From NCBI GenBank assembly GCA_028683385.1, contig JAQUIJ010000005.1:248001-312000 (forward strand): 64,000 bases of DNA. Direction: 5' to 3'. A program made the translations under genes and the position numbers. Source of the DNA: Prolixibacteraceae bacterium. Its GTDB lineage: Bacteria; Bacteroidota; Bacteroidia; Bacteroidales; Prolixibacteraceae. The notes under the pieces were generated by a model, which made no database searches, was not told the DNA's origin, and worked only from the letters and a program-made list of their open reading frames with translations. This document shows positions 1 to 64,000 of the stretch, in pieces (positions within the stretch are counted from its first letter, which is position 1; every line of letters begins with the position of its first letter).

Positions 1-1041
1 TTAGGTTTTGTTCAGCCCCGTATTCCTGAAGTTCGCACCGGTAAAAAAGTTGCTGTTGTGGGTTCAGGTCCTGCTGGTCTTTCGGCAGCCGATTTGCTGA
101 ATCAGGCCGGACATACCGTGACTGTATTTGAGAAAAACAGCGCCATTGGTGGTTTACTTCGTTTTGGTATTCCTGATTTCAAACTGAGCAAAACTGTTAT
201 TGATCGTCGCCTGGAAATCTTCCTTGATGAAGGTCTTATTTTCAAACCCAATGTTGCTGTTGGAAAAGACATTTCCGGCGATGAATTATTGGCCCAATTC
301 GATGCTGTTGTTTTAGCCAATGGCGCTGAGCAACCACGCGATTTGCCGGTTGAGGGTCGCGACTTGAAAGGCGCTTATTTCGCCATGGAATTCCTGAGCC
401 AGTCGAATAAACGGATTGCCGGTGAAATCATACGTGAAGAAATCAGCATTTTTGCGAAAGATAAAAAAGTATTGGTCATCGGTGGTGGCGATACGGGTTC
501 TGACTGTGTGGGTACTTCAATCCGCCAGAAGGCCAGAAGTGTGACTCAGATTGAAATTCTGCCAAAACCTGCTACTGAACGTGCCGATAACAATCCATGG
601 CCATATTGGCCCAATACACTCCGTACATCAAGCTCGCACCTCGAAGGTTGCGAACGTCGCTGGAGTCTTTCAACCAAACGCATTATTGGCGAAAATGGCA
701 AGGTGAAGCAGGTTGAGTTGGTCACTGTTGACTGGGATAAAGATGAAGCCGGTCGTTGGGTCATGACCGAAAGACAGGGCTCGGAAGAAATCATTGATGT
801 TGACCTGGTGTTGTTGTCAATGGGTTTCACTCAGCCGGTTCACAGCGGACTGCTCGATTCGCTCGGAATTGAATACGACGGACGCGGAAACGTGAAAGTG
901 AATGCCAAAAAGCAAACTTCGAACGAAAAGATATTTGCCTGTGGTGACGTTGAAGCCGGAGCATCTCTGGTGGTTCGTGCCATTGAAGCAGGTAAAATTG
1001 CTGCAATGAATGTGGACGAATTTCTTTGTCCTACCGTATAG
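1..1041 (+). CDS. gltD: glutamate synthase small subunit, 3' part
   Basis: Partial: the reading frame is open at the left edge, leaving about 346 C-terminal residues of a family usually near 480-490. The missing N-terminus would hold the Fe-S cluster cysteines. The visible part is the double-Rossmann oxidoreductase half. GSGPAGL near residue 21 binds FAD, GGGDTGSD near residue 163 binds NAD(P)H, and the late ACGD-x-GAS motif closes over FAD. With the large subunit GltB it moves electrons from NADPH to make glutamate from glutamine and 2-oxoglutarate. gltB would be expected just left of the window. It is followed by a strong terminator. The GltD-like domain also occurs in related oxidoreductases (for example NfnB-type), so the exact family is likely rather than certain. 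Confidence 0.88.
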   Translation, partial: LGFVQPRIPEVRTGKKVAVVGSGPAGLSAADLLNQAGHTVTVFEKNSAIGGLLRFGIPDFKLSKTVIDRRLEIFLDEGLIFKPNVAVGKDISGDELLAQFDAVVLANGAEQPRDLPVEGRDLKGAYFAMEFLSQSNKRIAGEIIREEISIFAKDKKVLVIGGGDTGSDCVGTSIRQKARSVTQIEILPKPATERADNNPWPYWPNTLRTSSSHLEGCERRWSLSTKRIIGENGKVKQVELVTVDWDKDEAGRWVMTERQGSEEIIDVDLVLLSMGFTQPVHSGLLDSLGIEYDGRGNVKVNAKKQTSNEKIFACGDVEAGASLVVRAIEAGKIAAMNVDEFLCPTV

Positions 1042-1066
1042 AAACTTAACAAGTATTATATAGTTC

Positions 1067-1108
1067 AAAGGCTGTTCTCATATTGTTGAGGACAGCCTTT
1101 TATTTTTT
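1067..1108 (+). terminator. terminator after gltD
   Basis: A 14-bp stem (1067-1080 with 1087-1100, one G-U wobble) has a 6-nt loop and a T-rich tail. It lies 25 nt after the gltD stop and ends that transcript before the convergent yebC gene. Confidence 0.85.
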
Positions 1109-1172
1109 GCCACAGATTTTCGTGGAGATATTCGAGCTTTCCAATGTGCCTGTGTGGTTAGTATTCAAGGAT

Positions 1173-1913
1173 CTAAAGCGATTCCATCAGTTCATCGGTC
1201 AGCTCAAGGTTGTGATAAACGGCCTGTATATCGTCGTCGTCTTCAAACACATCAATCAGCCGCATCACTTTTCGGGCATTTTCAAGATCAAGTGCAGTGG
1301 TATCTTTGGGTATGCGTTGCAGTTGTGCACTTTCCGGCTCTATGTTTAGCGCTTCCAGTTTTTTCATCATGGCGCCAAAATCTTCCATGGCAGTGGTTAT
1401 CGTAAAATAATCTTCTTCAAGCTGTATGTCTTCAGCGCCGGTTTCAATCATTTCCATTTCAAATTCATCGGCATCGAGCGTACCTTTCGAGACGGTAAAA
1501 ACACCTTTTCGGTCGAAGATAAAACTCAACGATCCATTGGTTCCCAAACTGCCGTTGTGTTTGTTGAAATAGCTTCGCACATTCGAAATGGTTCGTAACT
1601 GGTTGTCGGTTGTGGCTTCGAGGAAAATGGCCACTCCGCCGTTGGCATAACCTTCGAAGGTACACTCGATAAAAGAGGCTGAATCTTTATCAGATCCTTT
1701 ACTGATGGCACGCTGAATGTTATCCTTAGGCATACTTACCCCTTTGGCATTCGATATGGCCACCCGAAGCCTTGGATTGCCTTCAGGATCGGGACCGCCT
1801 TCCTTAACTGCGACGGTAATTTCTTTAACCAATTTGGAGAACATTTTCGACCGTTTCGAATCTAATGCTCCTTTTTTGTGCTTAATGGTTGACCATTTAC
1901 TGTGTCCCGACAT
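1173..1913 (-). CDS. yebC: YebC/PmpR family regulator / translation factor
   Basis: 246 residues, full length for the YebC/PmpR family. The N-terminal MSGHSKWSTIKHKKG signature is intact, followed by the MPKDNIQRAI segment near residue 60 and an acidic C-terminal domain ending in an EDDDDIQ stretch. Members are cytoplasmic. They have been described as DNA-binding regulators and, more recently, as factors that relieve ribosome stalling at proline runs. Which role applies here cannot be read from sequence. The gene stands alone, convergent to gltD, with no operon partner. Confidence 0.93.
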   Translation of the reverse strand: MSGHSKWSTIKHKKGALDSKRSKMFSKLVKEITVAVKEGGPDPEGNPRLRVAISNAKGVSMPKDNIQRAISKGSDKDSASFIECTFEGYANGGVAIFLEATTDNQLRTISNVRSYFNKHNGSLGTNGSLSFIFDRKGVFTVSKGTLDADEFEMEMIETGAEDIQLEEDYFTITTAMEDFGAMMKKLEALNIEPESAQLQRIPKDTTALDLENARKVMRLIDVFEDDDDIQAVYHNLELTDELMESL

Positions 1914-2061
1914 AGGTAATTGTATTTATAGATTATTATTTGATCAATAATCTTGTGGTAAAGTTAATGCTTTGGTGGTAATAAGACCCAACACTATTTT
2001 CTTTCTTTTACCCGTTGCCTAAAGGCAAACGGCAAAGGATACCTGAGCGCTGCATCAATCC

Positions 2062-2104
2062 AAAGCGGCTGAACTCCGGAGTTTATCCTTTATTCAGCCG
2101 CTTT
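2062..2104 (-). terminator. nested palindrome / terminator downstream of the PfpI gene
   Basis: A 10-bp stem (AAAGCGGCTG with CAGCCGCTTT) encloses the perfect 12-bp palindrome AACTCCGGAGTT. It lies 24 nt beyond the stop of the minus-strand PfpI gene, so a 3'-end role is likely. A near-identical copy lies at 2977-3020. Confidence 0.6.
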
Positions 2105-2127
2105 GACAAAGTCTTTAATGCAATTTA

Positions 2128-2703
2128 TTAAATCTCAATTTTGGCGCCCAACACCTTCAGGAATTCGCGAATGAAGCTGGGGTGGGCAGGCCATGCCGGC
2201 GAAGTAACCAGGTTACCATCGACATAAGCACCGGTAACCGGTATCGATTGGAATTCTCCTCCGGCCAGGGTTACTTCAGGTCCAACTGCCGGGTAAGCTG
2301 TTAGTTTTCTTCCGCGAACAACATCGGCCGCAGTCAGGATCTGAATTCCGTGGCAAATAGCTGCAACGGGTAAGTTTTTTGCAAAGAAATACTTTGTGAA
2401 TTCAATCACCTTTTTGTTTAACCGCAGGTATTCGGGCGCACGGCCACCTGCAATAACCAATCCGCTGTATTGGGTGACATCAACATCGTCGAAACTGTAG
2501 TTCAGGGCAAAATTATGTCCCGGTTTCTCGGAGTAAGTTTGGTCGCCTTCAAAATCGTGGATGGCTGTTTTAATGGTGTCGCCCTTCTTTTTATCGGGAC
2601 AAACAGCATGAACTTCGTACCCAACCATTTCGAGCATTTGGAACGGTACCATAGTTTCATAATCTTCAGTGAAGTCGCCTGTAAGGAACAATAGTTTTTT
2701 CAT
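2128..2703 (-). CDS. DJ-1/PfpI family protein
   Basis: 191 residues forming one DJ-1/PfpI (class I glutamine amidotransferase-like) domain. The nucleophile-elbow cysteine is in AICHG near residue 117, and an [10 protein letters not shown] segment precedes it. Family members include deglycase/glyoxalase-like enzymes, chaperones and intracellular proteases, so the substrate is not predictable. There is no signal peptide, so it is cytoplasmic. It is a single-gene unit bounded on both sides by copies of the same nested palindrome. Confidence 0.85.
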
Positions 2704-2760
2704 GGTTTAAAATTTTAGATGTGTTAATACTATTGAAGTTTTAATTTGATCATGCTTTGA

Positions 2761-2943
2761 AAAGAACATTTTAAGAACGCATTAGTTTTTAGTGAGTTCT
2801 ATGTTTTTGGTGCAGTTGAACTCAATGGCAATACCGATACAGCCTCTTTTTTCGATTTTTCAGGACAAAAGGTTGTATTTGCTTACGACAATCATAAAGT
2901 TACAAAGCTTTACGATGTAAAATGCGCAAAATACATTTTTTAA
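2761..2943 (+). pseudogene. possible remnant ORF without a start codon
   Basis: The 356-base gap 2704-3060 holds no intact gene. One plus-strand frame stays open for 60 codons between TGA at 2758 and TAA at 2941 and reads like protein (segments FYVFGAVELNG and SGQKVVFAYDNHK). It has no in-frame ATG, GTG or TTG start, and an ATG two codons upstream is cut off by the TGA. It may be a decayed gene 3' end or chance. I recognise no family. Confidence 0.25.
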
Positions 2944-2976
2944 CTCTTTTGTAATGAATCTGATACTTCCAAATAC

Positions 2977-3020
2977 AAAGCGGCTGAACTCCGGAGTTTT
3001 ATCCGTTGTCCAGCCGCTTT
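2977..3020 (-). terminator. second copy of the nested palindrome, downstream of the HMA lipoprotein gene
   Basis: Same design as 2062-2104: a perfect 10-bp AAAGCGGCTG/CAGCCGCTTT stem around AACTCCGGAGTT, 41 nt past the stop of the minus-strand metal-binding lipoprotein gene. Confidence 0.6.
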
Positions 3021-3060
3021 AGCATATTTTGATCAGCCAACTTGGGCTGTAACTTGAACA

Positions 3061-3366
3061 CTATTTTGAGGCAACTACATATCCGCGCCCTTCGATTGCT
3101 TTCGAAATGTCTTTCAAGTTGGTTTTATTGGAATCGAACCGTACAAATGCAGTTGAATCCAGGTGGTTGGCACTGATGCTGTCGATACCAGCCAATTCAT
3201 TAACTCCTTTGGCAATGGAGGCTTCGCATTCGGTACAGGTCATGCCTTCCACTTTTAGCTTGGCTTCAACCATAACGGGAGCCTGAGCTTTCTCTGCAGT
3301 TTTCTGCGGAGAATTACATGAGCTAAATGCTAATAATACCAGTACGATGAAAAGAACTTGTTTCAT
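3061..3366 (-). CDS. heavy-metal-associated (HMA) domain lipoprotein
   Basis: 101 residues. A signal peptide ends in the lipobox LAFSSC (Cys17), so it should be lipid-anchored in the envelope. A single HMA domain follows, with GMTCTEC at 41-47 as the Cu(I)/heavy-metal CxxC site. It resembles MerP/CopZ chaperones exported to the periplasm. It lies 3' of ccoP on the same strand, where many cco clusters carry ccoG/ccoH, so delivery of copper to the cbb3 oxidase is a reasonable inference but unproven. Confidence 0.85.
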   Translation of the reverse strand: MKQVLFIVLVLLAFSSCNSPQKTAEKAQAPVMVEAKLKVEGMTCTECEASIAKGVNELAGIDSISANHLDSTAFVRFDSNKTNLKDISKAIEGRGYVVASK

Positions 3367-3410
3367 GATGTTATGTTTTTAATATTATTTATTCAGTACT
3401 ACTCTGAGTT

Positions 3411-3498
3411 AAGTACCAAAGAGACAAAGTACCAAAGCGCAAATTCATAAATAGAATGAAATACTCAGGAACTTTGGGACTCTGTTGCTTTGTAACTT
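3411..3498. repeat. inverted word-repeat hairpin, ACCAAAG type
   Basis: The left arm 3411-3440 contains tandem AGTACCAAAG units. The right arm 3469-3498 is its imperfect reverse complement, matching 22 of 30 positions. It fills the gap between ccoP and the HMA lipoprotein gene and encodes nothing. Confidence 0.6.
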
Positions 3499-3512
3499 GT
3501 TTTCAAAGTTTT

Positions 3513-4142
3513 TTATTGTTTTTCCACTTTTACTCCCTGCGGAGCTTTCTGATTCGGAGGATTAGTTCCATGCAGACTTAGTATATAAGCAATTACCTGA
3601 TCGATTTGTTTATTACTTAACTGACTTTTATACGAAAGCATCCCTTTGTCGATCACACCGTCAACAATTATTTTCTTTAAGTCTTCCGGACGATTGCCGT
3701 GAATCCAGTAGTCATCGGTGAAGTTTGGACCTACCAATCCTTCTCCAAATTTTCCGTGGCATACGTAACAGATTTTGTCGAATGTTACTTTCCCGGCTGC
3801 CAGAATCTGCTCCTGAGTCATTGCTGGCTGTGAGGCGGTTTTAACAGCATCTTCCTTTGCAGCAACTTCCGTTTTAGCTCGTGCGGCTGCCATTTCTTTC
3901 GAATATTCCTTTTTCTGAACAATGGTTTCGTCTTTAAAAACGACCAGACGTGTCAGGTATGCGAATGAAATGACGATGGTAATGTAAAAGATGTACTTTA
4001 ACCAGGGCGGCAGCGGATTGTCAAGCTCTTTAATGCCGTCGTATTCTTCGTGTCCACCGAAAAATTTTATTTGAGTTTCATGATCACTTTCCTGATGAGT
4101 GTTGTGTGGCTCTTTCAATTTATCGTCGTTATTTGCATGCAT
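3513..4142 (-). CDS. ccoP: cbb3-type cytochrome c oxidase, cytochrome c subunit CcoP
   Basis: 209 residues. It has a cytoplasmic N-terminus with the FixP_N-like box DGIKELDNPLPPW (35-47), one membrane helix at about 48-68, a charged linker and a periplasmic cytochrome c domain. Only one heme motif is present, CYVCH at 125-129, with a probable methionine ligand in KGMLSY. Classical proteobacterial CcoP has two hemes, so this is the short mono-heme form. It passes electrons to CcoO/CcoN. It is the last oxidase subunit gene of the minus-strand cluster. Confidence 0.9.
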   Translation of the reverse strand: MHANNDDKLKEPHNTHQESDHETQIKFFGGHEEYDGIKELDNPLPPWLKYIFYITIVISFAYLTRLVVFKDETIVQKKEYSKEMAAARAKTEVAAKEDAVKTASQPAMTQEQILAAGKVTFDKICYVCHGKFGEGLVGPNFTDDYWIHGNRPEDLKKIIVDGVIDKGMLSYKSQLSNKQIDQVIAYILSLHGTNPPNQKAPQGVKVEKQ

Positions 4143-4180
4143 AGTTCAGTATTTTGATTGAATTGTAAATTATAGAACTG

Positions 4181-4276
4181 GTCATTTTTTGTCATTAAGT
4201 CATTTGGGGTCATTCATTGTTTACTTCGCGTCCTAAAACAAACAATGACAATGAATGACGCGAAGCTGATGACAGG
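4181..4276. repeat. inverted word-repeat, GTCATT type, ccoP-ccoQ gap
   Basis: Tandem GTCATT words with two overlapping inverted pairs: TCATTCATTGT 4210-4220 against 4248-4258 (11 bp), and CTTCGCGTC 4224-4232 against 4257-4265 (9 bp). The two stems share bases and exclude each other. It lies inside the cco transcript. Confidence 0.6.
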
Positions 4277-4293
4277 CTTTCGTTCTCTATGCC

Positions 4294-4479
4294 CTAAGCC
4301 CCAAACTCATTGCTCTCAATTGAGTCTTCCAACGGCATGTTACTTATTTGGTCAACTTCGTCTTTTTTCATCAGGAATGCCTGAACGGAAACAAAAATGA
4401 AAAAGGTGAAGAAAATGAAGAAGCCTATTATGGCATAAACTTCCACATTTGTTATACTGTTTAGGATTTCCTTATACAT
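4294..4479 (-). CDS. ccoQ: cbb3 oxidase small subunit CcoQ-like
   Basis: 61 residues with one hydrophobic helix (about 13-34, rich in Phe and Ile) and a hydrophilic, acidic tail. Size, topology and position between ccoNO and ccoP fit CcoQ/FixQ, which stabilises the complex. Sequence identity in this family is too low to judge otherwise. Its start lies 2 nt past the ccoNO stop, so the two genes are translationally close. Confidence 0.75.
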   Translation of the reverse strand: MYKEILNSITNVEVYAIIGFFIFFTFFIFVSVQAFLMKKDEVDQISNMPLEDSIESNEFGA

Positions 4480-4481
4480 GG

Positions 4482-6623
4482 CTATTTCTTTACCGGTTTA
4501 TTCGAGATGTCAACACCCAATCGCTGGATGTAAGCAATCAATGCAATGATTTCGCGGTTGCTATCGGTTTGGATACCATTAGCGCCAAGGTCTTTCGCAA
4601 TGCTATCGGCCTGAGCTTTTAAATCCACAATGGCTTGTTGTTCGTAATTGTCGGGGTAGGGGACTCCTAACACTTTCATCGCCCTGATTTTTGCCGGTGT
4701 CGATTGAATATCGATTTCCTTTTGAGCCAGCCAAGGGTATTTAGGCATGATGGAAGCTTCGTTCATCTTTTGCGGATCGATAAAATGGTTGTAATGCCAG
4801 GCGTTTGGTTTGTATAGCTTGCCGGTTTTTACCCCTTCGCGTGCCAGATCTGGTCCCGTTCGTTTAGAGCCAAACTGGAACGGATGATCGTAAACCGATT
4901 CGCCAGCTTTGGAATATTCGCCGTAGCGTTCAGTTTCCGACCTGAACGGCCTCACCATTTGTGAGTGACAGTTGTAGCAACCTTCTTTCACGTAAATGTC
5001 TCTTCCCTGCAATTCGAGCGGAGTATAAGGTTTTACGCTCGTTATGGTTGGTATATTCGATTTAATCAGGTAAGTCGGAATCACTTCAACAACTCCGCCA
5101 ATCAGGATAGCAATGGTTGCGAAAATCAGGAAACGGATTGGTTTGCGTTCCAAAAAACGATGCCAGGTTTCCGACTGAGTCTTCATTTCTGATTCGGAAT
5201 GCAATGCCGGAGCCTGCGCTTCTTCTTCAGCAACAAACGAACCCGCCTGTATGGTCTTCACAATATTGAAAACTAAAATTAAAAATCCTGTTAAGTATAA
5301 TGCCCCGCCAAAAGCCCTGATAGTGTACATGGGGATCAACTGGGCAACTGTTTCCAGAAAATTTGGATATTTCAGGAATCCATCCGGAGTAAACTGTTTC
5401 CACATCAAAGCCTGGGTAATTCCTCCGATATATAGCGGAACGGCGTAAAATACAATCGCCAGTGTTGCCAGCCAGAAATGGATATTAGCCAGTTTTACCG
5501 AATAAAGTTTGGTATTGTACAAGCGTGGTACTAACCAGTAAATCATCCCAAAAGTCAACATTCCGTTCCAGCCTAGCGCGCCAATGTGAACGTGACCGAT
5601 GGTCCAGTCGGTAAAGTGACTGATGGCATTTACCGTTTTGAACGACAGCATGGGTCCTTCGAAAGTTGCCATTCCGTAGGCGGTAATACCAACCACAAAC
5701 ATTTTCAGGATCGGATCGCGTCGTACTTTGTCCCATGCACCGCGCAGAGTGAGTAATCCGTTGATCATACCGCCCCAGCTTGGAGCAATGAGCATGACAG
5801 AGAACGTGGTTCCCAGCGCCTGAAGCCAATCGGGCAACGAACTATATAACAAATGGTGCGGACCTGCCCAGATGTAAAGGAAAATGAGCGACCAGAAGTG
5901 AACGATTGAAAGTTTGTATGAATAAACCGGACGACCTGAGACTTTCGGAACAAAATAATACATCAAGCCAAGGAAAGGAGTAGTCAGGAAAAAGGCTACC
6001 GCATTATGGCCGTACCACCACTGTACCAAAGCATCCTGAACTCCGGCGTAAAGCGTGTAACTTTTCATGAAACTAACCGGTACAGCCAGCGAGTTAAAGA
6101 TATGCAGGACGGCTACCGTAACCCAGGTGGCAATGTAAAACCAAATGGAGACGTAAATGTGACTCGTGCGGCGTTGCAAAATAGTACCGAACATGTTCCA
6201 TCCAAAAACTACCCAAATGAGCGTAATGGCAATGTCAATGGGCCATTCCAGTTCGGCGTATTCCTTGCCAACAGTGAACCCGGAAAGTAATGTGACTGCT
6301 GCTGCAACAATAATTGCCTGCCAGCCCCAGAAATGGATTTTGCTGAGGGTTTCGCTGTACATTCGTGTTTTCAGCAACCGCTGCAACGAATAATACACCG
6401 CTGTGAAAATCGCATTTCCAACGAAGGCAAAGATCACCGCATTGGTGTGAACCGGACGGGTCCGCCCGAATGTGGTAAACTCCAACCCGAAATTCATTGC
6501 AGGAATAAAAATCTGAAGGGCAATCAGTAATCCTGCCAACAGACCAACGACACCCCAGACAATGGTTGCAATCGCAAAATTTCGGGTCATGCGGTTGTCG
6601 TACGAAAATTTTTGTAATTCCAT
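4482..6623 (-). CDS. ccoNO: fused cbb3 oxidase catalytic subunit CcoN-CcoO
   Basis: 713 residues. Residues 1-470 are the CcoN heme-copper subunit with about 12 membrane helices. Visible ligands are H59 (RPVHTN), H206 (WWYGHN, CuB), H256-H257 (GPHHL) and H344/H346 (TIGHVH). After a hydrophilic linker (470-495) and one membrane helix, residues 535-713 form CcoO with a single heme site, CYNCH at 549-553, followed by QMVRPF. It reduces O2 to water with high affinity and pumps protons. Separate ccoN and ccoO genes are usual in Proteobacteria. The fusion is typical of Bacteroidota. Confidence 0.96.
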   Translation of the reverse strand: MELQKFSYDNRMTRNFAIATIVWGVVGLLAGLLIALQIFIPAMNFGLEFTTFGRTRPVHTNAVIFAFVGNAIFTAVYYSLQRLLKTRMYSETLSKIHFWGWQAIIVAAAVTLLSGFTVGKEYAELEWPIDIAITLIWVVFGWNMFGTILQRRTSHIYVSIWFYIATWVTVAVLHIFNSLAVPVSFMKSYTLYAGVQDALVQWWYGHNAVAFFLTTPFLGLMYYFVPKVSGRPVYSYKLSIVHFWSLIFLYIWAGPHHLLYSSLPDWLQALGTTFSVMLIAPSWGGMINGLLTLRGAWDKVRRDPILKMFVVGITAYGMATFEGPMLSFKTVNAISHFTDWTIGHVHIGALGWNGMLTFGMIYWLVPRLYNTKLYSVKLANIHFWLATLAIVFYAVPLYIGGITQALMWKQFTPDGFLKYPNFLETVAQLIPMYTIRAFGGALYLTGFLILVFNIVKTIQAGSFVAEEEAQAPALHSESEMKTQSETWHRFLERKPIRFLIFATIAILIGGVVEVIPTYLIKSNIPTITSVKPYTPLELQGRDIYVKEGCYNCHSQMVRPFRSETERYGEYSKAGESVYDHPFQFGSKRTGPDLAREGVKTGKLYKPNAWHYNHFIDPQKMNEASIMPKYPWLAQKEIDIQSTPAKIRAMKVLGVPYPDNYEQQAIVDLKAQADSIAKDLGANGIQTDSNREIIALIAYIQRLGVDISNKPVKK

Positions 6624-6654
6624 ATTGATGTGTTTAGTTATTTTTTTTGTTTCG

Positions 6655-6735
6655 GGTTGCAGGTTCCATGTTCCGGGTTTAAAAAACTCGCATCACGTAA
6701 CACGCAACAATTATTACTGTTTACTGCGACTGATC
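6655..6735. repeat. short-word repeats between ccoNO and ccoS
   Basis: The gap contains GTTGCAGGTTCC and CGTAACACGCAAC words, then a CACTGCGACTG repeat that enters the 3' end of ccoS. This type of repeat is scattered through the window. No gene is present. Confidence 0.4.
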
Positions 6736-6927
6736 ACTGCGACTCTTTTCTTTTTTCCCTTTTTCGGTTTCCTCTGCTACTTTCACCGGCGGATCATCAA
6801 ACAACATCCTGACCGATGGGGTGTAGGTGTCTTCATACTGTCCATTTTTGACCGACCAAATAAAGGCGATTAAAAATGCACCAGCCATAATGATTGCCGC
6901 AAATACCAAAATAAAAACAACTGACAT
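6721..6927 (-). CDS. ccoS: cbb3 oxidase maturation protein CcoS
   Basis: 68 residues. An N-terminal membrane helix (about 3-25) is followed by the family signature WSVKNGQYED (29-38). CcoS is needed to insert cofactors into CcoN. The last residues, SRSDQSQ, are encoded by a CAGTCGCAGTGATCAG-type repeat that continues into the intergenic region. The same tail type ends NuoG, so these residues are probably repeat-derived. It lies between ccoI and ccoNO on the same strand. Confidence 0.88.
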   Translation of the reverse strand: MSVVFILVFAAIIMAGAFLIAFIWSVKNGQYEDTYTPSVRMLFDDPPVKVAEETEKGKKEKSRSDQSQ

Positions 6928-6990
6928 AGCTTCTTATCTAAATTATTGTACGTTCATTTCACAGATCTACTTTTTATATCAGTCATTTTT

Positions 6991-7085
6991 GTCATTCACT
7001 GGTCATTAAGTTGTTATTGTTTGCTTTCACGGCTTGCAACTATTTTGAATGACTATCAATGACAACTTAATGACTATTCATTGAC
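6991..7085. repeat. inverted word-repeat hairpin, GTCATTAAGTTGT type
   Basis: The arms 6991-7019 and 7057-7085 match as reverse complements at 24 of 29 positions and surround a 37-nt loop. The core GTCATTAAGTTGT pairs perfectly. The element lies in the ccoI-ccoS gap, inside the operon. It shares GTCATTAAGT with the repeat at 4181-4276. Confidence 0.7.
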
Positions 7086-7112
7086 TTACAGTATATTTTG
7101 TAATTTTAAATT

Positions 7113-9509
7113 TCACAACTTAAATACTTTTGCTGATAAACTTACTGAAAAACTAGCAAAAACAACCACTGAAACTGAACTTATTGGCATCAGTATCGCT
7201 GCCACTATAGGTGTCAAAGTTCCCTGAACCGCAAACGATAAGCCCACCAGATTGTACAGAAATGAAATCAGGAATCCGGCGTAAACAATTCGCATACTCC
7301 GGCGGGTAAAGCGTATGAACTTGTCCAGACTTGCAAACTTGTCCGATTGAAGGATGGCATCGCAAGCCGGCGAAAAGTTGAATACATTGTCGGCGACCAC
7401 AATTCCAACATTACTTTCGTTCAGCGCTCCGGCATCGTTTAGTCCATCGCCGATCATTAAAACCTTTTTGCCTCGTTTTTGTAATTCTCTGATGTATTCC
7501 AATTTGTCGGTTGGCGTTTGGTTGAAATGAAGGTTCTTTTCTGTACCAAAAATGCGAACCAGATTGGCTTTCTCTGCATCATTATCGCCAGTTAACAAAT
7601 GAAGTTCATGTGTTTGCTGTAGCTTTTGAATCAGCTTTCCCAGTCCGGGGCGATATTCGTTTTCAAGCTGAAAATAACCAGCAACCGAGCTGTCAAGGTA
7701 AATCCAGACCTCTGTTTTTAGATTCTCATTTTCCGTTTTACCTCCACTAACAAAATATTTAGAGCCGATGTTTAATTTGATCCCATTTATTTTTCCTGAA
7801 ATGCCCAACGAAGGAATCTCCTGAAAATCGCTCACATCGAGCAATTCATCAGCTTCAATAAAATTGAATATGGTTTTGCTTAGTGGGTGCGACGAATGAA
7901 ATACCAGCGACTTAATCATCCGCAACTGTTCTTTGCTTAGTTTCTTACCGATAAATCGGATGTCAGACATTTGTGCATTTGTAATTGTACCTGTTTTATC
8001 GAAAACTACCGTGTCAACTTTATACAGATGTTCAATGACTGCTGTATTTTTCAGGTAAAACCCTTTCCGGCCAAATTGCCGCATGGTGCTTCCAAAGGTG
8101 AACGGAACTGTTAAGGCCAATGCGCAGGGGCAGGCAATTATGAGTACCGAAGTAAACGCGAAAAGTGCAATTTCAGGCCGGTTGAAATGCCAGAAGATAC
8201 CGGAAATAATGGCGATCAGTACAACAACAATGGTGAAATACTGGCTTACCCGGTTGATGATTGTTTTTAGCTTATTGTCGGCAGTAAACGGGTTTTCGGC
8301 TTGATTCCAGAGTTGTGTGAGGTAGCTTTGCTGAACTTCTTTCTCAATCGTAAGTTCAATGGCATTTCCAATTTGGCGGCCACCGGCAAATACAAAATCG
8401 CCGGCACTTTTGGCTACCGGCATCGACTCGCCTGTTACAAAACTGTAATCAATACTTGCCATTTCACTTTTCAGAATTGAATCGGCTGGTACAATTTCCT
8501 GATTTCGAACCAGAATCCGATCGCCAGCTTTCAAGTCCTCAAGCGCAATAGTTTGATTTCCCGTTTCGGTAATTTGTGTAACAGCCAGTGGAAAGTAGGT
8601 TTTGTAGTCGCGCTCAAACGAAAGTGCCTGATACGTTTTTCCCTGATACCAGCGGCCAATCAGCATAAAGAAGACAAGTCCGGTCAATGAATCGATGTAG
8701 CCAATGCCTTTTCCTGAAATGATTTCGATTAAACTTTGGCTGAAAAGCATGATTAATCCCATGGCGATTGGCAGGTCTATACTGATGATTCCTTTTTTCA
8801 GGCTTTTGTAGGCTGTAAGGAAATAATCGCTGGCACTGAATGTAAGCGCCGGAATAGCTAAGGCAACGCTCAGCCAGCCAAACAACCGCCGGATGTCGGG
8901 CTCCAGAAATTGGTGTCCGGGCAGGTATTGCGGAAAATGGTAAATCATGGCATTCATAAAGCTGAATGCAGCAATTCCAATTTTGAGGAATAGCTTTTTG
9001 TCCGACTGGTCTGTTGTCGGTTTTTCGATGCTATGCTGGTTGATTTCAGGAATATAATGGATGCTAACCAACAATTCAACCAGCTTCCGGAGTGAAATTT
9101 CGTTTTCCCTGAAGGTGATGTTGATTTCCTTCTTCGGGAAATTAACGATGGATTGAATGATGCCCGGATTCAGGCTATTCAGATTTTCCAACAACCAAAT
9201 GCATGATGCGCAATGAATTTCAGGAATGAAAAAACTGACTTTTGAGAAGCCGCCTTCAGAAAAGGTTAGAATTTTAGATTTGAATTTTTCGAGATCGAGA
9301 AAAGCGTAGGTTTCGTCGGCAGGTTTTTTTTCGTCTTCAATTCGGATACCCTGCATGGGCTCGATCTGGTAATATTGTTTGAGCTGATTGGTATTTAGGA
9401 TTTGATAAACGGTCGAACAGCCAGAGCAGCAGAACGGGTTTCCCTCGAAAATAACAGGAGAATTTCCGCACGAATTTCCGCAATGAATACATTTTAATTC
9501 TTCACTCAT
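7113..9509 (-). CDS. ccoI: cbb3-associated copper-exporting P-type ATPase CcoI
   Basis: 798 residues. The N-terminus has a cysteine-rich cluster (CIHC at 7-10, CCSGC at 27-31) and an HMA-like domain with CASC at 100-103. A P1B-ATPase core follows: TGES at 359-362, the membrane CPC copper site at 460-462, the phosphorylated Asp in DKTGT (504-508) and GDGLND further on. CcoI/FixI supplies copper for CuB of CcoN. Gene position upstream of ccoS and ccoNO supports CcoI over a general CopA. Its start faces the cyd operon across 257 bp. Confidence 0.94.
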   Translation of the reverse strand: MSEELKCIHCGNSCGNSPVIFEGNPFCCSGCSTVYQILNTNQLKQYYQIEPMQGIRIEDEKKPADETYAFLDLEKFKSKILTFSEGGFSKVSFFIPEIHCASCIWLLENLNSLNPGIIQSIVNFPKKEINITFRENEISLRKLVELLVSIHYIPEINQHSIEKPTTDQSDKKLFLKIGIAAFSFMNAMIYHFPQYLPGHQFLEPDIRRLFGWLSVALAIPALTFSASDYFLTAYKSLKKGIISIDLPIAMGLIMLFSQSLIEIISGKGIGYIDSLTGLVFFMLIGRWYQGKTYQALSFERDYKTYFPLAVTQITETGNQTIALEDLKAGDRILVRNQEIVPADSILKSEMASIDYSFVTGESMPVAKSAGDFVFAGGRQIGNAIELTIEKEVQQSYLTQLWNQAENPFTADNKLKTIINRVSQYFTIVVVLIAIISGIFWHFNRPEIALFAFTSVLIIACPCALALTVPFTFGSTMRQFGRKGFYLKNTAVIEHLYKVDTVVFDKTGTITNAQMSDIRFIGKKLSKEQLRMIKSLVFHSSHPLSKTIFNFIEADELLDVSDFQEIPSLGISGKINGIKLNIGSKYFVSGGKTENENLKTEVWIYLDSSVAGYFQLENEYRPGLGKLIQKLQQTHELHLLTGDNDAEKANLVRIFGTEKNLHFNQTPTDKLEYIRELQKRGKKVLMIGDGLNDAGALNESNVGIVVADNVFNFSPACDAILQSDKFASLDKFIRFTRRSMRIVYAGFLISFLYNLVGLSFAVQGTLTPIVAAILMPISSVSVVVFASFSVSLSAKVFKL

Positions 9510-9766
9510 AAGTTCTGGGCTGGTCGTTGATCGACGTAAATAAGGATTGAAACTGGTATTTGTTCAACAACAGTAGCGAAAAAGTACAAATTAATCTGAT
9601 TAAAAATGGTTTATTTGTGTGTAATATACTGTCAGCTAATCATTTTCGGCAGAATCTATCAGCTATCAATATTATTGATCTGCTTTTAAGGTTCTAGGGT
9701 TTTTATAATCGTGAATTTCGGGTTATCTTTATATGTCAACTATTTAAACCGTTTATAACCCAAAAT
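9510..9766. promoter_or_regulatory. divergent control region between the cco and cyd operons
   Basis: 257 non-coding bases between the start codons of ccoI (minus) and the DUF4492 gene (plus). At 9665-9679 lies the perfect inverted repeat ATCAAT-ATT-ATTGAT, a candidate operator for a dimeric regulator. A possible cyd -7 box, TATCTTTA (9724-9731, 7/8 to TAnnTTTG), would start transcription about 30 nt before the DUF4492 ATG. No classical FNR box (TTGAT-N4-ATCAA) was found. Confidence 0.4.
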
Positions 9767-9982
9767 ATGAATGTATTTAAACGTACTTTCCGGTTTTACT
9801 ATGATGGATTTTCAAACCTTCCCCGCTGGGGTAAACAGGTTTGGTTGGTCATCCTGATCAAGCTTTTTATCATGTTCGTTATCCTGAAAATCTTTTTCTT
9901 TCCCAATTTTCTGAAGACGAATTTTAATAACGATTCAGATCGGAGCAATCACGTGCTTGAGAATTTAACAAATATCAACTAA
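9767..9982 (+). CDS. DUF4492 small membrane protein, cyd-associated
   Basis: 71 residues. It starts with a conserved FYYDGF segment (11-16), then a membrane helix (about 25-45) with IKLFIMFVILKIFFFP. This matches DUF4492, a short family found directly ahead of cydA in Bacteroidota. It may be an accessory or assembly factor of the bd oxidase; no biochemical role is established to my knowledge. It lies 18 nt before cydA and should be co-transcribed. Confidence 0.85.
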   Translation: MNVFKRTFRFYYDGFSNLPRWGKQVWLVILIKLFIMFVILKIFFFPNFLKTNFNNDSDRSNHVLENLTNIN

Positions 9983-10000
9983 TTTTTTAATAAAAAACCT

Positions 10001-11572
10001 ATGCTTGAAGGAATTAGTACATCTTTAGTCGATTGGTCAAGGGCGCAATTTGCACTTACGGCCATGTACCACTGGATTTTTGTGCCTTTGACACTTGGTC
10101 TGGGGATTATTATCGCTATTATGGAAACGCTCTACGTTAAAACCGGAAATCCGGAGTGGAAGCGCATAACCAAATTCTGGATGACCCTGTTCGGAATCAA
10201 CTTTGCTATTGGTGTTGCCACCGGTATTATTCTCGAATTCGAGTTTGGCACCAACTGGTCGAACTATTCGTGGTTTGTGGGCGACATTTTCGGCGCACCA
10301 CTGGCCATTGAAGGAATTCTGGCTTTCTTCATGGAATCTACTTTCATTGCCATCATGTTTTTTGGGTGGAACAAGGTGAGTAAAGGATTTCATTTAACAG
10401 CTACATGGTTGACAGCTATCGGAGCCAATTTATCAGCCTTATGGATTTTAGTTGCCAATGGTTGGATGCAAAAGCCTGTAGGTATGGTTTTTAATCCTGA
10501 AACTGCCCGAATGGAAATGACCAGTTTTTGGGAAGTATTGTTTTCGCCCATGGCCGTGCACAAGTTTTTACACACCACTTCGTCGTCATTTGTTTTGGCT
10601 GCCATTTTTGTAATCGGTGTTTCATCGTGGTATATTCTGAAAGGCCGGGATATTGTTTTTGCACGGAAGAGTATTGTGGTTAGTTCCATTTTCGGTTTTT
10701 TGGCAATTATCTACACCGTTTTTACCGGCGATAGTTCGGCTCGCGACATTGCCCATCATCAACCGATGAAATTTGCTGCTTTCGAAGGTTTGTACAATGG
10801 AAGCGAAGGCGCTGGACTGGTTGCACTTGGTTTATTTTCGGAAAACTCTACAGATCCGAATAACCAAAACCTGAAAGACTTTGCGGTAAAGATTGAAATC
10901 CCGAACATCTTGTCGTATATGGCTTTCCTGAATTGGAATGCTTTTGTCCCGGGAATTAATGATTTGATTAATGGAAATGAAAAGTACGGAGTTTTATCGG
11001 CTGACGAAAAAATTGCCCGTGGCAAATTAGCCATCGAAAAGCTTAAAGCATTTAAGGAAGCCAAAAAAGCTGGAAATGTTGTTGCGGCAGATTCTCTGAA
11101 AACCCAAATCATGAGTCCCGAATTTCAGAATAACAATTTTAAATATTTTGGCTACGGTTACATTGCCGATAAAAATACACTGGTTCCGAGTGTTGCATTT
11201 TCGTTTTACAGCTTTCACATCATGGTTGTACTGGGTATGTATTTTATTTTCTTTTTCCTGTTCGCGTTGTACTATACGCTCAAAGGAAAAATTCATAAAA
11301 AACGCAAATTCCTGAAAATTGCAATCTGGACCATCCCATTGGCTTATATTGCCAGTCAGGCAGGTTGGGTGTTGGCCGAAGTTGGCCGTCAGCCTTGGAT
11401 TATTCAGGATTTGATGCCTACAATTGCTGCAGTTACTAAAATCAGTGTTGGGGCAGTTCAGGTTACATTCTGGCTTTTTGCGATCATTTTTACCACATTG
11501 CTGATTGCCGAAATTAAAATCATGATGCGTCAAATTAAAATTGGATCTAAAACAGAAGGAGGAACCAACTAA
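10001..11572 (+). CDS. cydA: cytochrome bd ubiquinol oxidase subunit I
   Basis: 523 residues. H24 in MYHWIFVPL is the heme b595-type ligand. About nine helices are visible, with the quinol loop between the middle helices and GWVLAEVGRQPW near residue 453, the invariant heme d region. CydA oxidises quinol and reduces O2 without pumping protons. The stop overlaps the cydB start (TAATG), so the two are translationally coupled. A long insert (about 285-375) rich in Lys and Ala lies in the loop before the last helices. Confidence 0.97.
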   Translation: MLEGISTSLVDWSRAQFALTAMYHWIFVPLTLGLGIIIAIMETLYVKTGNPEWKRITKFWMTLFGINFAIGVATGIILEFEFGTNWSNYSWFVGDIFGAPLAIEGILAFFMESTFIAIMFFGWNKVSKGFHLTATWLTAIGANLSALWILVANGWMQKPVGMVFNPETARMEMTSFWEVLFSPMAVHKFLHTTSSSFVLAAIFVIGVSSWYILKGRDIVFARKSIVVSSIFGFLAIIYTVFTGDSSARDIAHHQPMKFAAFEGLYNGSEGAGLVALGLFSENSTDPNNQNLKDFAVKIEIPNILSYMAFLNWNAFVPGINDLINGNEKYGVLSADEKIARGKLAIEKLKAFKEAKKAGNVVAADSLKTQIMSPEFQNNNFKYFGYGYIADKNTLVPSVAFSFYSFHIMVVLGMYFIFFFLFALYYTLKGKIHKKRKFLKIAIWTIPLAYIASQAGWVLAEVGRQPWIIQDLMPTIAAVTKISVGAVQVTFWLFAIIFTTLLIAEIKIMMRQIKIGSKTEGGTN

Positions 11573-12702
11573 TGTTCGAATCACTATCACTCTTAAGTTT
11601 ACAGCAATACTGGTGGCTGATCGTTTCGCTGCTGGGTGCTTTGTTTGTTTTCCTGATGTTTGTACAGGGCGGTGAAACCTTGTTTCTTGCCATCGCCAAA
11701 AACGAAGAAGAAAAGTCACTTTTGGTGAATACACTTGGCCGGAAATGGGAATTTACTTTTACTACACTGGTTACATTTGGAGGAGCCTTCTTTGCATCGT
11801 TTCCATTATTTTATGCGACTTCATTTGGTGGCGCTTACTGGGTTTGGTTTGCCATCCTGATCTCTTTTGTCATTCAGGCTGTTTCGTTTGAATTCAGGAA
11901 AAAACCGGCAAACTTTTTAGGCGCAAAAACCTACGAGATCTTCCTTTTTATCAATGGATTGCTCGGACCGCTGCTCGTTGGAACTGCTGTTGGAACCTTC
12001 TTTAACGGTGCCATGTTTTCGCTCGACGATATGAAACATGTGACCTGGGGAACCGAATTCCGTGGTTTGGAAGCCGTACTTACGTTTCACAACCTGGCTT
12101 TAGGACTCGCTGTTGTATTTCTTTCGCGTGTTTTGGGCTTGCTTTATTTTATGAATTCAATTGACAATGAAGTAATTTACGAACGCTCAAAGAGGCAATT
12201 GTTATACAATACAATCCCATTTCTGGTATTCTTCCTGTATTTTGTGATTGCACTTCTTTTCAAGGATGGATTTGCTTACAATCCAACTTCCGGGGAAATC
12301 AGCATTGAATCGTATAAATACCTGCACAACTTACTGGCTATTCCGGTTAATACGCTGATGCTTCTGATTGGTGTGGTTGGCGTTTTGTGGGGAATTGGTA
12401 CAACAATCCTGAAAGGCGGTACCAAAGGAATCTGGTTTGCCGGTGGTGGAACTGTTCTCACGGTTTGGGCTTTGTTGATTCTGGCAGCATTCAATAACAC
12501 CAGTTTCTATCCTTCAATCTTCGAAATGCAATCGTCGTTGACTATTGAGAATGCTTCTTCAAGCAAGTTTACTTTGGTGGCTATGAGCTATGTTTCGTTG
12601 TTTGTTCCGTTTGTGCTGGGTTACATCTGGTACGCCTGGAAATCGATGAACAACGAAAAAATCAGCACCAAAGAACTGGAGCAGGAGCACCATGTTTATT
12701 AA
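11572..12702 (+). CDS. cydB: cytochrome bd ubiquinol oxidase subunit II
   Basis: 376 residues, all-helical membrane protein, full length for CydB. The N-terminus (YWWLIVSLLGALFVFLMFVQGG) carries the family pattern of the first helix, in which Gln-Gly-Gly follows the helix. CydB pairs with CydA to form the heterodimer that stabilises the hemes. It overlaps cydA by one base and is followed by a word-repeat hairpin and then a CydX-like gene. Confidence 0.96.
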   Translation: MFESLSLLSLQQYWWLIVSLLGALFVFLMFVQGGETLFLAIAKNEEEKSLLVNTLGRKWEFTFTTLVTFGGAFFASFPLFYATSFGGAYWVWFAILISFVIQAVSFEFRKKPANFLGAKTYEIFLFINGLLGPLLVGTAVGTFFNGAMFSLDDMKHVTWGTEFRGLEAVLTFHNLALGLAVVFLSRVLGLLYFMNSIDNEVIYERSKRQLLYNTIPFLVFFLYFVIALLFKDGFAYNPTSGEISIESYKYLHNLLAIPVNTLMLLIGVVGVLWGIGTTILKGGTKGIWFAGGGTVLTVWALLILAAFNNTSFYPSIFEMQSSLTIENASSSKFTLVAMSYVSLFVPFVLGYIWYAWKSMNNEKISTKELEQEHHVY

Positions 12703-12708
12703 AATAGT

Positions 12709-12767
12709 AAAGAGTCATTAGTCATTTGAAAAAGGGAAAGCATTTTTCCAGTGACTAATGAATCTTT
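12709..12767. repeat. inverted word-repeat hairpin, TCATTAGTCA type
   Basis: The arms 12709-12735 and 12741-12767 match as reverse complements at 23 of 27 positions with a 5-nt loop. The hairpin lies between cydB and the CydX-like gene. It lacks a U-run directly after the stem, so it is not a classic terminator, though it could attenuate expression or protect the cydB 3' end. Confidence 0.65.
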
Positions 12768-12804
12768 CCAAATCTTAAATTGTAAATCTTTTAAATGAAA
12801 TAGT

Positions 12805-12942
12805 ATGTACTGGAGTTCAATATTTTGGTTTATAAGCTGGCCGGTGCTGGTAATCATCAGTTATCAACTGATTAAATTTACCATTCTGAAATACGAAGAA
12901 ATTCTGGAAAAACCTGTAAAGAAGGCCGTTCCGGAGAAATAA
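12805..12942 (+). CDS. CydX-like small membrane protein
   Basis: 45 residues. It starts MYWSSIFWFISWPVLVI and has one membrane helix (about 5-25), then a charged tail with EEILEKPVKKAVPEK. Size, single helix, aromatic N-terminus and position after cydB match the CydX/CydS class of third subunits of bd oxidases, but the sequence is not close to proteobacterial CydX. The codons look coding (clean frame from ATG to TAA). It is the last gene of the cyd operon, directly ahead of the terminator. Confidence 0.6.
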   Translation: MYWSSIFWFISWPVLVIISYQLIKFTILKYEEILEKPVKKAVPEK

Positions 12943-12973
12943 CAGGATGTTAAGGTCCAATTGTTTATCTATC

Positions 12974-13049
12974 AAAACCTTCAGGGCGTAACGCTCTGGA
13001 GGTTTTTTATATCAAAAAAGGCTACCATAACGGAAGCCTTTTTTGATAT
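12974..13049. terminator. double terminator between the cyd and nuo operons
   Basis: Two hairpins in series. The first (12974-13008) has an AAAACCTTCAGGGCG stem and a T-run, reading plus for cyd. The second (13009-13049) is a perfect 15-bp stem ATATCAAAAAAGGCT with an 11-nt loop and A/T runs on both sides, so it can stop transcription from both directions, including the end of nuoN on the minus strand. Confidence 0.85.
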
Positions 13050-13069
13050 ATATCGCTAATACTAACATC

Positions 13070-14443
13070 TTAAATTGGCAATCGCCACATAAAAATTCCC
13101 ATAAACAATACAGCAACAGTGCAAACTATAATCAGCGCTCCATTGATCTTGCTGACAATAATCGGATAGGGTTGTTGCTTGTCGGTAAAAATTTCGCGAA
13201 TCACGAAGAAATAATAATACACTCCGATGATGGCCATGATAATGGCGAAAATACTGGTCAGTAAAATTCCCTGGCTGATAGACAATACAAAGACCTGATA
13301 CTTGGCCATAAATCCTGAAGTTGGCGGAATACCTGCCAACGACATCAGCAATACGATAGCTGGCACAGCAACCCATGGTTTTGCTTTATAAAGACCTCGG
13401 AATATCGTAAGATCTTCCAATCCATCGGAAGCGCGTTTCATCAGGATGAAAATGATGAACAACGGAACTGTCGCCAGTGAATAAACGAAGGTGTAATATA
13501 ATAAAACTGATGCCGATGAATCGTGCTGCGACAACATGGCAAGCATAAGGAACCCGCTGTGTGAAATAGCTGAATAGGCAAGAAGCCGTTTAAAATTATT
13601 TTGTTTTAAAGCTCCAAGATTCCCAATCAATAAGGTCAATCCCGTCATTACCCAAAGCGCCTTTTCGAGTTGTGGAGGCAACGGTAATAATCCCATTCCA
13701 AGTAAACGGTAAAAGGCAGCAAACCCTGCAGTTTTTACTACAGTTGCCATAAAAGCAGTGACAAGTGTTGGCGCTCCTTCATATACATCGGGACTCCAGA
13801 AATGAAAGGGAGCAGCCGCAATTTTAAATGCAACGCCAATCAGGATAAAGAGAAGCCCAACCATTAACATCGGAGGCAAATGACCGTTGAATTGGGCAAT
13901 GTAAGTTTTGATTTCGGGAAGATAGAATGTTGCTGAAGCCCCGTAAACCAAGGCAATTCCGAAAAGGAAAATGGCAGTGGCAAACGAGCCGAGCATAAAA
14001 TATTTAAACGATGCCTCGTTCGACCGATAGGAGTATTTTTTCCCTCCTGCCAGCACATACAATGGAATGGATAAAATTTCGATACCAAGAAAGAGCATGA
14101 TGAGATTGGAAAACGAAGTCATCAGGAAAGCTCCTGTTAGGGCAAACAACATGAGTGCATAATGTTCTGCAACGTGAAACTCCATCGTTTCGTAATAGTC
14201 GACCCCAAACAGAAAAATCAGAATGGTTATAATGATCATGGAGATGTTAAAGGCAATCGAAAAATTGTCGAGTAGGATCATGTCGTGAAAATATTTCGAT
14301 CCGAGTCCCCAATCTCTGATTGAAAGTATTAGTGAAACTCCTAAGCCTGCAATTGCAACAGGCGCCAAAATGGCTTTGTTTTTGGTGAATCCCAGATACA
14401 AAACTATTATCCCAAGAACTATCGTAAAAATTAATGCACTCAT
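13070..14443 (-). CDS. nuoN: NADH-quinone oxidoreductase subunit N
   Basis: 457 residues, multi-helix antiporter-like subunit of Complex I. The proton_antipo_M pattern is present: LAGIPPTSGF near residue 374, the HSGF region and a conserved helix-5 Glu in LFLGIEILSIPLYVLAG. It is one of three proton-pumping modules with NuoM and NuoL. It is last in the nuo operon, ahead of the shared terminator. The gap to nuoM (14444-14604) contains a word-repeat hairpin. Confidence 0.95.
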   Translation of the reverse strand: MSALIFTIVLGIIVLYLGFTKNKAILAPVAIAGLGVSLILSIRDWGLGSKYFHDMILLDNFSIAFNISMIIITILIFLFGVDYYETMEFHVAEHYALMLFALTGAFLMTSFSNLIMLFLGIEILSIPLYVLAGGKKYSYRSNEASFKYFMLGSFATAIFLFGIALVYGASATFYLPEIKTYIAQFNGHLPPMLMVGLLFILIGVAFKIAAAPFHFWSPDVYEGAPTLVTAFMATVVKTAGFAAFYRLLGMGLLPLPPQLEKALWVMTGLTLLIGNLGALKQNNFKRLLAYSAISHSGFLMLAMLSQHDSSASVLLYYTFVYSLATVPLFIIFILMKRASDGLEDLTIFRGLYKAKPWVAVPAIVLLMSLAGIPPTSGFMAKYQVFVLSISQGILLTSIFAIIMAIIGVYYYFFVIREIFTDKQQPYPIIVSKINGALIIVCTVAVLFMGIFMWRLPI

Positions 14444-14482
14444 TGCTGTATATCTATATTTCTATTTTTCAATTTTCTAAAA

Positions 14483-14550
14483 GGAAAAAGTTAATAGTCA
14501 TTGGGAAAAAGTTTAGAAGTGACTTTTTTAATGACTGATGACTATTTTCC
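14483..14550. repeat. inverted word-repeat hairpin in the nuoM-nuoN gap
   Basis: The left arm 14483-14512 and right arm 14519-14550 are imperfect reverse complements built from GGAAAA, TAGTCATT and AAAAAGT words. They form a long hairpin with a short loop inside the nuo transcript. It is similar in words to 12709-12767. Confidence 0.55.
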
Positions 14551-14604
14551 AATATAAATCAGTTCGATATCGTTTTTAATCCAACTATAATTCTGTCAGA
14601 ATTA

Positions 14605-16038
14605 CTAATGTGCCAAGCCCGAAAAGACTTCAGCAACAGGTTTTAATATATCAAATATCGGTTGCGGGTAAATTCCAAGTCCTAGAATTACAACGATCAA
14701 CGGAACTAGAATCCAGTAATCCAAAGCACGTAAATCAGTTGCTTTTGCAAAAGCAACCTTTTTATCGCCCAGCATAACCCGTTGGTAAGCATATAGCATA
14801 TAAATTGCGCCAAGTATCATGGTCAATCCGCCAAATAGAGCGAACCAAATCGATTGTTGAAATAGTCCGGTAATCATCAGAAACTCTCCCACAAAACCCG
14901 CAGTCAGCGGAAGGGCAATCGATCCCAACAGAATGATCAGGAATAGAATGGCCATATTCGGCGCATTTATTTTCAATCCTCCCAGTTGGGGCATTTCGGT
15001 TGTTCCGGTTTGTTCTTTTACCAAGCAGGCCAAGTAAAACAAGGCTGCAATGGTAACCCCGTGACTGAGAACCTGAAAAATAAGTCCTTGATAAGCATAG
15101 GCATTCAGCACAAACATGGCAGCGGCCATGAGTGAAATATGCGCCATAGACGAATAGGCGATCATCGTTTTCAGGTTGGTGTGTTTATAGGCGATTACCG
15201 AAGCGTATATAACGCCAATCAGGCTCATTATAATTACCAGATTTTGCCAGTATAAAACTCCTAGTGGTACAACTGGAAAAAGGAAGCGTAAAGCGCCGTA
15301 AATTCCCATTTTGGTCATCACTCCGGCCAAAATCATTACGCCTTGTGTCGAAGCCATTTTATAGGTTGGCGGTTGCCAGGTATGAAACGGAAATATTGGC
15401 ATCTTGATGGCAAAAGCGATGAACAGAATCCAGAATAACCAGTTTTGGGTTCCTGCCGGAATATGTAATTGGCTGAATGCCGAAAAATCAGTTGTGTGTG
15501 TGCCTGGTGTCAGTTGGTAGAGGTAAATAATCCCGAACAACAGGAATAAACTTCCGGCCAGGGTATAAATGAAGAATTTCAGGGTGATTGCTTTCCGATC
15601 GTCGCCACCCCAAACCAACAGGATGAAATAGACCGGAATGAGCGCCAGTTCCCAGAAAACATAGAACAGGAACGCGTTCTGTGCCAGAAAAACTCCGATT
15701 AATGCAGCTTGCGCGCACAAAATCAAACAATTCAGCATCGGGACATTCTTTTGGTCGCGACCAAAGCCGGCCATAACAACAAATGGGAACAGCAGATTGG
15801 TTAGCAAAAGCATAATCGTACTAATGCCATCGTAACCCAGCGAAAATTGAATTCCCAGATAGTTGATCCATTGGGCTGAATATGTTACCGATTGATCAGC
15901 GTTTAGCAGCGACAACGTCAGTAACAAATTTACAACTGTTGAAATGAGCGCAACTGTTCTCGCTGTAGCTGCTTTCCTGAAAAACAGGAGGGACAGGCCT
16001 GTTATAAATGGAATTAAAAGTATTATCAGTAGTATCAT
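14605..16038 (-). CDS. nuoM: NADH-quinone oxidoreductase subunit M
   Basis: 477 residues, about 14 helices. The antiporter-like core has the conserved Glu in YVFWELALIPVYF (about 126-138) and Lys/His positions in FPFHTWQPPTYKMAS and IAYSSMAHIS. It is a proton-translocating subunit of the membrane arm. It lies 4 nt after nuoL, so the two genes are tightly coupled. Confidence 0.96.
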   Translation of the reverse strand: MILLIILLIPFITGLSLLFFRKAATARTVALISTVVNLLLTLSLLNADQSVTYSAQWINYLGIQFSLGYDGISTIMLLLTNLLFPFVVMAGFGRDQKNVPMLNCLILCAQAALIGVFLAQNAFLFYVFWELALIPVYFILLVWGGDDRKAITLKFFIYTLAGSLFLLFGIIYLYQLTPGTHTTDFSAFSQLHIPAGTQNWLFWILFIAFAIKMPIFPFHTWQPPTYKMASTQGVMILAGVMTKMGIYGALRFLFPVVPLGVLYWQNLVIIMSLIGVIYASVIAYKHTNLKTMIAYSSMAHISLMAAAMFVLNAYAYQGLIFQVLSHGVTIAALFYLACLVKEQTGTTEMPQLGGLKINAPNMAILFLIILLGSIALPLTAGFVGEFLMITGLFQQSIWFALFGGLTMILGAIYMLYAYQRVMLGDKKVAFAKATDLRALDYWILVPLIVVILGLGIYPQPIFDILKPVAEVFSGLAH

Positions 16039-16042
16039 GTTT

Positions 16043-17923
16043 TTAATTTGTCAGGATAAATACAACAAACAAAAGAATTCCGGCAACCATGGCAAAAAGA
16101 TAAAAACTAATGTTTCCACGTTGCAATTTGCGGGTTAAGTCACCCAACTTCGAGGTAATCGTTCCAACTTCGTCAACTGCAGGTCCAAGAATAATGGATT
16201 CAACTTTTTTGAAAAGGAAATTCGAAAGAAGCCCGAAAGGTTTTTCAAATGCGGTTTGGTAAATTTCGTTGATGTAAAATTTGTTGGTAATTATTCGTTG
16301 TAACGGAGTTTGTTTTACTTCGTCTCCGGAAGGGATTTGAGCTTTTCTGACATAGGTTTGGTAAGCCCAGTAGATGATCACTACTAAAAGTACTACTGAA
16401 AGGAAAATCATGCCGATTTCAGTGGTGTGGCCGATTTCTTCGGAAGATTTGGAAACGACAGCACTGTCGAGATAATTACTGAAACTGAGATTTCCACCGA
16501 AAAGTGACGGGATATTCAGGAATCCTCCAAAAACCGAGAGAACACTTAAAATCATCAAAGGAACAGTCATCACTTTGGGCGATTCGTGCGGATGTGCACC
16601 AGACATTCGTTGTTCGCCAAAGAACACCAGATACAACAGCCTGAACATGTAAAAACAGGTAATCAAAGCTGTGCCGAGAGCCAGAATATACAGAAGAATA
16701 TTGTGCTCTAAAGCTTTGCTTAATATCATGTCTTTGCTAAAGAAACCGGAGAATGGCGGAATCCCGCTAATGGCAAGCGTTGCCGCCAGGAATGTGATGT
16801 ATGTTATTGGCATTTTCTTTCGTAGTCCACCCATTTTGCGGATGTCCTGCTCGCCACCCATCGCATGAATAACACTTCCGGCTCCAAGGAAAAGCAATGC
16901 TTTGAAGAATGCGTGAGTGGTAACATGGAAAACACCGGTGGAGTAGGCGCCAAGCCCTAAAGCCAGAAACATGTAACCCAATTGTGAAACGGTGGAGTAA
17001 GCTAATACCTTCTTAATATCGTTCTGCTTCAAACCGATGATTGCAGCAAAAGTGGCCGTGGCCATGCCAATCACAATAATAACATTGAGGGTGATTGGCG
17101 CCAGATTATACAGAATACTCGAACGGGCGATCATATAAATACCGGCGGTAACCATGGTTGCAGCATGTATAAGCGCCGAAACCGGAGTTGGGCCAGCCAT
17201 TGCATCGGGCAGCCAGGTGTAAAGCGGAATCTGGGCGCTTTTGCCCACTGCACCAACTAAAAGTAACAGCGTAATGAGCGTGATTACTGGTGCGCCAACC
17301 TGAAGAGTGGCTGCTTGTGTAAATATTTCAGAAAAAGAAACTGATTTAAAGGTGTAGAAAAGCAGGATGATTCCCAGAATGAATCCAACATCGCCGATGC
17401 GGTTCATAACGAATGCTTTGCGCGCGGCATAATTGTATGCGGGGTTCTTGAACCAGAAGCCAATCAGCAAATAAGAGCAGAGTCCAACGCCTTCCCAGCC
17501 GATGAACAGAACCAGGTAATTGGCGCCCATCACCAAAAGTAACATGCTGAAGGTGAATAAATTCATTTGGGCGAAGAACGAATTGACACGATCGTCGCCG
17601 TGCATATATCCGATGGAATAAATATGAATGAGAGTTCCAACGCCGGTAATTATCAGCATCATGGTGAGCGACAAATGATCGATCAGGAAGGCGAAAGGAA
17701 TGTTCATATTTCCAAGGGCGATCCAGTTGAAAAGCGTCACTGTCGCTGAATTCTGTCCTGAATTCCGGAGCATGAAAAATAGTGCAACTGAAATCAGGAA
17801 TGATAGACCAACAGCAATGCTGGCAATTATTCCAGCCTGATTGTGTTTTAAGCGTTTGTATGCCAGTCCGGTTATGAGAAAACCCAGTAATGGCAAAGCA
17901 GGGACGAGTACTGCAAGGTTCAT
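16043..17923 (-). CDS. nuoL: NADH-quinone oxidoreductase subunit L
   Basis: 626 residues from the chosen ATG. NuoL carries the distal proton channel and the long lateral helix. Visible signatures are the helix-5 Glu in FIGWEGVGLCSYLLIGFW, PLYTWLPDAMAGPTPVSALIHAATMVTAGIY-type residues in the middle, and GIPPFSGFFSKD. An upstream ATG at 17944 would overlap nuoK by 7 nt. The internal ATG at 17923 (MNLAVLVPALP) begins like the family and leaves a 14-nt gap, so it is preferred. The C-terminal third holds the lateral helix region. Confidence 0.95.
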   Translation of the reverse strand: MNLAVLVPALPLLGFLITGLAYKRLKHNQAGIIASIAVGLSFLISVALFFMLRNSGQNSATVTLFNWIALGNMNIPFAFLIDHLSLTMMLIITGVGTLIHIYSIGYMHGDDRVNSFFAQMNLFTFSMLLLVMGANYLVLFIGWEGVGLCSYLLIGFWFKNPAYNYAARKAFVMNRIGDVGFILGIILLFYTFKSVSFSEIFTQAATLQVGAPVITLITLLLLVGAVGKSAQIPLYTWLPDAMAGPTPVSALIHAATMVTAGIYMIARSSILYNLAPITLNVIIVIGMATATFAAIIGLKQNDIKKVLAYSTVSQLGYMFLALGLGAYSTGVFHVTTHAFFKALLFLGAGSVIHAMGGEQDIRKMGGLRKKMPITYITFLAATLAISGIPPFSGFFSKDMILSKALEHNILLYILALGTALITCFYMFRLLYLVFFGEQRMSGAHPHESPKVMTVPLMILSVLSVFGGFLNIPSLFGGNLSFSNYLDSAVVSKSSEEIGHTTEIGMIFLSVVLLVVIIYWAYQTYVRKAQIPSGDEVKQTPLQRIITNKFYINEIYQTAFEKPFGLLSNFLFKKVESIILGPAVDEVGTITSKLGDLTRKLQRGNISFYLFAMVAGILLFVVFILTN

Positions 17924-17937
17924 ATTTGGAATCGATC

Positions 17938-18267
17938 CTACCATTTCAAACGGTTCAAAAGGTTAATATCTACAGAATCTACGTTGCGTTTCATCATCAC
18001 CAGAATGGATAAGCCGACCGCAACTTCGGCAGCGGCTACAATCATGATAAAGAAAACGAAAACCTGTCCGGCCGGGTCGGAATGGTAGGCCGAAAAAGCG
18101 GCAACCAATAAATTTACTGAGTTGAACATGAGTTCGATACACATTAAAATGATGATTGTATTTCGCCTGAACAATACTCCCAGCAAACCAATGCTGAAAA
18201 GAGTTACGCATAAAAAAACGTAATGCTCTAATGGAATAATCTGTATGGCAGATGTTATGTCTTGCAT
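17938..18267 (-). CDS. nuoK: NADH-quinone oxidoreductase subunit K
   Basis: 109 residues, three helices. The two buried glutamates of the family are visible, in MCIELMFNSVNLL and in AAAEVAVGLSILV. It couples quinone chemistry to the antiporter subunits. Its ATG lies directly against the left arm of the S23 element (18268 onward), so its natural ribosome-binding region has been replaced by repeat sequence. Confidence 0.95.
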   Translation of the reverse strand: MQDITSAIQIIPLEHYVFLCVTLFSIGLLGVLFRRNTIIILMCIELMFNSVNLLVAAFSAYHSDPAGQVFVFFIMIVAAAEVAVGLSILVMMKRNVDSVDINLLNRLKW

Positions 18268-18676
18268 AATTATGAGTTATAAGTTATGAGTTATAAATTT
18301 TTCTTGGAGGTGATAATTGCACTTCGAAGCATCTTCAGTAACTCATTGGCTTCATTGTTTATACTTTCAAATTCTTTATCGTTTATGTATTCTGTTTCTT
18401 TCAATAATTCAAGCCAGTAAATGGTTTCGTCACATTCTTTTTGAGCAATTCCTAATTTATGAATGAAGTCTTTTGTGCTTTCGGCGTTTTGTGCTTCACG
18501 AACTAAAGCTCCAATTGCAGTTCCGCTTCTCAATAATTGCTTGCTCAGCACATATTCCTTTTTTATTTCGGTCAAATATTGAAAAAGCCTGATGACCCGC
18601 ACTGCAAAAGCAAAACTCTTATCTTTTATGATGCTTTTCTTCTCGCTCATAACTTATAATTAATAACTCATAACTT
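18268..18676. mobile_element. S23-bearing IVS-like inserted element in the nuo operon
   Basis: The element is bounded by inverted arms made of TTATGAGTTATAAG words. The left arm has two tandem copies (18270-18283 and 18284-18297); the right arm (18646-18676) carries the reverse complement (AAGTTATGAGTTAT core). It contains one complete ORF, a four-helix-bundle S23 protein, whose ATG and stop both lie in the arms. The stop codon of nuoJ also lies in the right arm. It sits between nuoJ and nuoK, normally neighbouring genes. It has no transposase. Confidence 0.6.
18291..18650 (-). CDS. four-helix-bundle S23 / 23S rRNA intervening-sequence protein
   Basis: 119 residues. Family pattern: KSFAFAVRVIRLFQYL at the N-terminus, QLLRSGTAIGALVREAQNA (39-57), DFIHKLGIAQKECDETIYWLELL, and a last helix NEANELLKMLRSAIITS. 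It is the TIGR02436-type protein first seen as an ORF inside intervening sequences of 23S rRNA genes; related Avd proteins help diversity-generating reverse transcriptases. No reverse transcriptase or rRNA is nearby. Function is unknown; RNA binding is inferred. It is not a Complex I subunit despite lying in the operon. Confidence 0.88.
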   Translation of the reverse strand: MSEKKSIIKDKSFAFAVRVIRLFQYLTEIKKEYVLSKQLLRSGTAIGALVREAQNAESTKDFIHKLGIAQKECDETIYWLELLKETEYINDKEFESINNEANELLKMLRSAIITSKKNL

Positions 18677-19171
18677 CTTTGACTCGTCTTTTTTGCCGAA
18701 CATGATTGCACCAATCATAGCTGAAATAAATAGAACTGATGATACTTCGAAGGGCAAAAGGAATTCCTTAAACAATGTTTTGCCTACTTCGGAAACCAAT
18801 CCGATTTGGTTGGTAAACGGGTAGCGCGGATGTATCTCAAACGTCAGTCGTGTTGCTGCAACCATAACCAGAAAGAATAATCCTCCGGTTATTACGGCAG
18901 ATATTCTGGTTACCGAGGTTTTTGTTGGAATGGTTACTTTGTTCAAATTCAGGAGCATGATTACAAACAGAAACAAAACCATAATAGCTCCCGTGTAAAC
19001 AATTAAGTGTACCACCGCCAGAAACTGGGCATTCAGCAAGATGTAATGACCCGCCATAGCGATAAAGCATACAATCAGAGCAAGAACACTGTTTATAGGA
19101 CTTCTGGTTGAGACAACCATCAATGCGCTAATAACCATGATTGCAGAAAGCAGGTAAAATAGAAATGTCAT
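18668..19171 (-). CDS. nuoJ: NADH-quinone oxidoreductase subunit J
   Basis: 167 residues, five helices. The helix-3 region VHLIVYTGAIMVLFLFVIMLL is the conserved pi-bulge segment that rotates during turnover. It connects the quinone site to proton pumping. The last codons (KKL-stop) are encoded within the right arm of the S23 element, so the C-terminus may have been altered by the insertion. Confidence 0.95.
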   Translation of the reverse strand: MTFLFYLLSAIMVISALMVVSTRSPINSVLALIVCFIAMAGHYILLNAQFLAVVHLIVYTGAIMVLFLFVIMLLNLNKVTIPTKTSVTRISAVITGGLFFLVMVAATRLTFEIHPRYPFTNQIGLVSEVGKTLFKEFLLPFEVSSVLFISAMIGAIMFGKKDESKKL

Positions 19172-19190
19172 TTTTATACTTTTATAAATA

Positions 19191-19281
19191 AGTGCCTAGA
19201 GTTCGAAGTGCCTAAACTGCCTAGAGTTAAATGCCCGAAGGAAGTACTCTAGGCACTCCAAACTTTAGGCACTCCGAACTT
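19191..19281. repeat. inverted word-repeat hairpin in the nuoI-nuoJ gap
   Basis: AGTGCCTAGAGTT/AGTGCCTAAA words on the left (19191-19228) and their reverse complement on the right (19246-19281). The outer stem 19201-19216 with 19264-19279 matches 15 of 16; the inner stem 19218-19227 with 19246-19255 is perfect over 10 bp. It fills almost the whole 112-bp gap and carries no ORF. Confidence 0.75.
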
Positions 19282-19283
19282 CT

Positions 19284-19859
19284 TTATCTGTTGTGTGCAA
19301 AACGTTTGTTCTGCTTGAAATTCAATACATTTTTAGTTTGTCTTCCTGATATGTCTATCCGAAGGTTTGGATCAAGCGGCTCAACCAAAAGGCTTTTGCC
19401 GTAAACAAACGGTAGCCGTTCGTAATCCGATTTAACAATCCGGTCGGTCAGGAAAATAGCTTCCTTTGGGCAAGCTTCTTCGCAATCGCCACAGAAAATG
19501 CAACGAAGCATATTGATTTCATAAACTTCAGCATATTTTTCTTCGCGGTACAAATGCTCTTCTCCGGGTTTCCGCTCGGCTGCAATCATAGTAATTGCTT
19601 CGGCCGGACACGAAACCGCACACAACCCACATGCCGTGCAACGTTCACGTCCTTCTTCGTCGCGTTTTAAAACGTGCCTTCCGCGGTAAATTTTACTGAA
19701 TTCACGGGTTTGTTCCGGATAACTTATAGTAGCTTTTTTCTTGAAAAAATGCTTTAAGGTAATGGACATGCCTTTAAAAATGGCCGGAAGATAAATCCTT
19801 TCCATGAAGGTCATCTGCTTGTTTGAAACCATTTTCGATCTGTTTGTCAATGCTTGCAT
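19284..19859 (-). CDS. nuoI: NADH-quinone oxidoreductase subunit I
   Basis: 191 residues. Two 4Fe-4S ferredoxin motifs are visible, CTACGLCAVSCP (about 78-89) and CIFCGDCEEACP (about 120-131), for clusters N6a and N6b. It passes electrons from NuoG towards NuoB at the quinone site. The start codon lies 11 nt past the nuoH stop. The C-terminal tail ends in NFKQNKRFAHNR, basic and variable. Confidence 0.95.
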   Translation of the reverse strand: MQALTNRSKMVSNKQMTFMERIYLPAIFKGMSITLKHFFKKKATISYPEQTREFSKIYRGRHVLKRDEEGRERCTACGLCAVSCPAEAITMIAAERKPGEEHLYREEKYAEVYEINMLRCIFCGDCEEACPKEAIFLTDRIVKSDYERLPFVYGKSLLVEPLDPNLRIDISGRQTKNVLNFKQNKRFAHNR

Positions 19860-19870
19860 GGCGTTTCAGA

Positions 19871-20914
19871 TTAAATTAGTACGGTGAAATAATAGTAAGC
19901 ACCGGTAGCCACAATGTTGAACATCGCCAATGGCATCAGTTTTTTCCAGCCCAGGTTCATCAACTGGTCGTACCTGAAACGGGGTAGTGTCCATCTGATC
20001 CACATAAACAGGAAGATCAGGAACAATATCTTCATAAAGAAAAACGCTGAACCGAGCAAAGTGACCACATTTGGCGATAAGCCCAACTGATCGATAAATG
20101 GCATGTTGTACCCACCAAAATACAAAGTCGCAATCACCGCCGACGAAATAAACATATTAATGTACTCCGCAAACAGGTAAAATCCCAGTTTCATCGAGCT
20201 GTATTCGGTGTGGTAGCCGCCAATCAATTCGGTTTCACACTCCGGAAGGTCGAATGGTGCCCGGTTTGTTTCTGCAAAAGCACAAACAATGAAGATCAGG
20301 AATCCGAGTGGCTGGTAAAAAATGTTCCAATTCATGCCGTGCTGTTGCTGTACAATATCGTTAAGGCTTAGCGAACCGCTTGTCAGGATAAGTGCAATAA
20401 TCGACATTCCCATTGCAATTTCGTAGCTGATCATCTGCGATGCCGCACGAATCGAACCCAGTAGCGCGTATTTATTATTCGAAGCCCAACCTCCAATCAT
20501 GATGCCGTAAACTCCAATGGAAACCATGGCAAAAACATACAGAATCCCGATGTTCAGATCGGCAATCTGCATCGAGAATTCGCGACCGCCAATGGTTAAA
20601 GTTCCACCCCACGGAATAACAACTCCGGTAAGCATAGCCGTAGTCATGGCGATTGAAGGCCCTAAAATAAACAACTTTTTGTTGGCGGTTAAAGGAATGA
20701 TTTCTTCCTTCATAAACATTTTGACCCCGTCGGCAAGTGGTTGCAAAAGACCGAATATACCCGCGCGGTTCGGGCCACGGCGATCTTGCATAAATGCAGC
20801 AACTTTACGTTCTCCATAGGTCGAATACATGGCTACAACAAGTGTAATCAGGAATATAATGACCAGAAAAATGGTTTTATAAATATATAACGTCCAATCC
20901 ATAATTAGTCTCAA
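19871..20914 (-). CDS. nuoH: NADH-quinone oxidoreductase subunit H
   Basis: 347 residues, eight to nine helices. Conserved stretches are GERKVAAFMQDRRGPNRAG (near 29-47), the acidic loop FDLPECETELIGGYHTEYS and the final WIRWTLPRFRYDQLM. NuoH forms the quinone entry chamber. An unusual start segment MRLIMDWTLYIYK offers a second ATG four codons in; either is possible. Confidence 0.95.
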   Translation of the reverse strand: MRLIMDWTLYIYKTIFLVIIFLITLVVAMYSTYGERKVAAFMQDRRGPNRAGIFGLLQPLADGVKMFMKEEIIPLTANKKLFILGPSIAMTTAMLTGVVIPWGGTLTIGGREFSMQIADLNIGILYVFAMVSIGVYGIMIGGWASNNKYALLGSIRAASQMISYEIAMGMSIIALILTSGSLSLNDIVQQQHGMNWNIFYQPLGFLIFIVCAFAETNRAPFDLPECETELIGGYHTEYSSMKLGFYLFAEYINMFISSAVIATLYFGGYNMPFIDQLGLSPNVVTLLGSAFFFMKILFLIFLFMWIRWTLPRFRYDQLMNLGWKKLMPLAMFNIVATGAYYYFTVLI

Positions 20915-20920
20915 GTTTCA

Positions 20921-21050
20921 AATTTCAAAATCCACGTCTCATTACGAGATATTGGTTATTGAATGTTGTTTATTGAATATTCGATATTTAGTTTCAAGTT
21001 CCACATATTTAAATTTCAGTCAACAGCCTACTGCGACTGGTTACTGCGAT
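20921..21050. repeat. word repeats between nuoG and nuoH, running into nuoG
   Basis: Direct copies of CAAGTTTCAAATTTCA-like and GTTATTGAATGTT-like words fill 20921-21017. From 21022 a CTACTGCGACTGGTTACTGCGA repeat follows and enters the nuoG coding sequence, where it encodes the tail NRSNQSQ. No gene is in the 113-base gap. Confidence 0.45.
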
Positions 21051-21978
21051 TGCGAACTTCTGTTTCGTAGTGATTTTGTGAAATGACTGAATGCCGCTCG
21101 ATTTTTCTTGGCCCTTCAATTACCCAATCACTGTTTTCTTTGTGTTCGAACCGGCAATCGTTGCAAATAAAATCTTCCAGTTCGCCATATTTATCTTTCC
21201 GTCCGGTTACCCGAAGGATTTCGTCGCCTTTTTTCCACAGAACAACTTTCCCGCTGCATTTGGGGCAGTCGCGGTGTGCATCAAAAGGTTTGGTAAACCA
21301 AACACGGCTTTTAAACCGGAATGTTTTATCGGTCAATGCCCCAACCGGACAAACATCAATCATGTTTCCGGAGAAATCGTTATCGATGGCTCTGGTAATG
21401 AAAGTGCTGATTTCGGAATGATCGCCACGACCCAGAACTCCATGAACGCGTTGGTCGGTCAACTGGTTGGCTACCATAACACAACGGTAGCAAAGAATAC
21501 AGCGATTCATGTGCAGTTTGATTTTGTCGCCGATGTCAATCGGAGCAAAAGTGCGGCGTTCTTCAACGGTTTCGGTATCAACCAAGCCATGCTCGTACGA
21601 TAAATCCTGAAGGTGGCATTCGCCTGCCTGATCGCAAACAGGGCAATCGAGCGGGTGGTTGAGCAGCAAGAATTCGGTAATTGCGCGGCGGTTTTCCATC
21701 ACTTCCGGAGAAGTAATGTTTTGTACCACCATTCCATCCATCACTGCTGTTCGGCACGAAGCCACCAGCTTAGGCATTGGGCGTGGATCTTTTGTTGATC
21801 CCTGTGCTACTTTAACCAAACAGCTACGGCATTTCCCGCCGCTACCTTCCAGCTTTGAATAGTAACACATGGTTGGCGGAACTACCGCACCGCCAATTTT
21901 TCGGGCGGCGTTCAGAATGGTTGTTCCGGGTTCGACTTCAACCTCAATATTGTCTATCGTTACTTTGATAAGGGACAT
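21028..21978 (-). CDS. nuoG: NADH-quinone oxidoreductase subunit G, short form
   Basis: 316 residues against 700-900 for the standard subunit. Present are the 2Fe-2S domain (CYYS..GGKCRSC, about 38-54), the His-Cys cluster HPLDCPVCDQAGECHLQD (near 112-129), the 4Fe-4S region CILCYRC and a CPKCSGK...CNDC pair (about 239-275) that resembles the start of the molybdopterin region. The bis-MGD domain is absent. Short NuoG proteins occur in Bacteroidota, so this is probably functional, not truncated. It overlaps nuoF by 19 nt. The last residues NRSNQSQ are repeat-encoded. Confidence 0.9.
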   Translation of the reverse strand: MSLIKVTIDNIEVEVEPGTTILNAARKIGGAVVPPTMCYYSKLEGSGGKCRSCLVKVAQGSTKDPRPMPKLVASCRTAVMDGMVVQNITSPEVMENRRAITEFLLLNHPLDCPVCDQAGECHLQDLSYEHGLVDTETVEERRTFAPIDIGDKIKLHMNRCILCYRCVMVANQLTDQRVHGVLGRGDHSEISTFITRAIDNDFSGNMIDVCPVGALTDKTFRFKSRVWFTKPFDAHRDCPKCSGKVVLWKKGDEILRVTGRKDKYGELEDFICNDCRFEHKENSDWVIEGPRKIERHSVISQNHYETEVRNRSNQSQ

Positions 21979-23267
21979 TTCTGGAGTTTTACGTGATCTT
22001 CAAATTCCTGACGGAAATGGCGGACTGCACTCGCAACAGGCCATGCAGCAGCATCGCCAAGCGGACAAATCGTATTTCCTTCTATGTGTTTCGAAATACC
22101 AACCAGTAAATCGATGTCTTTCATCGTTCCACGGCCGTCTTCGATTCGTTGCAATATTTTTTCCATCCAACCGGTACCTTCGCGGCAAGGGCTGCACTGT
22201 CCGCACGATTCGTGGTGGTAAAAACGCGCAAAGGTCAAGAGGTTCTTTACAATGCAGGTGGTGTCGTCCATCACAATAAACCCTCCCGATCCGAGCATGG
22301 TTCCGGTTTCGAAACCTCCTTCGGCCAGCGATTCGTAGCTCATCAGACGTGGTTCGCCTTTGGCCGTTTTCAGGATCAGTTCGGCAGGAAGAATGGGTAC
22401 CGAAGAACCTCCGGCTACAACCGCTTTCAGTTTGTTTCCATTCCTGATTCCACCGCAATATTGATCGCTGTAAATAAACTCTTCAACCGGAAGTCCGAGT
22501 TCGATCTCGTAAATTCCTGGTTTGTTGATGTGACCACAAGCCGAAATCAGTTTGGTTCCTTTGCTGTTGGCAATGCCGATTGCAGAATAGGCATCGGCGC
22601 CATTATTCATGATCCATGGAAGTGCCGAAATGGTTTCCACATTATTGACTACCGTTGGGCAATCGTATAATCCGACAATGGCCGGGAATGGTGGCTTGAT
22701 TCGTGGATTGCCGCGTTTTCCTTCGAGCGATTCGATGAGTGCGGTTTCTTCTCCGCAGATGTAAGCGCCGCCACCGGGTTGGCAATACAGGTCGAGCGAA
22801 TATCCGCTACCTAAAATATTTTCGCCCAAAAAGCCATTGGCATAGGCTTCTTCAATGGCTTTTTCAATGATCCGAAGCACGTAAAACAATTCGCCGCGAA
22901 TGTAAATGTACGAAGTGCGGGCACCCAAAGCGTATGAGCCCAAAATCATTCCTTCGATGAGCTGATGCGGGTTCAGTTGCCCAATGTGCCTGTCTTTAAA
23001 TGTTCCGGGTTCACTTTCGTCGAAATTGCAAACGAAATATCTTGGATTATTTGTGCTTTTATCGATAAATCCCCATTTCATTCCTGCCGGAAAACCAGCA
23101 CCCCCGCGACCCCGCAGACCTGATTTTTTTACTTCGGCGGTTACTTCATCAGGAGTAAAGTTTTTCAACGTTTTTTCAACAGATGTATAGCCGCCCAATT
23201 TGCGGTAAACGTCGAAACTGGCCAATCCGGGAACCTCTATGTTGTTGAGTAGTATTTGCTGTGCCAT
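21960..23267 (-). CDS. nuoF: NADH-quinone oxidoreductase subunit F
   Basis: 435 residues from the chosen ATG. FMN/NADH-binding subunit: GLRGRGGAGFPAG (NADH), the ICGEETALIESLEGKRG region (FMN) and the 4Fe-4S site ESCGQCSPCREG. It oxidises NADH at the tip of the peripheral arm. A longer reading starts at 23297 inside nuoE; the internal ATG at 23267 (MAQQILLNN) is preferred because it lies 2 nt after the nuoE stop. The 3' end overlaps nuoG. Confidence 0.95.
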   Translation of the reverse strand: MAQQILLNNIEVPGLASFDVYRKLGGYTSVEKTLKNFTPDEVTAEVKKSGLRGRGGAGFPAGMKWGFIDKSTNNPRYFVCNFDESEPGTFKDRHIGQLNPHQLIEGMILGSYALGARTSYIYIRGELFYVLRIIEKAIEEAYANGFLGENILGSGYSLDLYCQPGGGAYICGEETALIESLEGKRGNPRIKPPFPAIVGLYDCPTVVNNVETISALPWIMNNGADAYSAIGIANSKGTKLISACGHINKPGIYEIELGLPVEEFIYSDQYCGGIRNGNKLKAVVAGGSSVPILPAELILKTAKGEPRLMSYESLAEGGFETGTMLGSGGFIVMDDTTCIVKNLLTFARFYHHESCGQCSPCREGTGWMEKILQRIEDGRGTMKDIDLLVGISKHIEGNTICPLGDAAAWPVASAVRHFRQEFEDHVKLQKCPLSK

Positions 23268-23269
23268 GG

Positions 23270-23803
23270 TTACAGGTATGGATTGGTGTGCGAACATTTA
23301 TTTTCAGCCGTCCATTTGCTCAGCAGTTCGTCCGCTTTTTCGTTGGTCATGTTTTCGTGGTATTCAGTTCCAACCTGAATGACCGGAGCATTTCCACAGG
23401 CTGCAAGACATTCAACAGTTTTAATGGTGAACCGGCCATCAGCAGTTGTTTCTCCTGGTTTGATGCCAAGCTTCTTTTCGAAATGAGCAAGCAGTTCTTC
23501 TGAACCTTTTAGCCAGCAAGGGCCGGTCTGGCAAACTTCAATGACACAGTTTCCAACCGGCTGAAGGTTGAACATGCTGTAAAACGAAGCGACTTCGTAC
23601 ACTTCGATGGGTTGAATTTCGAGCAGCGAAGCTACATAGTCCATCACTTCGGAACTGAGCCATCCGCTGTTTTCCGATTGGGCAATGTGCAATACCGGCA
23701 GTAAAGCCGATTTTTGCCTGCCTTTCGGATAACGCCGGATGATCTTGTTCACCAGTTCGAGCGTTTCGCTATTGAATTCAGTTGTATTTTTTGTGTTCTG
23801 CAT
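23270..23803 (-). CDS. nuoE: NADH-quinone oxidoreductase subunit E
   Basis: 177 residues, thioredoxin-like 2Fe-2S protein. The four cluster cysteines are in CQTGPCWLKG and CLAACGNAP. It partners NuoF in the NADH dehydrogenase module. The stop is followed almost at once by the nuoF start. Upstream, the nuoD-nuoE gap of 317 bases holds repeats and a possible S23 remnant rather than a gene. Confidence 0.95.
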   Translation of the reverse strand: MQNTKNTTEFNSETLELVNKIIRRYPKGRQKSALLPVLHIAQSENSGWLSSEVMDYVASLLEIQPIEVYEVASFYSMFNLQPVGNCVIEVCQTGPCWLKGSEELLAHFEKKLGIKPGETTADGRFTIKTVECLAACGNAPVIQVGTEYHENMTNEKADELLSKWTAENKCSHTNPYL

Positions 23804-24120
23804 TTATATATTTTTTTAACCACAAAGGACACGAAGAATGCACAAAGTTCACTAATGTTTTTCTTGTCTCCCGTCTCCCTGTCTTCCTTTTTTTCTTTTT
23901 TCTTAATCTTTTCCATTTCGTCCGAAAGGTGGCTAATGCTTTGATATATTGCATTTCGCGGACGATTCGAATCAACTGAAATCTTATTTCTATGAATATT
24001 TCGCTCCTCTGGAGCTGTTTTTCTATTGACTGATGACTTTTTTCTCCCTTCCCTTTGACAAGTTCAGGAAGCGATACTTCTGTCTTCCGACTCCGTGCTC
24101 CATACTCCTCGCCCAGTGCT
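23804..24120 (-). pseudogene. nuoD-nuoE gap: repeats and a possible decayed S23 ORF
   Basis: No intact gene. On the minus strand a frame reads EIRFQLIRIVREMQYI, which resembles the third helix of S23/four-helix-bundle proteins (EVRSQL-type). It lacks the preceding helices and is followed by a lysine-rich run. Flanks carry GTCTTCC/GTCTCCC words (23865-23886 and 24087-24100) and a CACAAAGGACACGAAG word (23821-23836), plus a GCTCC-TCT-GGAGC palindrome with an AATATT tail at 23987-24015. This may be a second, degraded insertion. Confidence 0.35.
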
Positions 24121-25356
24121 CTAGGCATCCAGCTCTCCGGCAATTACGTTCATCGAACTCAGCGTGATGACAGCATCCGACAACATGTTTCCGGTTACCA
24201 TTTCAGGATAAGCCTGGTAATAGATAAAACAGGGTCTCCGAAAATGCAATCGGGAAGGAGTGCGGCCACCATCGCTAATCAGGTAAAAACCCAGTTCGCC
24301 GTTGGCTGCTTCAATACAATGGTAAACTTCTCCTGCCGGAATATCGGTTTCGCCCATCACAATTTTGAAATGCCAGATGAGAGCTTCCATGTTGTTGTAC
24401 ACTTTCTCTTTAGGTGGCAAAACAAAACGCGGATCGGCAGCAAAATAGGTTTCTTTGTCGTCCATCCGATCGAGTTTGGCCAAAGCCTGCTCAATGATGG
24501 AAAGACTTTGTTTCATTTCTTCCTGACGAACCATAAACCGATCGTAGGTGTCGCCACTTTGACCGATTGGCACAATAAAGTCGAATTCGTCGTACGAACA
24601 ATACGGATTCATCACCCGAACATCGTAATCAACACCGCAAGCACGAAGATTTGGACCGGTAAATCCGTATGCCAAAGCTCGTTCAGCCGAAAATGCACCG
24701 ACGTTGATGGTGCGATCCATGAAAATACGGTTTCGAGCCAGCAGGTTTTCAAATTCCTGAAGATGGGCCGGGTACGTTTTCAGGAAATAACGTATTTTAT
24801 CCCATGCTTTTTCGCTGAAATTACGCTCGAATCCTCCAATACGTCCCATGTTGGTGGTTAACCGTGAACCACATATTTCTTCGTAAATTTCGTAAATGAA
24901 TTCCCTGTCCTGAAACAAGTAAGTAAACCCGGTAAGGGCGCCACTGTCAACACCAATAACGGTGTTGCAAACCAAATGGTCGGCAATACGAGCCAATTCC
25001 ATGACAATTATCCGAAGGTAATCGACACGTTTTGGAGTTTCAATGCCGAGTAATTTTTCGACAGTCATGTGCCAGCCCATGTTATTCAATGGGGATGAGC
25101 AATAGTTTAGTCTGTCGGTTAGCGGAGTGATCTGGTAAAAAGGCCGGTGCTCGGCTATTTTTTCAAAAGCGCGGTGGATGTATCCAATGGTTTGTTCGGT
25201 ACTGACAATGAATTCGCCATCCATCAGCATCACATTCTGGAATACGCCATGCGTTGCCGGATGCGTAGGTCCGACATTCAGCGTGTTATATTCCTTCGGC
25301 TCTTCAGTAGTTACTATGTCTTTTGCCCAATAACCTGTAGTGAAATTCTGTGCCAT
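24121..25356 (-). CDS. nuoD: NADH-quinone oxidoreductase subunit D
   Basis: 411 residues, 49-kDa family related to [NiFe]-hydrogenase large subunits but without Ni ligands. It has GPTHPATHG (29-37), the quinone-site His and Tyr in GYIHRAFEKIAEHR and DRLNYCSSPLNNMGW, and the C-terminal SLDPVMGEVDR-type end replaced by SSMNVIAGELDA. It forms the quinone pocket with NuoB. It is separate from nuoC, unlike fused NuoCD of enterobacteria. Confidence 0.95.
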   Translation of the reverse strand: MAQNFTTGYWAKDIVTTEEPKEYNTLNVGPTHPATHGVFQNVMLMDGEFIVSTEQTIGYIHRAFEKIAEHRPFYQITPLTDRLNYCSSPLNNMGWHMTVEKLLGIETPKRVDYLRIIVMELARIADHLVCNTVIGVDSGALTGFTYLFQDREFIYEIYEEICGSRLTTNMGRIGGFERNFSEKAWDKIRYFLKTYPAHLQEFENLLARNRIFMDRTINVGAFSAERALAYGFTGPNLRACGVDYDVRVMNPYCSYDEFDFIVPIGQSGDTYDRFMVRQEEMKQSLSIIEQALAKLDRMDDKETYFAADPRFVLPPKEKVYNNMEALIWHFKIVMGETDIPAGEVYHCIEAANGELGFYLISDGGRTPSRLHFRRPCFIYYQAYPEMVTGNMLSDAVITLSSMNVIAGELDA

Positions 25357-25359
25357 ATA

Positions 25360-25440
25360 TTAAAGTCAGAAGTTAGAAGTCAGGAGTCGGAAGTTTTTAA
25401 AACAATCGCAACTCATAATTCATAACTTATAATTTAAAAC
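25360..25440. repeat. word repeats in the nuoC-nuoD gap
   Basis: AAGTCAGAAGTTAGAAG/TCAGGAGTCGGAAG words are followed by an ACTCATAATTCATAACTTATAA block. The second is the word type that forms the arms of the S23 element at 18268. The 90-base gap carries no gene. Confidence 0.5.
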
Positions 25441-25446
25441 TCTTTA

Positions 25447-25956
25447 TTATCGTCCAAACATGCTGTCGTTCTTGTCTTCCCGGGTTTGGTCTTCAAGCGG
25501 AAACTCTTTCCGTAAAGGGAAATCGGTCATCTCGTCCATGTTTAAAATTCTTTTCAGATTAGGATGCCCTTCAAACAATATCCCGAAAAAATCATAGGCT
25601 TCACGTTCCATCCAGTTGGCTGCCGGCCAAATAGTGGTGATGGTAGGTATCTTAGGTTCTTTTAGTTCAGTAACTGTTTTAATCCGAATCCGATGGTTGT
25701 TGACAAAACTCTGTACATGATAAACTACTCCCAGTTGTTCTGTTTCCGGGTAATGCATTCCGCATAGCGTAGTTAAAAAGTTGTACTGAAGTTCCAGATC
25801 GTCGCGAAGAAATAGAAAGATACTTGGAATAAGCTCTTTTTGAGCTGTTATGCAAAGCATATCATTCAATACTTCATGCGATTCAATCGCACTGCCAAAC
25901 CGATTGCTCAATTTATTAACAACTAACTGGTCTCTTTCGGGGTTAATCGGATACAC
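25447..25956 (-). CDS. nuoC: NADH-quinone oxidoreductase subunit C
   Basis: 169 residues, 30-kDa subunit. The family signature ANWMEREAYDFFGILFEGHPNLKRIL is clear near residues 109-134, followed by the FPLRKEFPLE end. It bridges NuoD to the rest of the peripheral arm. A separate nuoC and nuoD is the usual state outside enterobacteria. Confidence 0.95.
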   Translation of the reverse strand: MYPINPERDQLVVNKLSNRFGSAIESHEVLNDMLCITAQKELIPSIFLFLRDDLELQYNFLTTLCGMHYPETEQLGVVYHVQSFVNNHRIRIKTVTELKEPKIPTITTIWPAANWMEREAYDFFGILFEGHPNLKRILNMDEMTDFPLRKEFPLEDQTREDKNDSMFGR

Positions 25957-26032
25957 AATTTTGATTTTTAATTTTTCAGTATTTACTGAATATTTTCTTG
26001 TTGGACTTTATCAATTTCAATTTCATGAAAGC

Positions 26033-26590
26033 CTATTCCATGTTGTATTTTTTTATCAAATCGTTGTAGGCTTCAGAATTTCTTCTGCGTAGCGATTCGT
26101 TACCTACCAATTCCTGAATCTTTAGGATTCCATCGATGATTTGTTCGGGGCGAGGCGGACAGCCCGGCACATAAACATCAACCGGAATGATACGGTCAAT
26201 TCCTTGCAGTACGCTGTATGTATCGAATATTCCACCGCTCGAAGCGCAGGCACCAACAGCAATCACCCATTTGGGCTCGGCCATTTGGATATAGACTTCG
26301 CGTAACACGGGTCCCATTTTCTTTGCTACAGTTCCCATCACCATCAGCAAATCGCTTTGACGGGGTGAAAAGCTTAATCGTTCGGAACCAAACCGGGCTA
26401 AATCGTAAGTAGCAGCCATAGTAGCCATAAATTCGATACCACAACACGAAGTTGCGAAGGGGAGTGGCCAAAGTGAATTTTTACGTGCCAGTCCAACTGC
26501 TTTATCAAATGAAGTTGCAAAATAACCCTGACCGGTAATTCCTTCTGGCATTTCTGCTACAGTTGGAGTAATAATTTGTTTATCTGACAT
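26033..26590 (-). CDS. nuoB: NADH-quinone oxidoreductase subunit B
   Basis: 185 residues. Ligands of cluster N2 are visible: tandem Cys in ATSCCGIEF (47-55), the GACASSGG Cys and VPGCPPRPE. It is the last electron carrier before quinone. The C-terminus after [20 protein letters not shown] is family-like. It lies 20 nt after nuoA in the operon. Confidence 0.96.
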
Positions 26591-26610
26591 GATTTCGTTT
26601 CCTTCCTGAA

Positions 26611-26973
26611 TTAATTTTTATCCCATTTAAAAGCGCCTTTCAGGAGAATATATATAAAGCCAGCTAAAACAAGAATCATAAATAAAACCATTTCGAGGAA
26701 CCCTTCTTTACCTAAATCTTTGAAATTCACCGCCCATGGGTACATAAAGATAACTTCTACATCGAAGAGTACGAAGAGTATAGCGATTAGAAAATATTTT
26801 ACTGAAAATGGACTACGAGCATTTCCCATTCCTTCGATCCCACATTCGAAATTCTCGAGTTTGGCTTTTGATGATCGTTTGGGTCCCAGTAAATGAGTTG
26901 CCAGCATGGTGGTAATTACGAAACCCAGAACAACCAGCGATTGAATCAATATTGGTATATAATCTTGAGGCAT
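26611..26973 (-). CDS. nuoA: NADH-quinone oxidoreductase subunit A
   Basis: 120 residues, three helices. The matrix-side loop [22 protein letters not shown] (around 41-62) with its conserved cysteine, and the acidic [16 protein letters not shown] helix, identify ND3/NuoA. It is the first gene of the nuo operon; its promoter should lie in 26974-27060. Confidence 0.95.
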
Positions 26974-27058
26974 TTTTAAATGTTTATTGTGATGAGATAA
27001 ACGATTATTCGATCAATTTGTTCGTAAAACTAGAAAATATATTCTGGTAGAATTGAAG

Positions 27059-27236
27059 TGTGATAAGGGTAACGGTGGAATAATATCCAAAGCTTAACGT
27101 TTACGTTAAAATCTTAACGTGTAAAGCTGACACTTATGGAAAAGACAATCGTTTGCATAGTATCCTATCTTTTTTTTACATCGAACTTGATGTTTTATGT
27201 AAAAAAAGAGTGTTACGTTTCCATAGCACCCTTACC
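27059..27236. promoter_or_regulatory. structured region upstream of the nuo operon
   Basis: The 285-base gap 26974-27258 contains an outer inverted pair (TAAGGGTAACGGTGGAA near 27062, imperfect complement near 27218-27236), an inner TTAACG-TTTA-CGTTAA hairpin at about 27092-27107 with a second TTAACG copy nearby, and the pssA terminator. The TTAACG copies could be regulator sites for nuo; this is a guess. No clear TAnnTTTG box was found. Confidence 0.3.
27169..27209 (-). terminator. terminator downstream of pssA
   Basis: An A/T-rich stem of about 11 bp (CTTTTTTTTACA with TGTAAAAAAAG) encloses a loop containing GAACTTGATG. It lies 50 nt past the pssA stop and separates phospholipid genes from nuo. 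Weak G+C content makes it less certain as an intrinsic terminator. Confidence 0.5.
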
Positions 27237-27258
27237 GTTAAAATATTGTTGGTGAGCT

Positions 27259-28011
27259 TTATTTTGTTCCTGCCAGGTGGCTAATTACCGAAAGTAGCAC
27301 GTACCAGATAATAATGAGTGGTAATGCGTAGATTTGAAGGAAAACCAACATCAATAATGTTACTCCCAGAAAAAGAAAACGAAGTGCATTTTCTTTCAGT
27401 TTCAGGTTCTTGAATTTCAGGTTAAACATCGGTAATTCAGAAACCATCAGGAATGAACAGGCAAATATTGCAATTAGTAGTATGTATTTGTTCAGGATAA
27501 AGGGAACAATAGCCTCTTTGGTTCCCAATTCGAGAATAAGCCCGAGCGAGGCAAAAAAGATCGCGTTAGCCGGTATGGGCATTCCTAAAAATTGTTCGCT
27601 TTGCCGGTCGTCCGTGTTGAACTTAGCTAAACGGAAAGCTCCGGCAACCGGTATAACCAGACTGGTGAAGAGCAAAAGCCATTGGCTAAAGTTTCCTTCG
27701 ATATTTTGTATAAGCTGAATTTTACCAAACAATGTCAGTTGGAGCATGGTAAATACCATAGCGGCAGGCGCCAGGCCAAAAGAAACCATATCGGCCAGTG
27801 AATCGAGTTCTTTTCCAATGGCAGAATAAGCTTTTAGTAACCGGGCTGCAAAACCGTCGAGAAAGTCGAAAACAGCAGCGGCAAATATGAAAACAGATGC
27901 CCAGCCCAATTGTCCGTCGATGGCAAAGAAAACCGACAAGCTGCCACATACCAGATTCATGGAGGTAATGGCGTTGGGAACCCAGAAGAATATATTGCTT
28001 CTTTGACTCAT
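27259..28011 (-). CDS. pssA: CDP-diacylglycerol-serine O-phosphatidyltransferase
   Basis: 250 residues, membrane enzyme with six to eight helices. The CDP-alcohol phosphotransferase motif is complete: D49, D52-G53, A56-R57, G66, D70 and D74. It makes phosphatidylserine from CDP-diacylglycerol and serine. Its neighbour psd (2 nt upstream) turns that into phosphatidylethanolamine, which confirms the assignment over PgsA. Confidence 0.94.
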   Translation of the reverse strand: MSQRSNIFFWVPNAITSMNLVCGSLSVFFAIDGQLGWASVFIFAAAVFDFLDGFAARLLKAYSAIGKELDSLADMVSFGLAPAAMVFTMLQLTLFGKIQLIQNIEGNFSQWLLLFTSLVIPVAGAFRLAKFNTDDRQSEQFLGMPIPANAIFFASLGLILELGTKEAIVPFILNKYILLIAIFACSFLMVSELPMFNLKFKNLKLKENALRFLFLGVTLLMLVFLQIYALPLIIIWYVLLSVISHLAGTK

Positions 28012-28013
28012 AA

Positions 28014-28667
28014 CTAAATCTCGCCAATGATGGTCTGCGAGCCTTTAACCTTGTCTCTCAGTTTTACATTCAGTTTTGTGCCAAGTGGTAAATATAAATC
28101 AACCCGCGAACCAAACCGGATGAAACCTAGTTCAGTTGTTTGATCAACATTATCACCAACTTGTACGTAGTTTATGATTCGGCGAGCCATTGCACCGGCA
28201 ATTTGTTTCATTACAATTTCGCGTCCATCTTTGATTTTGACCGCGGTTGTAGTACGCTCGTTTTCTTCTGCTGATTTATCTTTAAAAGCTGCATAAAACT
28301 CACCATCCTTGTGTTTCATGTAGGTTACCTGTCCCGGAACGGGAATCCAGTTAATGTGTACATTGGTTGGCGACATAAATATGGAAACCTGAAGGCATTT
28401 TGTTCCCAGATATTCTGATTCAATCGTTTCTTTGATTTCACAGATTTTTCCGTCGGCTGGCGATATAATCACATTTTCATTATGAACGATGCTTCGTTCA
28501 GGATACCTGAAGAATTGAATAATCAGGAAATATACCAAACCATAACTTCCTAAAATACCTAGTTTTATGGCGTAGTTAGTGATAAAATACCACGAAATGA
28601 GAATTAGAACCGCAAATATTGCAGTTGCATAGTAAATAGTAGTAGTGCCGGCTTTATGAAACTTCAT
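28014..28667 (-). CDS. psd: phosphatidylserine decarboxylase
   Basis: 217 residues, short archaeal/Bacteroidota-type enzyme with two membrane helices near 12-50. Self-cleavage is expected at the Gly-Ser of RFGSRVD, giving the pyruvoyl cofactor on Ser. Other landmarks are SPADGKI and FMSPTNVHINWIPV. It is in an operon with pssA and is the second step to phosphatidylethanolamine. A -7 box CAAAAATA (28690-28697 on the plus strand) lies just upstream. Confidence 0.95.
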   Translation of the reverse strand: MKFHKAGTTTIYYATAIFAVLILISWYFITNYAIKLGILGSYGLVYFLIIQFFRYPERSIVHNENVIISPADGKICEIKETIESEYLGTKCLQVSIFMSPTNVHINWIPVPGQVTYMKHKDGEFYAAFKDKSAEENERTTTAVKIKDGREIVMKQIAGAMARRIINYVQVGDNVDQTTELGFIRFGSRVDLYLPLGTKLNVKLRDKVKGSQTIIGEI

Positions 28668-28689
28668 ATTAAGTTTTATATTTTGGCTT

Positions 28690-28697
28690 CAAAAATA
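28690..28697 (-). promoter_or_regulatory. putative psd-pssA promoter -7 box
   Basis: Read on the minus strand this is TATTTTTG, an exact match to TAnnTTTG, 23 nt before the psd ATG. No clear TTTG -33 element is seen at the usual distance. Confidence 0.4.
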
Positions 28698-28801
28698 GCA
28701 AATAATTGTGCTTTTTAATTGTATCACTGAATTTAAGTAAACAAAAATAGAATAATCGTCAGGCCAAAATGAAAATTGTTGGTAATTAAGGATGTAAAAC
28801 T

Positions 28802-29629
28802 TTATTCAATGAATAGTTTCAGGTAAACCACCACCATTGGGGCTGCAAAAAATAAAGAGTCGAATCGATCGAGTAAACCGCCGTGTCCGGGAAGTACATT
28901 TGCGCTGTCTTTAATCCCGAAATAACGCTTGAACATCGACTCAGTTAAATCTCCAAAAGTTGATGAAACTACAGTTAAAACGCTGATTGCAATCCAATGA
29001 ATCAAATTGATTTCAGGAATAAAACCGGAAATAAAATAGGATGCAGTGATTGCGATAAGTGTTCCGCCAATGGCTCCTTCCCACGATTTTTTTGGTGAAA
29101 TACGCTCGAATAGCCGATGTTTTCCAATGGAAACACCTACCAAATATGCTCCTGAATCGTAGATCCAGATTAGCGAAAACAATGCAATTAATAGTTTTGG
29201 GGTGTAGGCATTTGTTGATGATAGTATTTCTGGAAAAACCAGAAAGTTGATCAATGATAACGGTATGGCCAGGTAAATGATGCCAAAAATTGTTACGGCA
29301 ATGTTTTCGACCGGTTTGTTTTGCTTGCGGTAAAGTTCGGCAGCCATAATCATCAGGAAGAATGGCAGTAGCGCCAGAAAATACCTGACTTCGACGATCC
29401 CTTTTGCGATCAGGAAAGTCACAACAAACAGGCTGATTGAAACCAGATAACTAAAGTAACTGTTAGGTCGAACTTCTGATTCTTTAAAAAGGTTCGTGAA
29501 TTCGTGAGTGCTGGCTATTAAAATAACAAGGAAGAGAATCGCATAACTATACGAGCTGGCAAAAATGGCTGTCAGCATAACCAAAACAAGAACGATTCCG
29601 GTAATCGCTCGCGTAATTAATTTCTTCAA
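28802..29629 (-). CDS. cdsA: phosphatidate cytidylyltransferase
   Basis: 275 residues, about eight helices. The C-terminal signature is complete: SMFKRYFGIKDS...LPGHGGLLDRFDS. It makes CDP-diacylglycerol from phosphatidate and CTP, the substrate of PssA. It overlaps the DUF2007 gene by 4 nt and ends the rsfS-ftsH-LUD-DUF2007-cdsA operon, close to the psd-pssA pair. Confidence 0.95.
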   Translation of the reverse strand: MKKLITRAITGIVLVLVMLTAIFASSYSYAILFLVILIASTHEFTNLFKESEVRPNSYFSYLVSISLFVVTFLIAKGIVEVRYFLALLPFFLMIMAAELYRKQNKPVENIAVTIFGIIYLAIPLSLINFLVFPEILSSTNAYTPKLLIALFSLIWIYDSGAYLVGVSIGKHRLFERISPKKSWEGAIGGTLIAITASYFISGFIPEINLIHWIAISVLTVVSSTFGDLTESMFKRYFGIKDSANVLPGHGGLLDRFDSLFFAAPMVVVYLKLFIE

Positions 29630-29832
29630 AGGATTAAATCTTTTAAAAGTTCAGTTGCTTTTACTTCAAAATCCTGGTGAACCCAAATTTCCAAATCACC
29701 AATTGATGGAAATGTTGAGTCATGTTCGTTGAGTACAACGCAATCGATTTCTTCATTTTCGAGAATTTCACGAGCTATTTCAGCCTGAAATCCTTGTTCG
29801 GTGTGAAATACACATACCCAGTCTTTTTCCAT
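29626..29832 (-). CDS. DUF2007-type small protein
   Basis: 68 residues. VFHTEQGFQAEIAREILENEEIDCVVLNEHDS resembles the DUF2007 fold, which is annotated as a putative signal-transducing protein. There is no membrane segment. It overlaps cdsA by 4 nt and follows the LUD gene by 11 nt, so it is part of one transcript. The function is not known. Confidence 0.7.
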   Translation of the reverse strand: MEKDWVCVFHTEQGFQAEIAREILENEEIDCVVLNEHDSTFPSIGDLEIWVHQDFEVKATELLKDLIL

Positions 29833-29843
29833 AGTTTCAGATG

Positions 29844-30479
29844 TTAAATCGGTTCTTCAGAGATGATAACAATCAGCGATTTCGGACCATGCATGCCCAT
29901 AACCAATGTCTTTTCAATATCGGCTGTACGACTTGGTCCGGTGATGTTGCTGATTAACGAAGGTAACTCATTTTTGTATTTGTTTTGCAATTTCTCAAGA
30001 GCGCCATCTAAATAATCTGTCAATTGCGATTGGTGGGCTACAACGATATGTGTTTCCGGAAAAACATTTAATCGTCGTCCTGAAATTTGGGCTGAGCTAA
30101 TCATCACTGAACCCAAATGCGCTACCAGGAATTCGCAGCCTGTAATTCCAACATTTAATGCTAAAAATGAGCTTTCATCCGAATCAATTTCAATACTTTC
30201 CTGAAGTATTTCCTGAAGTTTGGGGTCCGTACAAAAAATCCGGTCCTGATTTTTTTCTTCGCAAATCTGTTTAATCAGATCAGTGATCTCTGATTTCGAT
30301 TGAACCAGATGAACTTGCCCACCTATCATCTCTAGGTTCGTTTTGAATTCCAGACTTAACGATTCGTTGAGCGGATGGTAAATAGGAGAGGTGAAATCAG
30401 GGATGTTTTCCCCAATTTCACCTCTTTTATCCTGTGCGGCCTTTAACCGGGCCAAAATATTATTTCTTGCTGAATCCAT
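29844..30479 (-). CDS. LUD domain protein (LutC/YkgG-like)
   Basis: 211 residues, a single LUD domain. The NVGITGCEFLVAHLGSVMISS stretch (about 109-129) and the late ISNITGPSRTADIEKTLVMGMHGP match the family signature. LutC works with LutA/B in lactate oxidation, but no lutAB is present here. It overlaps the ftsH stop by one base and probably has a different or accessory role. Confidence 0.8.
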   Translation of the reverse strand: MDSARNNILARLKAAQDKRGEIGENIPDFTSPIYHPLNESLSLEFKTNLEMIGGQVHLVQSKSEITDLIKQICEEKNQDRIFCTDPKLQEILQESIEIDSDESSFLALNVGITGCEFLVAHLGSVMISSAQISGRRLNVFPETHIVVAHQSQLTDYLDGALEKLQNKYKNELPSLISNITGPSRTADIEKTLVMGMHGPKSLIVIISEEPI

Positions 30480-32512
30480 TATGCAGATGTCGATTCAGAA
30501 GCAGCAGGAGCTTCTTTGTTTTCGAGAAGTCCGGCAGCTATTTCTTTTTTTACTTCAGCAACCATCAATGGTTTTCCCCATTTGCGTTTTCCAAATACGT
30601 TTTCAAGGTCTTCGCTAAAAATGACCTCTTTTTCCAAAAGTAATTCAGCCAATTTTTCGTGACCTTCTTTATTCGCAGTCAAAACTTCCAGAGCTCTTGT
30701 ATATTGAGTTTCAATCAATAGTTTCGATTCTGAATCGATCAATTCGGCAGTTTTTTCGCTGTAAGGTTTGGTGAATCCGTATTCATTCTGACCTGACGAG
30801 TCGTAAAAACTTACGTTTCCAACTTTTTCGCTCATGCCAAAAATACTTACCATGGCGTACGACTGCTTGGTCACTTTTTCGAGGTCGTTTTGCGCTCCGG
30901 AAGAGATGCTGTTGAACGAAATTTGCTCGGCAGCACGGCCACCCAAAGCAGAACACATTTCGTCGAGCAACTGATCTTTAGTCGTAATTGAACGTTCTTC
31001 AGGAAGATACCAGGCAGCACCCAGCGCTTTTCCACGCGGAACAATGGTCACTTTTACCAATGGATGTGCATGTTCGAGTAACCAGCTTATGGTAGCATGT
31101 CCGGCTTCGTGATAAGCAATCCGGCGTTTTTCATCCACCGAAATGATTTTATTCTTCTTTTCCAGACCTCCGATTATACGGTCAACTGCATCCAAAAAGT
31201 CTTGCTTGTCAACTAAATCTTTATTGTGCCGGGCTGCAATTAAAGCCGATTCGTTACATACGTTGGCAATGTCGGCACCTGAGAATCCCGGAGTTTGTTT
31301 GGCCAGAAACGCTGGATCAATTTCAGGTGAAAGTTTTATCGGTCTTAAGTGAACATTGAATATTTCTTCACGCTCATTCAAGTCAGGTAATTCAACATGT
31401 ATCTGGCGGTCGAAACGGCCAGCACGCATCAATGCTTTGTCGAGTATGTCGGCGCGGTTGGTAGCTGCCAATATAATTACTCCTGAATTGGTGTCAAAAC
31501 CATCCATTTCGGTTAAAAGCTGATTCAACGTGTTCTCACGCTCATCGTTCGATCCCATGTTTGGGTTCTTGCCTCTGGCACGTCCAATGGCATCAATTTC
31601 GTCGATAAACACAATGCAAGGCGCTTTCTCTTTCGCCTGTTTGAATAAATCGCGAACACGCGATGCGCCAACTCCTACAAACATCTCAACAAAATCGGAT
31701 CCCGACATCGAGAAGAAAGGAACATTGGCTTCTCCGGCAACTGCCTTAGCCAGCAATGTTTTCCCAGTTCCCGGAGGGCCTACCAATAAAGCTCCTTTCG
31801 GTATTTTACCTCCTAATTTGGTGAATTTGGTCGGACTTTTCAGGAAATCAACAATTTCTTCTACTTCCTGTTTGGCTTCGGCTAAACCAGCGACATCTTT
31901 AAATGTATTTGAAACTCTCGAATCTTTATCAAAGACTTTTGCCTGTGATTTTCCGACATTGAAAATATTGCCGGCACCACCACCACCTGATCCTTTGCTC
32001 ATCCGTTTGAAGATAAACCACCAGATTAAAATGATGAGTGCAAACGGCGCAATCCAACTGAGCAATTCCCCAAAGTAATTGTGGACAGTTTTGTATTCGA
32101 TACCAACTTTATTTTCTTCAGCAACATTGGCCTGAGCCTCTTTTAGGTTGTTGGCAAATGCTTCTGGCGGGCCGATTTCGAAGAAATAGTGTGGTCCGAC
32201 TTTTTGTGGAGCTGTAAATCCATTATTTAGCTTTGCAGAATATTTGTCGTAACTGCTTTCTTTCAGATATACCTGAGCTTCTTTTTCATTGACAATAACG
32301 ATTTTTTTAACATCGTTGTTGGCCAGCATGGTTGTTTTTACTTCGTTCCAGTTTGTTTCAACCGGTCCTCCACCCAAGGTAAACCACTGGATGGCCAGAA
32401 AAGCGATAATTACCACACCATATATCCAATAGGGATTAAATTTGGGGACTTTGCTTCCCGAACCCATATTCCCGATATTTAGTTTTTCCTTGTTTTTATT
32501 ATTGTTTCCCAT
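30479..32512 (-). CDS. ftsH: ATP-dependent zinc metalloprotease FtsH
   Basis: 677 residues. Two membrane helices (about 29-47 and 150-168) flank a periplasmic domain. The AAA+ module has Walker A GPPGTGKT (245-252), Walker B VFIDEID (301-307) and an SRH region near 352-369. The zinc protease motif is HEAGH at 468-472. It degrades misfolded membrane proteins and regulators. It follows rsfS by 6 nt. Confidence 0.98.
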
Positions 32513-32518
32513 TATATA

Positions 32519-32896
32519 TTAGTTTTCTTCTTTAATTAATTCGATGTGAGCATCGGCCCATAAGTTCTCAAGGTCGTAAAAGTTTCTGGATTCTTTTTGA
32601 AAAACATGTACCATAATCTCGGCATAATCAAGTAATATCCAGATTGAATTTCGATATCCGTCTTTGTGCCAGGCACTTTCGTTCATGAGTTCTTCAACGG
32701 TGTCTTCAACAGAATGGGCAATGGCATCAACATGTGTAACCGAATTTCCGTGGCAAATGATGAAATATTTACATTCTGTATGATTAATTTTTGTTAAGTC
32801 TATTTTAACGATTTCCAATCCTTTTTTTCTTTGAATTCCTTCAACAATGGCTTTCAACAATTGTTCAGTTTCAGTTTCTTTAGTGCTTTTGTTCAT
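32519..32896 (-). CDS. rsfS: ribosome silencing factor
   Basis: 125 residues, RsfS/Iojap domain. The family string CKYFIICHGNSVTHVDAIAHSVED and the tail WILLDYAEIMVHVFQKESRNFYDLENLW identify it. It binds ribosomal protein L14 and blocks subunit joining under starvation. It is first in the rsfS-ftsH-cdsA operon. Confidence 0.95.
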   Translation of the reverse strand: MNKSTKETETEQLLKAIVEGIQRKKGLEIVKIDLTKINHTECKYFIICHGNSVTHVDAIAHSVEDTVEELMNESAWHKDGYRNSIWILLDYAEIMVHVFQKESRNFYDLENLWADAHIELIKEEN

Positions 32897-32914
32897 AAAT
32901 TTTTATTAGAACTA

Positions 32915-32922
32915 CAAAGATA
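32915..32922 (-). promoter_or_regulatory. putative rsfS-ftsH operon -7 box
   Basis: The minus strand reads TATCTTTG, an exact TAnnTTTG match, 18 nt ahead of the rsfS ATG; the leader would be only about 10-12 nt. The -33 element is not clear. Confidence 0.4.
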
Positions 32923-33004
32923 AATTTTTTACCTTATTATAAGTGATTAAACTTGTGTGATGAATTTTCTGCATTTTATAGAAATGCAAATTTAACTCAG
33001 TAGC

Positions 33005-33775
33005 ATGGATCAAATCATTGGAAATTTAATTGTACGCCTAGAGGTAACTGACTCTACCAACAACTATGCCAACCGCCAAATACGAGAACATGGGTTGACG
33101 GAAGGTACTGTCTTTTTGGCATATGAACAAACAACCGGACGAGGACAACAGAATAACTCATGGGAAAGCGTACCCGGTGAAAACCTGCTTTTTTCAATCG
33201 TTTTATTTCTTGATTTTTTGGAAATACGTCGGCAATTTATGATATCTAAAGTGGTCGCTTTGGGTATTTATAAGGCTCTGAATAAGTATGTTGATTCGTT
33301 GAAAATAAAATGGCCTAATGATATTTATGCCGGCAATCGGAAACTCGGTGGTATCTTAATTGAAAATTCAATTATGAGTGGATTGTTGAAAAGCTCTATT
33401 GTTGGTATTGGCCTTAATGTGAATCAAACCATTTTTTACAGTAATGCCCCTAATCCGGTATCTCTAAAAATGCTGACAAATCAGCACTTCGATAGTGAAA
33501 TCATTCTGACGGAAATCTTATCCGGAATTGACTGGTATTATTCGCTTTTACGTAATGGCGAAGAAGAAATAATTGATCGGGAATTTATCTCTGCTCTTTA
33601 TCGCATAAATGAAAAGCATTTTTTTAAAGCTGAAGATGTCGTTTTTGAAGGTGAAATTCTAGGAGTTAATGCGATTGGACAATTACTTATCCGAAAGAAT
33701 GACGGAGAAGTGTTGGATTTTCATTTTAAGGAAGTTGAATTTCTTCAGGTTAGTCATTACAAAAAAAGAAATTAG
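33005..33775 (+). CDS. birA: biotin-[acetyl-CoA-carboxylase] ligase
   Basis: 256 residues, no N-terminal DNA-binding domain, so this is a class I ligase and not a repressor. Biotin/AMP site GRGQQNNSWES (45-55) and KWPNDIY with GGILIE are present. It attaches biotin to carboxylase carrier protein. The last codons (VSHYKKRN) fall inside a repeat of the GTCATT word family at the convergent end with the SRPBCC gene. Confidence 0.93.
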   Translation: MDQIIGNLIVRLEVTDSTNNYANRQIREHGLTEGTVFLAYEQTTGRGQQNNSWESVPGENLLFSIVLFLDFLEIRRQFMISKVVALGIYKALNKYVDSLKIKWPNDIYAGNRKLGGILIENSIMSGLLKSSIVGIGLNVNQTIFYSNAPNPVSLKMLTNQHFDSEIILTEILSGIDWYYSLLRNGEEEIIDREFISALYRINEKHFFKAEDVVFEGEILGVNAIGQLLIRKNDGEVLDFHFKEVEFLQVSHYKKRN

Positions 33776-33822
33776 GAAATGAAAAGCAAATTTTCTCTTT
33801 CCTAATGACCAATGACTCTTTT
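33751..33822. repeat. inverted word-repeat at the convergent birA / SRPBCC end
   Basis: ATTAGGAAA (33771-33779) pairs with TTTCCTAAT (33798-33806), and AGTCATT (33752-33758) pairs with AATGACT (33811-33817). It begins inside the birA 3' end and may serve as a two-way transcript end. Confidence 0.5.
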
Positions 33823-33832
33823 CTGATGATTT

Positions 33833-34282
33833 CTACTTATAGGGCAACGCAGCCAGCATGTCGGCTAGCCGGTTAATTCCTTCTTCCAGCTTTTTATTGA
33901 CCATCATTTTAATCATCATGCTCATATCGGCATCCAGCGTAAGGCGAAGTTTGGTTTCGTAGGCCGAAACAGGAAGCAACTGAATCCAGAATGTTATTCC
34001 AACAGGCATGCCACCGCTACTGTTTATCTTGATGGTTTTGTGTGGTTCACGTTCGATGATCCTGATTTCAGCAAGACCCATTCCAGCAATCTGGAAACGG
34101 CATGAGTCAGCATCTGACTCGAAATTTGAAATTTTAATCTGTGGTATTTGCTCTGTCATTTTTGTCAATAATCCTTCGTTGACATATTTTGACAGGTTTT
34201 CGAAGTTTGACAGGTAATTGAAAATAACTTCCTGATTATTGTTGATGACTTTTATGTCACTGACATATTTTGTGGTACTCAT
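33833..34282 (-). CDS. SRPBCC-family (START-like) protein
   Basis: 149 residues with the SRPBCC pattern: an N-terminal VFNYLSNFENLSKYV helix region, beta strands, and a long C-terminal helix MMVNKKLEEGINRLADMLAALPY. The family binds hydrophobic ligands. Specific ligand unknown. There is no signal peptide. It lies 73 nt from pyrE, separated by a terminator. Confidence 0.7.
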   Translation of the reverse strand: MSTTKYVSDIKVINNNQEVIFNYLSNFENLSKYVNEGLLTKMTEQIPQIKISNFESDADSCRFQIAGMGLAEIRIIEREPHKTIKINSSGGMPVGITFWIQLLPVSAYETKLRLTLDADMSMMIKMMVNKKLEEGINRLADMLAALPYK

Positions 34283-34294
34283 TCTGCTTTGGTT

Positions 34295-34333
34295 TTAAAA
34301 AGAAAATCCCCTCTTCCTCGCAGAAAAGGGGAA
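34295..34333 (-). terminator. terminator downstream of pyrE
   Basis: CCCCTCTT (34309-34316) pairs with AAGGGG (34327-34332) and, read on the minus strand, is followed by a T-rich tail. It lies 23 nt past the pyrE stop. Confidence 0.7.
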
Positions 34334-34355
34334 ATTATGAGATATAACGAATAAT

Positions 34356-34991
34356 CTATTGGCCCCAACTTTCAGGATTTTCACGCCACTTGTTGAGTTT
34401 CTCAACTTCTTCAGGCTTAACATCACCCAGTTCGATTGCTTGTTCAATCAAAATCTGGTAACGGCTTAAAGCTGTCAATTCAAGACCTGCATCTTCGAAA
34501 TTTTTACGTGCTTGTGGAAAGTTGTAGGTGAAAATGGCAACCATTCCCAGAACATCGCCACCAAAATTGGTGATTGCATCAGCAGCTTTCAGACTGCTAA
34601 GGCCAGTTGAAATCAAATCTTCAATGATCACTACTTTCTGACCCGCTTTCATATCGCCTTCAATCAGGTTTTCAAGCCCGTGATCTTTTGGTTTTGCCCG
34701 GACATAAATAAATGGTAGCCCTAATTCCTGAGCAACCAACATGCCATGAGCGATAGCTCCGGTAGCAACTCCGGCGATAACTTCGGCCTGTGGGTACTTT
34801 TCGCGGATGACTTCGCAAAATTTCTGGCAAATAAAAGTACGTTCTTCAGGATACGACAAGATTTTGCGGTTGTCGCAATAAATTGGAGCTTTCCAGCCTG
34901 AAGCCCAGGTAAACGGATTGTTGGGCTGTACTTTTATGGTGTTAATGTGTAGTAGTTTCTTTGTAACTTCGAGTTGAATTTGTTCAATCAT
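34356..34991 (-). CDS. pyrE: orotate phosphoribosyltransferase
   Basis: 211 residues. The PRPP-binding motif VVIIEDLISTGLS (near 119-131) is clear, and KDHGLENLIEGD is the flexible-loop segment. It makes orotidine 5'-phosphate in pyrimidine synthesis. A -7 box read as TACATTTG on the minus strand (35021-35028) overlaps the start of the divergent NUDIX gene. Confidence 0.95.
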   Translation of the reverse strand: MIEQIQLEVTKKLLHINTIKVQPNNPFTWASGWKAPIYCDNRKILSYPEERTFICQKFCEVIREKYPQAEVIAGVATGAIAHGMLVAQELGLPFIYVRAKPKDHGLENLIEGDMKAGQKVVIIEDLISTGLSSLKAADAITNFGGDVLGMVAIFTYNFPQARKNFEDAGLELTALSRYQILIEQAIELGDVKPEEVEKLNKWRENPESWGQ

Positions 34992-35020
34992 GATTGTTTT
35001 CTTTTATCTTTTAATACTGG

Positions 35021-35028
35021 CAAATGTA
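35021..35028 (-). promoter_or_regulatory. putative pyrE promoter -7 box
   Basis: The minus strand reads TACATTTG, an exact TAnnTTTG match, 30 nt ahead of the pyrE ATG. It overlaps the ATG assigned to the divergent NUDIX gene. Confidence 0.35.
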
Positions 35029-35656
35029 CAAAGTTTTTTTCAATGGTTCTACCATTCAGATCGGTTCAGAAATGAATAAATCATTAAATAATAATATTAC
35101 TGAGATATTTGATTCAGTAAGTTATGGTATTGTAAATCAGATAATATCGCAAATTGAATCTGCTGAAACTCCTTCTGCGTTTTTCATTTTGAATCATGAG
35201 ATTGATACTGCCTGGGAGCATTTTAGAAGTCAATTCGTTGAGATTCCGGCGGCCGGTGGACTGGTTCGAAATTCAGAGGGGACATTACTTTTTATTAAAC
35301 GGTTGGGCGTTTGGGATCTTCCAAAGGGGAAGATTGAGAAGAAAGAAACTCCTGAATTATCTGCCGTTCGTGAGGTTGAGGAAGAATGTGGTTTATCCAG
35401 ACTTCAGATCATCAAACAACTTGATTCAACGTTTCATATCTATCGGTCTCCCTATCTGTCGTTCCCGAAGAATTTGGTGTTAAAAGAAACTAAATGGTAT
35501 TTAATGTCTTATTCAGGTAACGAAATTCCGATTCCCCAGGTTGAAGAAGATATTCAGGAAGTAGCGTGGTTCTCCATCGCAGATTTGGATCAGGTATATT
35601 CCAATACGTATTCTAGTTTGATCGATTTTCTGGAAAAATCGTTACCAATTATTTAA
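35024..35656 (+). CDS. NUDIX hydrolase
   Basis: 210 residues. The NUDIX box (GKIEKKETPELSAVREVEEECGL, about 103-125) is complete. An N-terminal 70-residue extension beginning MYKVFFNGSTIQ is shared with other Bacteroidota proteins of this type, which supports the ATG at 35024 even though it overlaps the pyrE promoter. Substrate unknown (nucleoside diphosphate derivatives are typical). The 3' end overlaps the convergent TlpA-like gene by 8 nt. Confidence 0.85.
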   Translation: MYKVFFNGSTIQIGSEMNKSLNNNITEIFDSVSYGIVNQIISQIESAETPSAFFILNHEIDTAWEHFRSQFVEIPAAGGLVRNSEGTLLFIKRLGVWDLPKGKIEKKETPELSAVREVEEECGLSRLQIIKQLDSTFHIYRSPYLSFPKNLVLKETKWYLMSYSGNEIPIPQVEEDIQEVAWFSIADLDQVYSNTYSSLIDFLEKSLPII

Positions 35657-37073
35657 CATCCGGTTTGTTCGATTTTTGCATTTCCTTGAAGTAATCACTT
35701 TTGAAAAGCTGCCCCAATTGCCGGTCGAGTCCATCGATTGGATTTGGCGCTGGCGAAAGTAATAACTTGCCGTCTTTGCCAATCAGAAATGAATTGGGAT
35801 AGGTCTTTACTTTGTAGCTTGCTTCTGCATTGCTCTCTGTTGTGGTAAATATTCCTGGCCATCCGCTTTCGTTCTTAAAATCTTTACTCTCAGGAATCAC
35901 ATTAACAATAACCAGTTTTTCTTTGTAGCGGGCCGAAATGGCTTTCAGTGCATCCAGATGCTGGCGACAAATGGAGTTCTTTGGATCGGTAAAATGCAGG
36001 TAAATGTATGTGTTCGGATAATCAGAAAAATTTACTTTCTGACCGTTTAAATTCTTCAGGATAATTGATGGTGGATTCGTACCGCTGGTCAAATAGGTAA
36101 GTTTTGAGTGGATTAATTGCGCTGTTTTTTGCTCATATGCGCTCCATTCGGGCGATTTTACCTGATCGAGTAATTTCAGGATTGTCGCTTTCGAAAATTG
36201 CTTGCTATAATAGGCGTCATTCATCGATTTAATCAGCACCAAATGCGAAAGCTCCTTGTTGAAATGCAACTGTTTTTGAAAATATTCATCAAGTTTTGTC
36301 AGGTTGGCTGAATTGATTCGGTTCTTGATTTCAGTACTGTTTGATGCGTTGGTAAGCATACTGAAATAGTTCATAAACACCTGATTGAATATAACTGAAT
36401 AGGCAGCCAAATTATACATGGGTTTTGAATGGCTGAAATAGGTTTCCATAAATTCGGCAGATTTACCTTGATTGAGGGCAAACTCAAGGTTTGCTTTTCT
36501 GAAAAACTTGTGCGACTCGAAAAACGATGAATTTGTTTTTGGAAATTCTTTGTCAAGTTTCAGATTGACGGTGTCGACCAACGATTTGGATTGATTTGCG
36601 AATATTTGGTCGAAATATCGATTTTCAAGTTTTGCATATTCTTGCTCAAACAACTGTATTTTGACATTCAACTCGTCTTTTTCCGGATTTAGAATTCCAA
36701 ACCAAACCGGCTCCGGTTTTGCAAATGGATTCCTTTTTTGCGATTCGGTTAATGTTCGTTTGGGCGGAAATACAATCTGATACGACTTGCCGGGTTCAAT
36801 GTATATCATTCCATGATAGCCGTCAAAATCGGCCAGGCAGAGTGTGGTTTCAGTAATTTCAACGTCCAGGTAAAACAAGCCATCAGCATTAAACCGAACG
36901 GTTCCCAGTTTTATTTTCTCTTCGGAAACGATGTCGTGAAGCGTGTAAAGTTCGATTGAATTCATGGCGTATTCAGGAGCTTTTCCTGAAATCTTGACGA
37001 TGGCCGACCAAGACTTTTCAGTTGCAAGCAAGCCAAATAAAATGAAGATGGATAGTAATGTGCTTCTTTTCAC
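35649..37073 (-). CDS. TlpA-like thioredoxin-fold protein with a lost CXXC
   Basis: 474 residues, secreted (signal peptide to about 23, ending KSWSA). The N-terminal beta domain and helical middle match the DUF4369/DUF5106-like architecture of Bacteroidota thiol oxidoreductases; the C-terminal domain (about 335-465) has the thioredoxin fold with VIVNVIPE and a late TYPNSFLIGKDG. At the active site the sequence is N366-S-I-C369: the first cysteine is replaced by Asn, so normal disulfide exchange is unlikely. Role unknown. Confidence 0.75.
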   Translation of the reverse strand: MKRSTLLSIFILFGLLATEKSWSAIVKISGKAPEYAMNSIELYTLHDIVSEEKIKLGTVRFNADGLFYLDVEITETTLCLADFDGYHGMIYIEPGKSYQIVFPPKRTLTESQKRNPFAKPEPVWFGILNPEKDELNVKIQLFEQEYAKLENRYFDQIFANQSKSLVDTVNLKLDKEFPKTNSSFFESHKFFRKANLEFALNQGKSAEFMETYFSHSKPMYNLAAYSVIFNQVFMNYFSMLTNASNSTEIKNRINSANLTKLDEYFQKQLHFNKELSHLVLIKSMNDAYYSKQFSKATILKLLDQVKSPEWSAYEQKTAQLIHSKLTYLTSGTNPPSIILKNLNGQKVNFSDYPNTYIYLHFTDPKNSICRQHLDALKAISARYKEKLVIVNVIPESKDFKNESGWPGIFTTTESNAEASYKVKTYPNSFLIGKDGKLLLSPAPNPIDGLDRQLGQLFKSDYFKEMQKSNKPDVK

Positions 37074-37135
37074 GACGATAAGACGGATTGATGAGAACTT
37101 GATTCACACATCAAAACGCATGAATCAGGCAATAA

Positions 37136-37615
37136 TTATTTTTCGAGCTTAAATTCTGACATATTTAATGAAGCTGGCAAAAACATGCTTGGATCTCCAC
37201 CATGCAGAATAATGTCGCGGACAATTGTAGAATTTATTGGAGTGTGTTCTGGCATGGTTAAAAGGAACACCGATTCGATTTGCGGTAGCATTTTTTTGTT
37301 GATCTGGGCAATGGCACGTTCGAATTCGAAATCGGCTGAAGTACGCAAACCTCTTAGTATATATTGTGCATTCACTTTTTTGCAGAAGTCAACGGTTAGT
37401 CCTTCGTGACATTGAACGGTAACTTTGGGCTCGTTTTTGAAAACTTCGTTGATCCACGTTTCTCTTTTTGCGACCGAAAAGAACGAACGTTTGCTGGAGT
37501 TAAATCCGATCATGATAATGATTTTGTCGAATAGCGGGATCGCGCGTTTTACGATGCTTTCGTGTCCAACGGTAAACGGATCAAATGACCCCGGGAAAAT
37601 GGCAACTCGTTCCAT
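37136..37615 (-). CDS. coaD: phosphopantetheine adenylyltransferase
   Basis: 159 residues. The nucleotidyltransferase motif GSFDPFTVGH (9-18), the GLRTSADFEFE segment and INSTIVRD near the end are complete. It makes dephospho-CoA from 4'-phosphopantetheine and ATP. It stands between the TlpA-like and CPBP genes on the same strand. Confidence 0.96.
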   Translation of the reverse strand: MERVAIFPGSFDPFTVGHESIVKRAIPLFDKIIIMIGFNSSKRSFFSVAKRETWINEVFKNEPKVTVQCHEGLTVDFCKKVNAQYILRGLRTSADFEFERAIAQINKKMLPQIESVFLLTMPEHTPINSTIVRDIILHGGDPSMFLPASLNMSEFKLEK

Positions 37616-37689
37616 GTACTTGGTTTTTCTGGAAATTTATGAGTTGTAAATATAGTGCTTATTCAAAATAAGCAAACAAATCATTCGAT

Positions 37690-38505
37690 TTAATTCGTTT
37701 CGGAATCGTTTCTGCTGCTAATAATAAAGATGAAAACCAACGCGATAGCTGAAAGCAACGTGCTGATCATGAGTTGACTGGATTTGCTGCTTTGAAAAAA
37801 TGATGTGTTTTGTAATTGATTCGAAAACTGAATGCTAACTAACACCAATCCATTGTTGATGGCATGCCCCAGAATACACAAGTAGATGTTGCGGGTTCGA
37901 ACCATCAGAATGCCAAGTAAAAGGCCGAGAATAAAAGTCGCCGGGAATTGCCATGGATTGAGATGGAATAATGCAAACATTAAAGCTGAAACAAAAACTG
38001 CCGTAAATTTCGAATAGTTTCGCATCAAACCGTGCATAATCACACCCCTGAATATCAGCTCTTCAACGACCGGCGCTATAATGGCAACTTTCAGAATTGC
38101 ACCATAAATTCCATAATCGCTTTCAAAAATTTTATTGAACAACTCCCAGAACCACGAAGGTGGTGGCAATACTTTATCCAATGCAATGTTGACTTCTCCG
38201 ATCAGATTTTGGGCTGCCCATAGAAAGACCAAAACCGGAATCAGGATAAATACATTAAACGATTTGGATGGAAAAAGTTCGTTAAGTTTTACACCGGCTT
38301 TCCGGTATGCATAATAGAAAATGAAAGCAGGCGATCCAACACCCAAAATGATTTTCTTGAATGGATTATAGAGATAATCAGTCCCGTTGTAATAATCAAA
38401 CAGTGCAAGCGGGAAATCGATGATGGTTTGAATGAAAGTATAAAGAACCACCAGATGAATGGCTCCTAAAATGGTTGGGTAGTATTTGTTTGTTTGCGAA
38501 TTCAC
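37690..38505 (-). CDS. CPBP family intramembrane metalloprotease
   Basis: 271 residues, about eight helices. The CPBP/CAAX motifs EELIFRG (near 153-159), FALFHLNPWQ and an LGHAINNG motif are all present and supply Glu and His ligands for the metal. The family includes CAAX-type processing proteases and bacteriocin-immunity proteins. Substrate unknown. It has its own -7 box TATATTTG on the minus strand at 38537-38544. Confidence 0.88.
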   Translation of the reverse strand: MNSQTNKYYPTILGAIHLVVLYTFIQTIIDFPLALFDYYNGTDYLYNPFKKIILGVGSPAFIFYYAYRKAGVKLNELFPSKSFNVFILIPVLVFLWAAQNLIGEVNIALDKVLPPPSWFWELFNKIFESDYGIYGAILKVAIIAPVVEELIFRGVIMHGLMRNYSKFTAVFVSALMFALFHLNPWQFPATFILGLLLGILMVRTRNIYLCILGHAINNGLVLVSIQFSNQLQNTSFFQSSKSSQLMISTLLSAIALVFIFIISSRNDSETN

Positions 38506-38536
38506 TTTTTAGTTGGTTTCATATTTATTTTTCATA

Positions 38537-38544
38537 CAAATATA
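38537..38544 (-). promoter_or_regulatory. putative promoter -7 box of the CPBP gene
   Basis: The minus strand reads TATATTTG, an exact TAnnTTTG match, 32 nt ahead of the ATG. Confidence 0.4.
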
Positions 38545-38563
38545 TGATTTGAATCAGAATCCA

Positions 38564-39529
38564 TTAATCAGTACGATCAATAAGACATTTTTCCTCGAGT
38601 ATTTGTTTTAACTTTTTTGCCATCCATTCCGAAACCTGACCGGCACCTCTATTATTGAAGTGCATATCGTCCATCCAATTGGTCGGGTTTTTCAATATCG
38701 AGTCTGGTAATATCAGAACTTGTCCGTATTGCTTATAAAAATCCAGTCGTAGAGGAGTCTGGAAATTAGATCCACTCTCGGGTAAATACACGAAAATGAA
38801 TGGTATTTTTTTGTCATTCAGTAAATTGATTGTTTTAGTCAAATAAGCATATGGATATTTTAGCTGTATTTTTTCTAATTCAGGAGAACCTCGTCTCTTG
38901 GTCCACTTGCTCCAACCTTCTTTATTCTTTAAAAATTCTTCTTCACTTGCTAATCTGTCCGATTCTCCGTAGCCGTATGGATTTAGGTCATTCTCCGGAT
39001 ATTTCTCCTGAAAAATGGCTCTTGTTTTAAATTGTTCCAATCTTGCTGAAACTCCTTTAAATACATCTGAAAAATAGTCCCGGTTTAGAAATGTTGGACT
39101 AATTAGCAATTCTTTTGTATCAGCCAGAAAAGGAAAGATGTCATGGCTGTTTTTTGACTCGTCTTCGTGTACTTCAATGACCACTAATTTTGGATCTTTG
39201 TTTGCAACTAGTTCTTTTACAAATAAATATTCCAGGTTTCGTCCAAATCGACAGTAGCCCAAATTGGCTAAATGAAGTCTGTTTCCTAATAGATCTTCCA
39301 TTTTATTTTCCTGAAAAGAATGAATGGTGTGCGAAGAACCAATAAATGCGATATCAATCGGAGTCGTATTTTTTGTGAGGCGATCAAAAATCCAGGCTCC
39401 GTGATTGTAACAATCATCTTTAATGAAATGTCGTGCAAATTCATTGGAATAGGGTAATATCAGTAACATTACAGCGGGCAAGGCAAGTAATCCAAAGAAT
39501 AAAGCTATTTTTTGTATGACCTCTTTCAT
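38564..39529 (-). CDS. SGNH-like (AlgJ/DltD-type) protein, partner of the MBOAT enzyme
   Basis: 321 residues. One N-terminal membrane helix (about 7-26) anchors an extracytoplasmic domain. Hydrolase-like landmarks are FIGSSHTIHSF (about 63-73), with a possible catalytic Ser, and DDMHFNNRGAG near 291 with the Asp-x-x-His pair. Such proteins move acetyl groups from an MBOAT enzyme onto surface polysaccharide. The neighbouring MBOAT gene upstream on the same strand supports that. Confidence 0.75.
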   Translation of the reverse strand: MKEVIQKIALFFGLLALPAVMLLILPYSNEFARHFIKDDCYNHGAWIFDRLTKNTTPIDIAFIGSSHTIHSFQENKMEDLLGNRLHLANLGYCRFGRNLEYLFVKELVANKDPKLVVIEVHEDESKNSHDIFPFLADTKELLISPTFLNRDYFSDVFKGVSARLEQFKTRAIFQEKYPENDLNPYGYGESDRLASEEEFLKNKEGWSKWTKRRGSPELEKIQLKYPYAYLTKTINLLNDKKIPFIFVYLPESGSNFQTPLRLDFYKQYGQVLILPDSILKNPTNWMDDMHFNNRGAGQVSEWMAKKLKQILEEKCLIDRTD

Positions 39530-39744
39530 TCGTATAAAATGTTTTTGCTTTGTTGAAATTTATAACGTACTCATGGAATTGAGCTTGCGAAATCCGCGAA
39601 GCGAATAGCCATTTATACATTTTCGGTTTGTATGGGCATTTGCTCTTATGGCTATTTCATCTATCAGTTATTTGTTTTTTAATTACCAGATTGAATTCAT
39701 TGTTGAAAAATATTAGCATAGATCTTTTTATGGCTTGTTTCAGG
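39530..39744. other. MBOAT-SGNH intergenic gap with hairpin
   Basis: 215 non-coding bases. AATAGCCAT (39604-39612) pairs perfectly with ATGGCTATT (39648-39656). This hairpin lies downstream of the MBOAT gene on the minus strand; no U-run follows, so termination is uncertain. Confidence 0.4.
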
Positions 39745-41184
39745 TTAGAATTGAAAATAAATGAATTGCGGAGCTAAATTCAAAACGCCAAAAGTCAGAA
39801 TCAATGCGGTGAAAAACAAATACAAACTCCATCTTTTTGTTGTTGATAGATTGACAATCAATTCGTTAAAATCACTTTTCCGGATTAGTATCTCAGTAAA
39901 CAGGAAAATTGGAAATCCGATGATTGTAGAAATTGCAAATTCCTTAAACAGACTGCTTGTATGCCAGGCATGCTTAAGTTGATCTATAAATATCCAATTC
40001 ATGTCGGTTATCCGGCTAAATATTTCATAGCTCTGATCCAGAGATTTCGATCTGAAAATAATCAAGGCAAAATTCACGAACGAAAACGTTATTAAAAACC
40101 CGAACCAATTTCTCAATTTACTTGGTCGATCGGGTTTAATGAACGACTCAACGATCAAAAACGATCCATGCAAAAATCCCCATAAAATAAATGTTGCTGC
40201 AGCACCATGCCACAGGCCCGATAGTGTAAATGTTATCAGAATATTTATAATCCAGCGTTTTTTAGAGACCTTGTTTCCACCTAATGGAATATAAACATAG
40301 TCTCGAAACCAAGTCGACAGCGAAATATGCCAGCGTTGCCAAAATTCCTGAAGACTTTTCGAAAAATAGGGAAATCGAAAGTTTTGCATCAGATCGAACC
40401 CAAGTAAGCGAGCCGATCCGATTGCAATATCTGAGTATCCCGAGAAATCACAATAAATCTGGAACCCAAACATAAAAGCTACTGCAATCAGGGTTATTCC
40501 CGAGTAGTTAGCCGACAAATTATAAACATGGTCAACAAAATAAGCCAGACGATCAGCAATAACCATCTTTTTAAACAAACCCCATAGAATAAACCGGAAG
40601 CCTGATTTTACTTTTTCTTTATCAAACGTCCGTGCTTTCAAGAACTGTGGCAGTAAATGGGCGGCTCTTTCAATAGGACCTGCCACCAGTTGGGGAAAGA
40701 AGGAGACGAAAGTCATAAATGGAATAAAGCTGTTTGTAGGCTTAAGTTTTCCCCGATAAATATCTATAGAGTAACTTAACGACTGAAAAGTGTAAAAGCT
40801 GATTCCAACAGGTAAAATGATCTGAAGCGTATGGAGGTTCGAATGAAATCCAAGTTGCTCAATCAGACTTGAGAAACTGGCCGTGAAAAAGTTGTAATAT
40901 TTAAAAAAAGCGAGCATTCCCAGATTTATAAATATACATAATCCGAGTAAATACTGCTTTTTCCTCCTGACAGGTTCGTTAAAAATGGCTCTTCCCAGAA
41001 AAAAATCGACTGACGAGCTAATAAAAATGAGAGCTAAAAACCGAACATCCCACCACCCGTAAAAACAGTAACTCGCAATAAAAAGAAATAGATTTTGCCA
41101 CCTGAAATTCTTCCGGAGAACCGACCAATACAATGCAAAGACTGTGATGATAAAGAAAAAATAGGTGATTGAATTAAAGAGCAT
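39745..41184 (-). CDS. MBOAT O-acyltransferase (AlgI/DltB-like)
   Basis: 479 residues, 11-13 helices. MBOAT signature: GYSDIAIGSARLLGFDL (249-265), FWQRWHISLSTWFRDYVYIPLGG (281-303) and the catalytic His in GLWHGAAATFILWG (H326). It moves acyl groups, normally acetyl, across the membrane to an exopolysaccharide or cell-surface glycan. It is paired with the SGNH protein downstream, but no glycan synthesis genes lie nearby, so the target is unknown. Confidence 0.92.
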   Translation of the reverse strand: MLFNSITYFFFIITVFALYWSVLRKNFRWQNLFLFIASYCFYGWWDVRFLALIFISSSVDFFLGRAIFNEPVRRKKQYLLGLCIFINLGMLAFFKYYNFFTASFSSLIEQLGFHSNLHTLQIILPVGISFYTFQSLSYSIDIYRGKLKPTNSFIPFMTFVSFFPQLVAGPIERAAHLLPQFLKARTFDKEKVKSGFRFILWGLFKKMVIADRLAYFVDHVYNLSANYSGITLIAVAFMFGFQIYCDFSGYSDIAIGSARLLGFDLMQNFRFPYFSKSLQEFWQRWHISLSTWFRDYVYIPLGGNKVSKKRWIINILITFTLSGLWHGAAATFILWGFLHGSFLIVESFIKPDRPSKLRNWFGFLITFSFVNFALIIFRSKSLDQSYEIFSRITDMNWIFIDQLKHAWHTSSLFKEFAISTIIGFPIFLFTEILIRKSDFNELIVNLSTTKRWSLYLFFTALILTFGVLNLAPQFIYFQF

Positions 41185-41304
41185 TGTATGGATAAAAGGG
41201 TTTAAACGAATGTAATTTTTTTTGTTCTAAACGGATGCAATTTGAGGACTTATTATTTTTGAACAATGCGATGTTGAAAATTATCGAAAAAACTTCTCAA
41301 ACTA

Positions 41305-41336
41305 TTTGATCGTTTGAAGAAAATGTACTTATTTTG
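41305..41336 (+). promoter_or_regulatory. putative rpmB operon promoter
   Basis: TTTG (41305-41308) and TTATTTTG (41329-41336, 7/8 to TAnnTTTG) are separated by 20 nt, close to the Bacteroidota consensus. Transcription would begin near 41343, leaving a leader of about 40 nt before rpmB. Confidence 0.45.
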
Positions 41337-41381
41337 CGATCTGTTTGAAAAATGTGAGGTTCTGATTAAAAAAATAAGACA

Positions 41382-41624
41382 ATGTCAAGAGTTTGTCAAA
41401 TAACTGGTAAGAAAGTAATGGTGGGAAACAATGTTTCTCATTCAAAGCGTAGAACAAAAAGGAAGTTCCTTCCTAACTTGTTTAAAAAGAAGTTTTATCT
41501 ACCTGAAGAAGATCGTTGGATTTCTTTGACTGTTTCAGCCAACGGTATCCGTACAATCAACAAAAACGGGTTGAATGCATCGTTAAACGCTGCGAAGGTA
41601 AAAGGTTTAATTACAACTATTTAA
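41382..41624 (+). CDS. rpmB: 50S ribosomal protein L28
   Basis: 80 residues. [27 protein letters not shown] matches L28 of the Bacteroidota, with the conserved Asn-Val-Ser-His-Ser. It forms an operon with rpmG (11 nt gap) and the DUF4295 gene. Confidence 0.97.
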
Positions 41625-41635
41625 AGCTTTAAGAG

Positions 41636-41818
41636 ATGGCTAAGAAAGGTAATAGAATTCAGGTAATCATGGAATGTACCGAGCAAAAAACCAGTGGAGT
41701 TCCCGGAACTTCAAGGTACATTACTACCAAAAACAGGAAGAATACTCCTGAACGTTTGGAGAAAAAGAAATACAATCCTAACTTAAAGCGAGTTACTGTA
41801 CACCGCGAAATTAAATAA
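41636..41818 (+). CDS. rpmG: 50S ribosomal protein L33
   Basis: 60 residues. A single cysteine (ECTEQ) is seen where zinc-type L33 has CxxC pairs, so this is the zinc-independent (C-) type. The rest, [24 protein letters not shown], is standard. It follows rpmB and precedes the DUF4295 gene by 8 nt. Confidence 0.97.
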
Positions 41819-41826
41819 TAAATAGT

Positions 41827-41979
41827 ATGGCAAAGAAAGTAGTTGCATCATTACAAAAAGGTGCCGGTAAAGGTTACGCGAAAGTTGTGAAAATGGTAAA
41901 ATCCGAAAAAACCGGTGCTTATACATTTCAGGAAGAAATTATTCCGAATGAAAATGTAAAAGATCATTTCAAGAAGTAG
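41827..41979 (+). CDS. DUF4295 small basic protein
   Basis: 50 residues: begins MAKKVVASLQKGAGKGYAK and ends VKDHFKK, highly basic. The DUF4295 family occurs right after rpmB-rpmG in Bacteroidota and is probably a lineage-specific ribosome-associated protein. No known mechanism. It ends the operon, before a terminator. Confidence 0.85.
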   Translation: MAKKVVASLQKGAGKGYAKVVKMVKSEKTGAYTFQEEIIPNENVKDHFKK

Positions 41980-41997
41980 ATCAAAATTTCTCTATAA

Positions 41998-42034
41998 TAA
42001 AAAGCTTTCATCGTTGGTGAAGGCTTTTTTTATT
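41998..42034 (+). terminator. terminator after rpmB-rpmG-DUF4295
   Basis: AAAAGCTTTCATC pairs with GGTGAAGGCTTTT around a short loop and is followed by a T-run, 19 nt past the DUF4295 stop. Confidence 0.85.
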
Positions 42035-42124
42035 GAATTAAGCCTCTAAAGCAGATCGTTTTACGTCAGTAAGGCTGATTCATTTTATATTACTAAATTG
42101 CCGCTCTTTAATTAAGGTGCTAAT

Positions 42125-43075
42125 ATGGGTATTTTCGGAATTTTTAACAGCAAGAAAAAAGAAAGCCTCGACCAAGGGCTTGCAAAAACCAAAGAAAGTG
42201 TTTTTACGAAGATTAGCCGCGCTATCATTGGGAAAACCAAGGTTGACGATGAAGTGTTGGACAATCTGGAAGAAATCCTGATTTCTTCGGATGTTGGCGT
42301 TGAAACGACTCTGAAAATTATTGAACGCATCGAAAAGCGCGTTTCGGCCGATAAATACATGGGAACTTCCGAATTGAACGGTATGTTGAAAGAGGAGATT
42401 GCCAGTTTGCTTGAAGAAAATAATAGCAATGATATTGCCGATTTTGATCTTCCTGAAAGCGATGAACCCTATGTAATCATGGTTGTTGGTGTGAATGGTG
42501 TTGGTAAAACAACCACCATTGGAAAGCTTGCCTGGCATTTTAAAGCCGCCGGTAAAAAGGTAGTTTTAGGTGCGGCTGATACCTTTAGAGCTGCTGCCAT
42601 TGATCAACTTCAGATTTGGGCAGATCGTGTACAAGTACCGCTTGTTAAACAGGTGATGGGTGCCGATCCGGCGTCTGTTGCTTACGATACACTCGCATCG
42701 GCTAAAGCGCAGGGTGCCGATGTAGTAATTATTGATACTGCTGGACGCCTGCACAATAAAGTGAACCTGATGAACGAACTGAGCAAGATTAAATCAGTCA
42801 TGAAGAAAGTTGTGCCAACAGCGCCTCACGAAGTTTTACTTGTTCTCGACGGTTCTACCGGACAAAACGCTTTTGAACAAGCCAAGCAGTTTACTAAAGC
42901 CACAGAAGTTACTGCTTTAGCGTTGACTAAGCTTGATGGAACTGCAAAAGGTGGTGTGGTGATTGGGATTTCTGATCAATTTAAAATTCCGGTGAAATAC
43001 ATTGGTATTGGTGAAAAAATGGAGGATTTGCAGATTTTCAGGAGAAGGGAATTTGTGGAATCGCTATTTAGTTAA
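42125..43075 (+). CDS. ftsY: signal recognition particle receptor FtsY
   Basis: 316 residues: short N-terminus without the long acidic A domain of E. coli, helical N domain, then the G domain. The P-loop is GVNGVGKTTT (about 122-131), followed by DTFRAAA and DTAGR, and TKLDGTAKGG. It docks SRP-ribosome complexes at the membrane. It is followed by a weak terminator, and rimO lies 190 nt further on. Confidence 0.97.
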   Translation: MGIFGIFNSKKKESLDQGLAKTKESVFTKISRAIIGKTKVDDEVLDNLEEILISSDVGVETTLKIIERIEKRVSADKYMGTSELNGMLKEEIASLLEENNSNDIADFDLPESDEPYVIMVVGVNGVGKTTTIGKLAWHFKAAGKKVVLGAADTFRAAAIDQLQIWADRVQVPLVKQVMGADPASVAYDTLASAKAQGADVVIIDTAGRLHNKVNLMNELSKIKSVMKKVVPTAPHEVLLVLDGSTGQNAFEQAKQFTKATEVTALALTKLDGTAKGGVVIGISDQFKIPVKYIGIGEKMEDLQIFRRREFVESLFS

Positions 43076-43124
43076 GAAATAGTCCGTATTCTGGAGACGG
43101 AAGACCGGAGAATGAAATCGATAT

Positions 43125-43150
43125 GGCTGGCTTTTGCTGGCCTTTATTTT
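43125..43150 (+). terminator. probable ftsY terminator
   Basis: GGCTGGC-TTTT-GCTGGCC forms a 7-bp stem with two wobble pairs and is followed by TTTATTTT, 50 nt after the ftsY stop. Just before it lie GGAGACGGAAGACCGGAG words of the same type as 57247-57406. Confidence 0.5.
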
Positions 43151-43265
43151 GGATAAACACTAACTCAAAACTTTTATTAAAATATACTGTTTAAATCAAA
43201 ACAGATTAAAAAATCGTTGGTGTTAACTTTTTGACTTAGAGCCTTGGTGGCTGAAAAATGGAAAA

Positions 43266-44561
43266 ATGAAGAAGCAAAAAATAAATGTAGTGACTTTAGG
43301 TTGCTCGAAAAACTTAGTTGATTCGGAAGTATTACTGAATCAGCTTTCGATGGATGGTTTTGAAGTTGTTCACGATTCGAATGATGCAGATTCGGATATC
43401 GTAGTGATCAATACCTGTGGATTTATTCACGATGCCAAAGAGGAATCGGTGAATACTATTTTGCAGTTTGTTGATGCCAAAGGTCGCGGCGACATTGATA
43501 AATTATACGTGATGGGTTGTCTTTCGGAGCGGTACAAAACTGATTTGGAAAAGGAAGTTCCTGAAGTGGATAAGTTTTTCGGAAAGTTCGATTTGAAAGC
43601 CTTGGTTGGTGAGTTGAAAGCAACTTATCGCCCGGAGTTTATCTATGAGCGCAAAATTACTACTCCATCACATTTTGCGTACCTGAAAATTTCGGAAGGA
43701 TGTAACCGTGTCTGCGCCTTTTGTGCCATTCCGGGTATGACGGGGAAGCATGTCTCTAAATCGATGGATGACTTGGTGAAAGAAGCCAAATATCTTGCGA
43801 AAAGTGGTGTGAAAGAGATTTTGCTTATTGCCCAGGATTTGTCGTATTACGGTATCGATTTATACGGAAAAGGAATGTTGGCCGAATTGATTCAGAAGAT
43901 TTCTGAGATTGATGGCATTGAATGGATTCGACTTCATTATTTATATCCAACAAAGTTCCCGATGGATATTTTGCCGTTATTTAAAACAGTTACTAAACTC
44001 TGCAAATACATTGATATTCCGCTTCAGCATAGTTCGAATAATGTGCTGAAACACATGTTGCGCCAGGTTACTACTGAAGAAACTGAAGCTTTACTTCAGA
44101 AAATAAAGGAAGAAGTTCCTGGAATTGCAATTCGCACAACCATGTTGATCGGCCATCCGGGTGAAACAGAAGAGGATTTTGAACAACTGAAAAGTTTTGT
44201 CAGCAAACATCGGTTCGACCGCTTGGGTGCATTCTCCTATTCGCACGAGGAAGGAACGTATGGCTACAAAAAATACACCGATGATATTCCTGAAGATGTC
44301 AAGCAGGCTCGTGTCGAAGAATTGATGGGCATTCAGCAAATTGTTTCGTCGCAGTTAAATGCCGAAAGAGTAGGGCAGAAGTTGAAAGTGATCATCGATC
44401 GCGAAGATGAAGAATTCTTTGTAGGACGTACTGAGTTTGATTCTCCAGAGGTGGATGGCGAAGTATTGATCTGCAAAGAAGTTGCGCTGAAAAAGGGACA
44501 GTTTTGTGAAGTTGAAATTACCAGTTCAGAAGAGTTTGATTTGTACGGGAAAGTCGTATAG
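43266..44561 (+). CDS. rimO: ribosomal protein S12 methylthiotransferase
   Basis: 431 residues. Three N-terminal cluster cysteines are C13, C51 and C85 (LGCSKN, NTCGF, MGCLSE); the radical-SAM motif is CNRVCAFC (C146, C150, C153). A TRAM domain ends the protein. It adds a methylthio group to Asp88 of S12. LGCSKNLVDSE separates it from MiaB. Confidence 0.96.
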   Translation: MKKQKINVVTLGCSKNLVDSEVLLNQLSMDGFEVVHDSNDADSDIVVINTCGFIHDAKEESVNTILQFVDAKGRGDIDKLYVMGCLSERYKTDLEKEVPEVDKFFGKFDLKALVGELKATYRPEFIYERKITTPSHFAYLKISEGCNRVCAFCAIPGMTGKHVSKSMDDLVKEAKYLAKSGVKEILLIAQDLSYYGIDLYGKGMLAELIQKISEIDGIEWIRLHYLYPTKFPMDILPLFKTVTKLCKYIDIPLQHSSNNVLKHMLRQVTTEETEALLQKIKEEVPGIAIRTTMLIGHPGETEEDFEQLKSFVSKHRFDRLGAFSYSHEEGTYGYKKYTDDIPEDVKQARVEELMGIQQIVSSQLNAERVGQKLKVIIDREDEEFFVGRTEFDSPEVDGEVLICKEVALKKGQFCEVEITSSEEFDLYGKVV

Positions 44562-44636
44562 CTCATCACACAGCCAAAATTATTGGGTTTTGCTTATTGG
44601 AGTTGGGTGCTTAGAGAAATTTGCGCGTCTGGATAT

Positions 44637-45233
44637 TTAGAAATACTGTTCGGTAGGTTGATTTCTGCTCGATTTGTTGTTGATGTATTTATCCCAATCA
44701 CTTATGGGCAGGGGCTTACTTCTTTTCATCAGGTATTCCCGTAGTCTGGTAACAATGATTTTATTGGTATAGTCAATTTCAACTATTTTTTTTACCGGCA
44801 TTGGATGTTTCGCAAGTACATAATATTCCCAGGTTGATCGGTATTCTGGAGCTTCTATTTTATTCCAAATGGTGTCCATTACGATGATATTGGCTAATTC
44901 CTTTGAAAGTTGAAGCGACTTTATAATCGGTTTTCCAAAATATAGCTTATTCCCAGGTATGAAGGATACTCTCAATGTGTCAAAATTTAGATATCCGGTT
45001 TGAAGGATTGTGTCTTTTACAATTTCATTGCAATATTTCAAGTATATTTTATAACGATCTGATTTTGATTTGGATATTCGTTGGGGGCTAGATACTATAA
45101 TCTCAGGTATAGTGTCATTGGTAATCGCATTGCCCTTAGTAACGGGGTTTTGAGGTTTTTTATTCGTAAAGGCACAAAATGCGATAAGCAATATAATTGC
45201 AATTAACAATTTGTGGATTCTCTGAAATTTCAT
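44637..45233 (-). CDS. unrecognised secreted protein
   Basis: 198 residues. A basic N-terminus plus hydrophobic stretch (about 8-22, LLIAIILLIAFCAF) suggests a signal peptide or a membrane anchor; a Cys lies at 20 but the lipobox is poor. The rest is soluble with repeated ITND/IPEIIVSS-like strands and a basic end. I do not recognise a family. The gene stands alone, convergent with rimO. Confidence 0.6.
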   Translation of the reverse strand: MKFQRIHKLLIAIILLIAFCAFTNKKPQNPVTKGNAITNDTIPEIIVSSPQRISKSKSDRYKIYLKYCNEIVKDTILQTGYLNFDTLRVSFIPGNKLYFGKPIIKSLQLSKELANIIVMDTIWNKIEAPEYRSTWEYYVLAKHPMPVKKIVEIDYTNKIIVTRLREYLMKRSKPLPISDWDKYINNKSSRNQPTEQYF

Positions 45234-45747
45234 AGTTTATATACTTATGATATATCGTTAGCCGTGTTTGTCAGTAAATAGTGTTGTCTTATTTATTTAC
45301 AGATACTTATCTGTAATTTAATCACTTCTGTTATTAAGATGTGAGATTTATGTTTTTTTTTGCCTTTTCAGACAGAATACCTAAATTGCTATTCCTGATT
45401 GCATCTCTTCAATTTCCAGAAATAAGATAGAACTTGAAAATTTAGAACAGGCAATGTTGTAAATGGTTTAATTTGCTTGTTTAGATGTTTTTATGCATTA
45501 CCAGTGACAGATTTATTCACTCATTTTCAGGTTGAAAATACCAACTAAAAATAGAATTTCCAATCTAAAGTTGTAAAATATCAATTACTCCTACGAAATA
45601 AACATCCATAATCGGATTAATGTTGTTGCATTTACTTGAGTTGTCATGATATTGTAAAGTCAATAATTTTGTAATTTATTGTTTGGTAGTATGTTGGGTG
45701 GAAAAATAAATATTTAATATAAACTTATTAAATGTTGATGTGAAATA
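45234..45747. other. AT-rich gap, no gene seen
   Basis: 514 bases, distinctly AT-rich, with no convincing ORF on either strand, no word repeat and no strong hairpin. It may hold the promoter of the unknown protein (minus) and 3' UTR sequence of the hydrolase gene. Confidence 0.5.
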
Positions 45748-46761
45748 TTATTTGATTGCTGTCAATCCAAGTTTTTCTTCAGCAAATTGGTAGCTGGCCT
45801 TTTCGACATCCTGCCACGATTTTGAAAACAGCTTACAGGCTATTGGGTGGTTGCCTGCTTCTGGAAAAGCTATTTTTTGTTTTTGATTCTCCTGAGTGCC
45901 AAGTTCATCGTACATTTTCAGCATAGCATCAACTTTTACTACCTGATCCTGATTTTCCTTATCCTTGTAATAATATCCTAAAAAAACAGGCATTTTAACT
46001 TTCTGAAAAGTTTCTTTACTCATGGTCGATTCAACCAATTGCTGAAGGTAAACCACTGCTTCCAACCGGTATTTGCAGTTCCAGTACCGACAATCTTCTG
46101 ATGCAAAATCGGAGTTGGTAATTCGGTAGTTCCCATGATAAACTTTGCGCGCAATTTGCAGCCCCCAGGGCTTGCTCAGTATAAAAGCTGCTCCGTTATT
46201 TATGGCCACATTCGGTGAGTACAAAATAAGTCCTGAAATCAAATCTGGAAATTCGGAGGCAAGCTTTAAACTTAAGGTTCCTCCTGTTGAGGTGCTCATC
46301 AGGATCACTTTATCGCCCAGCGATTGTGCCACGACCAATGCTTCTTTTGCCGATTCGTATAGGCGATCGGGAGTCATGTCAATTAACGCCTCAGTCGTAT
46401 CAATTCCATGCGAAGCCAGGCGTGGTAGATATAAATTCATGCCATACCGATGGGCGAAATCGATGTTCGTGGGGTTTCCTTCGTACCAGGAGGCTGAAAA
46501 ACCATGAAGGTAAAGCAGACAGTAGGAAGTTTTGTTTTTCAAACTGTCGTTTGCCCATATAATCCGGCTTTCATTGTCCGGCTTGATTTTTTTTCCTGAT
46601 TCTTTATTCCGGACATAAGATTCTACTTCGTTAGTCTGAAGTTGTATTGAAGGGAGGTTTCGGTTTAATTCTGGTTTCGGGAATTGGGGTCCTGATAGAT
46701 AGGTAATTAAAAGAACGATGATTAAAATACTTGTAGTTGTCAGAAACTTTTTCATAGCCAA
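45748..46761 (-). CDS. alpha/beta hydrolase, membrane-anchored
   Basis: 337 residues with one N-terminal membrane helix (about 9-22). The hydrolase fold shows LYLHGF with oxyanion positions (84-89), the nucleophile elbow STSTGG at 156-161 (Ser158; the usual first Gly is Ser) and a catalytic His in EAGNHPIA near the end. An esterase or lipase-like role is likely, with unknown substrate. A start two codons further (MKKFL) is possible. Confidence 0.8.
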   Translation of the reverse strand: MAMKKFLTTTSILIIVLLITYLSGPQFPKPELNRNLPSIQLQTNEVESYVRNKESGKKIKPDNESRIIWANDSLKNKTSYCLLYLHGFSASWYEGNPTNIDFAHRYGMNLYLPRLASHGIDTTEALIDMTPDRLYESAKEALVVAQSLGDKVILMSTSTGGTLSLKLASEFPDLISGLILYSPNVAINNGAAFILSKPWGLQIARKVYHGNYRITNSDFASEDCRYWNCKYRLEAVVYLQQLVESTMSKETFQKVKMPVFLGYYYKDKENQDQVVKVDAMLKMYDELGTQENQKQKIAFPEAGNHPIACKLFSKSWQDVEKASYQFAEEKLGLTAIK

Positions 46762-46832
46762 TTAGTTCTATCGGAATATTCGAAAATTATATTCTGCTAA
46801 ACTACTTAAAATTGAAATAAGTTCGATTTCTG

Positions 46833-47258
46833 TTAACTAATTTTCAAATTTGTTCCGTCGAGGGTTGCTGTGTATGTTTTTAAAGAACTGGTAGCAGGCC
46901 CTTGCAAAACCGAGCCTCCGGTAGAAAATATTGAACCATGGCACGGACATTCAATTTTATCCGTCGTACTATTGAATGCGACTGTACAACCTTGATGGGT
47001 GCAGATTTTAGTTAATGCAATGTAACTTGAAGTCCCAGTCCGGATAATTAAATAGTCCCCGCTGTATGCATATCCGTTAACGGTTTTTAATGAGTTTAAA
47101 TCTGGCAAATTCAAATCAATCGTTGTTGTGCCTGTTCCACCGGCAGCAGGTGTTGGTGCCGGGTCGCTCGATTTACTGCATGAATTCAATAGAGATGGTG
47201 CTAAAAAAAACAAGCTTCCACCAATAAGTGCTTTGCTGAAAAATTCTTTTCTGTCCAT
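46833..47258 (-). CDS. Rieske [2Fe-2S] lipoprotein-like protein
   Basis: 141 residues. The two cluster motifs CTHQGC and CPCHGS are complete, with GGSVLQGPA in the proline loop. The N-terminus MDRKEFFSKALIGGSLFFLAPSLLNSC is an export signal with a lipobox-like end (LLNSC, Cys27). It is a single-domain periplasmic electron carrier or oxidase subunit; no cytochrome partner is adjacent. Confidence 0.85.
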   Translation of the reverse strand: MDRKEFFSKALIGGSLFFLAPSLLNSCSKSSDPAPTPAAGGTGTTTIDLNLPDLNSLKTVNGYAYSGDYLIIRTGTSSYIALTKICTHQGCTVAFNSTTDKIECPCHGSIFSTGGSVLQGPATSSLKTYTATLDGTNLKIS

Positions 47259-47484
47259 TTTTAATGTGTTTGAAGTTTATAACTTGAAAATACAGTCATG
47301 AGTTTTCTATTTTAATAGGAGTGGTGATGACGAAAAATTTCCATTTAAGCAACAAAATTTAAACAACATGATTAGTTAATGGTTCAATTGTTCAATTCAA
47401 ATAAGCCATGGGTTTAAACTTTAAAAATTGCTATTTGTTACTTTATTACTTACTTTAAAAAACTGAAAAACCAATCATTCAACA

Positions 47485-50214
47485 ATGGATAAATTTTCAC
47501 AAGTGGGAAATCAGGAAATAGCTGCCATCGAAGAAATGTATTCTTCGTATCTTGTTGATCCTGAATCTGTAGATTCGAGCTGGAAGAATTTCTTTGTCGG
47601 TTTTGAATTTGCCCGTAAAAATTTCGCTGATAACAAAGTTTTAGCACACGACGAAAAGATTGATAAGGAATTTGCAATTCTTAACCTTATCCATGGTTAT
47701 CGTCAGCGTGGTCATTTATTTACCAAGACCAATCCGGTTAGGTCTCGCAGAAAGTACTCCCCAACACTGGACATCGAAAACTTTGGGTTACAGAAGTCTG
47801 ATCTGAATACTGTTTTTCAGGCAGGAAATAGCATTGGCATTGGCCCGGCAACCCTTAGTGCAATTGTAGAACATCTCGAAGCGACCTATTGCGAGTCGAT
47901 AGGCGTTGAATATGTTTTTATGCGCGATCCGGCACTGATTGATTGGCTGAAATTTAAAATGGAATCGACCCGAAATTCGGAAAATTTCACTCCTGAAAAA
48001 CGGAATCATATTTACTATCACCTGAAACTAGCGGTTGGATTCGAAAATTTCATTCATAAGAAATTTGTTGGGCAGAAACGGTTTTCACTTGAAGGCGGCG
48101 AAGCGCTGATTCCTGCTCTTGATGCTGTTATTGAGCATGGTTCGGAGCTTGGAATTCAAGATTTTGTGGTTGGAATGTCGCATCGTGGCCGTTTAAATGT
48201 TCTGGCAAACATTCTGAAAAAACCTTACGAACATATTTTTAAAGAGTTTGTAGGTAAGGAATACGAGCAGGACATCTCACTTGGTGATGTCAAATACCAT
48301 TTGGGATACGAGAACGATGTGGAAACCGATTCAGGGAAGAAAATTCATCTGAGCCTGATGCCTAATCCATCGCATCTTGAAACGGTAGGTGCATTGGTTC
48401 AGGGAATGGCTCGCTCTCGAATTGATATAAAATACGAAGGTAATTACGATAAAGTAGCTCCAATTGTTATTCATGGAGACGCTGCTATTGCTACACAGGG
48501 GATTGTGTATGAAGTGATTCAGATGTCGCAGTTGGATGGTTACAAAACCGGTGGAACCATTCATTTGGTGATTAATAATCAGGTTGGATTTACAACCAAT
48601 TATTTGGATGCCCGATCGAGTACCTACTGTACCGACGTTGCCAAAGTGACCCGTTCACCTGTATTTCATGTGAATGGCGATGATGTAGAGGCCATTATTT
48701 TTACCGTCAAACTGGCAATGGAATTCCGGCAAAAATATCATGCTGATGTATTTATCGATATTTTATGCTATCGCAAATACGGACACAATGAAGGTGATGA
48801 ACCTCGTTTTACTCAGCCGTTATTGTATAAGGCCATCGAAAAACACCAGAACCCTCGTGATATTTATGCCGAAAAACTAGCTGCGCATGGAGTGATGTCT
48901 CTCGATGAAACTTCAAAGCTAAATCATGAATTTGATCAATATCTGGAAGCAAAATATCAGGAGTCTGAAAAAATAGATAAAGTTAAAGTTCGCCAATTTT
49001 TGAATAGTGAGTATCGTGCCTTTGATAATCCGGCTAAAAAGAATTTGCTGAAATCCGTAAAAACCGGGCTTGCAAAAAGTGAATTGTTTCGCATTGCAGA
49101 AAGAATAAATTCACTTCCGGCTGAAAAAAAATTCTTTAAAAAGATTGATCGGATTGTAGAAGACCGCCGCATGATGATGCTCGATAACCGTATGGACTGG
49201 GCGATGGCCGAGCTGCTTGCATACGGAACTTTGCTTGAAGAAGGTTTTCCTGTCAGGCTGAGTGGTCAGGATTCGGAACGTGGAACTTTTGCACACCGGC
49301 ATGCTTCGTTTGTTGTTGAAGATACCGATGAAAAGTATTTTCCATTGAAAAATATTAGCGAAAAGCAGGCCAATTTCCATGTTTTTAATTCGCTTTTATC
49401 GGAGTATGGCGTACTCGGATTCGAATATGGCTATTCGCTTGCCAATCCAAATGGTTTGACCATTTGGGAAGCTCAGTTTGGCGATTTCGCCAATGTTGCT
49501 CAGGTTATTTTCGATCAGTATATCTCCTCGGCATACGAAAAATGGGGAATGATGAATAGCTTGGTTTTGTATCTTCCTCATGGCTACGAAGGTCAGGGGC
49601 CGGAACATTCAAGCGGACGTATTGAGCGTTTTTTAAATCTGACCGCCGATAATAATATGCAGGTTGTTGTTCCAACTACTCCGGCCAATATGTTCCATTT
49701 GCTTCGTCGGCATTTGCACTGGAATGTGCGTATTCCGCTCGTCATTTTCACGCCTAAGAGTCTGTTACGACACCCAATGGTAACTTCGTCGGTTGATGAA
49801 TTGGCCGAAGGTTCATTCCACGAAATCATTGAAGACACAGTGCATCATCCTGAAACGATTCAGAAACTGGTTTTCACCTACGGAAAATTGTATTACGATT
49901 TGCACAAACGGATGGCGGAAGAAGGTGTTACAAATATGGCAATCGTTCGGGTGGAGCAATTATTTCCACTGCCAATCGAACAAATAAAATCAATCATTGC
50001 CAAATATCCGAAGGTTGAAAACGTTTACTGGGTGCAAGACGAACCGTCGAATATGGGCGCATGGTCGCACATTCAGCGCTTTTTGCCAGATGTGCCTTTT
50101 ACATTAATATCACGTTCGGCAAGTGCAAGTCCGGCCGGAGGTTTGATGTTTCAGCACAACACCCGGTTAAAGAAAATACTGGATACCGTTTTTGAAGAAA
50201 AAGTGTTGGCCTGA
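47485..50214 (+). CDS. sucA: 2-oxoglutarate dehydrogenase E1 component
   Basis: 909 residues, full length. Thiamine-diphosphate enzyme: HRGRLNVL, GDAA...GIVYEVIQMS, NNQVGFTT, RKYGHNEGDEP with Mg/ThDP ligands, and a C-terminal transketolase half with GQDSERGTFAHRHA and PHGYEGQGPEHSS. It decarboxylates 2-oxoglutarate and passes succinyl to the SucB lipoyl arm. It is followed by sucB after 285 bases of repeats. Confidence 0.97.
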   Translation: MDKFSQVGNQEIAAIEEMYSSYLVDPESVDSSWKNFFVGFEFARKNFADNKVLAHDEKIDKEFAILNLIHGYRQRGHLFTKTNPVRSRRKYSPTLDIENFGLQKSDLNTVFQAGNSIGIGPATLSAIVEHLEATYCESIGVEYVFMRDPALIDWLKFKMESTRNSENFTPEKRNHIYYHLKLAVGFENFIHKKFVGQKRFSLEGGEALIPALDAVIEHGSELGIQDFVVGMSHRGRLNVLANILKKPYEHIFKEFVGKEYEQDISLGDVKYHLGYENDVETDSGKKIHLSLMPNPSHLETVGALVQGMARSRIDIKYEGNYDKVAPIVIHGDAAIATQGIVYEVIQMSQLDGYKTGGTIHLVINNQVGFTTNYLDARSSTYCTDVAKVTRSPVFHVNGDDVEAIIFTVKLAMEFRQKYHADVFIDILCYRKYGHNEGDEPRFTQPLLYKAIEKHQNPRDIYAEKLAAHGVMSLDETSKLNHEFDQYLEAKYQESEKIDKVKVRQFLNSEYRAFDNPAKKNLLKSVKTGLAKSELFRIAERINSLPAEKKFFKKIDRIVEDRRMMMLDNRMDWAMAELLAYGTLLEEGFPVRLSGQDSERGTFAHRHASFVVEDTDEKYFPLKNISEKQANFHVFNSLLSEYGVLGFEYGYSLANPNGLTIWEAQFGDFANVAQVIFDQYISSAYEKWGMMNSLVLYLPHGYEGQGPEHSSGRIERFLNLTADNNMQVVVPTTPANMFHLLRRHLHWNVRIPLVIFTPKSLLRHPMVTSSVDELAEGSFHEIIEDTVHHPETIQKLVFTYGKLYYDLHKRMAEEGVTNMAIVRVEQLFPLPIEQIKSIIAKYPKVENVYWVQDEPSNMGAWSHIQRFLPDVPFTLISRSASASPAGGLMFQHNTRLKKILDTVFEEKVLA

Positions 50215-50499
50215 AAAAGAAAGTCACAGTGATCAGTCTCAGTAGTCAGTGTCAATAGCAAAAACTCAGGCAAACAGATCAGTTGTCAGTTGATATTGTA
50301 CGATAAAATTGTTAATAATTGAAGTGGGTATTACCCTGAAAGGGTTAAATATCAATAGCCCAGGGTAAGTGAGGAACGAACGAAACCCTAGGTAAACGGT
50401 CCCGCATAAATAAAGGCGCATTAGTTAATCAAATTTGAAAAGTTGAAGTTGTATGCGCCGAATTGAAGAACAAAATTGAAACAAATAAAAAAACCAATC
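50215..50499. repeat. sucA-sucB gap: CAGT words and palindrome repeat
   Basis: 285 non-coding bases. 50221-50300 holds CAGTGATCAGTCTCAG-like words matching the ends of ccoS and nuoG. ACCCT-GAA-AGGGT (50333-50345) is followed by TAAATATCAATAG (50346-50358), and then a second hairpin (CCCAGGGT with ACCCTAGG, 50359-50392). It separates sucA from sucB, which are usually adjacent. There is no gene. Confidence 0.6.
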
Positions 50500-51759
50500 A
50501 TGTTAATCGAAATCAAAGTGCCAACACCCGGTGAATCAATTACTGAAGTTGAACTCGGGAAATGGCTGGTTGCTGAGGGTGATCTTGTTGAAAAGGATCA
50601 GGAGGTAGCTGAAATAGAATCGGATAAAGCCACTTTGACTTTGTCTGCAACAGAAAGTGGACAAATTAAAATACAAATTCAGGAAGGAGAGCGGGTTGCT
50701 GTTGGCGCAATTGCCTGCACCATCGATACTAGTTTTGTTGTAGAAAGAAAGACAGAAAAGGAACCCATTGCCTCCGAACTTTTTGTTAAGCCTCAGGAAG
50801 CTAAAGTTTCAGAACCTGAAAAGAAAAGTATAGCGAAAGCAGCCGTTAAACCTGAAGATTCAAATGTAAAGGTTACTCCGGTAGCTCGTGAAATGATGGA
50901 GGAAAACAATCTCTCGATGGACGAAGTTTTGAGCGGATTGCACCGGATATCGAAAGGAGATATTGAAGCAGTACTGGCACTTCCGAAGCAAAATCAGAAA
51001 ACGATTGTGCCATCAAAGGGGACATTCTCCAGAGAGGAAAAACGTGAGAAAATGACTTCGTTACGCCGTAAACTGAGTGAACGTTTGGTGGCGGTAAAGA
51101 ACGAAACGGCCATGCTCACCACGTTCAACGAAATTGACATGAGCAGGGTGATGGAGATGCGTACCAAGCTTCAGAATAAGTTTGTCGAGAAATATGGCTT
51201 GAAACTGGGTTTTATGTCCATTTTCAGTAAGGCAGTGGCTGAGGCTATGCAGTTTCATCCAACAATTAATGCTCAAATCAATGGCGAAGAAATTATCTCT
51301 CCTGAATTTGTAGATATTGGTATCGCGGTGCAAACACCCAAAGGGCTGATGGTTCCGATTATCCGGAACACGGAAAGCAAAACAATTGCTGAAATCGAAA
51401 TAGAATTAAAAGTGCTGGCCGAAAAAGCCCGAACTAAAAAGATAACCGTTGAAGAACTGACTGGTGGAACATTTACAATTACCAATGGTGGAACTTTCGG
51501 TTCATTGATGTCGACACCAATTATCAATCCGCCACAATCGGCTATTTTAGGGATGCACAACATTGTTGATCGCCCAATTGCAGTAAACGGACAAGTTGTG
51601 ATTCGTCCGATGATGTATGTGGCTCTATCGTACGATCACCGCATCATCGACGGGAAAGATTCCGTGGGCTTCCTTGTGAAGGTAAAAGAACTGATTGAGA
51701 ACCCCGAGCGATTGCTCACCAATGGCCGGAATCCGGAGGAAGTTTTGCTGGGTTTGTAA
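50500..51759 (+). CDS. sucB: 2-oxoglutarate dehydrogenase E2, dihydrolipoyl succinyltransferase
   Basis: 419 residues from ATG at 50500; a TTG-initiated frame at 50476 is less likely. The lipoyl domain has the modified Lys43 in ESDKATL; a subunit-binding domain ([15 protein letters not shown]) and the catalytic domain follow, with YDHRIIDG near the end. It makes succinyl-CoA. No dedicated E3 gene is seen in the window. Confidence 0.96.
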
Positions 51760-51781
51760 GAATTCATGACTGAAAATACTG

Positions 51782-51818
51782 AAGCTCTTTCCTTTATGGG
51801 GAGGAGCTTTTTTTATTT
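51782..51818 (+). terminator. sucB terminator
   Basis: AAGCTCTTTCC pairs with GGAGGAGCTT around a short loop and is followed by a T-run, 23 nt past the sucB stop. Confidence 0.85.
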
Positions 51819-51877
51819 TTGAGGTTTGGTTCTGACCGAATCTTTGTACATTTACAAAACAACCTAAAAGATACTCA

Positions 51878-52384
51878 ATGAAGCCACTTTTTTTTCTCAG
51901 TTTAATTCTGGTAATCCTGACTTCATGCTCCCCAAATAAAGCTCCGGAAACCAAACATCACTCCAACTTCCATTTTGCCAAAGTTGATAAATCCACTTTC
52001 GGGAAAACAGAATTGGTTTACATCCCGATTTACAGCGATATTTATTACATCGATACTAAACATACATTTTCACTTACGGCAACATTAAGCATCCGGAATA
52101 CTTCTTTTAAGGATTCCATCTATGTTTTTGCAATTGACTATTACAATTCAGGTGGGGAAAAGATACGTCGCTACAACGAGTCGACTTTACTAGTCAAACC
52201 TATGGAGTCGGTTGATTTTGTTGTTGAAAATAAGGATGACACTGGTGGTGTAGGTGCAAATTTTGTGGTAGAGTGGGGGGCAAAGCCAGAAGCACAGCGA
52301 CCCTATTTCCAGGGAGTAATGATTGGGACATCTGGTCAACAGGGTATTTCGTTTACTACTGAAGGAATTGTTATTCAGAAGTAA
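51878..52384 (+). CDS. DUF3124 lipoprotein
   Basis: 168 residues. Signal peptide with lipobox LTSC (Cys17). The DUF3124 pattern is strong: LVYIPIYSDIYYI, LTATLSIRNTSF, VDFVVENKDDTGGVGANFVVEW and MIGTSGQQGISFT. The function is unknown. It lies between the sucB terminator and the convergent envelope gene. Confidence 0.85.
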   Translation: MKPLFFLSLILVILTSCSPNKAPETKHHSNFHFAKVDKSTFGKTELVYIPIYSDIYYIDTKHTFSLTATLSIRNTSFKDSIYVFAIDYYNSGGEKIRRYNESTLLVKPMESVDFVVENKDDTGGVGANFVVEWGAKPEAQRPYFQGVMIGTSGQQGISFTTEGIVIQK

Positions 52385-52457
52385 TCAGGAAATTGTTTTC
52401 TTACCCATTGATGCGAAGCCAATGACTACAAATTATTGCTAAGCGCAACTTTCAGGT

Positions 52458-53360
52458 TTATTTGCTTAATTCTATGCTTTTTGTTCCAAACGGGATGGTC
52501 AATCCAAGCCATGGAATGGCAATAAAACTGCCAATATCACCTCCGATGGGTATGAATGCTCCGAAGTCTAATCCGGTATGTTTGATTATCCGACGACCTC
52601 CCAATGACATCAAAACCATAAAGTTATCTTGCGTACCAATGAAATAGTTCTCTGTAATGAAATAGCCTTTAGCTCCGGTTCGAATCATTCCACTGATGTT
52701 AATTGTAGGATTGCTTGCCATTTGTCCACCAGCATAACCCCAGCCTAGTCCAATGTTTAGGTTTTGGTCTTTTGATCCGAACGTGGTAATTCCATATAAA
52801 ATTCCAAATCCGGATTTTGATTCTCCGACAACGGTTCCCATAAGTGCTCCAATACCCAAATTGAATTGGTTTTCAACAACAGGAACCGAAAACTTGGCTG
52901 TTATCCATGCCGGTGTATAGGACGATGCAAAAAGAAATAGAGGAACAGTCCCAATTCCGGCCGAAAGATGGTTGGTTATGCCATAAACAGCCTGATTAAA
53001 AAGAACCCATACGTTTTGGTAATAACCTTCTCCTTGTTTAAGGCTATAGCCGTTTGGTGCCCAAAAGTAACGGGTTTCCTGAGGATTATCGAGCCAATAG
53101 CTCCCATCCTTTGATTGAACCGCGGTGAGCCGGGAGATTTTTTTTATTTCGGATTGCGGGATTGTAATCTCCCCGAGTTTGTCCGTTTTTATCCGGATTG
53201 TTTCAGATGTTTTATTCAGGATAATTCCAAAATACTCATTGCCATCAATTGTTTCTATTTGATATTTGGTAGAGTCTTGAAAATTCTGGGAATAGGACAA
53301 TGTTGGAATTCCGCTTAAAATAACGATTAACAGGATGAGTATTGATAATGTTTTTTTCAT
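52458..53360 (-). CDS. secreted beta-rich envelope protein
   Basis: 300 residues, signal peptide to about 25 (ending SYSQ). It has an N-terminal small beta domain (YQIETIDGNEYFGIILNKTSETIRI) that resembles a sensing/adhesion fold, and a C-terminal half of alternating, glycine-rich strands (FNLGIGALMG, GLGWGYAGGQM, FGAFIPIGGDIG) that suggests an outer-membrane barrel. I do not recognise a named family. Confidence 0.6.
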   Translation of the reverse strand: MKKTLSILILLIVILSGIPTLSYSQNFQDSTKYQIETIDGNEYFGIILNKTSETIRIKTDKLGEITIPQSEIKKISRLTAVQSKDGSYWLDNPQETRYFWAPNGYSLKQGEGYYQNVWVLFNQAVYGITNHLSAGIGTVPLFLFASSYTPAWITAKFSVPVVENQFNLGIGALMGTVVGESKSGFGILYGITTFGSKDQNLNIGLGWGYAGGQMASNPTINISGMIRTGAKGYFITENYFIGTQDNFMVLMSLGGRRIIKHTGLDFGAFIPIGGDIGSFIAIPWLGLTIPFGTKSIELSK

Positions 53361-53466
53361 GATTGTAGGAATTGAAAATAATAGATCAAATCTTTCATCA
53401 TAACTTATTTTAATCCAAATTGTTCAAAGTGAATTTTGTTGGATAATTTTCAGAAAATTGGGCAAT

Positions 53467-53500
53467 AAAAAAGCCACCCGCATGTGAGGACGAGTGGCTC
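53467..53500 (-). terminator. rplI terminator
   Basis: Read on the minus strand: AGCCACTC pairs with GGGTGGCT and is followed by a T-run, 54 nt after the rplI stop. Confidence 0.8.
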
Positions 53501-53553
53501 TATCTGTTTGTTTGAAAATGCTTGAGTTCTGTATTTATAAACGGTTAATAAAT

Positions 53554-54000
53554 TTATTCTGAAACTACTTCGAAGCCTAATTCAACAATTACTTCTTTGT
53601 GTAATTTGATTTTGGCAGTATAGTTTCCTACTTCTTTAACACTGTCGTCTGAAATCATGATCTGTTTGCGGTCGATTTCAAATCCTTTAGCATTGATAGC
53701 TTCAGCCAGCATGATGGTATTAACCGAACCGAAGATTTTTCCGGTTGTGCTGGTTTTTGCTCCAATAACCAATTGAACAGTTTTGAGTTTTTCAGCAATA
53801 CTTAAAGCAAGATCTTTTAATTTTGCTTCTTTGTGTGCCCGTTGTTTAATATTTTCAGCCAAAACTTTTTTTGCTGATCCGGTGGCGATAACAGCCAATT
53901 TCTGAGGAATCAAAAAGTTACGACCAAATCCGTCTTTAACAGTTATAACATCATCTTTCGACCCTAGTCGCGCGACGTCCTGTAATAATATAATTTCCAT
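53554..54000 (-). CDS. rplI: 50S ribosomal protein L9
   Basis: 148 residues. N-terminal MEIILLQDVARLGSKDDVITVKDGFGRNFLIPQ is the L9 signature, then the linker helix and C-terminal domain with GKIFGSVN. It completes the rpsF-rpsR-rplI operon. Confidence 0.97.
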   Translation of the reverse strand: MEIILLQDVARLGSKDDVITVKDGFGRNFLIPQKLAVIATGSAKKVLAENIKQRAHKEAKLKDLALSIAEKLKTVQLVIGAKTSTTGKIFGSVNTIMLAEAINAKGFEIDRKQIMISDDSVKEVGNYTAKIKLHKEVIVELGFEVVSE

Positions 54001-54019
54001 TTTTATTCAGCTTTTAAAA

Positions 54020-54289
54020 TTATTTCATCATATCAGTAACATATGGCAGTAACGCGATATGACGTGCTCTTTTAACTGCTTTGGCCACTTTGCGTTGATA
54101 CTTCAAAGAGGTTCCAGTAATACGACGTGGTAAAATTTTACCCTGCTCGTTTAAGAATTTCTTCAAAAATTCACCGTCTTTGTAGTCAATGAATTTAATT
54201 TTATTCTTTTTAAAGCGGCAATACTTTTTCTTTTTGATTTCAACCGAAGGTGGGGTTAAATATCTGATTTCACTTGAATTTGCTGCCAT
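54020..54289 (-). CDS. rpsR: 30S ribosomal protein S18
   Basis: 89 residues. [19 protein letters not shown] and [30 protein letters not shown] are the S18 core, with a single Cys near 23. It pairs with S6 on the platform of the small subunit. It starts 3 nt after rpsF. Confidence 0.97.
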
Positions 54290-54292
54290 AAT

Positions 54293-54646
54293 TTAGTTCT
54301 CCTTTTCAGTTTTAGCTTTTGTTTTAAGTCTTCTTTTTTCGCTGTAAGCAACTGCATGTTTATCCTTGCTGAAAGTCAGGAAACGGATAATACGTTCGTC
54401 GCGTCTGAATTGAGTTTCCAAGGTTTTTGCAAACGATGGGTCGGCGGCAAATTCGAAGAGTTGATAGAACCCTGTCGATTTTTTTTGAATGGGATAAGCT
54501 AATTTGCGCAATCCCCAGTCCTCTTCTGAGACCATTTCGCCACCGTGTTCGGTGATGATGTCTCTGAATTTTTTTACCGTTTCCTTTACCTGAATATCAG
54601 ATAAAACGGGAGTAATAATGAAAACGGTTTCATACTGGTTTTTCAT
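54293..54646 (-). CDS. rpsF: 30S ribosomal protein S6
   Basis: 117 residues. [17 protein letters not shown] and [23 protein letters not shown] are S6 signatures; the C-terminus is basic and variable. It is first in the rpsF-rpsR-rplI operon with a near-consensus promoter upstream. Confidence 0.97.
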
Positions 54647-54699
54647 AAAACTTCTGAATTAATTATACATGAATACTTTATACCTAAAAATAGGTGGCG

Positions 54700-54730
54700 C
54701 AAAATTAGAAATAATTCGCTATTATTCAAA
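54700..54730 (-). promoter_or_regulatory. rpsF-rpsR-rplI promoter
   Basis: Read on the minus strand: TTTG (54730-54727), 19 nt, then TAATTTTG (54707-54700), an exact match to TTTG-N19-TAnnTTTG. The start would lie near 54693, giving a leader of about 45 nt. Confidence 0.65.
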
Positions 54731-54811
54731 CATGTCGATGAAAAGATTCTATAATTAGTTTTAGATCAGCAAAAATTGGCTTTTGATCGTTCAATTTTTG
54801 CGCCGAGCTGG

Positions 54812-55678
54812 TTAGAGTATTTCAGCTATTTCTTTCAGGTAATTAACCTTTTCCAGTAATCCTGCCTGTTTGTAGTCGTTGCTAAGTTTTTCGACCAGTC
54901 GTTTAATGATAATCCGGTCAGGGCACGGTTCTGGTTGATGGTTATGTTCTTGTAAATCGGCTGATTGCCGCAGGTAGTCTACTTCTTTAGGTCCAATTAT
55001 CGCCCCTTTATTCGATGGATTAATGTAGAAAAGAATTTGGCTGTTGTTGCCTTCATCATTCACCAATCGGGCCATATCCTTATCGAAATAACCCACTAAC
55101 GGATTACTGTCGAAATCGATGTAATGAACAGGCAGATTGAGTGAGCGCGCGATTAAAGTATAGATAATCGTGATTGAAAAGGGGTTGCCTCTTCGGGTAT
55201 CCAATACACGGTTGATGTATGAGTTCTGTGGTAATTCAGTATTGTCGCGGTCAATTTTAAACTTGTAACGATCGAAGAAAATGTGGTTTAGAATGGTGAT
55301 TTTCTCAAGTGAAGTCAGCGAATTCTTGAATTCGAGCCAAACATCTTTTCTGATTTTTTCGAGCTGAATTTGAATTGATTTGAGTTTCAACTCCGGATAC
55401 TGATAGCGCGAAATCAAAAATATCCCTTCAAATAAATCGAGCGTTTCCTGGCTGGCCCAATTTTTAATTTTGTCCTTGGTGTCTTTAAGCTGAATTTGCT
55501 GAATAATGAACTCAATCCTTTGTTGAACCAACTCTTCAAAACTGGTTTCCCAAATGTGTTCCAGGCGATCAACAATCGAAACATCCTCCTTTAGCATTTC
55601 TACCAAAACAAGATTGAAGACTGATTCATCAGGGTCGTCAAGTAGTTTTATCAGAGAGTCCAGCTTGAGCTCATTCAT
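54812..55678 (-). CDS. transglutaminase-like / SirB1 family protein
   Basis: 288 residues. The Transglut_core2 pattern is present: PQNSYINRVLDTRRGNPFSITIIYTLIARSLNLPVHYIDF. The typical catalytic Cys is not evident, so enzyme activity is doubtful. An N-terminal helical part is leucine- and glutamine-rich. It lies 12 nt from the nucleoside phosphorylase gene and is probably co-transcribed with it. Confidence 0.75.
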   Translation of the reverse strand: MNELKLDSLIKLLDDPDESVFNLVLVEMLKEDVSIVDRLEHIWETSFEELVQQRIEFIIQQIQLKDTKDKIKNWASQETLDLFEGIFLISRYQYPELKLKSIQIQLEKIRKDVWLEFKNSLTSLEKITILNHIFFDRYKFKIDRDNTELPQNSYINRVLDTRRGNPFSITIIYTLIARSLNLPVHYIDFDSNPLVGYFDKDMARLVNDEGNNSQILFYINPSNKGAIIGPKEVDYLRQSADLQEHNHQPEPCPDRIIIKRLVEKLSNDYKQAGLLEKVNYLKEIAEIL

Positions 55679-55690
55679 ATTTGCTTTTGT

Positions 55691-56560
55691 TTAACTTGTT
55701 AAGCGATCAAGTACCAGTTTAATCAATGTTTCCATCGATTGATGATAATTCGAGTTTGCTTCCTTTTTTAAGCGGTTTGCAATAATCAAGCATATTGTCA
55801 ATGCTTCGTGCCCGAGTAGTTTCGACAATCCGTAAATGGCCGAGCATTCCATTTCGAAGTTGGTTATTTTATGCCCCTCAAACGTGAATGATTCAATTTT
55901 TTCATTCAAGTCAGGATCTGCCAACGGCAATCTCAAAACTCTTCCCTGAGGTCCGTAAAATCCAGGCGCCGAAATGGTTACTCCGGCGATTGTGTCGTTC
56001 CGGTGCATCTTTTTCAGAAGCAACTCGGAGCAATTAACCACATACGGTGAGGTTAATTGCTTGCCCCAATCGGTATGTTTCCTGAAAGCTTCCTCAAATG
56101 CCAGATCAGAAACCGAGTTTCGGTTGGCATAAAAGTTCAACAGACCGTCAAACCCGATGGCTTTTTGGGAAATAACAAATGAATTGACTCCCAGAAAATC
56201 CTGAAGTCCTCCGGAAGTACCGATCCGGACAAAATTTAATTTGCGGTGAACAGGATTAATTTCGCGGGTAACTAAATTGATGTTGGCCAGCGCATCCAGT
56301 TCGTTGACTACAATGTCGATATTGTCGGTTCCAATGCCGGTTGAAACAATGGTAACGCGTTGATTATTGTATTTCCCGGTTGTTGAAACAAATTCGCGGT
56401 TTTGTACCTGAAATTCGATATCGGTGAGTAATTTTCCAATCAGTTCAACCCTTCCAGGGTCTCCAACCAGAATGATATGATCTGCAATTTGTTCAGATTT
56501 AAGGTGCAAATGGAAGATACTTCCATCAGTATTTATAATGAGTTCGGACGATTTGATCAT
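55691..56560 (-). CDS. nucleoside phosphorylase (uridine/purine type)
   Basis: 289 residues, PNP_UDP_1 fold. Phosphate site GDPGRVELIG (33-42), STGIGTDNIDIVVNELDAL (71-89), the ribose-binding FEMECSAIYGLS late in the protein. It phosphorolyses a nucleoside in salvage; uridine is most likely given its resemblance to Udp, but the base specificity cannot be fixed. Confidence 0.85.
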   Translation of the reverse strand: MIKSSELIINTDGSIFHLHLKSEQIADHIILVGDPGRVELIGKLLTDIEFQVQNREFVSTTGKYNNQRVTIVSTGIGTDNIDIVVNELDALANINLVTREINPVHRKLNFVRIGTSGGLQDFLGVNSFVISQKAIGFDGLLNFYANRNSVSDLAFEEAFRKHTDWGKQLTSPYVVNCSELLLKKMHRNDTIAGVTISAPGFYGPQGRVLRLPLADPDLNEKIESFTFEGHKITNFEMECSAIYGLSKLLGHEALTICLIIANRLKKEANSNYHQSMETLIKLVLDRLTS

Positions 56561-56753
56561 TTTCGATTTTTTTGTTTGCCTAAACTAGATAAAATGGATT
56601 TAAAAGTCAATTATTTTCAACGAAATCGTTGCTGTTCGGTTCATTTCAGGCTTATTCAGGTTTATTTTTCAGAAATAACGTTGATTGTCTTAAGTAAAGT
56701 TCATTTCTCCTGAAATAAATTCGGGTATCAAACCTTGATTGGGAGGGTTTATT

Positions 56754-56761
56754 ATTTTTGT
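56754..56761 (+). promoter_or_regulatory. -7 box directly ahead of the PaaI-like gene
   Basis: TATTTTTG is an exact TAnnTTTG match only 5 nt before the ATG (56767). Transcription would start on or next to the start codon, implying a leaderless mRNA. The -33 element is poor. Confidence 0.4.
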
Positions 56762-56766
56762 AAATC

Positions 56767-57246
56767 ATGAGAAAGATTAAAAATATTCACCTGAACGACG
56801 ATCCGGAAGTTTACCAGTGCTTTGGATGCTCTCCTTACAATGAATTTGGATTACACCTCGAATTTTGGGAAGACGGCGACGAAGTGGTCTCATCTTGGAA
56901 TCCTCGTCCGATTTTACAGAGTTATCCGAAAGTTTTGCATGGTGGAATTCAGTCGACTTTGCTTGATGAAATTGCCGGTTGGGTTGTGTATGTTAAATGC
57001 GGAACGGTTGGCGTAACCGCTGAAATGAAAGTCAGGTTTAAAAAGCCGTTGATGATCGATCAGGGCGAAATTACCATCCGGGCAAAACTGTTGGAACAAA
57101 ACAAACGAATGGCAACAATTCAATCCCGATTGATCAATTCTTTAGGTGTGGTTTGTGCCGAAGCCGAACTGCGATTTTTCCTGTTGTCTGAAACTGAAGC
57201 TCGCGAGAAATATCATTATCCGGGCGTTGAGGCGTTTTTTGAATGA
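56767..57246 (+). CDS. PaaI-family hotdog thioesterase
   Basis: 159 residues, hotdog fold. The motif HGGIQSTLLDEIAGWVVY (about 60-77) carries the catalytic Asp/Glu region, and an FGCSPYNEFGLHLEFWEDGD N-terminal segment is typical. It hydrolyses an acyl-CoA thioester of unknown kind. It may be leaderless (see the -7 box at 56754). The 3' flank is a long run of GAAGACC-type words. Confidence 0.85.
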   Translation: MRKIKNIHLNDDPEVYQCFGCSPYNEFGLHLEFWEDGDEVVSSWNPRPILQSYPKVLHGGIQSTLLDEIAGWVVYVKCGTVGVTAEMKVRFKKPLMIDQGEITIRAKLLEQNKRMATIQSRLINSLGVVCAEAELRFFLLSETEAREKYHYPGVEAFFE

Positions 57247-57406
57247 AGATCGGAGACCGAAGACCGAAGACGGAAGACCGAAGCGCCGCTCACTGAGCCG
57301 CGAAGCGAGTATTTGAATATGAAGTCAGAAGATCGAAGTCGGAAGTCGGAAGACCGAAGACCGAAGACCGGAAACCGGAAGACGGAAGACCGAAGCGCTA
57401 CTCCTT
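57247..57406 (+). repeat. GAAGACCGAAG tandem word repeat
   Basis: About 160 bases of near-tandem GAAGACC/GGAAGACG/GAAGTCGG words in two blocks, split by a GC-rich GCGCCGCTCACTGAGCCG segment. The block follows the thioesterase stop. There is no ORF. Confidence 0.7.
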
Positions 57407-57489
57407 GTAAGCATTCGACTTGGGTTTTGTCAAACGCTTGTCATTATAAAACTTTTAACTTTCGACGTTGAACATTAAACTTACTATTT

Positions 57490-58587
57490 ATGAAGCAATT
57501 AATCTTTGTATTTGTTTTCTTTTTGTTGGGTTCCTACGGTTGGGCACAACCCAAATTTATTCCTGCCAGCAATACTGATATCCGTTACGTTGGGCGGTTC
57601 GATTTTTCAAATCCGCAGGAAGCGAAGTTCGACTGGTCGGGTGTTTACATCCAATTCAGTTTCAGAAGTACCGAATGTTCGGTTAAAATGAGCGACACCA
57701 GGCACAATTACTACAATGTTTTTGTTGATGATCAGCCTGTGAAAGTTTTTGATGTTAAAAGCGATACGACATTGGTTCTCGGCTCCAATCTCGGTACGCA
57801 AATTCACAAAGTTCAGATTTATAAACGAACCGAAGGAAATCAGGGACTGGGTACTTTTAAAGGAATTCTTCTTTCTGAAAATGGCGAAATGCTTCCCTGG
57901 AAAGACATTCCAGTCCGCAAAATCGAATTTATTGGCAACTCAATTACCTGTGGTTATGGAACCGAAGGCCTTACGAAAGGCGAACACTTTAAACCATCGA
58001 CTGAAAACAATTATCAGAGCTATGCGTCAATCATGGCACGTGCTTTTAATGCCGATTACCACATTGTAGCACATTCGGGCGAAGGTGTTGTGCGCAATTA
58101 TGGATACAAGGAAAAAGTTTCGCCAACAGGAACAATGCCTGTCCGGTTTAATCGATTGTTTGACGAAAAAGATTCGCCTATTTGGAATTTCGAACAATGG
58201 AAACCTGATTTGGTCGTAATCAATTTGGGAACCAACGATTTCAGCACTCAGCCTTTTCCCGATAAGGTCGTTTTCAAGAAAGGGTATGAAACCCTGATCA
58301 ATGATGTTTGCAAGCAATACGGTGATCTTCCAATATTTTGCATTGTAGGCCCGATGATTGATGAACCTTGCTACTCGTATGTAAAAGAAATGGTTGAAGA
58401 TTTCAGGAACGTAGCTCAAAAAAAGAATATCTATTTTGTAGGAATTCCAAGTTATCTGACAAATCCTGAAAAAGATTTAGGATCGGACTATCACCCCAAT
58501 TATTCAGGGCAACGTAAAATGGCAGCACATGTTTTGCCTGTAATCTCTAGTATTTTGGGGTGGGATTATAAAAACAGTGAGCTTTAA
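57490..58587 (+). CDS. secreted SGNH esterase, CE2-like
   Basis: 365 residues. Signal peptide to about 19 (ending YGWA). A beta-sandwich N-terminal domain (about 20-135) is followed by the SGNH domain: GNSITCGYG (block I, Ser), NLGTNDFS (block III, Asn) and DYHPNYSGQ (block V, Asp-x-x-His pattern). The architecture fits CE2 carbohydrate esterases that deacetylate xylan or glucomannan. No glycoside hydrolase lies nearby. Confidence 0.8.
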   Translation: MKQLIFVFVFFLLGSYGWAQPKFIPASNTDIRYVGRFDFSNPQEAKFDWSGVYIQFSFRSTECSVKMSDTRHNYYNVFVDDQPVKVFDVKSDTTLVLGSNLGTQIHKVQIYKRTEGNQGLGTFKGILLSENGEMLPWKDIPVRKIEFIGNSITCGYGTEGLTKGEHFKPSTENNYQSYASIMARAFNADYHIVAHSGEGVVRNYGYKEKVSPTGTMPVRFNRLFDEKDSPIWNFEQWKPDLVVINLGTNDFSTQPFPDKVVFKKGYETLINDVCKQYGDLPIFCIVGPMIDEPCYSYVKEMVEDFRNVAQKKNIYFVGIPSYLTNPEKDLGSDYHPNYSGQRKMAAHVLPVISSILGWDYKNSEL

Positions 58588-58645
58588 AATGAATCGGTCG
58601 GGGAACAAAAACTTGAAATTTGTTTCAGTTTTGCTTTTAAGAAGC

Positions 58646-58653
58646 TATTTTTG
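58646..58653 (+). promoter_or_regulatory. putative promoter -7 box of the isomerase gene
   Basis: TATTTTTG is an exact TAnnTTTG match. TTTG at 58619-58622 lies 23 nt upstream, a little long. A start near 58660 would exclude the upstream ATG at 58651 and supports translation from 58702. Confidence 0.45.
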
Positions 58654-58701
58654 TTGATGTCTGAAAATGACAAATTTTCTAAATCAACTAAAAATTTCAT
58701 T

Positions 58702-59574
58702 ATGAGTTTAAAATTAAACGTAAAAAAATCATTGACTTTCATTGCTTTGGCTGTTTTTATAGCCGGAGGTTTTTCTTCGTGTACGCCTCCAAAACCAGCG
58801 AAAGAAGTAGGCCTTCAATTGTATTCTGTTCGCGATAGCATGAAATCGGATCCCAAGGGTACTGTTGAGAAAGTTGGCGCCATGGGTTACAAACTGGTTG
58901 AAGCTGCCGGATACAGTGATGGTAAATTCTATGGCATGGAGCCTGCCGAGTTTAAAGCATTGTGCGATGCCAATGGTACGAATTTCTTTTCTTCACATTG
59001 TGGACAAGCCGTTCCTGACTCTGCCGGTTGGGCTGCTTCGATGGAATGGTGGGATACTTGTATTGCTGCTCACAAAGCTGCAGGAGTAAAATACATTGTT
59101 CAACCGTTTATGGATAAAGTTGGCTACGAAAGCATTGCCGGAACCAAACGTTATTGCGATTATTTCAATGCTATTGGCGAAAAATGTAATGCTGCCGGAA
59201 TTCGTTTCGGTTACCACAATCACTCAGGCGAATTTAAAGATGTGGACGGAGAGACAATCTACGATTTTATGCTGAAAAATACCGATCCTGCTAAAGTGAT
59301 GTTCGAAATGGATTTGTATTGGATTACCGAGGGCGGTAAAAATCCGGTTGACTATTTCAACGCGTATCCTGGTCGTTTCGAATTGTGGCACGTGAAAGAC
59401 AAACGTGAATTGGGAGGTGCCGATGCAGTTATGGATTTCAAACCAATCTTTGCTAATGCTGAAAAAGCAGGTATGAAAAAAATTGTTGTTGAAGTGGAAG
59501 AATTCAATTCAAATCCAATTGACGGTGTAAAACAATCACTCGATTTTTTGCAAAATGCAGAATATGTGAAATAA
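58702..59574 (+). CDS. sugar phosphate isomerase/epimerase lipoprotein
   Basis: 290 residues from the chosen ATG; an upstream ATG at 58651 adds 17 residues but overlaps the promoter. Signal peptide with lipobox FSSC, then a TIM-barrel (AP endonuclease 2-like) domain. Metal ligands are probably in GYHNHSGEF and EMDLYWI, with WHVKD. The exported, lipid-anchored form is common in Bacteroidota; the sugar is unknown. It is followed by a terminator. Confidence 0.85.
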   Translation: MSLKLNVKKSLTFIALAVFIAGGFSSCTPPKPAKEVGLQLYSVRDSMKSDPKGTVEKVGAMGYKLVEAAGYSDGKFYGMEPAEFKALCDANGTNFFSSHCGQAVPDSAGWAASMEWWDTCIAAHKAAGVKYIVQPFMDKVGYESIAGTKRYCDYFNAIGEKCNAAGIRFGYHNHSGEFKDVDGETIYDFMLKNTDPAKVMFEMDLYWITEGGKNPVDYFNAYPGRFELWHVKDKRELGGADAVMDFKPIFANAEKAGMKKIVVEVEEFNSNPIDGVKQSLDFLQNAEYVK

Positions 59575-59597
59575 GCTGACGATTTTAAGATAAGCAA

Positions 59598-59640
59598 GAA
59601 GAGCAACTTTACCCTTGGGTATTGTTGCTCTTTCTTTTTG
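59598..59640 (+). terminator. terminator after the isomerase gene
   Basis: AAGAGCAAC pairs with GTTGCTCTT, with an inner ACCC/GGGT pair, followed by a T-rich tail, 24 nt past the stop. Confidence 0.75.
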
Positions 59641-59699
59641 TGCAAAAATTTGATCAATTCCTATTTTGGGGACATCCATTTTCGGGTTCACTGAAAAAC

Positions 59700-59840
59700 G
59701 ATAAAAAGGTTGAAACGACCTCAGAGAGGTCATAATATTTGTAGAAAATGATGATTATAAAGTCGTTCAACCCCGGCTGGGGTTGAATATCTACTCGCAA
59801 CATCTATTTTCTATACCCATTTTATCCCTCTGGGATATTT
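59700..59840. repeat. three palindromes with TAGAAAAT-type tails
   Basis: The gap 59575-60050 (476 bases) has no gene. It holds GACCTC-AGA-GAGGTC (59717-59731) with an ATAATATTTGTAGAAAA tail; AACCCC-GGCT-GGGGTT (centre about 59777) with a GAATATCTAC tail; and TATCCC-TCT-GGGATA (59823-59837), whose minus-strand tail contains TATAGAAAATAG. The first and third face each other. Confidence 0.65.
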
Positions 59841-60050
59841 TTTGAATTGACTGAAAATTTCAAGTGCAAGCTTTTTGCGGTATTCCTTTTAAAATATGTG
59901 CACTTTGTTTTTGTAAACTATCTTATCAAATGATTCATTATCAGAAAATAATGTATATTCAGGCAAACCATACCTAACGGATGGTCAAAACGAGAAGAAT
60001 CGGTTTTGTTGTATAGGACGCGACTCATTGCATCTCTATCGTTCCATGTT

Positions 60051-60380
60051 TTAAATTGCGGTTAAGGCCGTTTTTATAATTTGGTTGATCAGTTTTGTTT
60101 TTAGTTTATCCAAATCGATCAAAGCCATTCCTTTTTGCTTCAGAATATTCATCTCAATTAGCTCTTTTTGACCCATTACCAAAAACTCAAAATCATCTTT
60201 GGTCATTTCACCAGAGGCTAATTGGACGGTCCAGGTCTGAAGATTTTGCTTTAAATTTTCCAGTAGATTCTGTGCATCTGTTTTAGCCTCCTCTTTGTAT
60301 TTTTGGACTGAAGTGATTGCCACATTGCTTACTTCTTTTTTGAGCTGATCGAATAAGGTTTGAAAATCGAAAGTTGCCAT
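60051..60380 (-). CDS. unrecognised helical protein
   Basis: 109 residues, no signal peptide, predicted mostly helical with heptad-like spacing (LLENLKQNLQTW, KLKTKLINQIIK). The MGQKELIEMNILKQKGMALIDLDKLK segment is distinctive. I do not know the family. It lies 19 nt after the partner lipoprotein gene and is probably co-transcribed with it. Confidence 0.6.
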   Translation of the reverse strand: MATFDFQTLFDQLKKEVSNVAITSVQKYKEEAKTDAQNLLENLKQNLQTWTVQLASGEMTKDDFEFLVMGQKELIEMNILKQKGMALIDLDKLKTKLINQIIKTALTAI

Positions 60381-60399
60381 GGTGTCTTTGTTTTAGGAG

Positions 60400-60843
60400 T
60401 TAAATATCAGAGGCTTTAATTTTTTTGCTTTCCAGTCCTGCAATCTGATCAAAAGCTTTATCCACCAATTTTTTGGCTTCAGTGACAAATGTTTTGCTTA
60501 GCGTTTTTTGAGTTTCCCACCTTTTGAGATAGCCACCCAATAAATGACCTTCGGGATCTAAAAGAATGTCCCACTGTTTCAACGTAATTTCATTTTTCGG
60601 CCTGTTCTTTTCGTATTCGTATATCTTTTGAAGCTGAGTCTGAAGTTCTTTTACTTCTTTTGAATGAGCGGCAAAGTCAGTGGTCGCCAATTCCATTACA
60701 TTTAAAGCATCAACTTTAACCGAAGTGGTGTAAATGTAGGCTTGCTGATCGAAGTTCGAGATGGTTGCACAGCCAACAAAAGCAAACAATCCGAAGATGA
60801 ATGCAATTGTTTTGAGTTTTAATGAGATTCTGATTATTTCCAT
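60400..60843 (-). CDS. unrecognised helical lipoprotein
   Basis: 147 residues from ATG at 60843; a longer frame to 60885 starts with a non-signal segment. Lipobox FVGC near Cys25. The mature part is helical (VKELQTQLQKIYEYEK) and ends with KKIKASDI. Probably an envelope protein working with its 3' neighbour. I do not recognise a family. Confidence 0.6.
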   Translation of the reverse strand: MEIIRISLKLKTIAFIFGLFAFVGCATISNFDQQAYIYTTSVKVDALNVMELATTDFAAHSKEVKELQTQLQKIYEYEKNRPKNEITLKQWDILLDPEGHLLGGYLKRWETQKTLSKTFVTEAKKLVDKAFDQIAGLESKKIKASDI

Positions 60844-60939
60844 AGATCTAGTATTTGTAATTGGTTTGTTACGGCTTCCCAGCACTTTTGTTGCGCGGTT
60901 ATCAATTGTAGATACGCGATGAATGGCGTCAATCGTTAC

Positions 60940-61012
60940 TGTATTCAGCAGTTCCTGTCAAACCGAAAAACAGTTGCAGATGCCCTTCGTTTGAGTGTAG
61001 CGGAAACGAGAG
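60940..61012. repeat. mosaic spacer, copy 1
   Basis: Block alpha (TTCCTGTCAAACCGAAAAACA, 60952-60972) and block beta (TGCCCTTCGTTTGAGTGTAG with GGAAACGAG, 60981-61010). Both recur in copy 2 in the opposite order. Placed between two unknown genes. Confidence 0.6.
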
Positions 61013-61050
61013 GTATGTGGTCAATCAGGCTAATTGTTTTGAGTTAGATG

Positions 61051-61605
61051 TCATTTCTTCTTTTTATGACCAGTCCTGTACGTTTGAAAATGTGCGCCTC
61101 CACTAAATAAATCGGTCCCTTGTTTGGTTTGATTGGCCCTTTCTACATCCGATTTCATCCGATTATCCCGGTTAACTTCTTTAATTATTCTTTCTCTGCT
61201 TTGCTCGCCAATTAATTGTTCGTTATTGTAGTTTGAAACAGGATCTTTAAAATTTAGATCTAACTTTTTATTTTTTCGTAGTGAGTCGTTTTTGGCTCTG
61301 TTTAAATAAAAGGCATGGAATTTATCGATATTAACAATGCATTGCCTGATTTCAGTTGTGTCGATCTGTCGAATGCTTAGTGAATCGTTCCATGTATATG
61401 AATTTACGAAGAAATGATCGTTCGATCGAATAATATAACAACATTTGAAATCATCATTCTTTAGTGAAGGGAAAAGAAAATAGTTCATCTTTTCCGTTTT
61501 ATCGATGGTGTCTCCAACCAATGGATGTAATACGAACAACGTATCCTGGGCATAGCAATTGGCACTAAAAATAAGTCCGAAAAAAATAATAATAAACGGT
61601 TTCAT
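61051..61605 (-). CDS. unrecognised secreted protein
   Basis: 184 residues, signal peptide to about 20 (ending NCYA-Q). The mature part is basic and polar and ends in GHKKKK. A CC pair lies near residue 56. It has no recognised domain. It lies between mosaic spacer copies 1 and 2. Confidence 0.55.
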   Translation of the reverse strand: MKPFIIIFFGLIFSANCYAQDTLFVLHPLVGDTIDKTEKMNYFLFPSLKNDDFKCCYIIRSNDHFFVNSYTWNDSLSIRQIDTTEIRQCIVNIDKFHAFYLNRAKNDSLRKNKKLDLNFKDPVSNYNNEQLIGEQSRERIIKEVNRDNRMKSDVERANQTKQGTDLFSGGAHFQTYRTGHKKKK

Positions 61606-61650
61606 TGGTCTTGAGTGTCTGTTTCGTGTCGATTAACATTTAAAAATCTC

Positions 61651-61770
61651 GCAAATGCCCTTTTTTGAGTTTAGCAGAAACGAGGGCATTGCGGCTGATT
61701 TGGCTATCGACGATTTTCAATTCCTGTCAAACCGCAAAGCAGCCCGGGCGGGTAGCTGAAGTTCGCGGCT
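61651..61770. repeat. mosaic spacer, copy 2
   Basis: Block beta (61656-61684), then block alpha (61721-61738), block gamma (AAAGCAGCCCGGGCGG, 61736-61751) and block delta (CGGGTAGCTGAAGTT, 61749-61763). GCAAATGCCC and GGGCATTGC flank the first part as a hairpin. Noticeably more GC-rich than the neighbouring genes. Confidence 0.65.
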
Positions 61771-61789
61771 GGCTTTATTCTATTTGTAT

Positions 61790-62209
61790 TTATTGCTCTA
61801 TTTTTTTAAATATTTTCGGCATTGTTTGTCCGTCTATTGCACTCATATCAATAAGTTCTAAAGATTTTACCATTTTTAAGGTTGTCGTTTTGTATTTTTT
61901 GAAATGAGGTGTCTGTAAATGAAGTTCGTAAGCTTCTCGGTCAGCATAAATTTCCAATATTCTGATTTCATTTGGATTTTCTTTTTGGAACATAGGATAA
62001 ATGGAAATCACACCAGGCTCCAATTCAATTGAAGCCTTTGATTCCTCTTTAAGAATTGATAAATATTCATCGAGATAGTCAGGTTCTATTTCAATTTCCG
62101 ATATTCTAATCATCATTTTGTCCATGTTAATTTTTTCTTTTTTTTGATTTTCTTGAGTGCAAGAAATGAAAAATGAAGTAATCAATAAAGTCAGATACAT
62201 TTTTTTCAT
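61790..62209 (-). CDS. secreted ABM-domain monooxygenase-like lipoprotein
   Basis: 139 residues. Lipobox SFFISC (Cys17) after a short signal peptide. The ABM (antibiotic biosynthesis monooxygenase / quinol monooxygenase-like) domain is full: LEPGVISIY, ILEIYADREAYELHLQTPHFKKYK and MVKSLELIDM. Small-molecule oxidation or heme/quinone binding is possible. An exported form is unusual. Confidence 0.8.
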   Translation of the reverse strand: MKKMYLTLLITSFFISCTQENQKKEKINMDKMMIRISEIEIEPDYLDEYLSILKEESKASIELEPGVISIYPMFQKENPNEIRILEIYADREAYELHLQTPHFKKYKTTTLKMVKSLELIDMSAIDGQTMPKIFKKIEQ

Positions 62210-62238
62210 ATTTTCTGGTTTTTAGCAACAGGCTTTGT

Positions 62239-63075
62239 TTAACATTCTTTCTCCATTTCTTCAAAATAAGCTTGCAAAGTTCTTGGTTTTCGATTTAATA
62301 TGGTTTCCAAAATTAATGAATTGCCACCGTGAAAGCCACAGTGGTCGTAATGTTCAAACATAGTTCGCAATCCATTTTTAGAAAAACCATCTGGCATTCC
62401 TTTTGAAAAATCATCAAAGTCAATTTCTTTAGCTTCCACTGTATCCCCTATTATATTGCTAATGATTTCTGCTAATTCAATACGATTGTACATTCCATCA
62501 GAACTTAGTTCAAAAGTGCCATAGTCTAATTTATTATCAGTAAAAGCAATTGCAACTACATCAGCTACATCCTGATAATCCACATAACTTATTTTTGCTG
62601 ATTTTGAATAAGGTAATCCAATCTGTTTTGTTTGTTTAATCACTGGCAAAGTATTACCAACAGTTTGCATAAACATAGCGGGTTGTAAAATAACAAATTT
62701 CAATTCTGATTCGTAGAGTGCTTCTTCTATTGGTCGTTTAGATACGTGATTTTCTAAAGATAGTGATGGATGATACACACTCGAAAAAACGAATTTGTCA
62801 ATCTTTGCTTCTTCTGCGGCTTTTACCATATTTAGTCCCATTTGGATTTCATTTTCCATAAAAACGGGGTTTAAATAATAAATGCCATCAACATTCTGAA
62901 TAGCGTTGCGTAAACTATTCAAGTCATTCAAATCTCCATTTACTGTTTCATCCACCCCATTTGCTTTTGCAATTTCAGCCCTATTATCATTTCTAACAAG
63001 GGCTTTAATTTTCAATCCTCTTTTTTTAAGTGATGGAATTACATGCTTTGCAAACTTTCCTGTTGCTCCAATCAT
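62239..63075 (-). CDS. NmrA-like NAD(P)-binding protein with a lost start
   Basis: 278 residues from the ATG at 63075. Rossmann motif GATGKFAKHV is the third residue onwards, so the normal first strand (MKILV-type) is missing. Upstream in frame lies ATG at 63085-63087, followed directly by TAA: the expected start reads M-stop-I-L-M. A ribosome site (GAAAGGTG) precedes that ATG. The rest is a full NmrA/SDR fold. It may be expressed from the internal ATG or be a fresh pseudogene. Confidence 0.75.
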   Translation of the reverse strand: MIGATGKFAKHVIPSLKKRGLKIKALVRNDNRAEIAKANGVDETVNGDLNDLNSLRNAIQNVDGIYYLNPVFMENEIQMGLNMVKAAEEAKIDKFVFSSVYHPSLSLENHVSKRPIEEALYESELKFVILQPAMFMQTVGNTLPVIKQTKQIGLPYSKSAKISYVDYQDVADVVAIAFTDNKLDYGTFELSSDGMYNRIELAEIISNIIGDTVEAKEIDFDDFSKGMPDGFSKNGLRTMFEHYDHCGFHGGNSLILETILNRKPRTLQAYFEEMEKEC

Positions 63076-63109
63076 TAATATTTACATATTTCACCTTTCT
63101 AATGTTTTA

Positions 63110-63262
63110 GTTTCTTAAGCTTGCTGCTAACACAGGAAGCAACACGCAGGGGCAGATTGCGGGTCCCGAGTCCTCGGGATCAAGCCGAAAAGCAGCCCGG
63201 GCGGAAAGATGCTCACCGAAAACCACCGCTGCCAAGCCGGGTAGCTGATGTTACCTGCAGTG
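63110..63262. repeat. mosaic spacer, copy 3
   Basis: Block gamma (63189-63204) and block delta (63238-63252) recur, separated by 33 bases not seen in copy 2. A GC-rich palindromic CCCGAGTCCTCGGGA segment (63165-63179) lies inside. The ends carry CTGCTAACACAGG and GATGTTACCTGCAG. Confidence 0.6.
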
Positions 63263-63267
63263 TTTTT

Positions 63268-64000
63268 TTAGTTTACTATTTTCAACTCTGGTTTACCAAG
63301 AGCGGAGCTATCGATTGATGCATCCACTATCTCCTTGGCAGTCAGATTATAAATCATCAATTTGGCCCTTTCAAGTTTTAATCGTTCATCAATGAAATTG
63401 TGTCTAATTTCAAATTCATTAAAAACCTCTGACCATTTTTTTACATATATTTTATAATTCTGCGTTTTCCAGACTAGTGATTTTTCTCCATGCGGACGAG
63501 CATTCTCTAATGCCAATTCAATTTCATTTTTTTTATTAAAATCATTACCTACAAGTATAAAATCCCAAGTCATATTATTTGCATTAAATTCATCCTCAGA
63601 TAATATTACATTCATGTATTCTTTAACTTGGCTTAATTGCTTTTCCCCCAATTTAATCAATGGGTGTTTCAATTCAACTACAACATTATGTATTTTATCA
63701 ATTAACTTCTCCTGACGACAAAGGAAAATATCCATTTCCTTATATTTACTAGGATGCTCAATATTAGGCTGAATAATTTCGCCTCGCAATAAATATACAT
63801 AGCGCTTTAAGGCCTCATTAAATCTTGGCTCAGCGGCTGTAACTAAATGATATTCTTCGCCAAAAATCCAATAATGATTTTCAATTATAGATTGCAAATG
63901 ATGAACTTCATCAGCTTTAATAGATTCATTAAAAACTAGTTCTTTTATTTGATAATAAGCTTTGTATCTATCTTCAATCAGTTTGATCGTTGATAAAATA
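63268..64000 (-). CDS. C-terminal part of a large protein with a PD-(D/E)XK-like domain
   Basis: Partial: the frame runs through the right edge (about 244 residues visible) with no stop. The HLQSIIENHYWIFGEEYHLV region resembles domains of nuclease-like proteins (Shedu/DUF4263-type, an inference), with KEMDIFLCRQ...VVVELKHP giving Asp and Glu-x-Lys positions as in PD-(D/E)XK folds. A TTG/M start at 63897 would be internal. Role unknown; defence is possible. Confidence 0.55.
   Translation of the reverse strand, partial: ILSTIKLIEDRYKAYYQIKELVFNESIKADEVHHLQSIIENHYWIFGEEYHLVTAAEPRFNEALKRYVYLLRGEIIQPNIEHPSKYKEMDIFLCRQEKLIDKIHNVVVELKHPLIKLGEKQLSQVKEYMNVILSEDEFNANNMTWDFILVGNDFNKKNEIELALENARPHGEKSLVWKTQNYKIYVKKWSEVFNEFEIRHNFIDERLKLERAKLMIYNLTAKEIVDASIDSSALGKPELKIVN

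What the first reader, a model, noticed from the sequence alone, without database searches (positions are those of the whole stretch)
18268..18676. An IVS-like element with an S23 gene has inserted into the nuo operon
Seen: an inverted pair of arms (TTATGAGTTATAAG words) bounds one S23 ORF, whose start codon (TTATGAGC) and stop codon lie in the arms, as does the nuoJ stop. nuoJ and nuoK are otherwise neighbouring genes. Known: S23 proteins were named from intervening sequences that split 23S rRNA genes, are bounded by inverted repeats and are cut out by RNase III. Inference: this is the same kind of element in an mRNA operon, perhaps excised or tolerated as RNA. The protein-with-arms unit also suggests how it copies itself.
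Basis: partly seen in the sequence, partly recalled or inferred. Interest (0 to 1): 0.78.

Follow-up and report, generated by a model that had tools for sequence, protein, structure and literature searches.

The report
Mobile S23 gene with heptamer-repeat arms
A small gene named after inserts in ribosomal RNA sits, with mirror-image arms made of a repeated seven-letter word, between two genes of a respiratory operon; the same gene-plus-arms build is seen in many bacterial phyla and looks mobile, which may help explain why seven-letter repeats are so common in bacterial genomes.

Summary
In detail: one S23 (PF05635) ORF lies between nuoJ and nuoK inside 25-nt inverted arms of TTATGAG/TTATAAG heptamers. 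The site is polymorphic in eight genomes of the genus (own included): S23 in four, a remnant in one, a half-arm in one, no S23 in two.

S23 genes generally have this build. Inverted arms above the 99th percentile of other places flank 83 of 96 S23 genes in the genus and 67 of 77 from about a dozen phyla; neighbouring genes 11 of 167 and 10 of 204. The best arm period is seven in 60 of 83 and 65 of 67. Gene and arms travel together: one genome holds two copies (91% protein identity) at unrelated sites, alike only between the arms. Cognate gene-less arrays are commonest in carrier genomes, though kinship confounds this.

Best reading: a mobile element, sense-oriented in operon junctions, of one kind with S23-bearing 23S rRNA IVSs (a published IVS has heptamers too). 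RNase III excision is untested; G·U counts in the stems show no RNA-level constraint. How it moves is unknown: no PF00078 reverse transcriptase was detected in a single-contig genome with 12 S23 genes, and no Y1 locus scored carried heptamer arms.

The parts
18291..18650 (-). S23 / four-helix-bundle gene (119 aa), the only gene of the element
   Evidence: dN/dS 0.01-0.04 in the 5 of 6 pairs among 4 nuoJK orthologues where dS is not zero
18649..18673 (-). upstream arm (relative to S23), heptamers TTATGAG TTATTAA TTATAAG; holds the nuoJ stop and touches the S23 start
18270..18294 (-). downstream arm, inverted copy of the heptamers; holds the S23 stop
18668..19171 (-). nuoJ, whose stop codon lies in the arm
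   Evidence: C-terminal end differs at the sites without S23
17938..18267 (-). nuoK, starting after 2 nt beyond the element
19191..19273 (.). gene-less inverted repeat array (AGTGCCTA words) upstream of nuoJ, at the junction with the ORF called nuoI by recall; like the flanks of another S23 lineage (loci L080, L094)
   Evidence: self-inverted score 41; best scores 63 and 69 against flanks of S23 loci L080 and L094
25362..25441 (.). solo period-7 arrays just upstream of the 411-aa ORF 24121-25356 (called nuoD by recall), partly TTATGAG-type words
57240..57400 (.). solo period-7 arrays, GAAGACC/GGAGACC type (two arrays, 57240-57288 and 57321-57400)
6649..6679 (.). solo period-7 array (GGTTTCGGGTTGC type)

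Best explanation
The feature is a roughly 405-bp mobile element: one S23 (four-helix-bundle, Avd-related) gene between inverted arms of degenerate seven-base tandem repeats. SHOWN by comparison: it is an insertion that comes and goes at gene junctions; arms and gene form one unit that has been at several sites; most S23 genes sampled, in about ten phyla, have this build, each lineage with its own heptamer; arms also exist without the gene. INFERRED from position and orientation: it has no promoter of its own and is read from the host operon, the arms meeting stop and start codons so that neighbours stay translatable. INFERRED, weaker: the S23 protein recognises its own arm repeats (as single-stranded DNA or RNA stem) and helps an enzyme supplied in trans to copy the unit, or just arm material, into other junctions, so carriers collect gene-less cognate arrays. 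The S23-bearing 23S rRNA IVS would be the special case that landed in a ribosomal RNA gene. UNKNOWN: the enzyme, whether the intermediate is RNA or DNA, and whether RNase III cuts the stem in nuo mRNA.
For: nuoJ-nuoK site: S23 in own genome, G012, G001, G021; remnant in G014 (score 48 v maximum 36 of 300 shuffles); half-arm in G003 (31 v 28); no S23 in G006 and G020. Arms: 83 of 96 genus and 67 of 77 broad S23 genes above the 99th percentile of other places; neighbour genes 11 of 167 and 10 of 204. Period 7 best in 60 of 83 and 65 of 67. The 6 pairs at different sites with at least 80% protein identity (from two lineages) all share arms in the same orientation, none in the other. Genome G009 holds two copies (91% full-length protein identity) at unrelated sites with similarity ending at the arms; G011 holds copies on both sides of one ABC gene (the first at a contig end), and G010 an intact and an internally deleted copy with both arms. 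Orientation, where neighbours could be called: both co-directional 52, both opposite 0 (genus, 64 of 96 callable); 42 v 4 (broad, 56 of 77 callable). Cognate arrays are commoner in carriers for 3 of 3 heptamers tested (p 0.0002, 0.005, 0.005). dN/dS 0.01-0.23 over the printed pairs with a defined value in five lineages. Published 23S IVS with the same anatomy.
Against: No movement was observed; all inference is comparative. Against the stricter control of mismatched S23 flanks (99th percentiles 36 and 48.6) 29 of 96 and 30 of 77 exceed. No target-site duplication could be defined. No enzyme was found: no PF00078 match in single-contig genome G012 (12 S23 genes) or in G021, G008, G014, G015, G001, G017; none of 17 Y1 loci scored, of 20 fetched, shows period-7 arms by eye. 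RNA-level stem constraint not seen. Over all pairs at different sites arm similarity does not follow protein identity (Spearman 0.016), so any protein-arm recognition must be loose or fast-evolving. The carrier-array association is confounded by kinship (most for TTATGAG), arrays also occur in non-carriers, and the reversed control pattern for TTATGAG has matches in some other genomes (up to 11, in G006). 13 of 96 and 10 of 77 S23 genes are at or below the threshold, among them the only Desulfobacterales and Ignavibacteria loci.
Confidence: 0.68

Rival explanations
1. RNA-level IVS: the stem is cut by RNase III in the nuo mRNA and the element persists, and perhaps spreads, as an excised or reverse-transcribed RNA, with S23 acting as Avd does with a reverse transcriptase.
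For: Sense orientation in host transcripts (52 v 0; 42 v 4); 23S IVS precedent cut by RNase III (PMC4990558, passages); the S23 relative in L103 also passes the bAvd cut-off (44.4 v 40 bits), though the window's own protein is not listed for bAvd.
Against: No excess of G.U over A.C stem mismatches (60 v 82; 48 v 41); fold z -0.90; no PF00078 match in single-contig genome G012 with 12 S23 genes, though reverse transcriptases outside that family would be missed and the own genome has one match.
Confidence: 0.25
2. REP/RAYT-like DNA element: hairpin-ended single-stranded DNA moved by a Y1 (HUH) transposase encoded elsewhere, S23 being an accessory or passenger gene.
For: Gene plus inverted arms plus dispersed gene-less arms is the REP/RAYT layout (recalled); Y1 genes are in 23 of 23 congeners; gene-less hairpins at the ABC junction.
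Against: 20 Y1 loci were fetched and 17 scored; 11 of the 17 show repeats of another, palindromic kind, 6 show none of note, and none shows period-7 arms by eye.
Confidence: 0.2
3. Domesticated operon module: S23 with arms is kept because it regulates or insulates the host operon; the repeats are slippage products around a useful gene.
For: Strong purifying selection on the protein (dN/dS 0.01-0.04 in the 5 of 6 nuoJK pairs with non-zero dS; 0.03-0.23 in the printed pairs of the other lineages); same junction kept in four genomes.
Against: No intact S23 at the same junction in four of eight genomes, decayed in one of those; operons invaded are unrelated (nuo, ABC transporter, restriction-modification); inverted, not direct, arrays on both sides.
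Confidence: 0.15
4. Chance: S23 genes were inserted into pre-existing heptamer arrays typical of these genomes.
For: Heptamer arrays are common in these genomes with or without S23.
Against: Arms face each other across S23 in 83 of 96 and 67 of 77, against 11 of 167 and 10 of 204 neighbour genes; near-identical elements carry the same arms to different sites; direct-orientation scores are less often high (34 of 96, 14 of 77).
Confidence: 0.05

Closest known systems
23S rRNA intervening sequences with an S23 ORF (for example the 428-nt IVS described in PMC4990558, passages)
   Same: S23-family ORF, sense to the host transcript, terminal inverted repeats (28 bp there, 25 nt here), tandem heptamers by the start codon, about 400-450 nt
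   Different: Here in a protein-coding operon, not in rRNA; RNase III excision not shown; one of many copies with lineage-specific heptamers and gene-less relatives; S23 under strong purifying selection, whereas that paper infers a decaying ORF
REP/RAYT elements (recalled)
   Same: One gene between inverted repeats that are also dispersed without the gene
   Different: Gene is S23, not a Y1 transposase; repeats are 7-nt tandem arrays, not single palindromes; Y1 loci scored in this genus carry other repeats or none
Diversity-generating retroelement accessory protein Avd
   Same: Related protein: the L103 S23 scores 44.4 bits to bAvd, cut-off 40; PMC10053308 (passages) notes that PF05635 resembles Avd
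   Different: Immediate neighbours are nuoJ and nuoK, no reverse transcriptase; template and variable repeats not looked for
Heptanucleotide repeat arrays of Cyanobacteria, Beggiatoaceae and Bacteroidetes (PMC4679880, PMC4692102, passages)
   Same: Intergenic 7-nt tandem arrays in distant phyla, horizontal spread suspected with no mechanism evident (PMC4679880)
   Different: The passages seen of those papers link the repeats to no S23 gene; here they are tied to S23 genes as inverted arms
MITEs (recalled)
   Same: Gene-less hairpins and internally deleted copies at gene junctions
   Different: No parental transposase known, no target-site duplication defined

Membership tests
23S rRNA intervening sequence (IVS) | Lies within a 23S rRNA gene | tested here: not met
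   Between nuoJ and nuoK; no rRNA match in 98 S23 loci scanned with Rfam (18, 80)
23S rRNA intervening sequence (IVS) | Bounded by complementary termini forming a stem | tested here: met
   25-nt arms, 88%; 83 of 96 and 67 of 77 S23 genes
23S rRNA intervening sequence (IVS) | S23-family ORF in sense to the transcript (S23-bearing subset) | tested here: met
   PF05635; nuoJ, S23 and nuoK on one strand; 52 v 0 and 42 v 4 in others
23S rRNA intervening sequence (IVS) | Excised by RNase III without religation | not testable with these tools
   No RNA data; G.U test negative; fold z -0.90
REP/RAYT | Encodes a Y1 (HUH) transposase | tested here: not met
   Only PF05635 found in the ORF
REP/RAYT | Inverted flanking repeats also dispersed without the gene | tested here: met
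Diversity-generating retroelement | Reverse transcriptase in the cassette | tested here: not met
   Immediate neighbours are nuoJ and nuoK; single-contig congener G012 has the element and no PF00078 match
Diversity-generating retroelement | Template and variable repeats with adenine mutagenesis | not tested
   Not searched for
Transposon or MITE | Target-site duplication | tested here: inconclusive
   Sites with and without S23 compared by eye; no clean duplication, flanks too diverged
Transposon or MITE | Copies at unrelated sites with sharp boundaries | tested here: met
   L101 and L103 in genome G009, with L098 and L107 from G011 and G010

The most novel reading that the evidence does not exclude
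S23/four-helix-bundle proteins are the one shared gene of an unrecognised, phylum-spanning class of mobile elements with no recognised enzyme of their own: the protein recognises the lineage's own heptamer and directs its copying into gene junctions, so that a large part of the heptanucleotide repeats of bacterial genomes are footprints of S23 elements, and S23-bearing 23S rRNA IVSs are members that landed in rRNA. The invariant polar residues of the protein (genus set: Q38 and E52 in 94 of 94, E75 in 93 of 94) could even be a catalytic site.
Probability: 0.4. Interest if true: 0.93.

Novelty: new variant of a known kind. Interest (0 to 1): 0.8.

Why it matters
It gives a candidate agent for two old puzzles: what the S23 protein of ribosomal IVSs is for, and why heptamers are so common a repeat length (a 2015 paper on TAACTGA arrays inferred possible horizontal transmission but 'no mechanism is evident', PMC4679880, abstract and passages). 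It also warns against reading S23 genes found inside CRISPR, restriction or respiratory operons as parts of those systems: PMC3936711 (passages) discusses 18 such genes in cas loci as a function of interest, and here S23 sits between restriction or methylase genes on plasmids, with clear heptamer arms in L152 and weak ones in L151. If the protein moves its own repeats, it is a mobility principle without a recognised transposase.

Tried and rejected
Reverse transcriptase in trans as a requirement: weakened, since no PF00078 match was found in 7 of 23 genomes, among them single-contig G012 with 12 S23 genes. Y1 transposase as carrier of the same arms: 20 Y1 loci fetched, 17 scored by the script (two too short for its length filter, one without an ORF by its motif filter; one non-Y1 locus was also printed); 11 of 17 had inverted or direct repeats above 24, palindromic and not period 7 by eye. 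RNA-constraint test by G.U v A.C mismatches: no signal. Overall protein-arm correlation at different sites: none (Spearman 0.016; 136 of 500 permutations reach it); coupling is seen only at high protein identity. Alignment A1 was too diverse for a scan, so A2 was used. Paper searches in the held library listed nothing that I recognised as a description of S23 genes with heptamer arms outside rRNA; subscription papers are not covered. The own genome's 23S rRNA genes were not examined.

Rows dropped or limits: the genus has 195 PF05635 matches by the table (own genome included); 97 loci were fetched, mostly the higher-scoring ones, 99 ORF matches found in 96 of them, 96 with both flanks. They include orthologous sites (240 of 3403 pairs of the 83 elements with arms share a site), so the genus rows are not independent. 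That set was picked with two peptide patterns that include Q38 and E75, so their conservation there is partly by construction; the genus set is free of this. Conservation: 170 of 173 proteins kept. dN/dS: 15 of 21 pairs of one lineage were printed, and many dS values exceed 1. Orientation: 64 of 96 and 56 of 77 had callable neighbours. ABC2-permease junction: 22 orthologous loci, 20 classified by eye, G011 through L098; G021 and G002 not classified. Plasmid S23: 25 records found, 6 loci fetched, chosen for spread over phyla.

Full report
What was claimed and what is there. The S23 ORF (18291-18650, minus strand) and its neighbours nuoJ and nuoK are as described. The arms are 18270-18294 and 18649-18673, 25 nt and 88% complementary, built from TTATGAG, TTATAAG and TTATTAA heptamers. 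The S23 stop and the nuoJ stop lie in the arms, the S23 start overlaps the inner end of the upstream arm, and nuoK starts after 2 nt beyond the other arm. The protein is PF05635 (1.3e-28) and TIGR02436; its nearest solved structure by sequence is 2rld (1.1e-36), then 2gsc (0.081).

It is an insertion. NuoK searched in 61 genomes (own included) gave eight loci of the genus with this operon, the own one among them. At the nuoJ-nuoK junction, S23 is present in the own genome, G012, G001 and G021; in G001 and G021 other sequence stands between upstream arm words and the gene. G014 has a decayed piece (score 48 against a maximum of 36 in 300 shuffles). G003 has no S23 but keeps AACTCATAACGTATAACT, half of one arm (31 v 28). 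G006 is empty. G020 has a different hairpin insert. A tree of the operon groups G003 with own and G012, so G003 probably lost the gene; the deeper forks are unresolved, so the insertion cannot be dated. The protein is under strong purifying selection among nuoJK copies (dN/dS 0.01-0.04 in the 5 of 6 pairs with non-zero dS; dS above 1 in 4 of them makes those rough).

It is one of many. The own genome has 8 PF05635 genes; 23 genomes of the genus hold 195 by the table. I compared the 250-nt flanks of 96 S23 genes by local alignment of the upstream with the reverse-complemented downstream flank. Median score 33 against 18 at 960 other places; 83 of 96 exceed the 99th percentile of those places (24), all 8 of the own genome among them; in direct orientation 34 of 96 do. 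A stricter control pairs upstream and downstream flanks of different S23 genes (99th percentile 36): 29 of 96 exceed it; S23 genes with like arms among the mismatched pairs probably raise that threshold. With real neighbouring genes as control, 11 of 167 exceed 24. The arms have period seven best in 60 of 83 and differ by lineage: GTTCCAA, GGAGACC, AGATATT, GTTACGG, CAGTGTT and others.

It is not confined to this genus. A scan of GTDB genomes with an S23 alignment returned the best 80 of 580 loci. The 77 with usable flanks come, by record title, from Cyanobacteria, Bacteroidota, Bacillota, Campylobacterota, Gammaproteobacteria, Desulfobacterales, Lentisphaeria, Elusimicrobiota, Planctomycetes, Cloacimonadota, Chlorobi and Ignavibacteria (phylum labels partly recalled). 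67 of 77 exceed the 99th percentile of other places (28.8), 30 of 77 that of mismatched pairs (48.6), 14 of 77 exceed 28.8 in direct orientation, neighbour genes 10 of 204. The single Desulfobacterales and Ignavibacteria loci do not exceed it, so arms were found in ten of these twelve groups. Best period is seven in 65 of 67; identity at lag seven is 0.76 in the arms and 0.26 in the S23 core. Six plasmid loci, chosen from 25 records, were scored too: five show inverted heptamer arms at 37 to 78, one of them from Treponema (45, with a higher direct score of 85); the Chloroflexota one is weak (25). So heptamer arms look like a general property of S23 genes.

Gene and arms move together. For the 83 genus elements with arms, the 6 pairs at different sites with at least 80% protein identity, from two lineages, all share arms in the same orientation and none in the other; at 60-80% identity 20% of 61 do; lower, at most 4% per class; over all pairs there is no correlation. 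Genome G009 has two copies, 91% identical over the full protein, at unrelated sites; similarity begins and ends at the arms. G011 carries copies on both sides of one ABC gene, the first at a contig end, and G010 has one intact copy of this lineage plus an internally deleted one that keeps both arms. The ABC2-permease junction was compared in 22 genomes, 20 classified by eye: S23 elements in 3, gene-less GGGTTAC heptamer hairpins in 4, two other hairpin kinds in 6 and 4, short heptamer arrays in 2, and a 2-nt gap in 1. Gene junctions in this genus thus turn over small inserts quickly, S23 elements among them.

Gene-less arrays go with carriers. TTATGAG arrays (up to 2 mismatches, overlapping registers counted) number 10, 17, 12 and 19 in the four genomes with the nuoJK element (its own arms included), 6 and 5 in the two with a remnant or half-arm, and 2, 1 and fifteen zeros in the other 17 (p 0.0002). 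The reversed control pattern is absent from those six genomes but has up to 11 matches in others. CAGTGTT arrays number 30, 58 and 49 in the three carriers, against at most 32 elsewhere (p 0.005). GTTCCAA: 13, 16, 26, 14 against 0-23 (p 0.005). Carriers of the first set are close kin and those of the last were defined from fetched loci only, so this is association, not proof. In the window, a gene-less inverted array upstream of nuoJ (19191-19273) matches flanks of another S23 lineage.

How it works. Where neighbours could be called, S23 is read in the direction of its upstream neighbour in 64 of 64 genus cases and 49 of 56 broad cases; where both neighbours point the same way, S23 agrees in 52 of 52 and 42 of 46. 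Either the element relies on host transcription, or only sense copies survive. An RNA-stem function predicts more G.U than A.C mismatches between the arms; I found 60 v 82 and 48 v 41, so no such constraint is visible, and the arms may simply be young or matter as DNA. The upstream arm is richer in G than C in 70 of 83 and 47 of 67, so the arm tends to have a direction relative to the gene. No PF00078 reverse transcriptase was detected in seven genomes, including single-contig G012 with 12 S23 genes; Y1 transposases occur in all 23, but in 17 loci scored their flanks carry other repeats or none of note. In the genus set of 94 S23 proteins Q38 and E52 are invariant and E75 nearly so (93), S45 and N49 frequent (92, 87); the broad set of 76 agrees on Q38, E52 and E75 but was partly selected on motifs with Q38 and E75. 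The window's own protein has A45 and L49. Polar invariants in a family this diverged (20-23% identity between some members) suggest an active or binding site.

Comparison with the known. A published S23-bearing 23S IVS has a 28-bp stem, a sense ORF, RNase III excision and tandem GACAGAT heptamers before the start codon (PMC4990558, passages); that paper infers that the ORF is decaying. S23 genes in CPR 16S and 23S inserts are reported in PMC11270868 (passages), S23 genes in cas loci in PMC3936711 (passages), and likeness of PF05635 to Avd in PMC10053308 (passages); one S23 here passes the bAvd cut-off. Heptamer arrays are described without an S23 link in the passages seen of PMC4679880 and PMC4692102. 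None of the passages seen joins S23 genes to heptamer arms outside rRNA.

Verdict. The element is IVS-like and probably of one kind with S23-bearing IVSs, but it fails the location criterion of the named family. The wider pattern is the more important finding.

Noticed in passing
L241:2281-2652 (-), also the ABC1-ABC2 junction of L235 and L237: A GxxExxY (TIGR04256, PDDEXK_3) gene sits at the ABC1-ABC2 junction between inverted arms of ACCACAGAGTTTCACAGAGT words (score 47); gene-less relatives appear to stand at the same junction in other genomes (by eye). It may be a second gene family with the same lifestyle.
   Followed up: partly
L235-L251, ABC2-permease junction: Two further gene-less hairpin kinds (GTAGAGACG..CGTCTCTAC type in 6 genomes; CCTCCCCC..GGGGGAGG type in 4) occupy the same operon junction in different genomes.
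   Followed up: no
L036, nuoJ-nuoK junction of G020: A C/G-rich inverted-arm insert without an obvious gene occupies the site where S23 sits in the window.
   Followed up: no
L151, L152, L153: S23 genes lie between helicase and methylase, HsdS and HsdR, and DUF1156 and Swt1 genes on plasmids, so their link to defence may be insertion rather than function.
   Followed up: partly
L260, L266, L267, L273 and others: Y1 transposase genes of the genus are often flanked by direct and inverted palindromic repeats of REP type.
   Followed up: no
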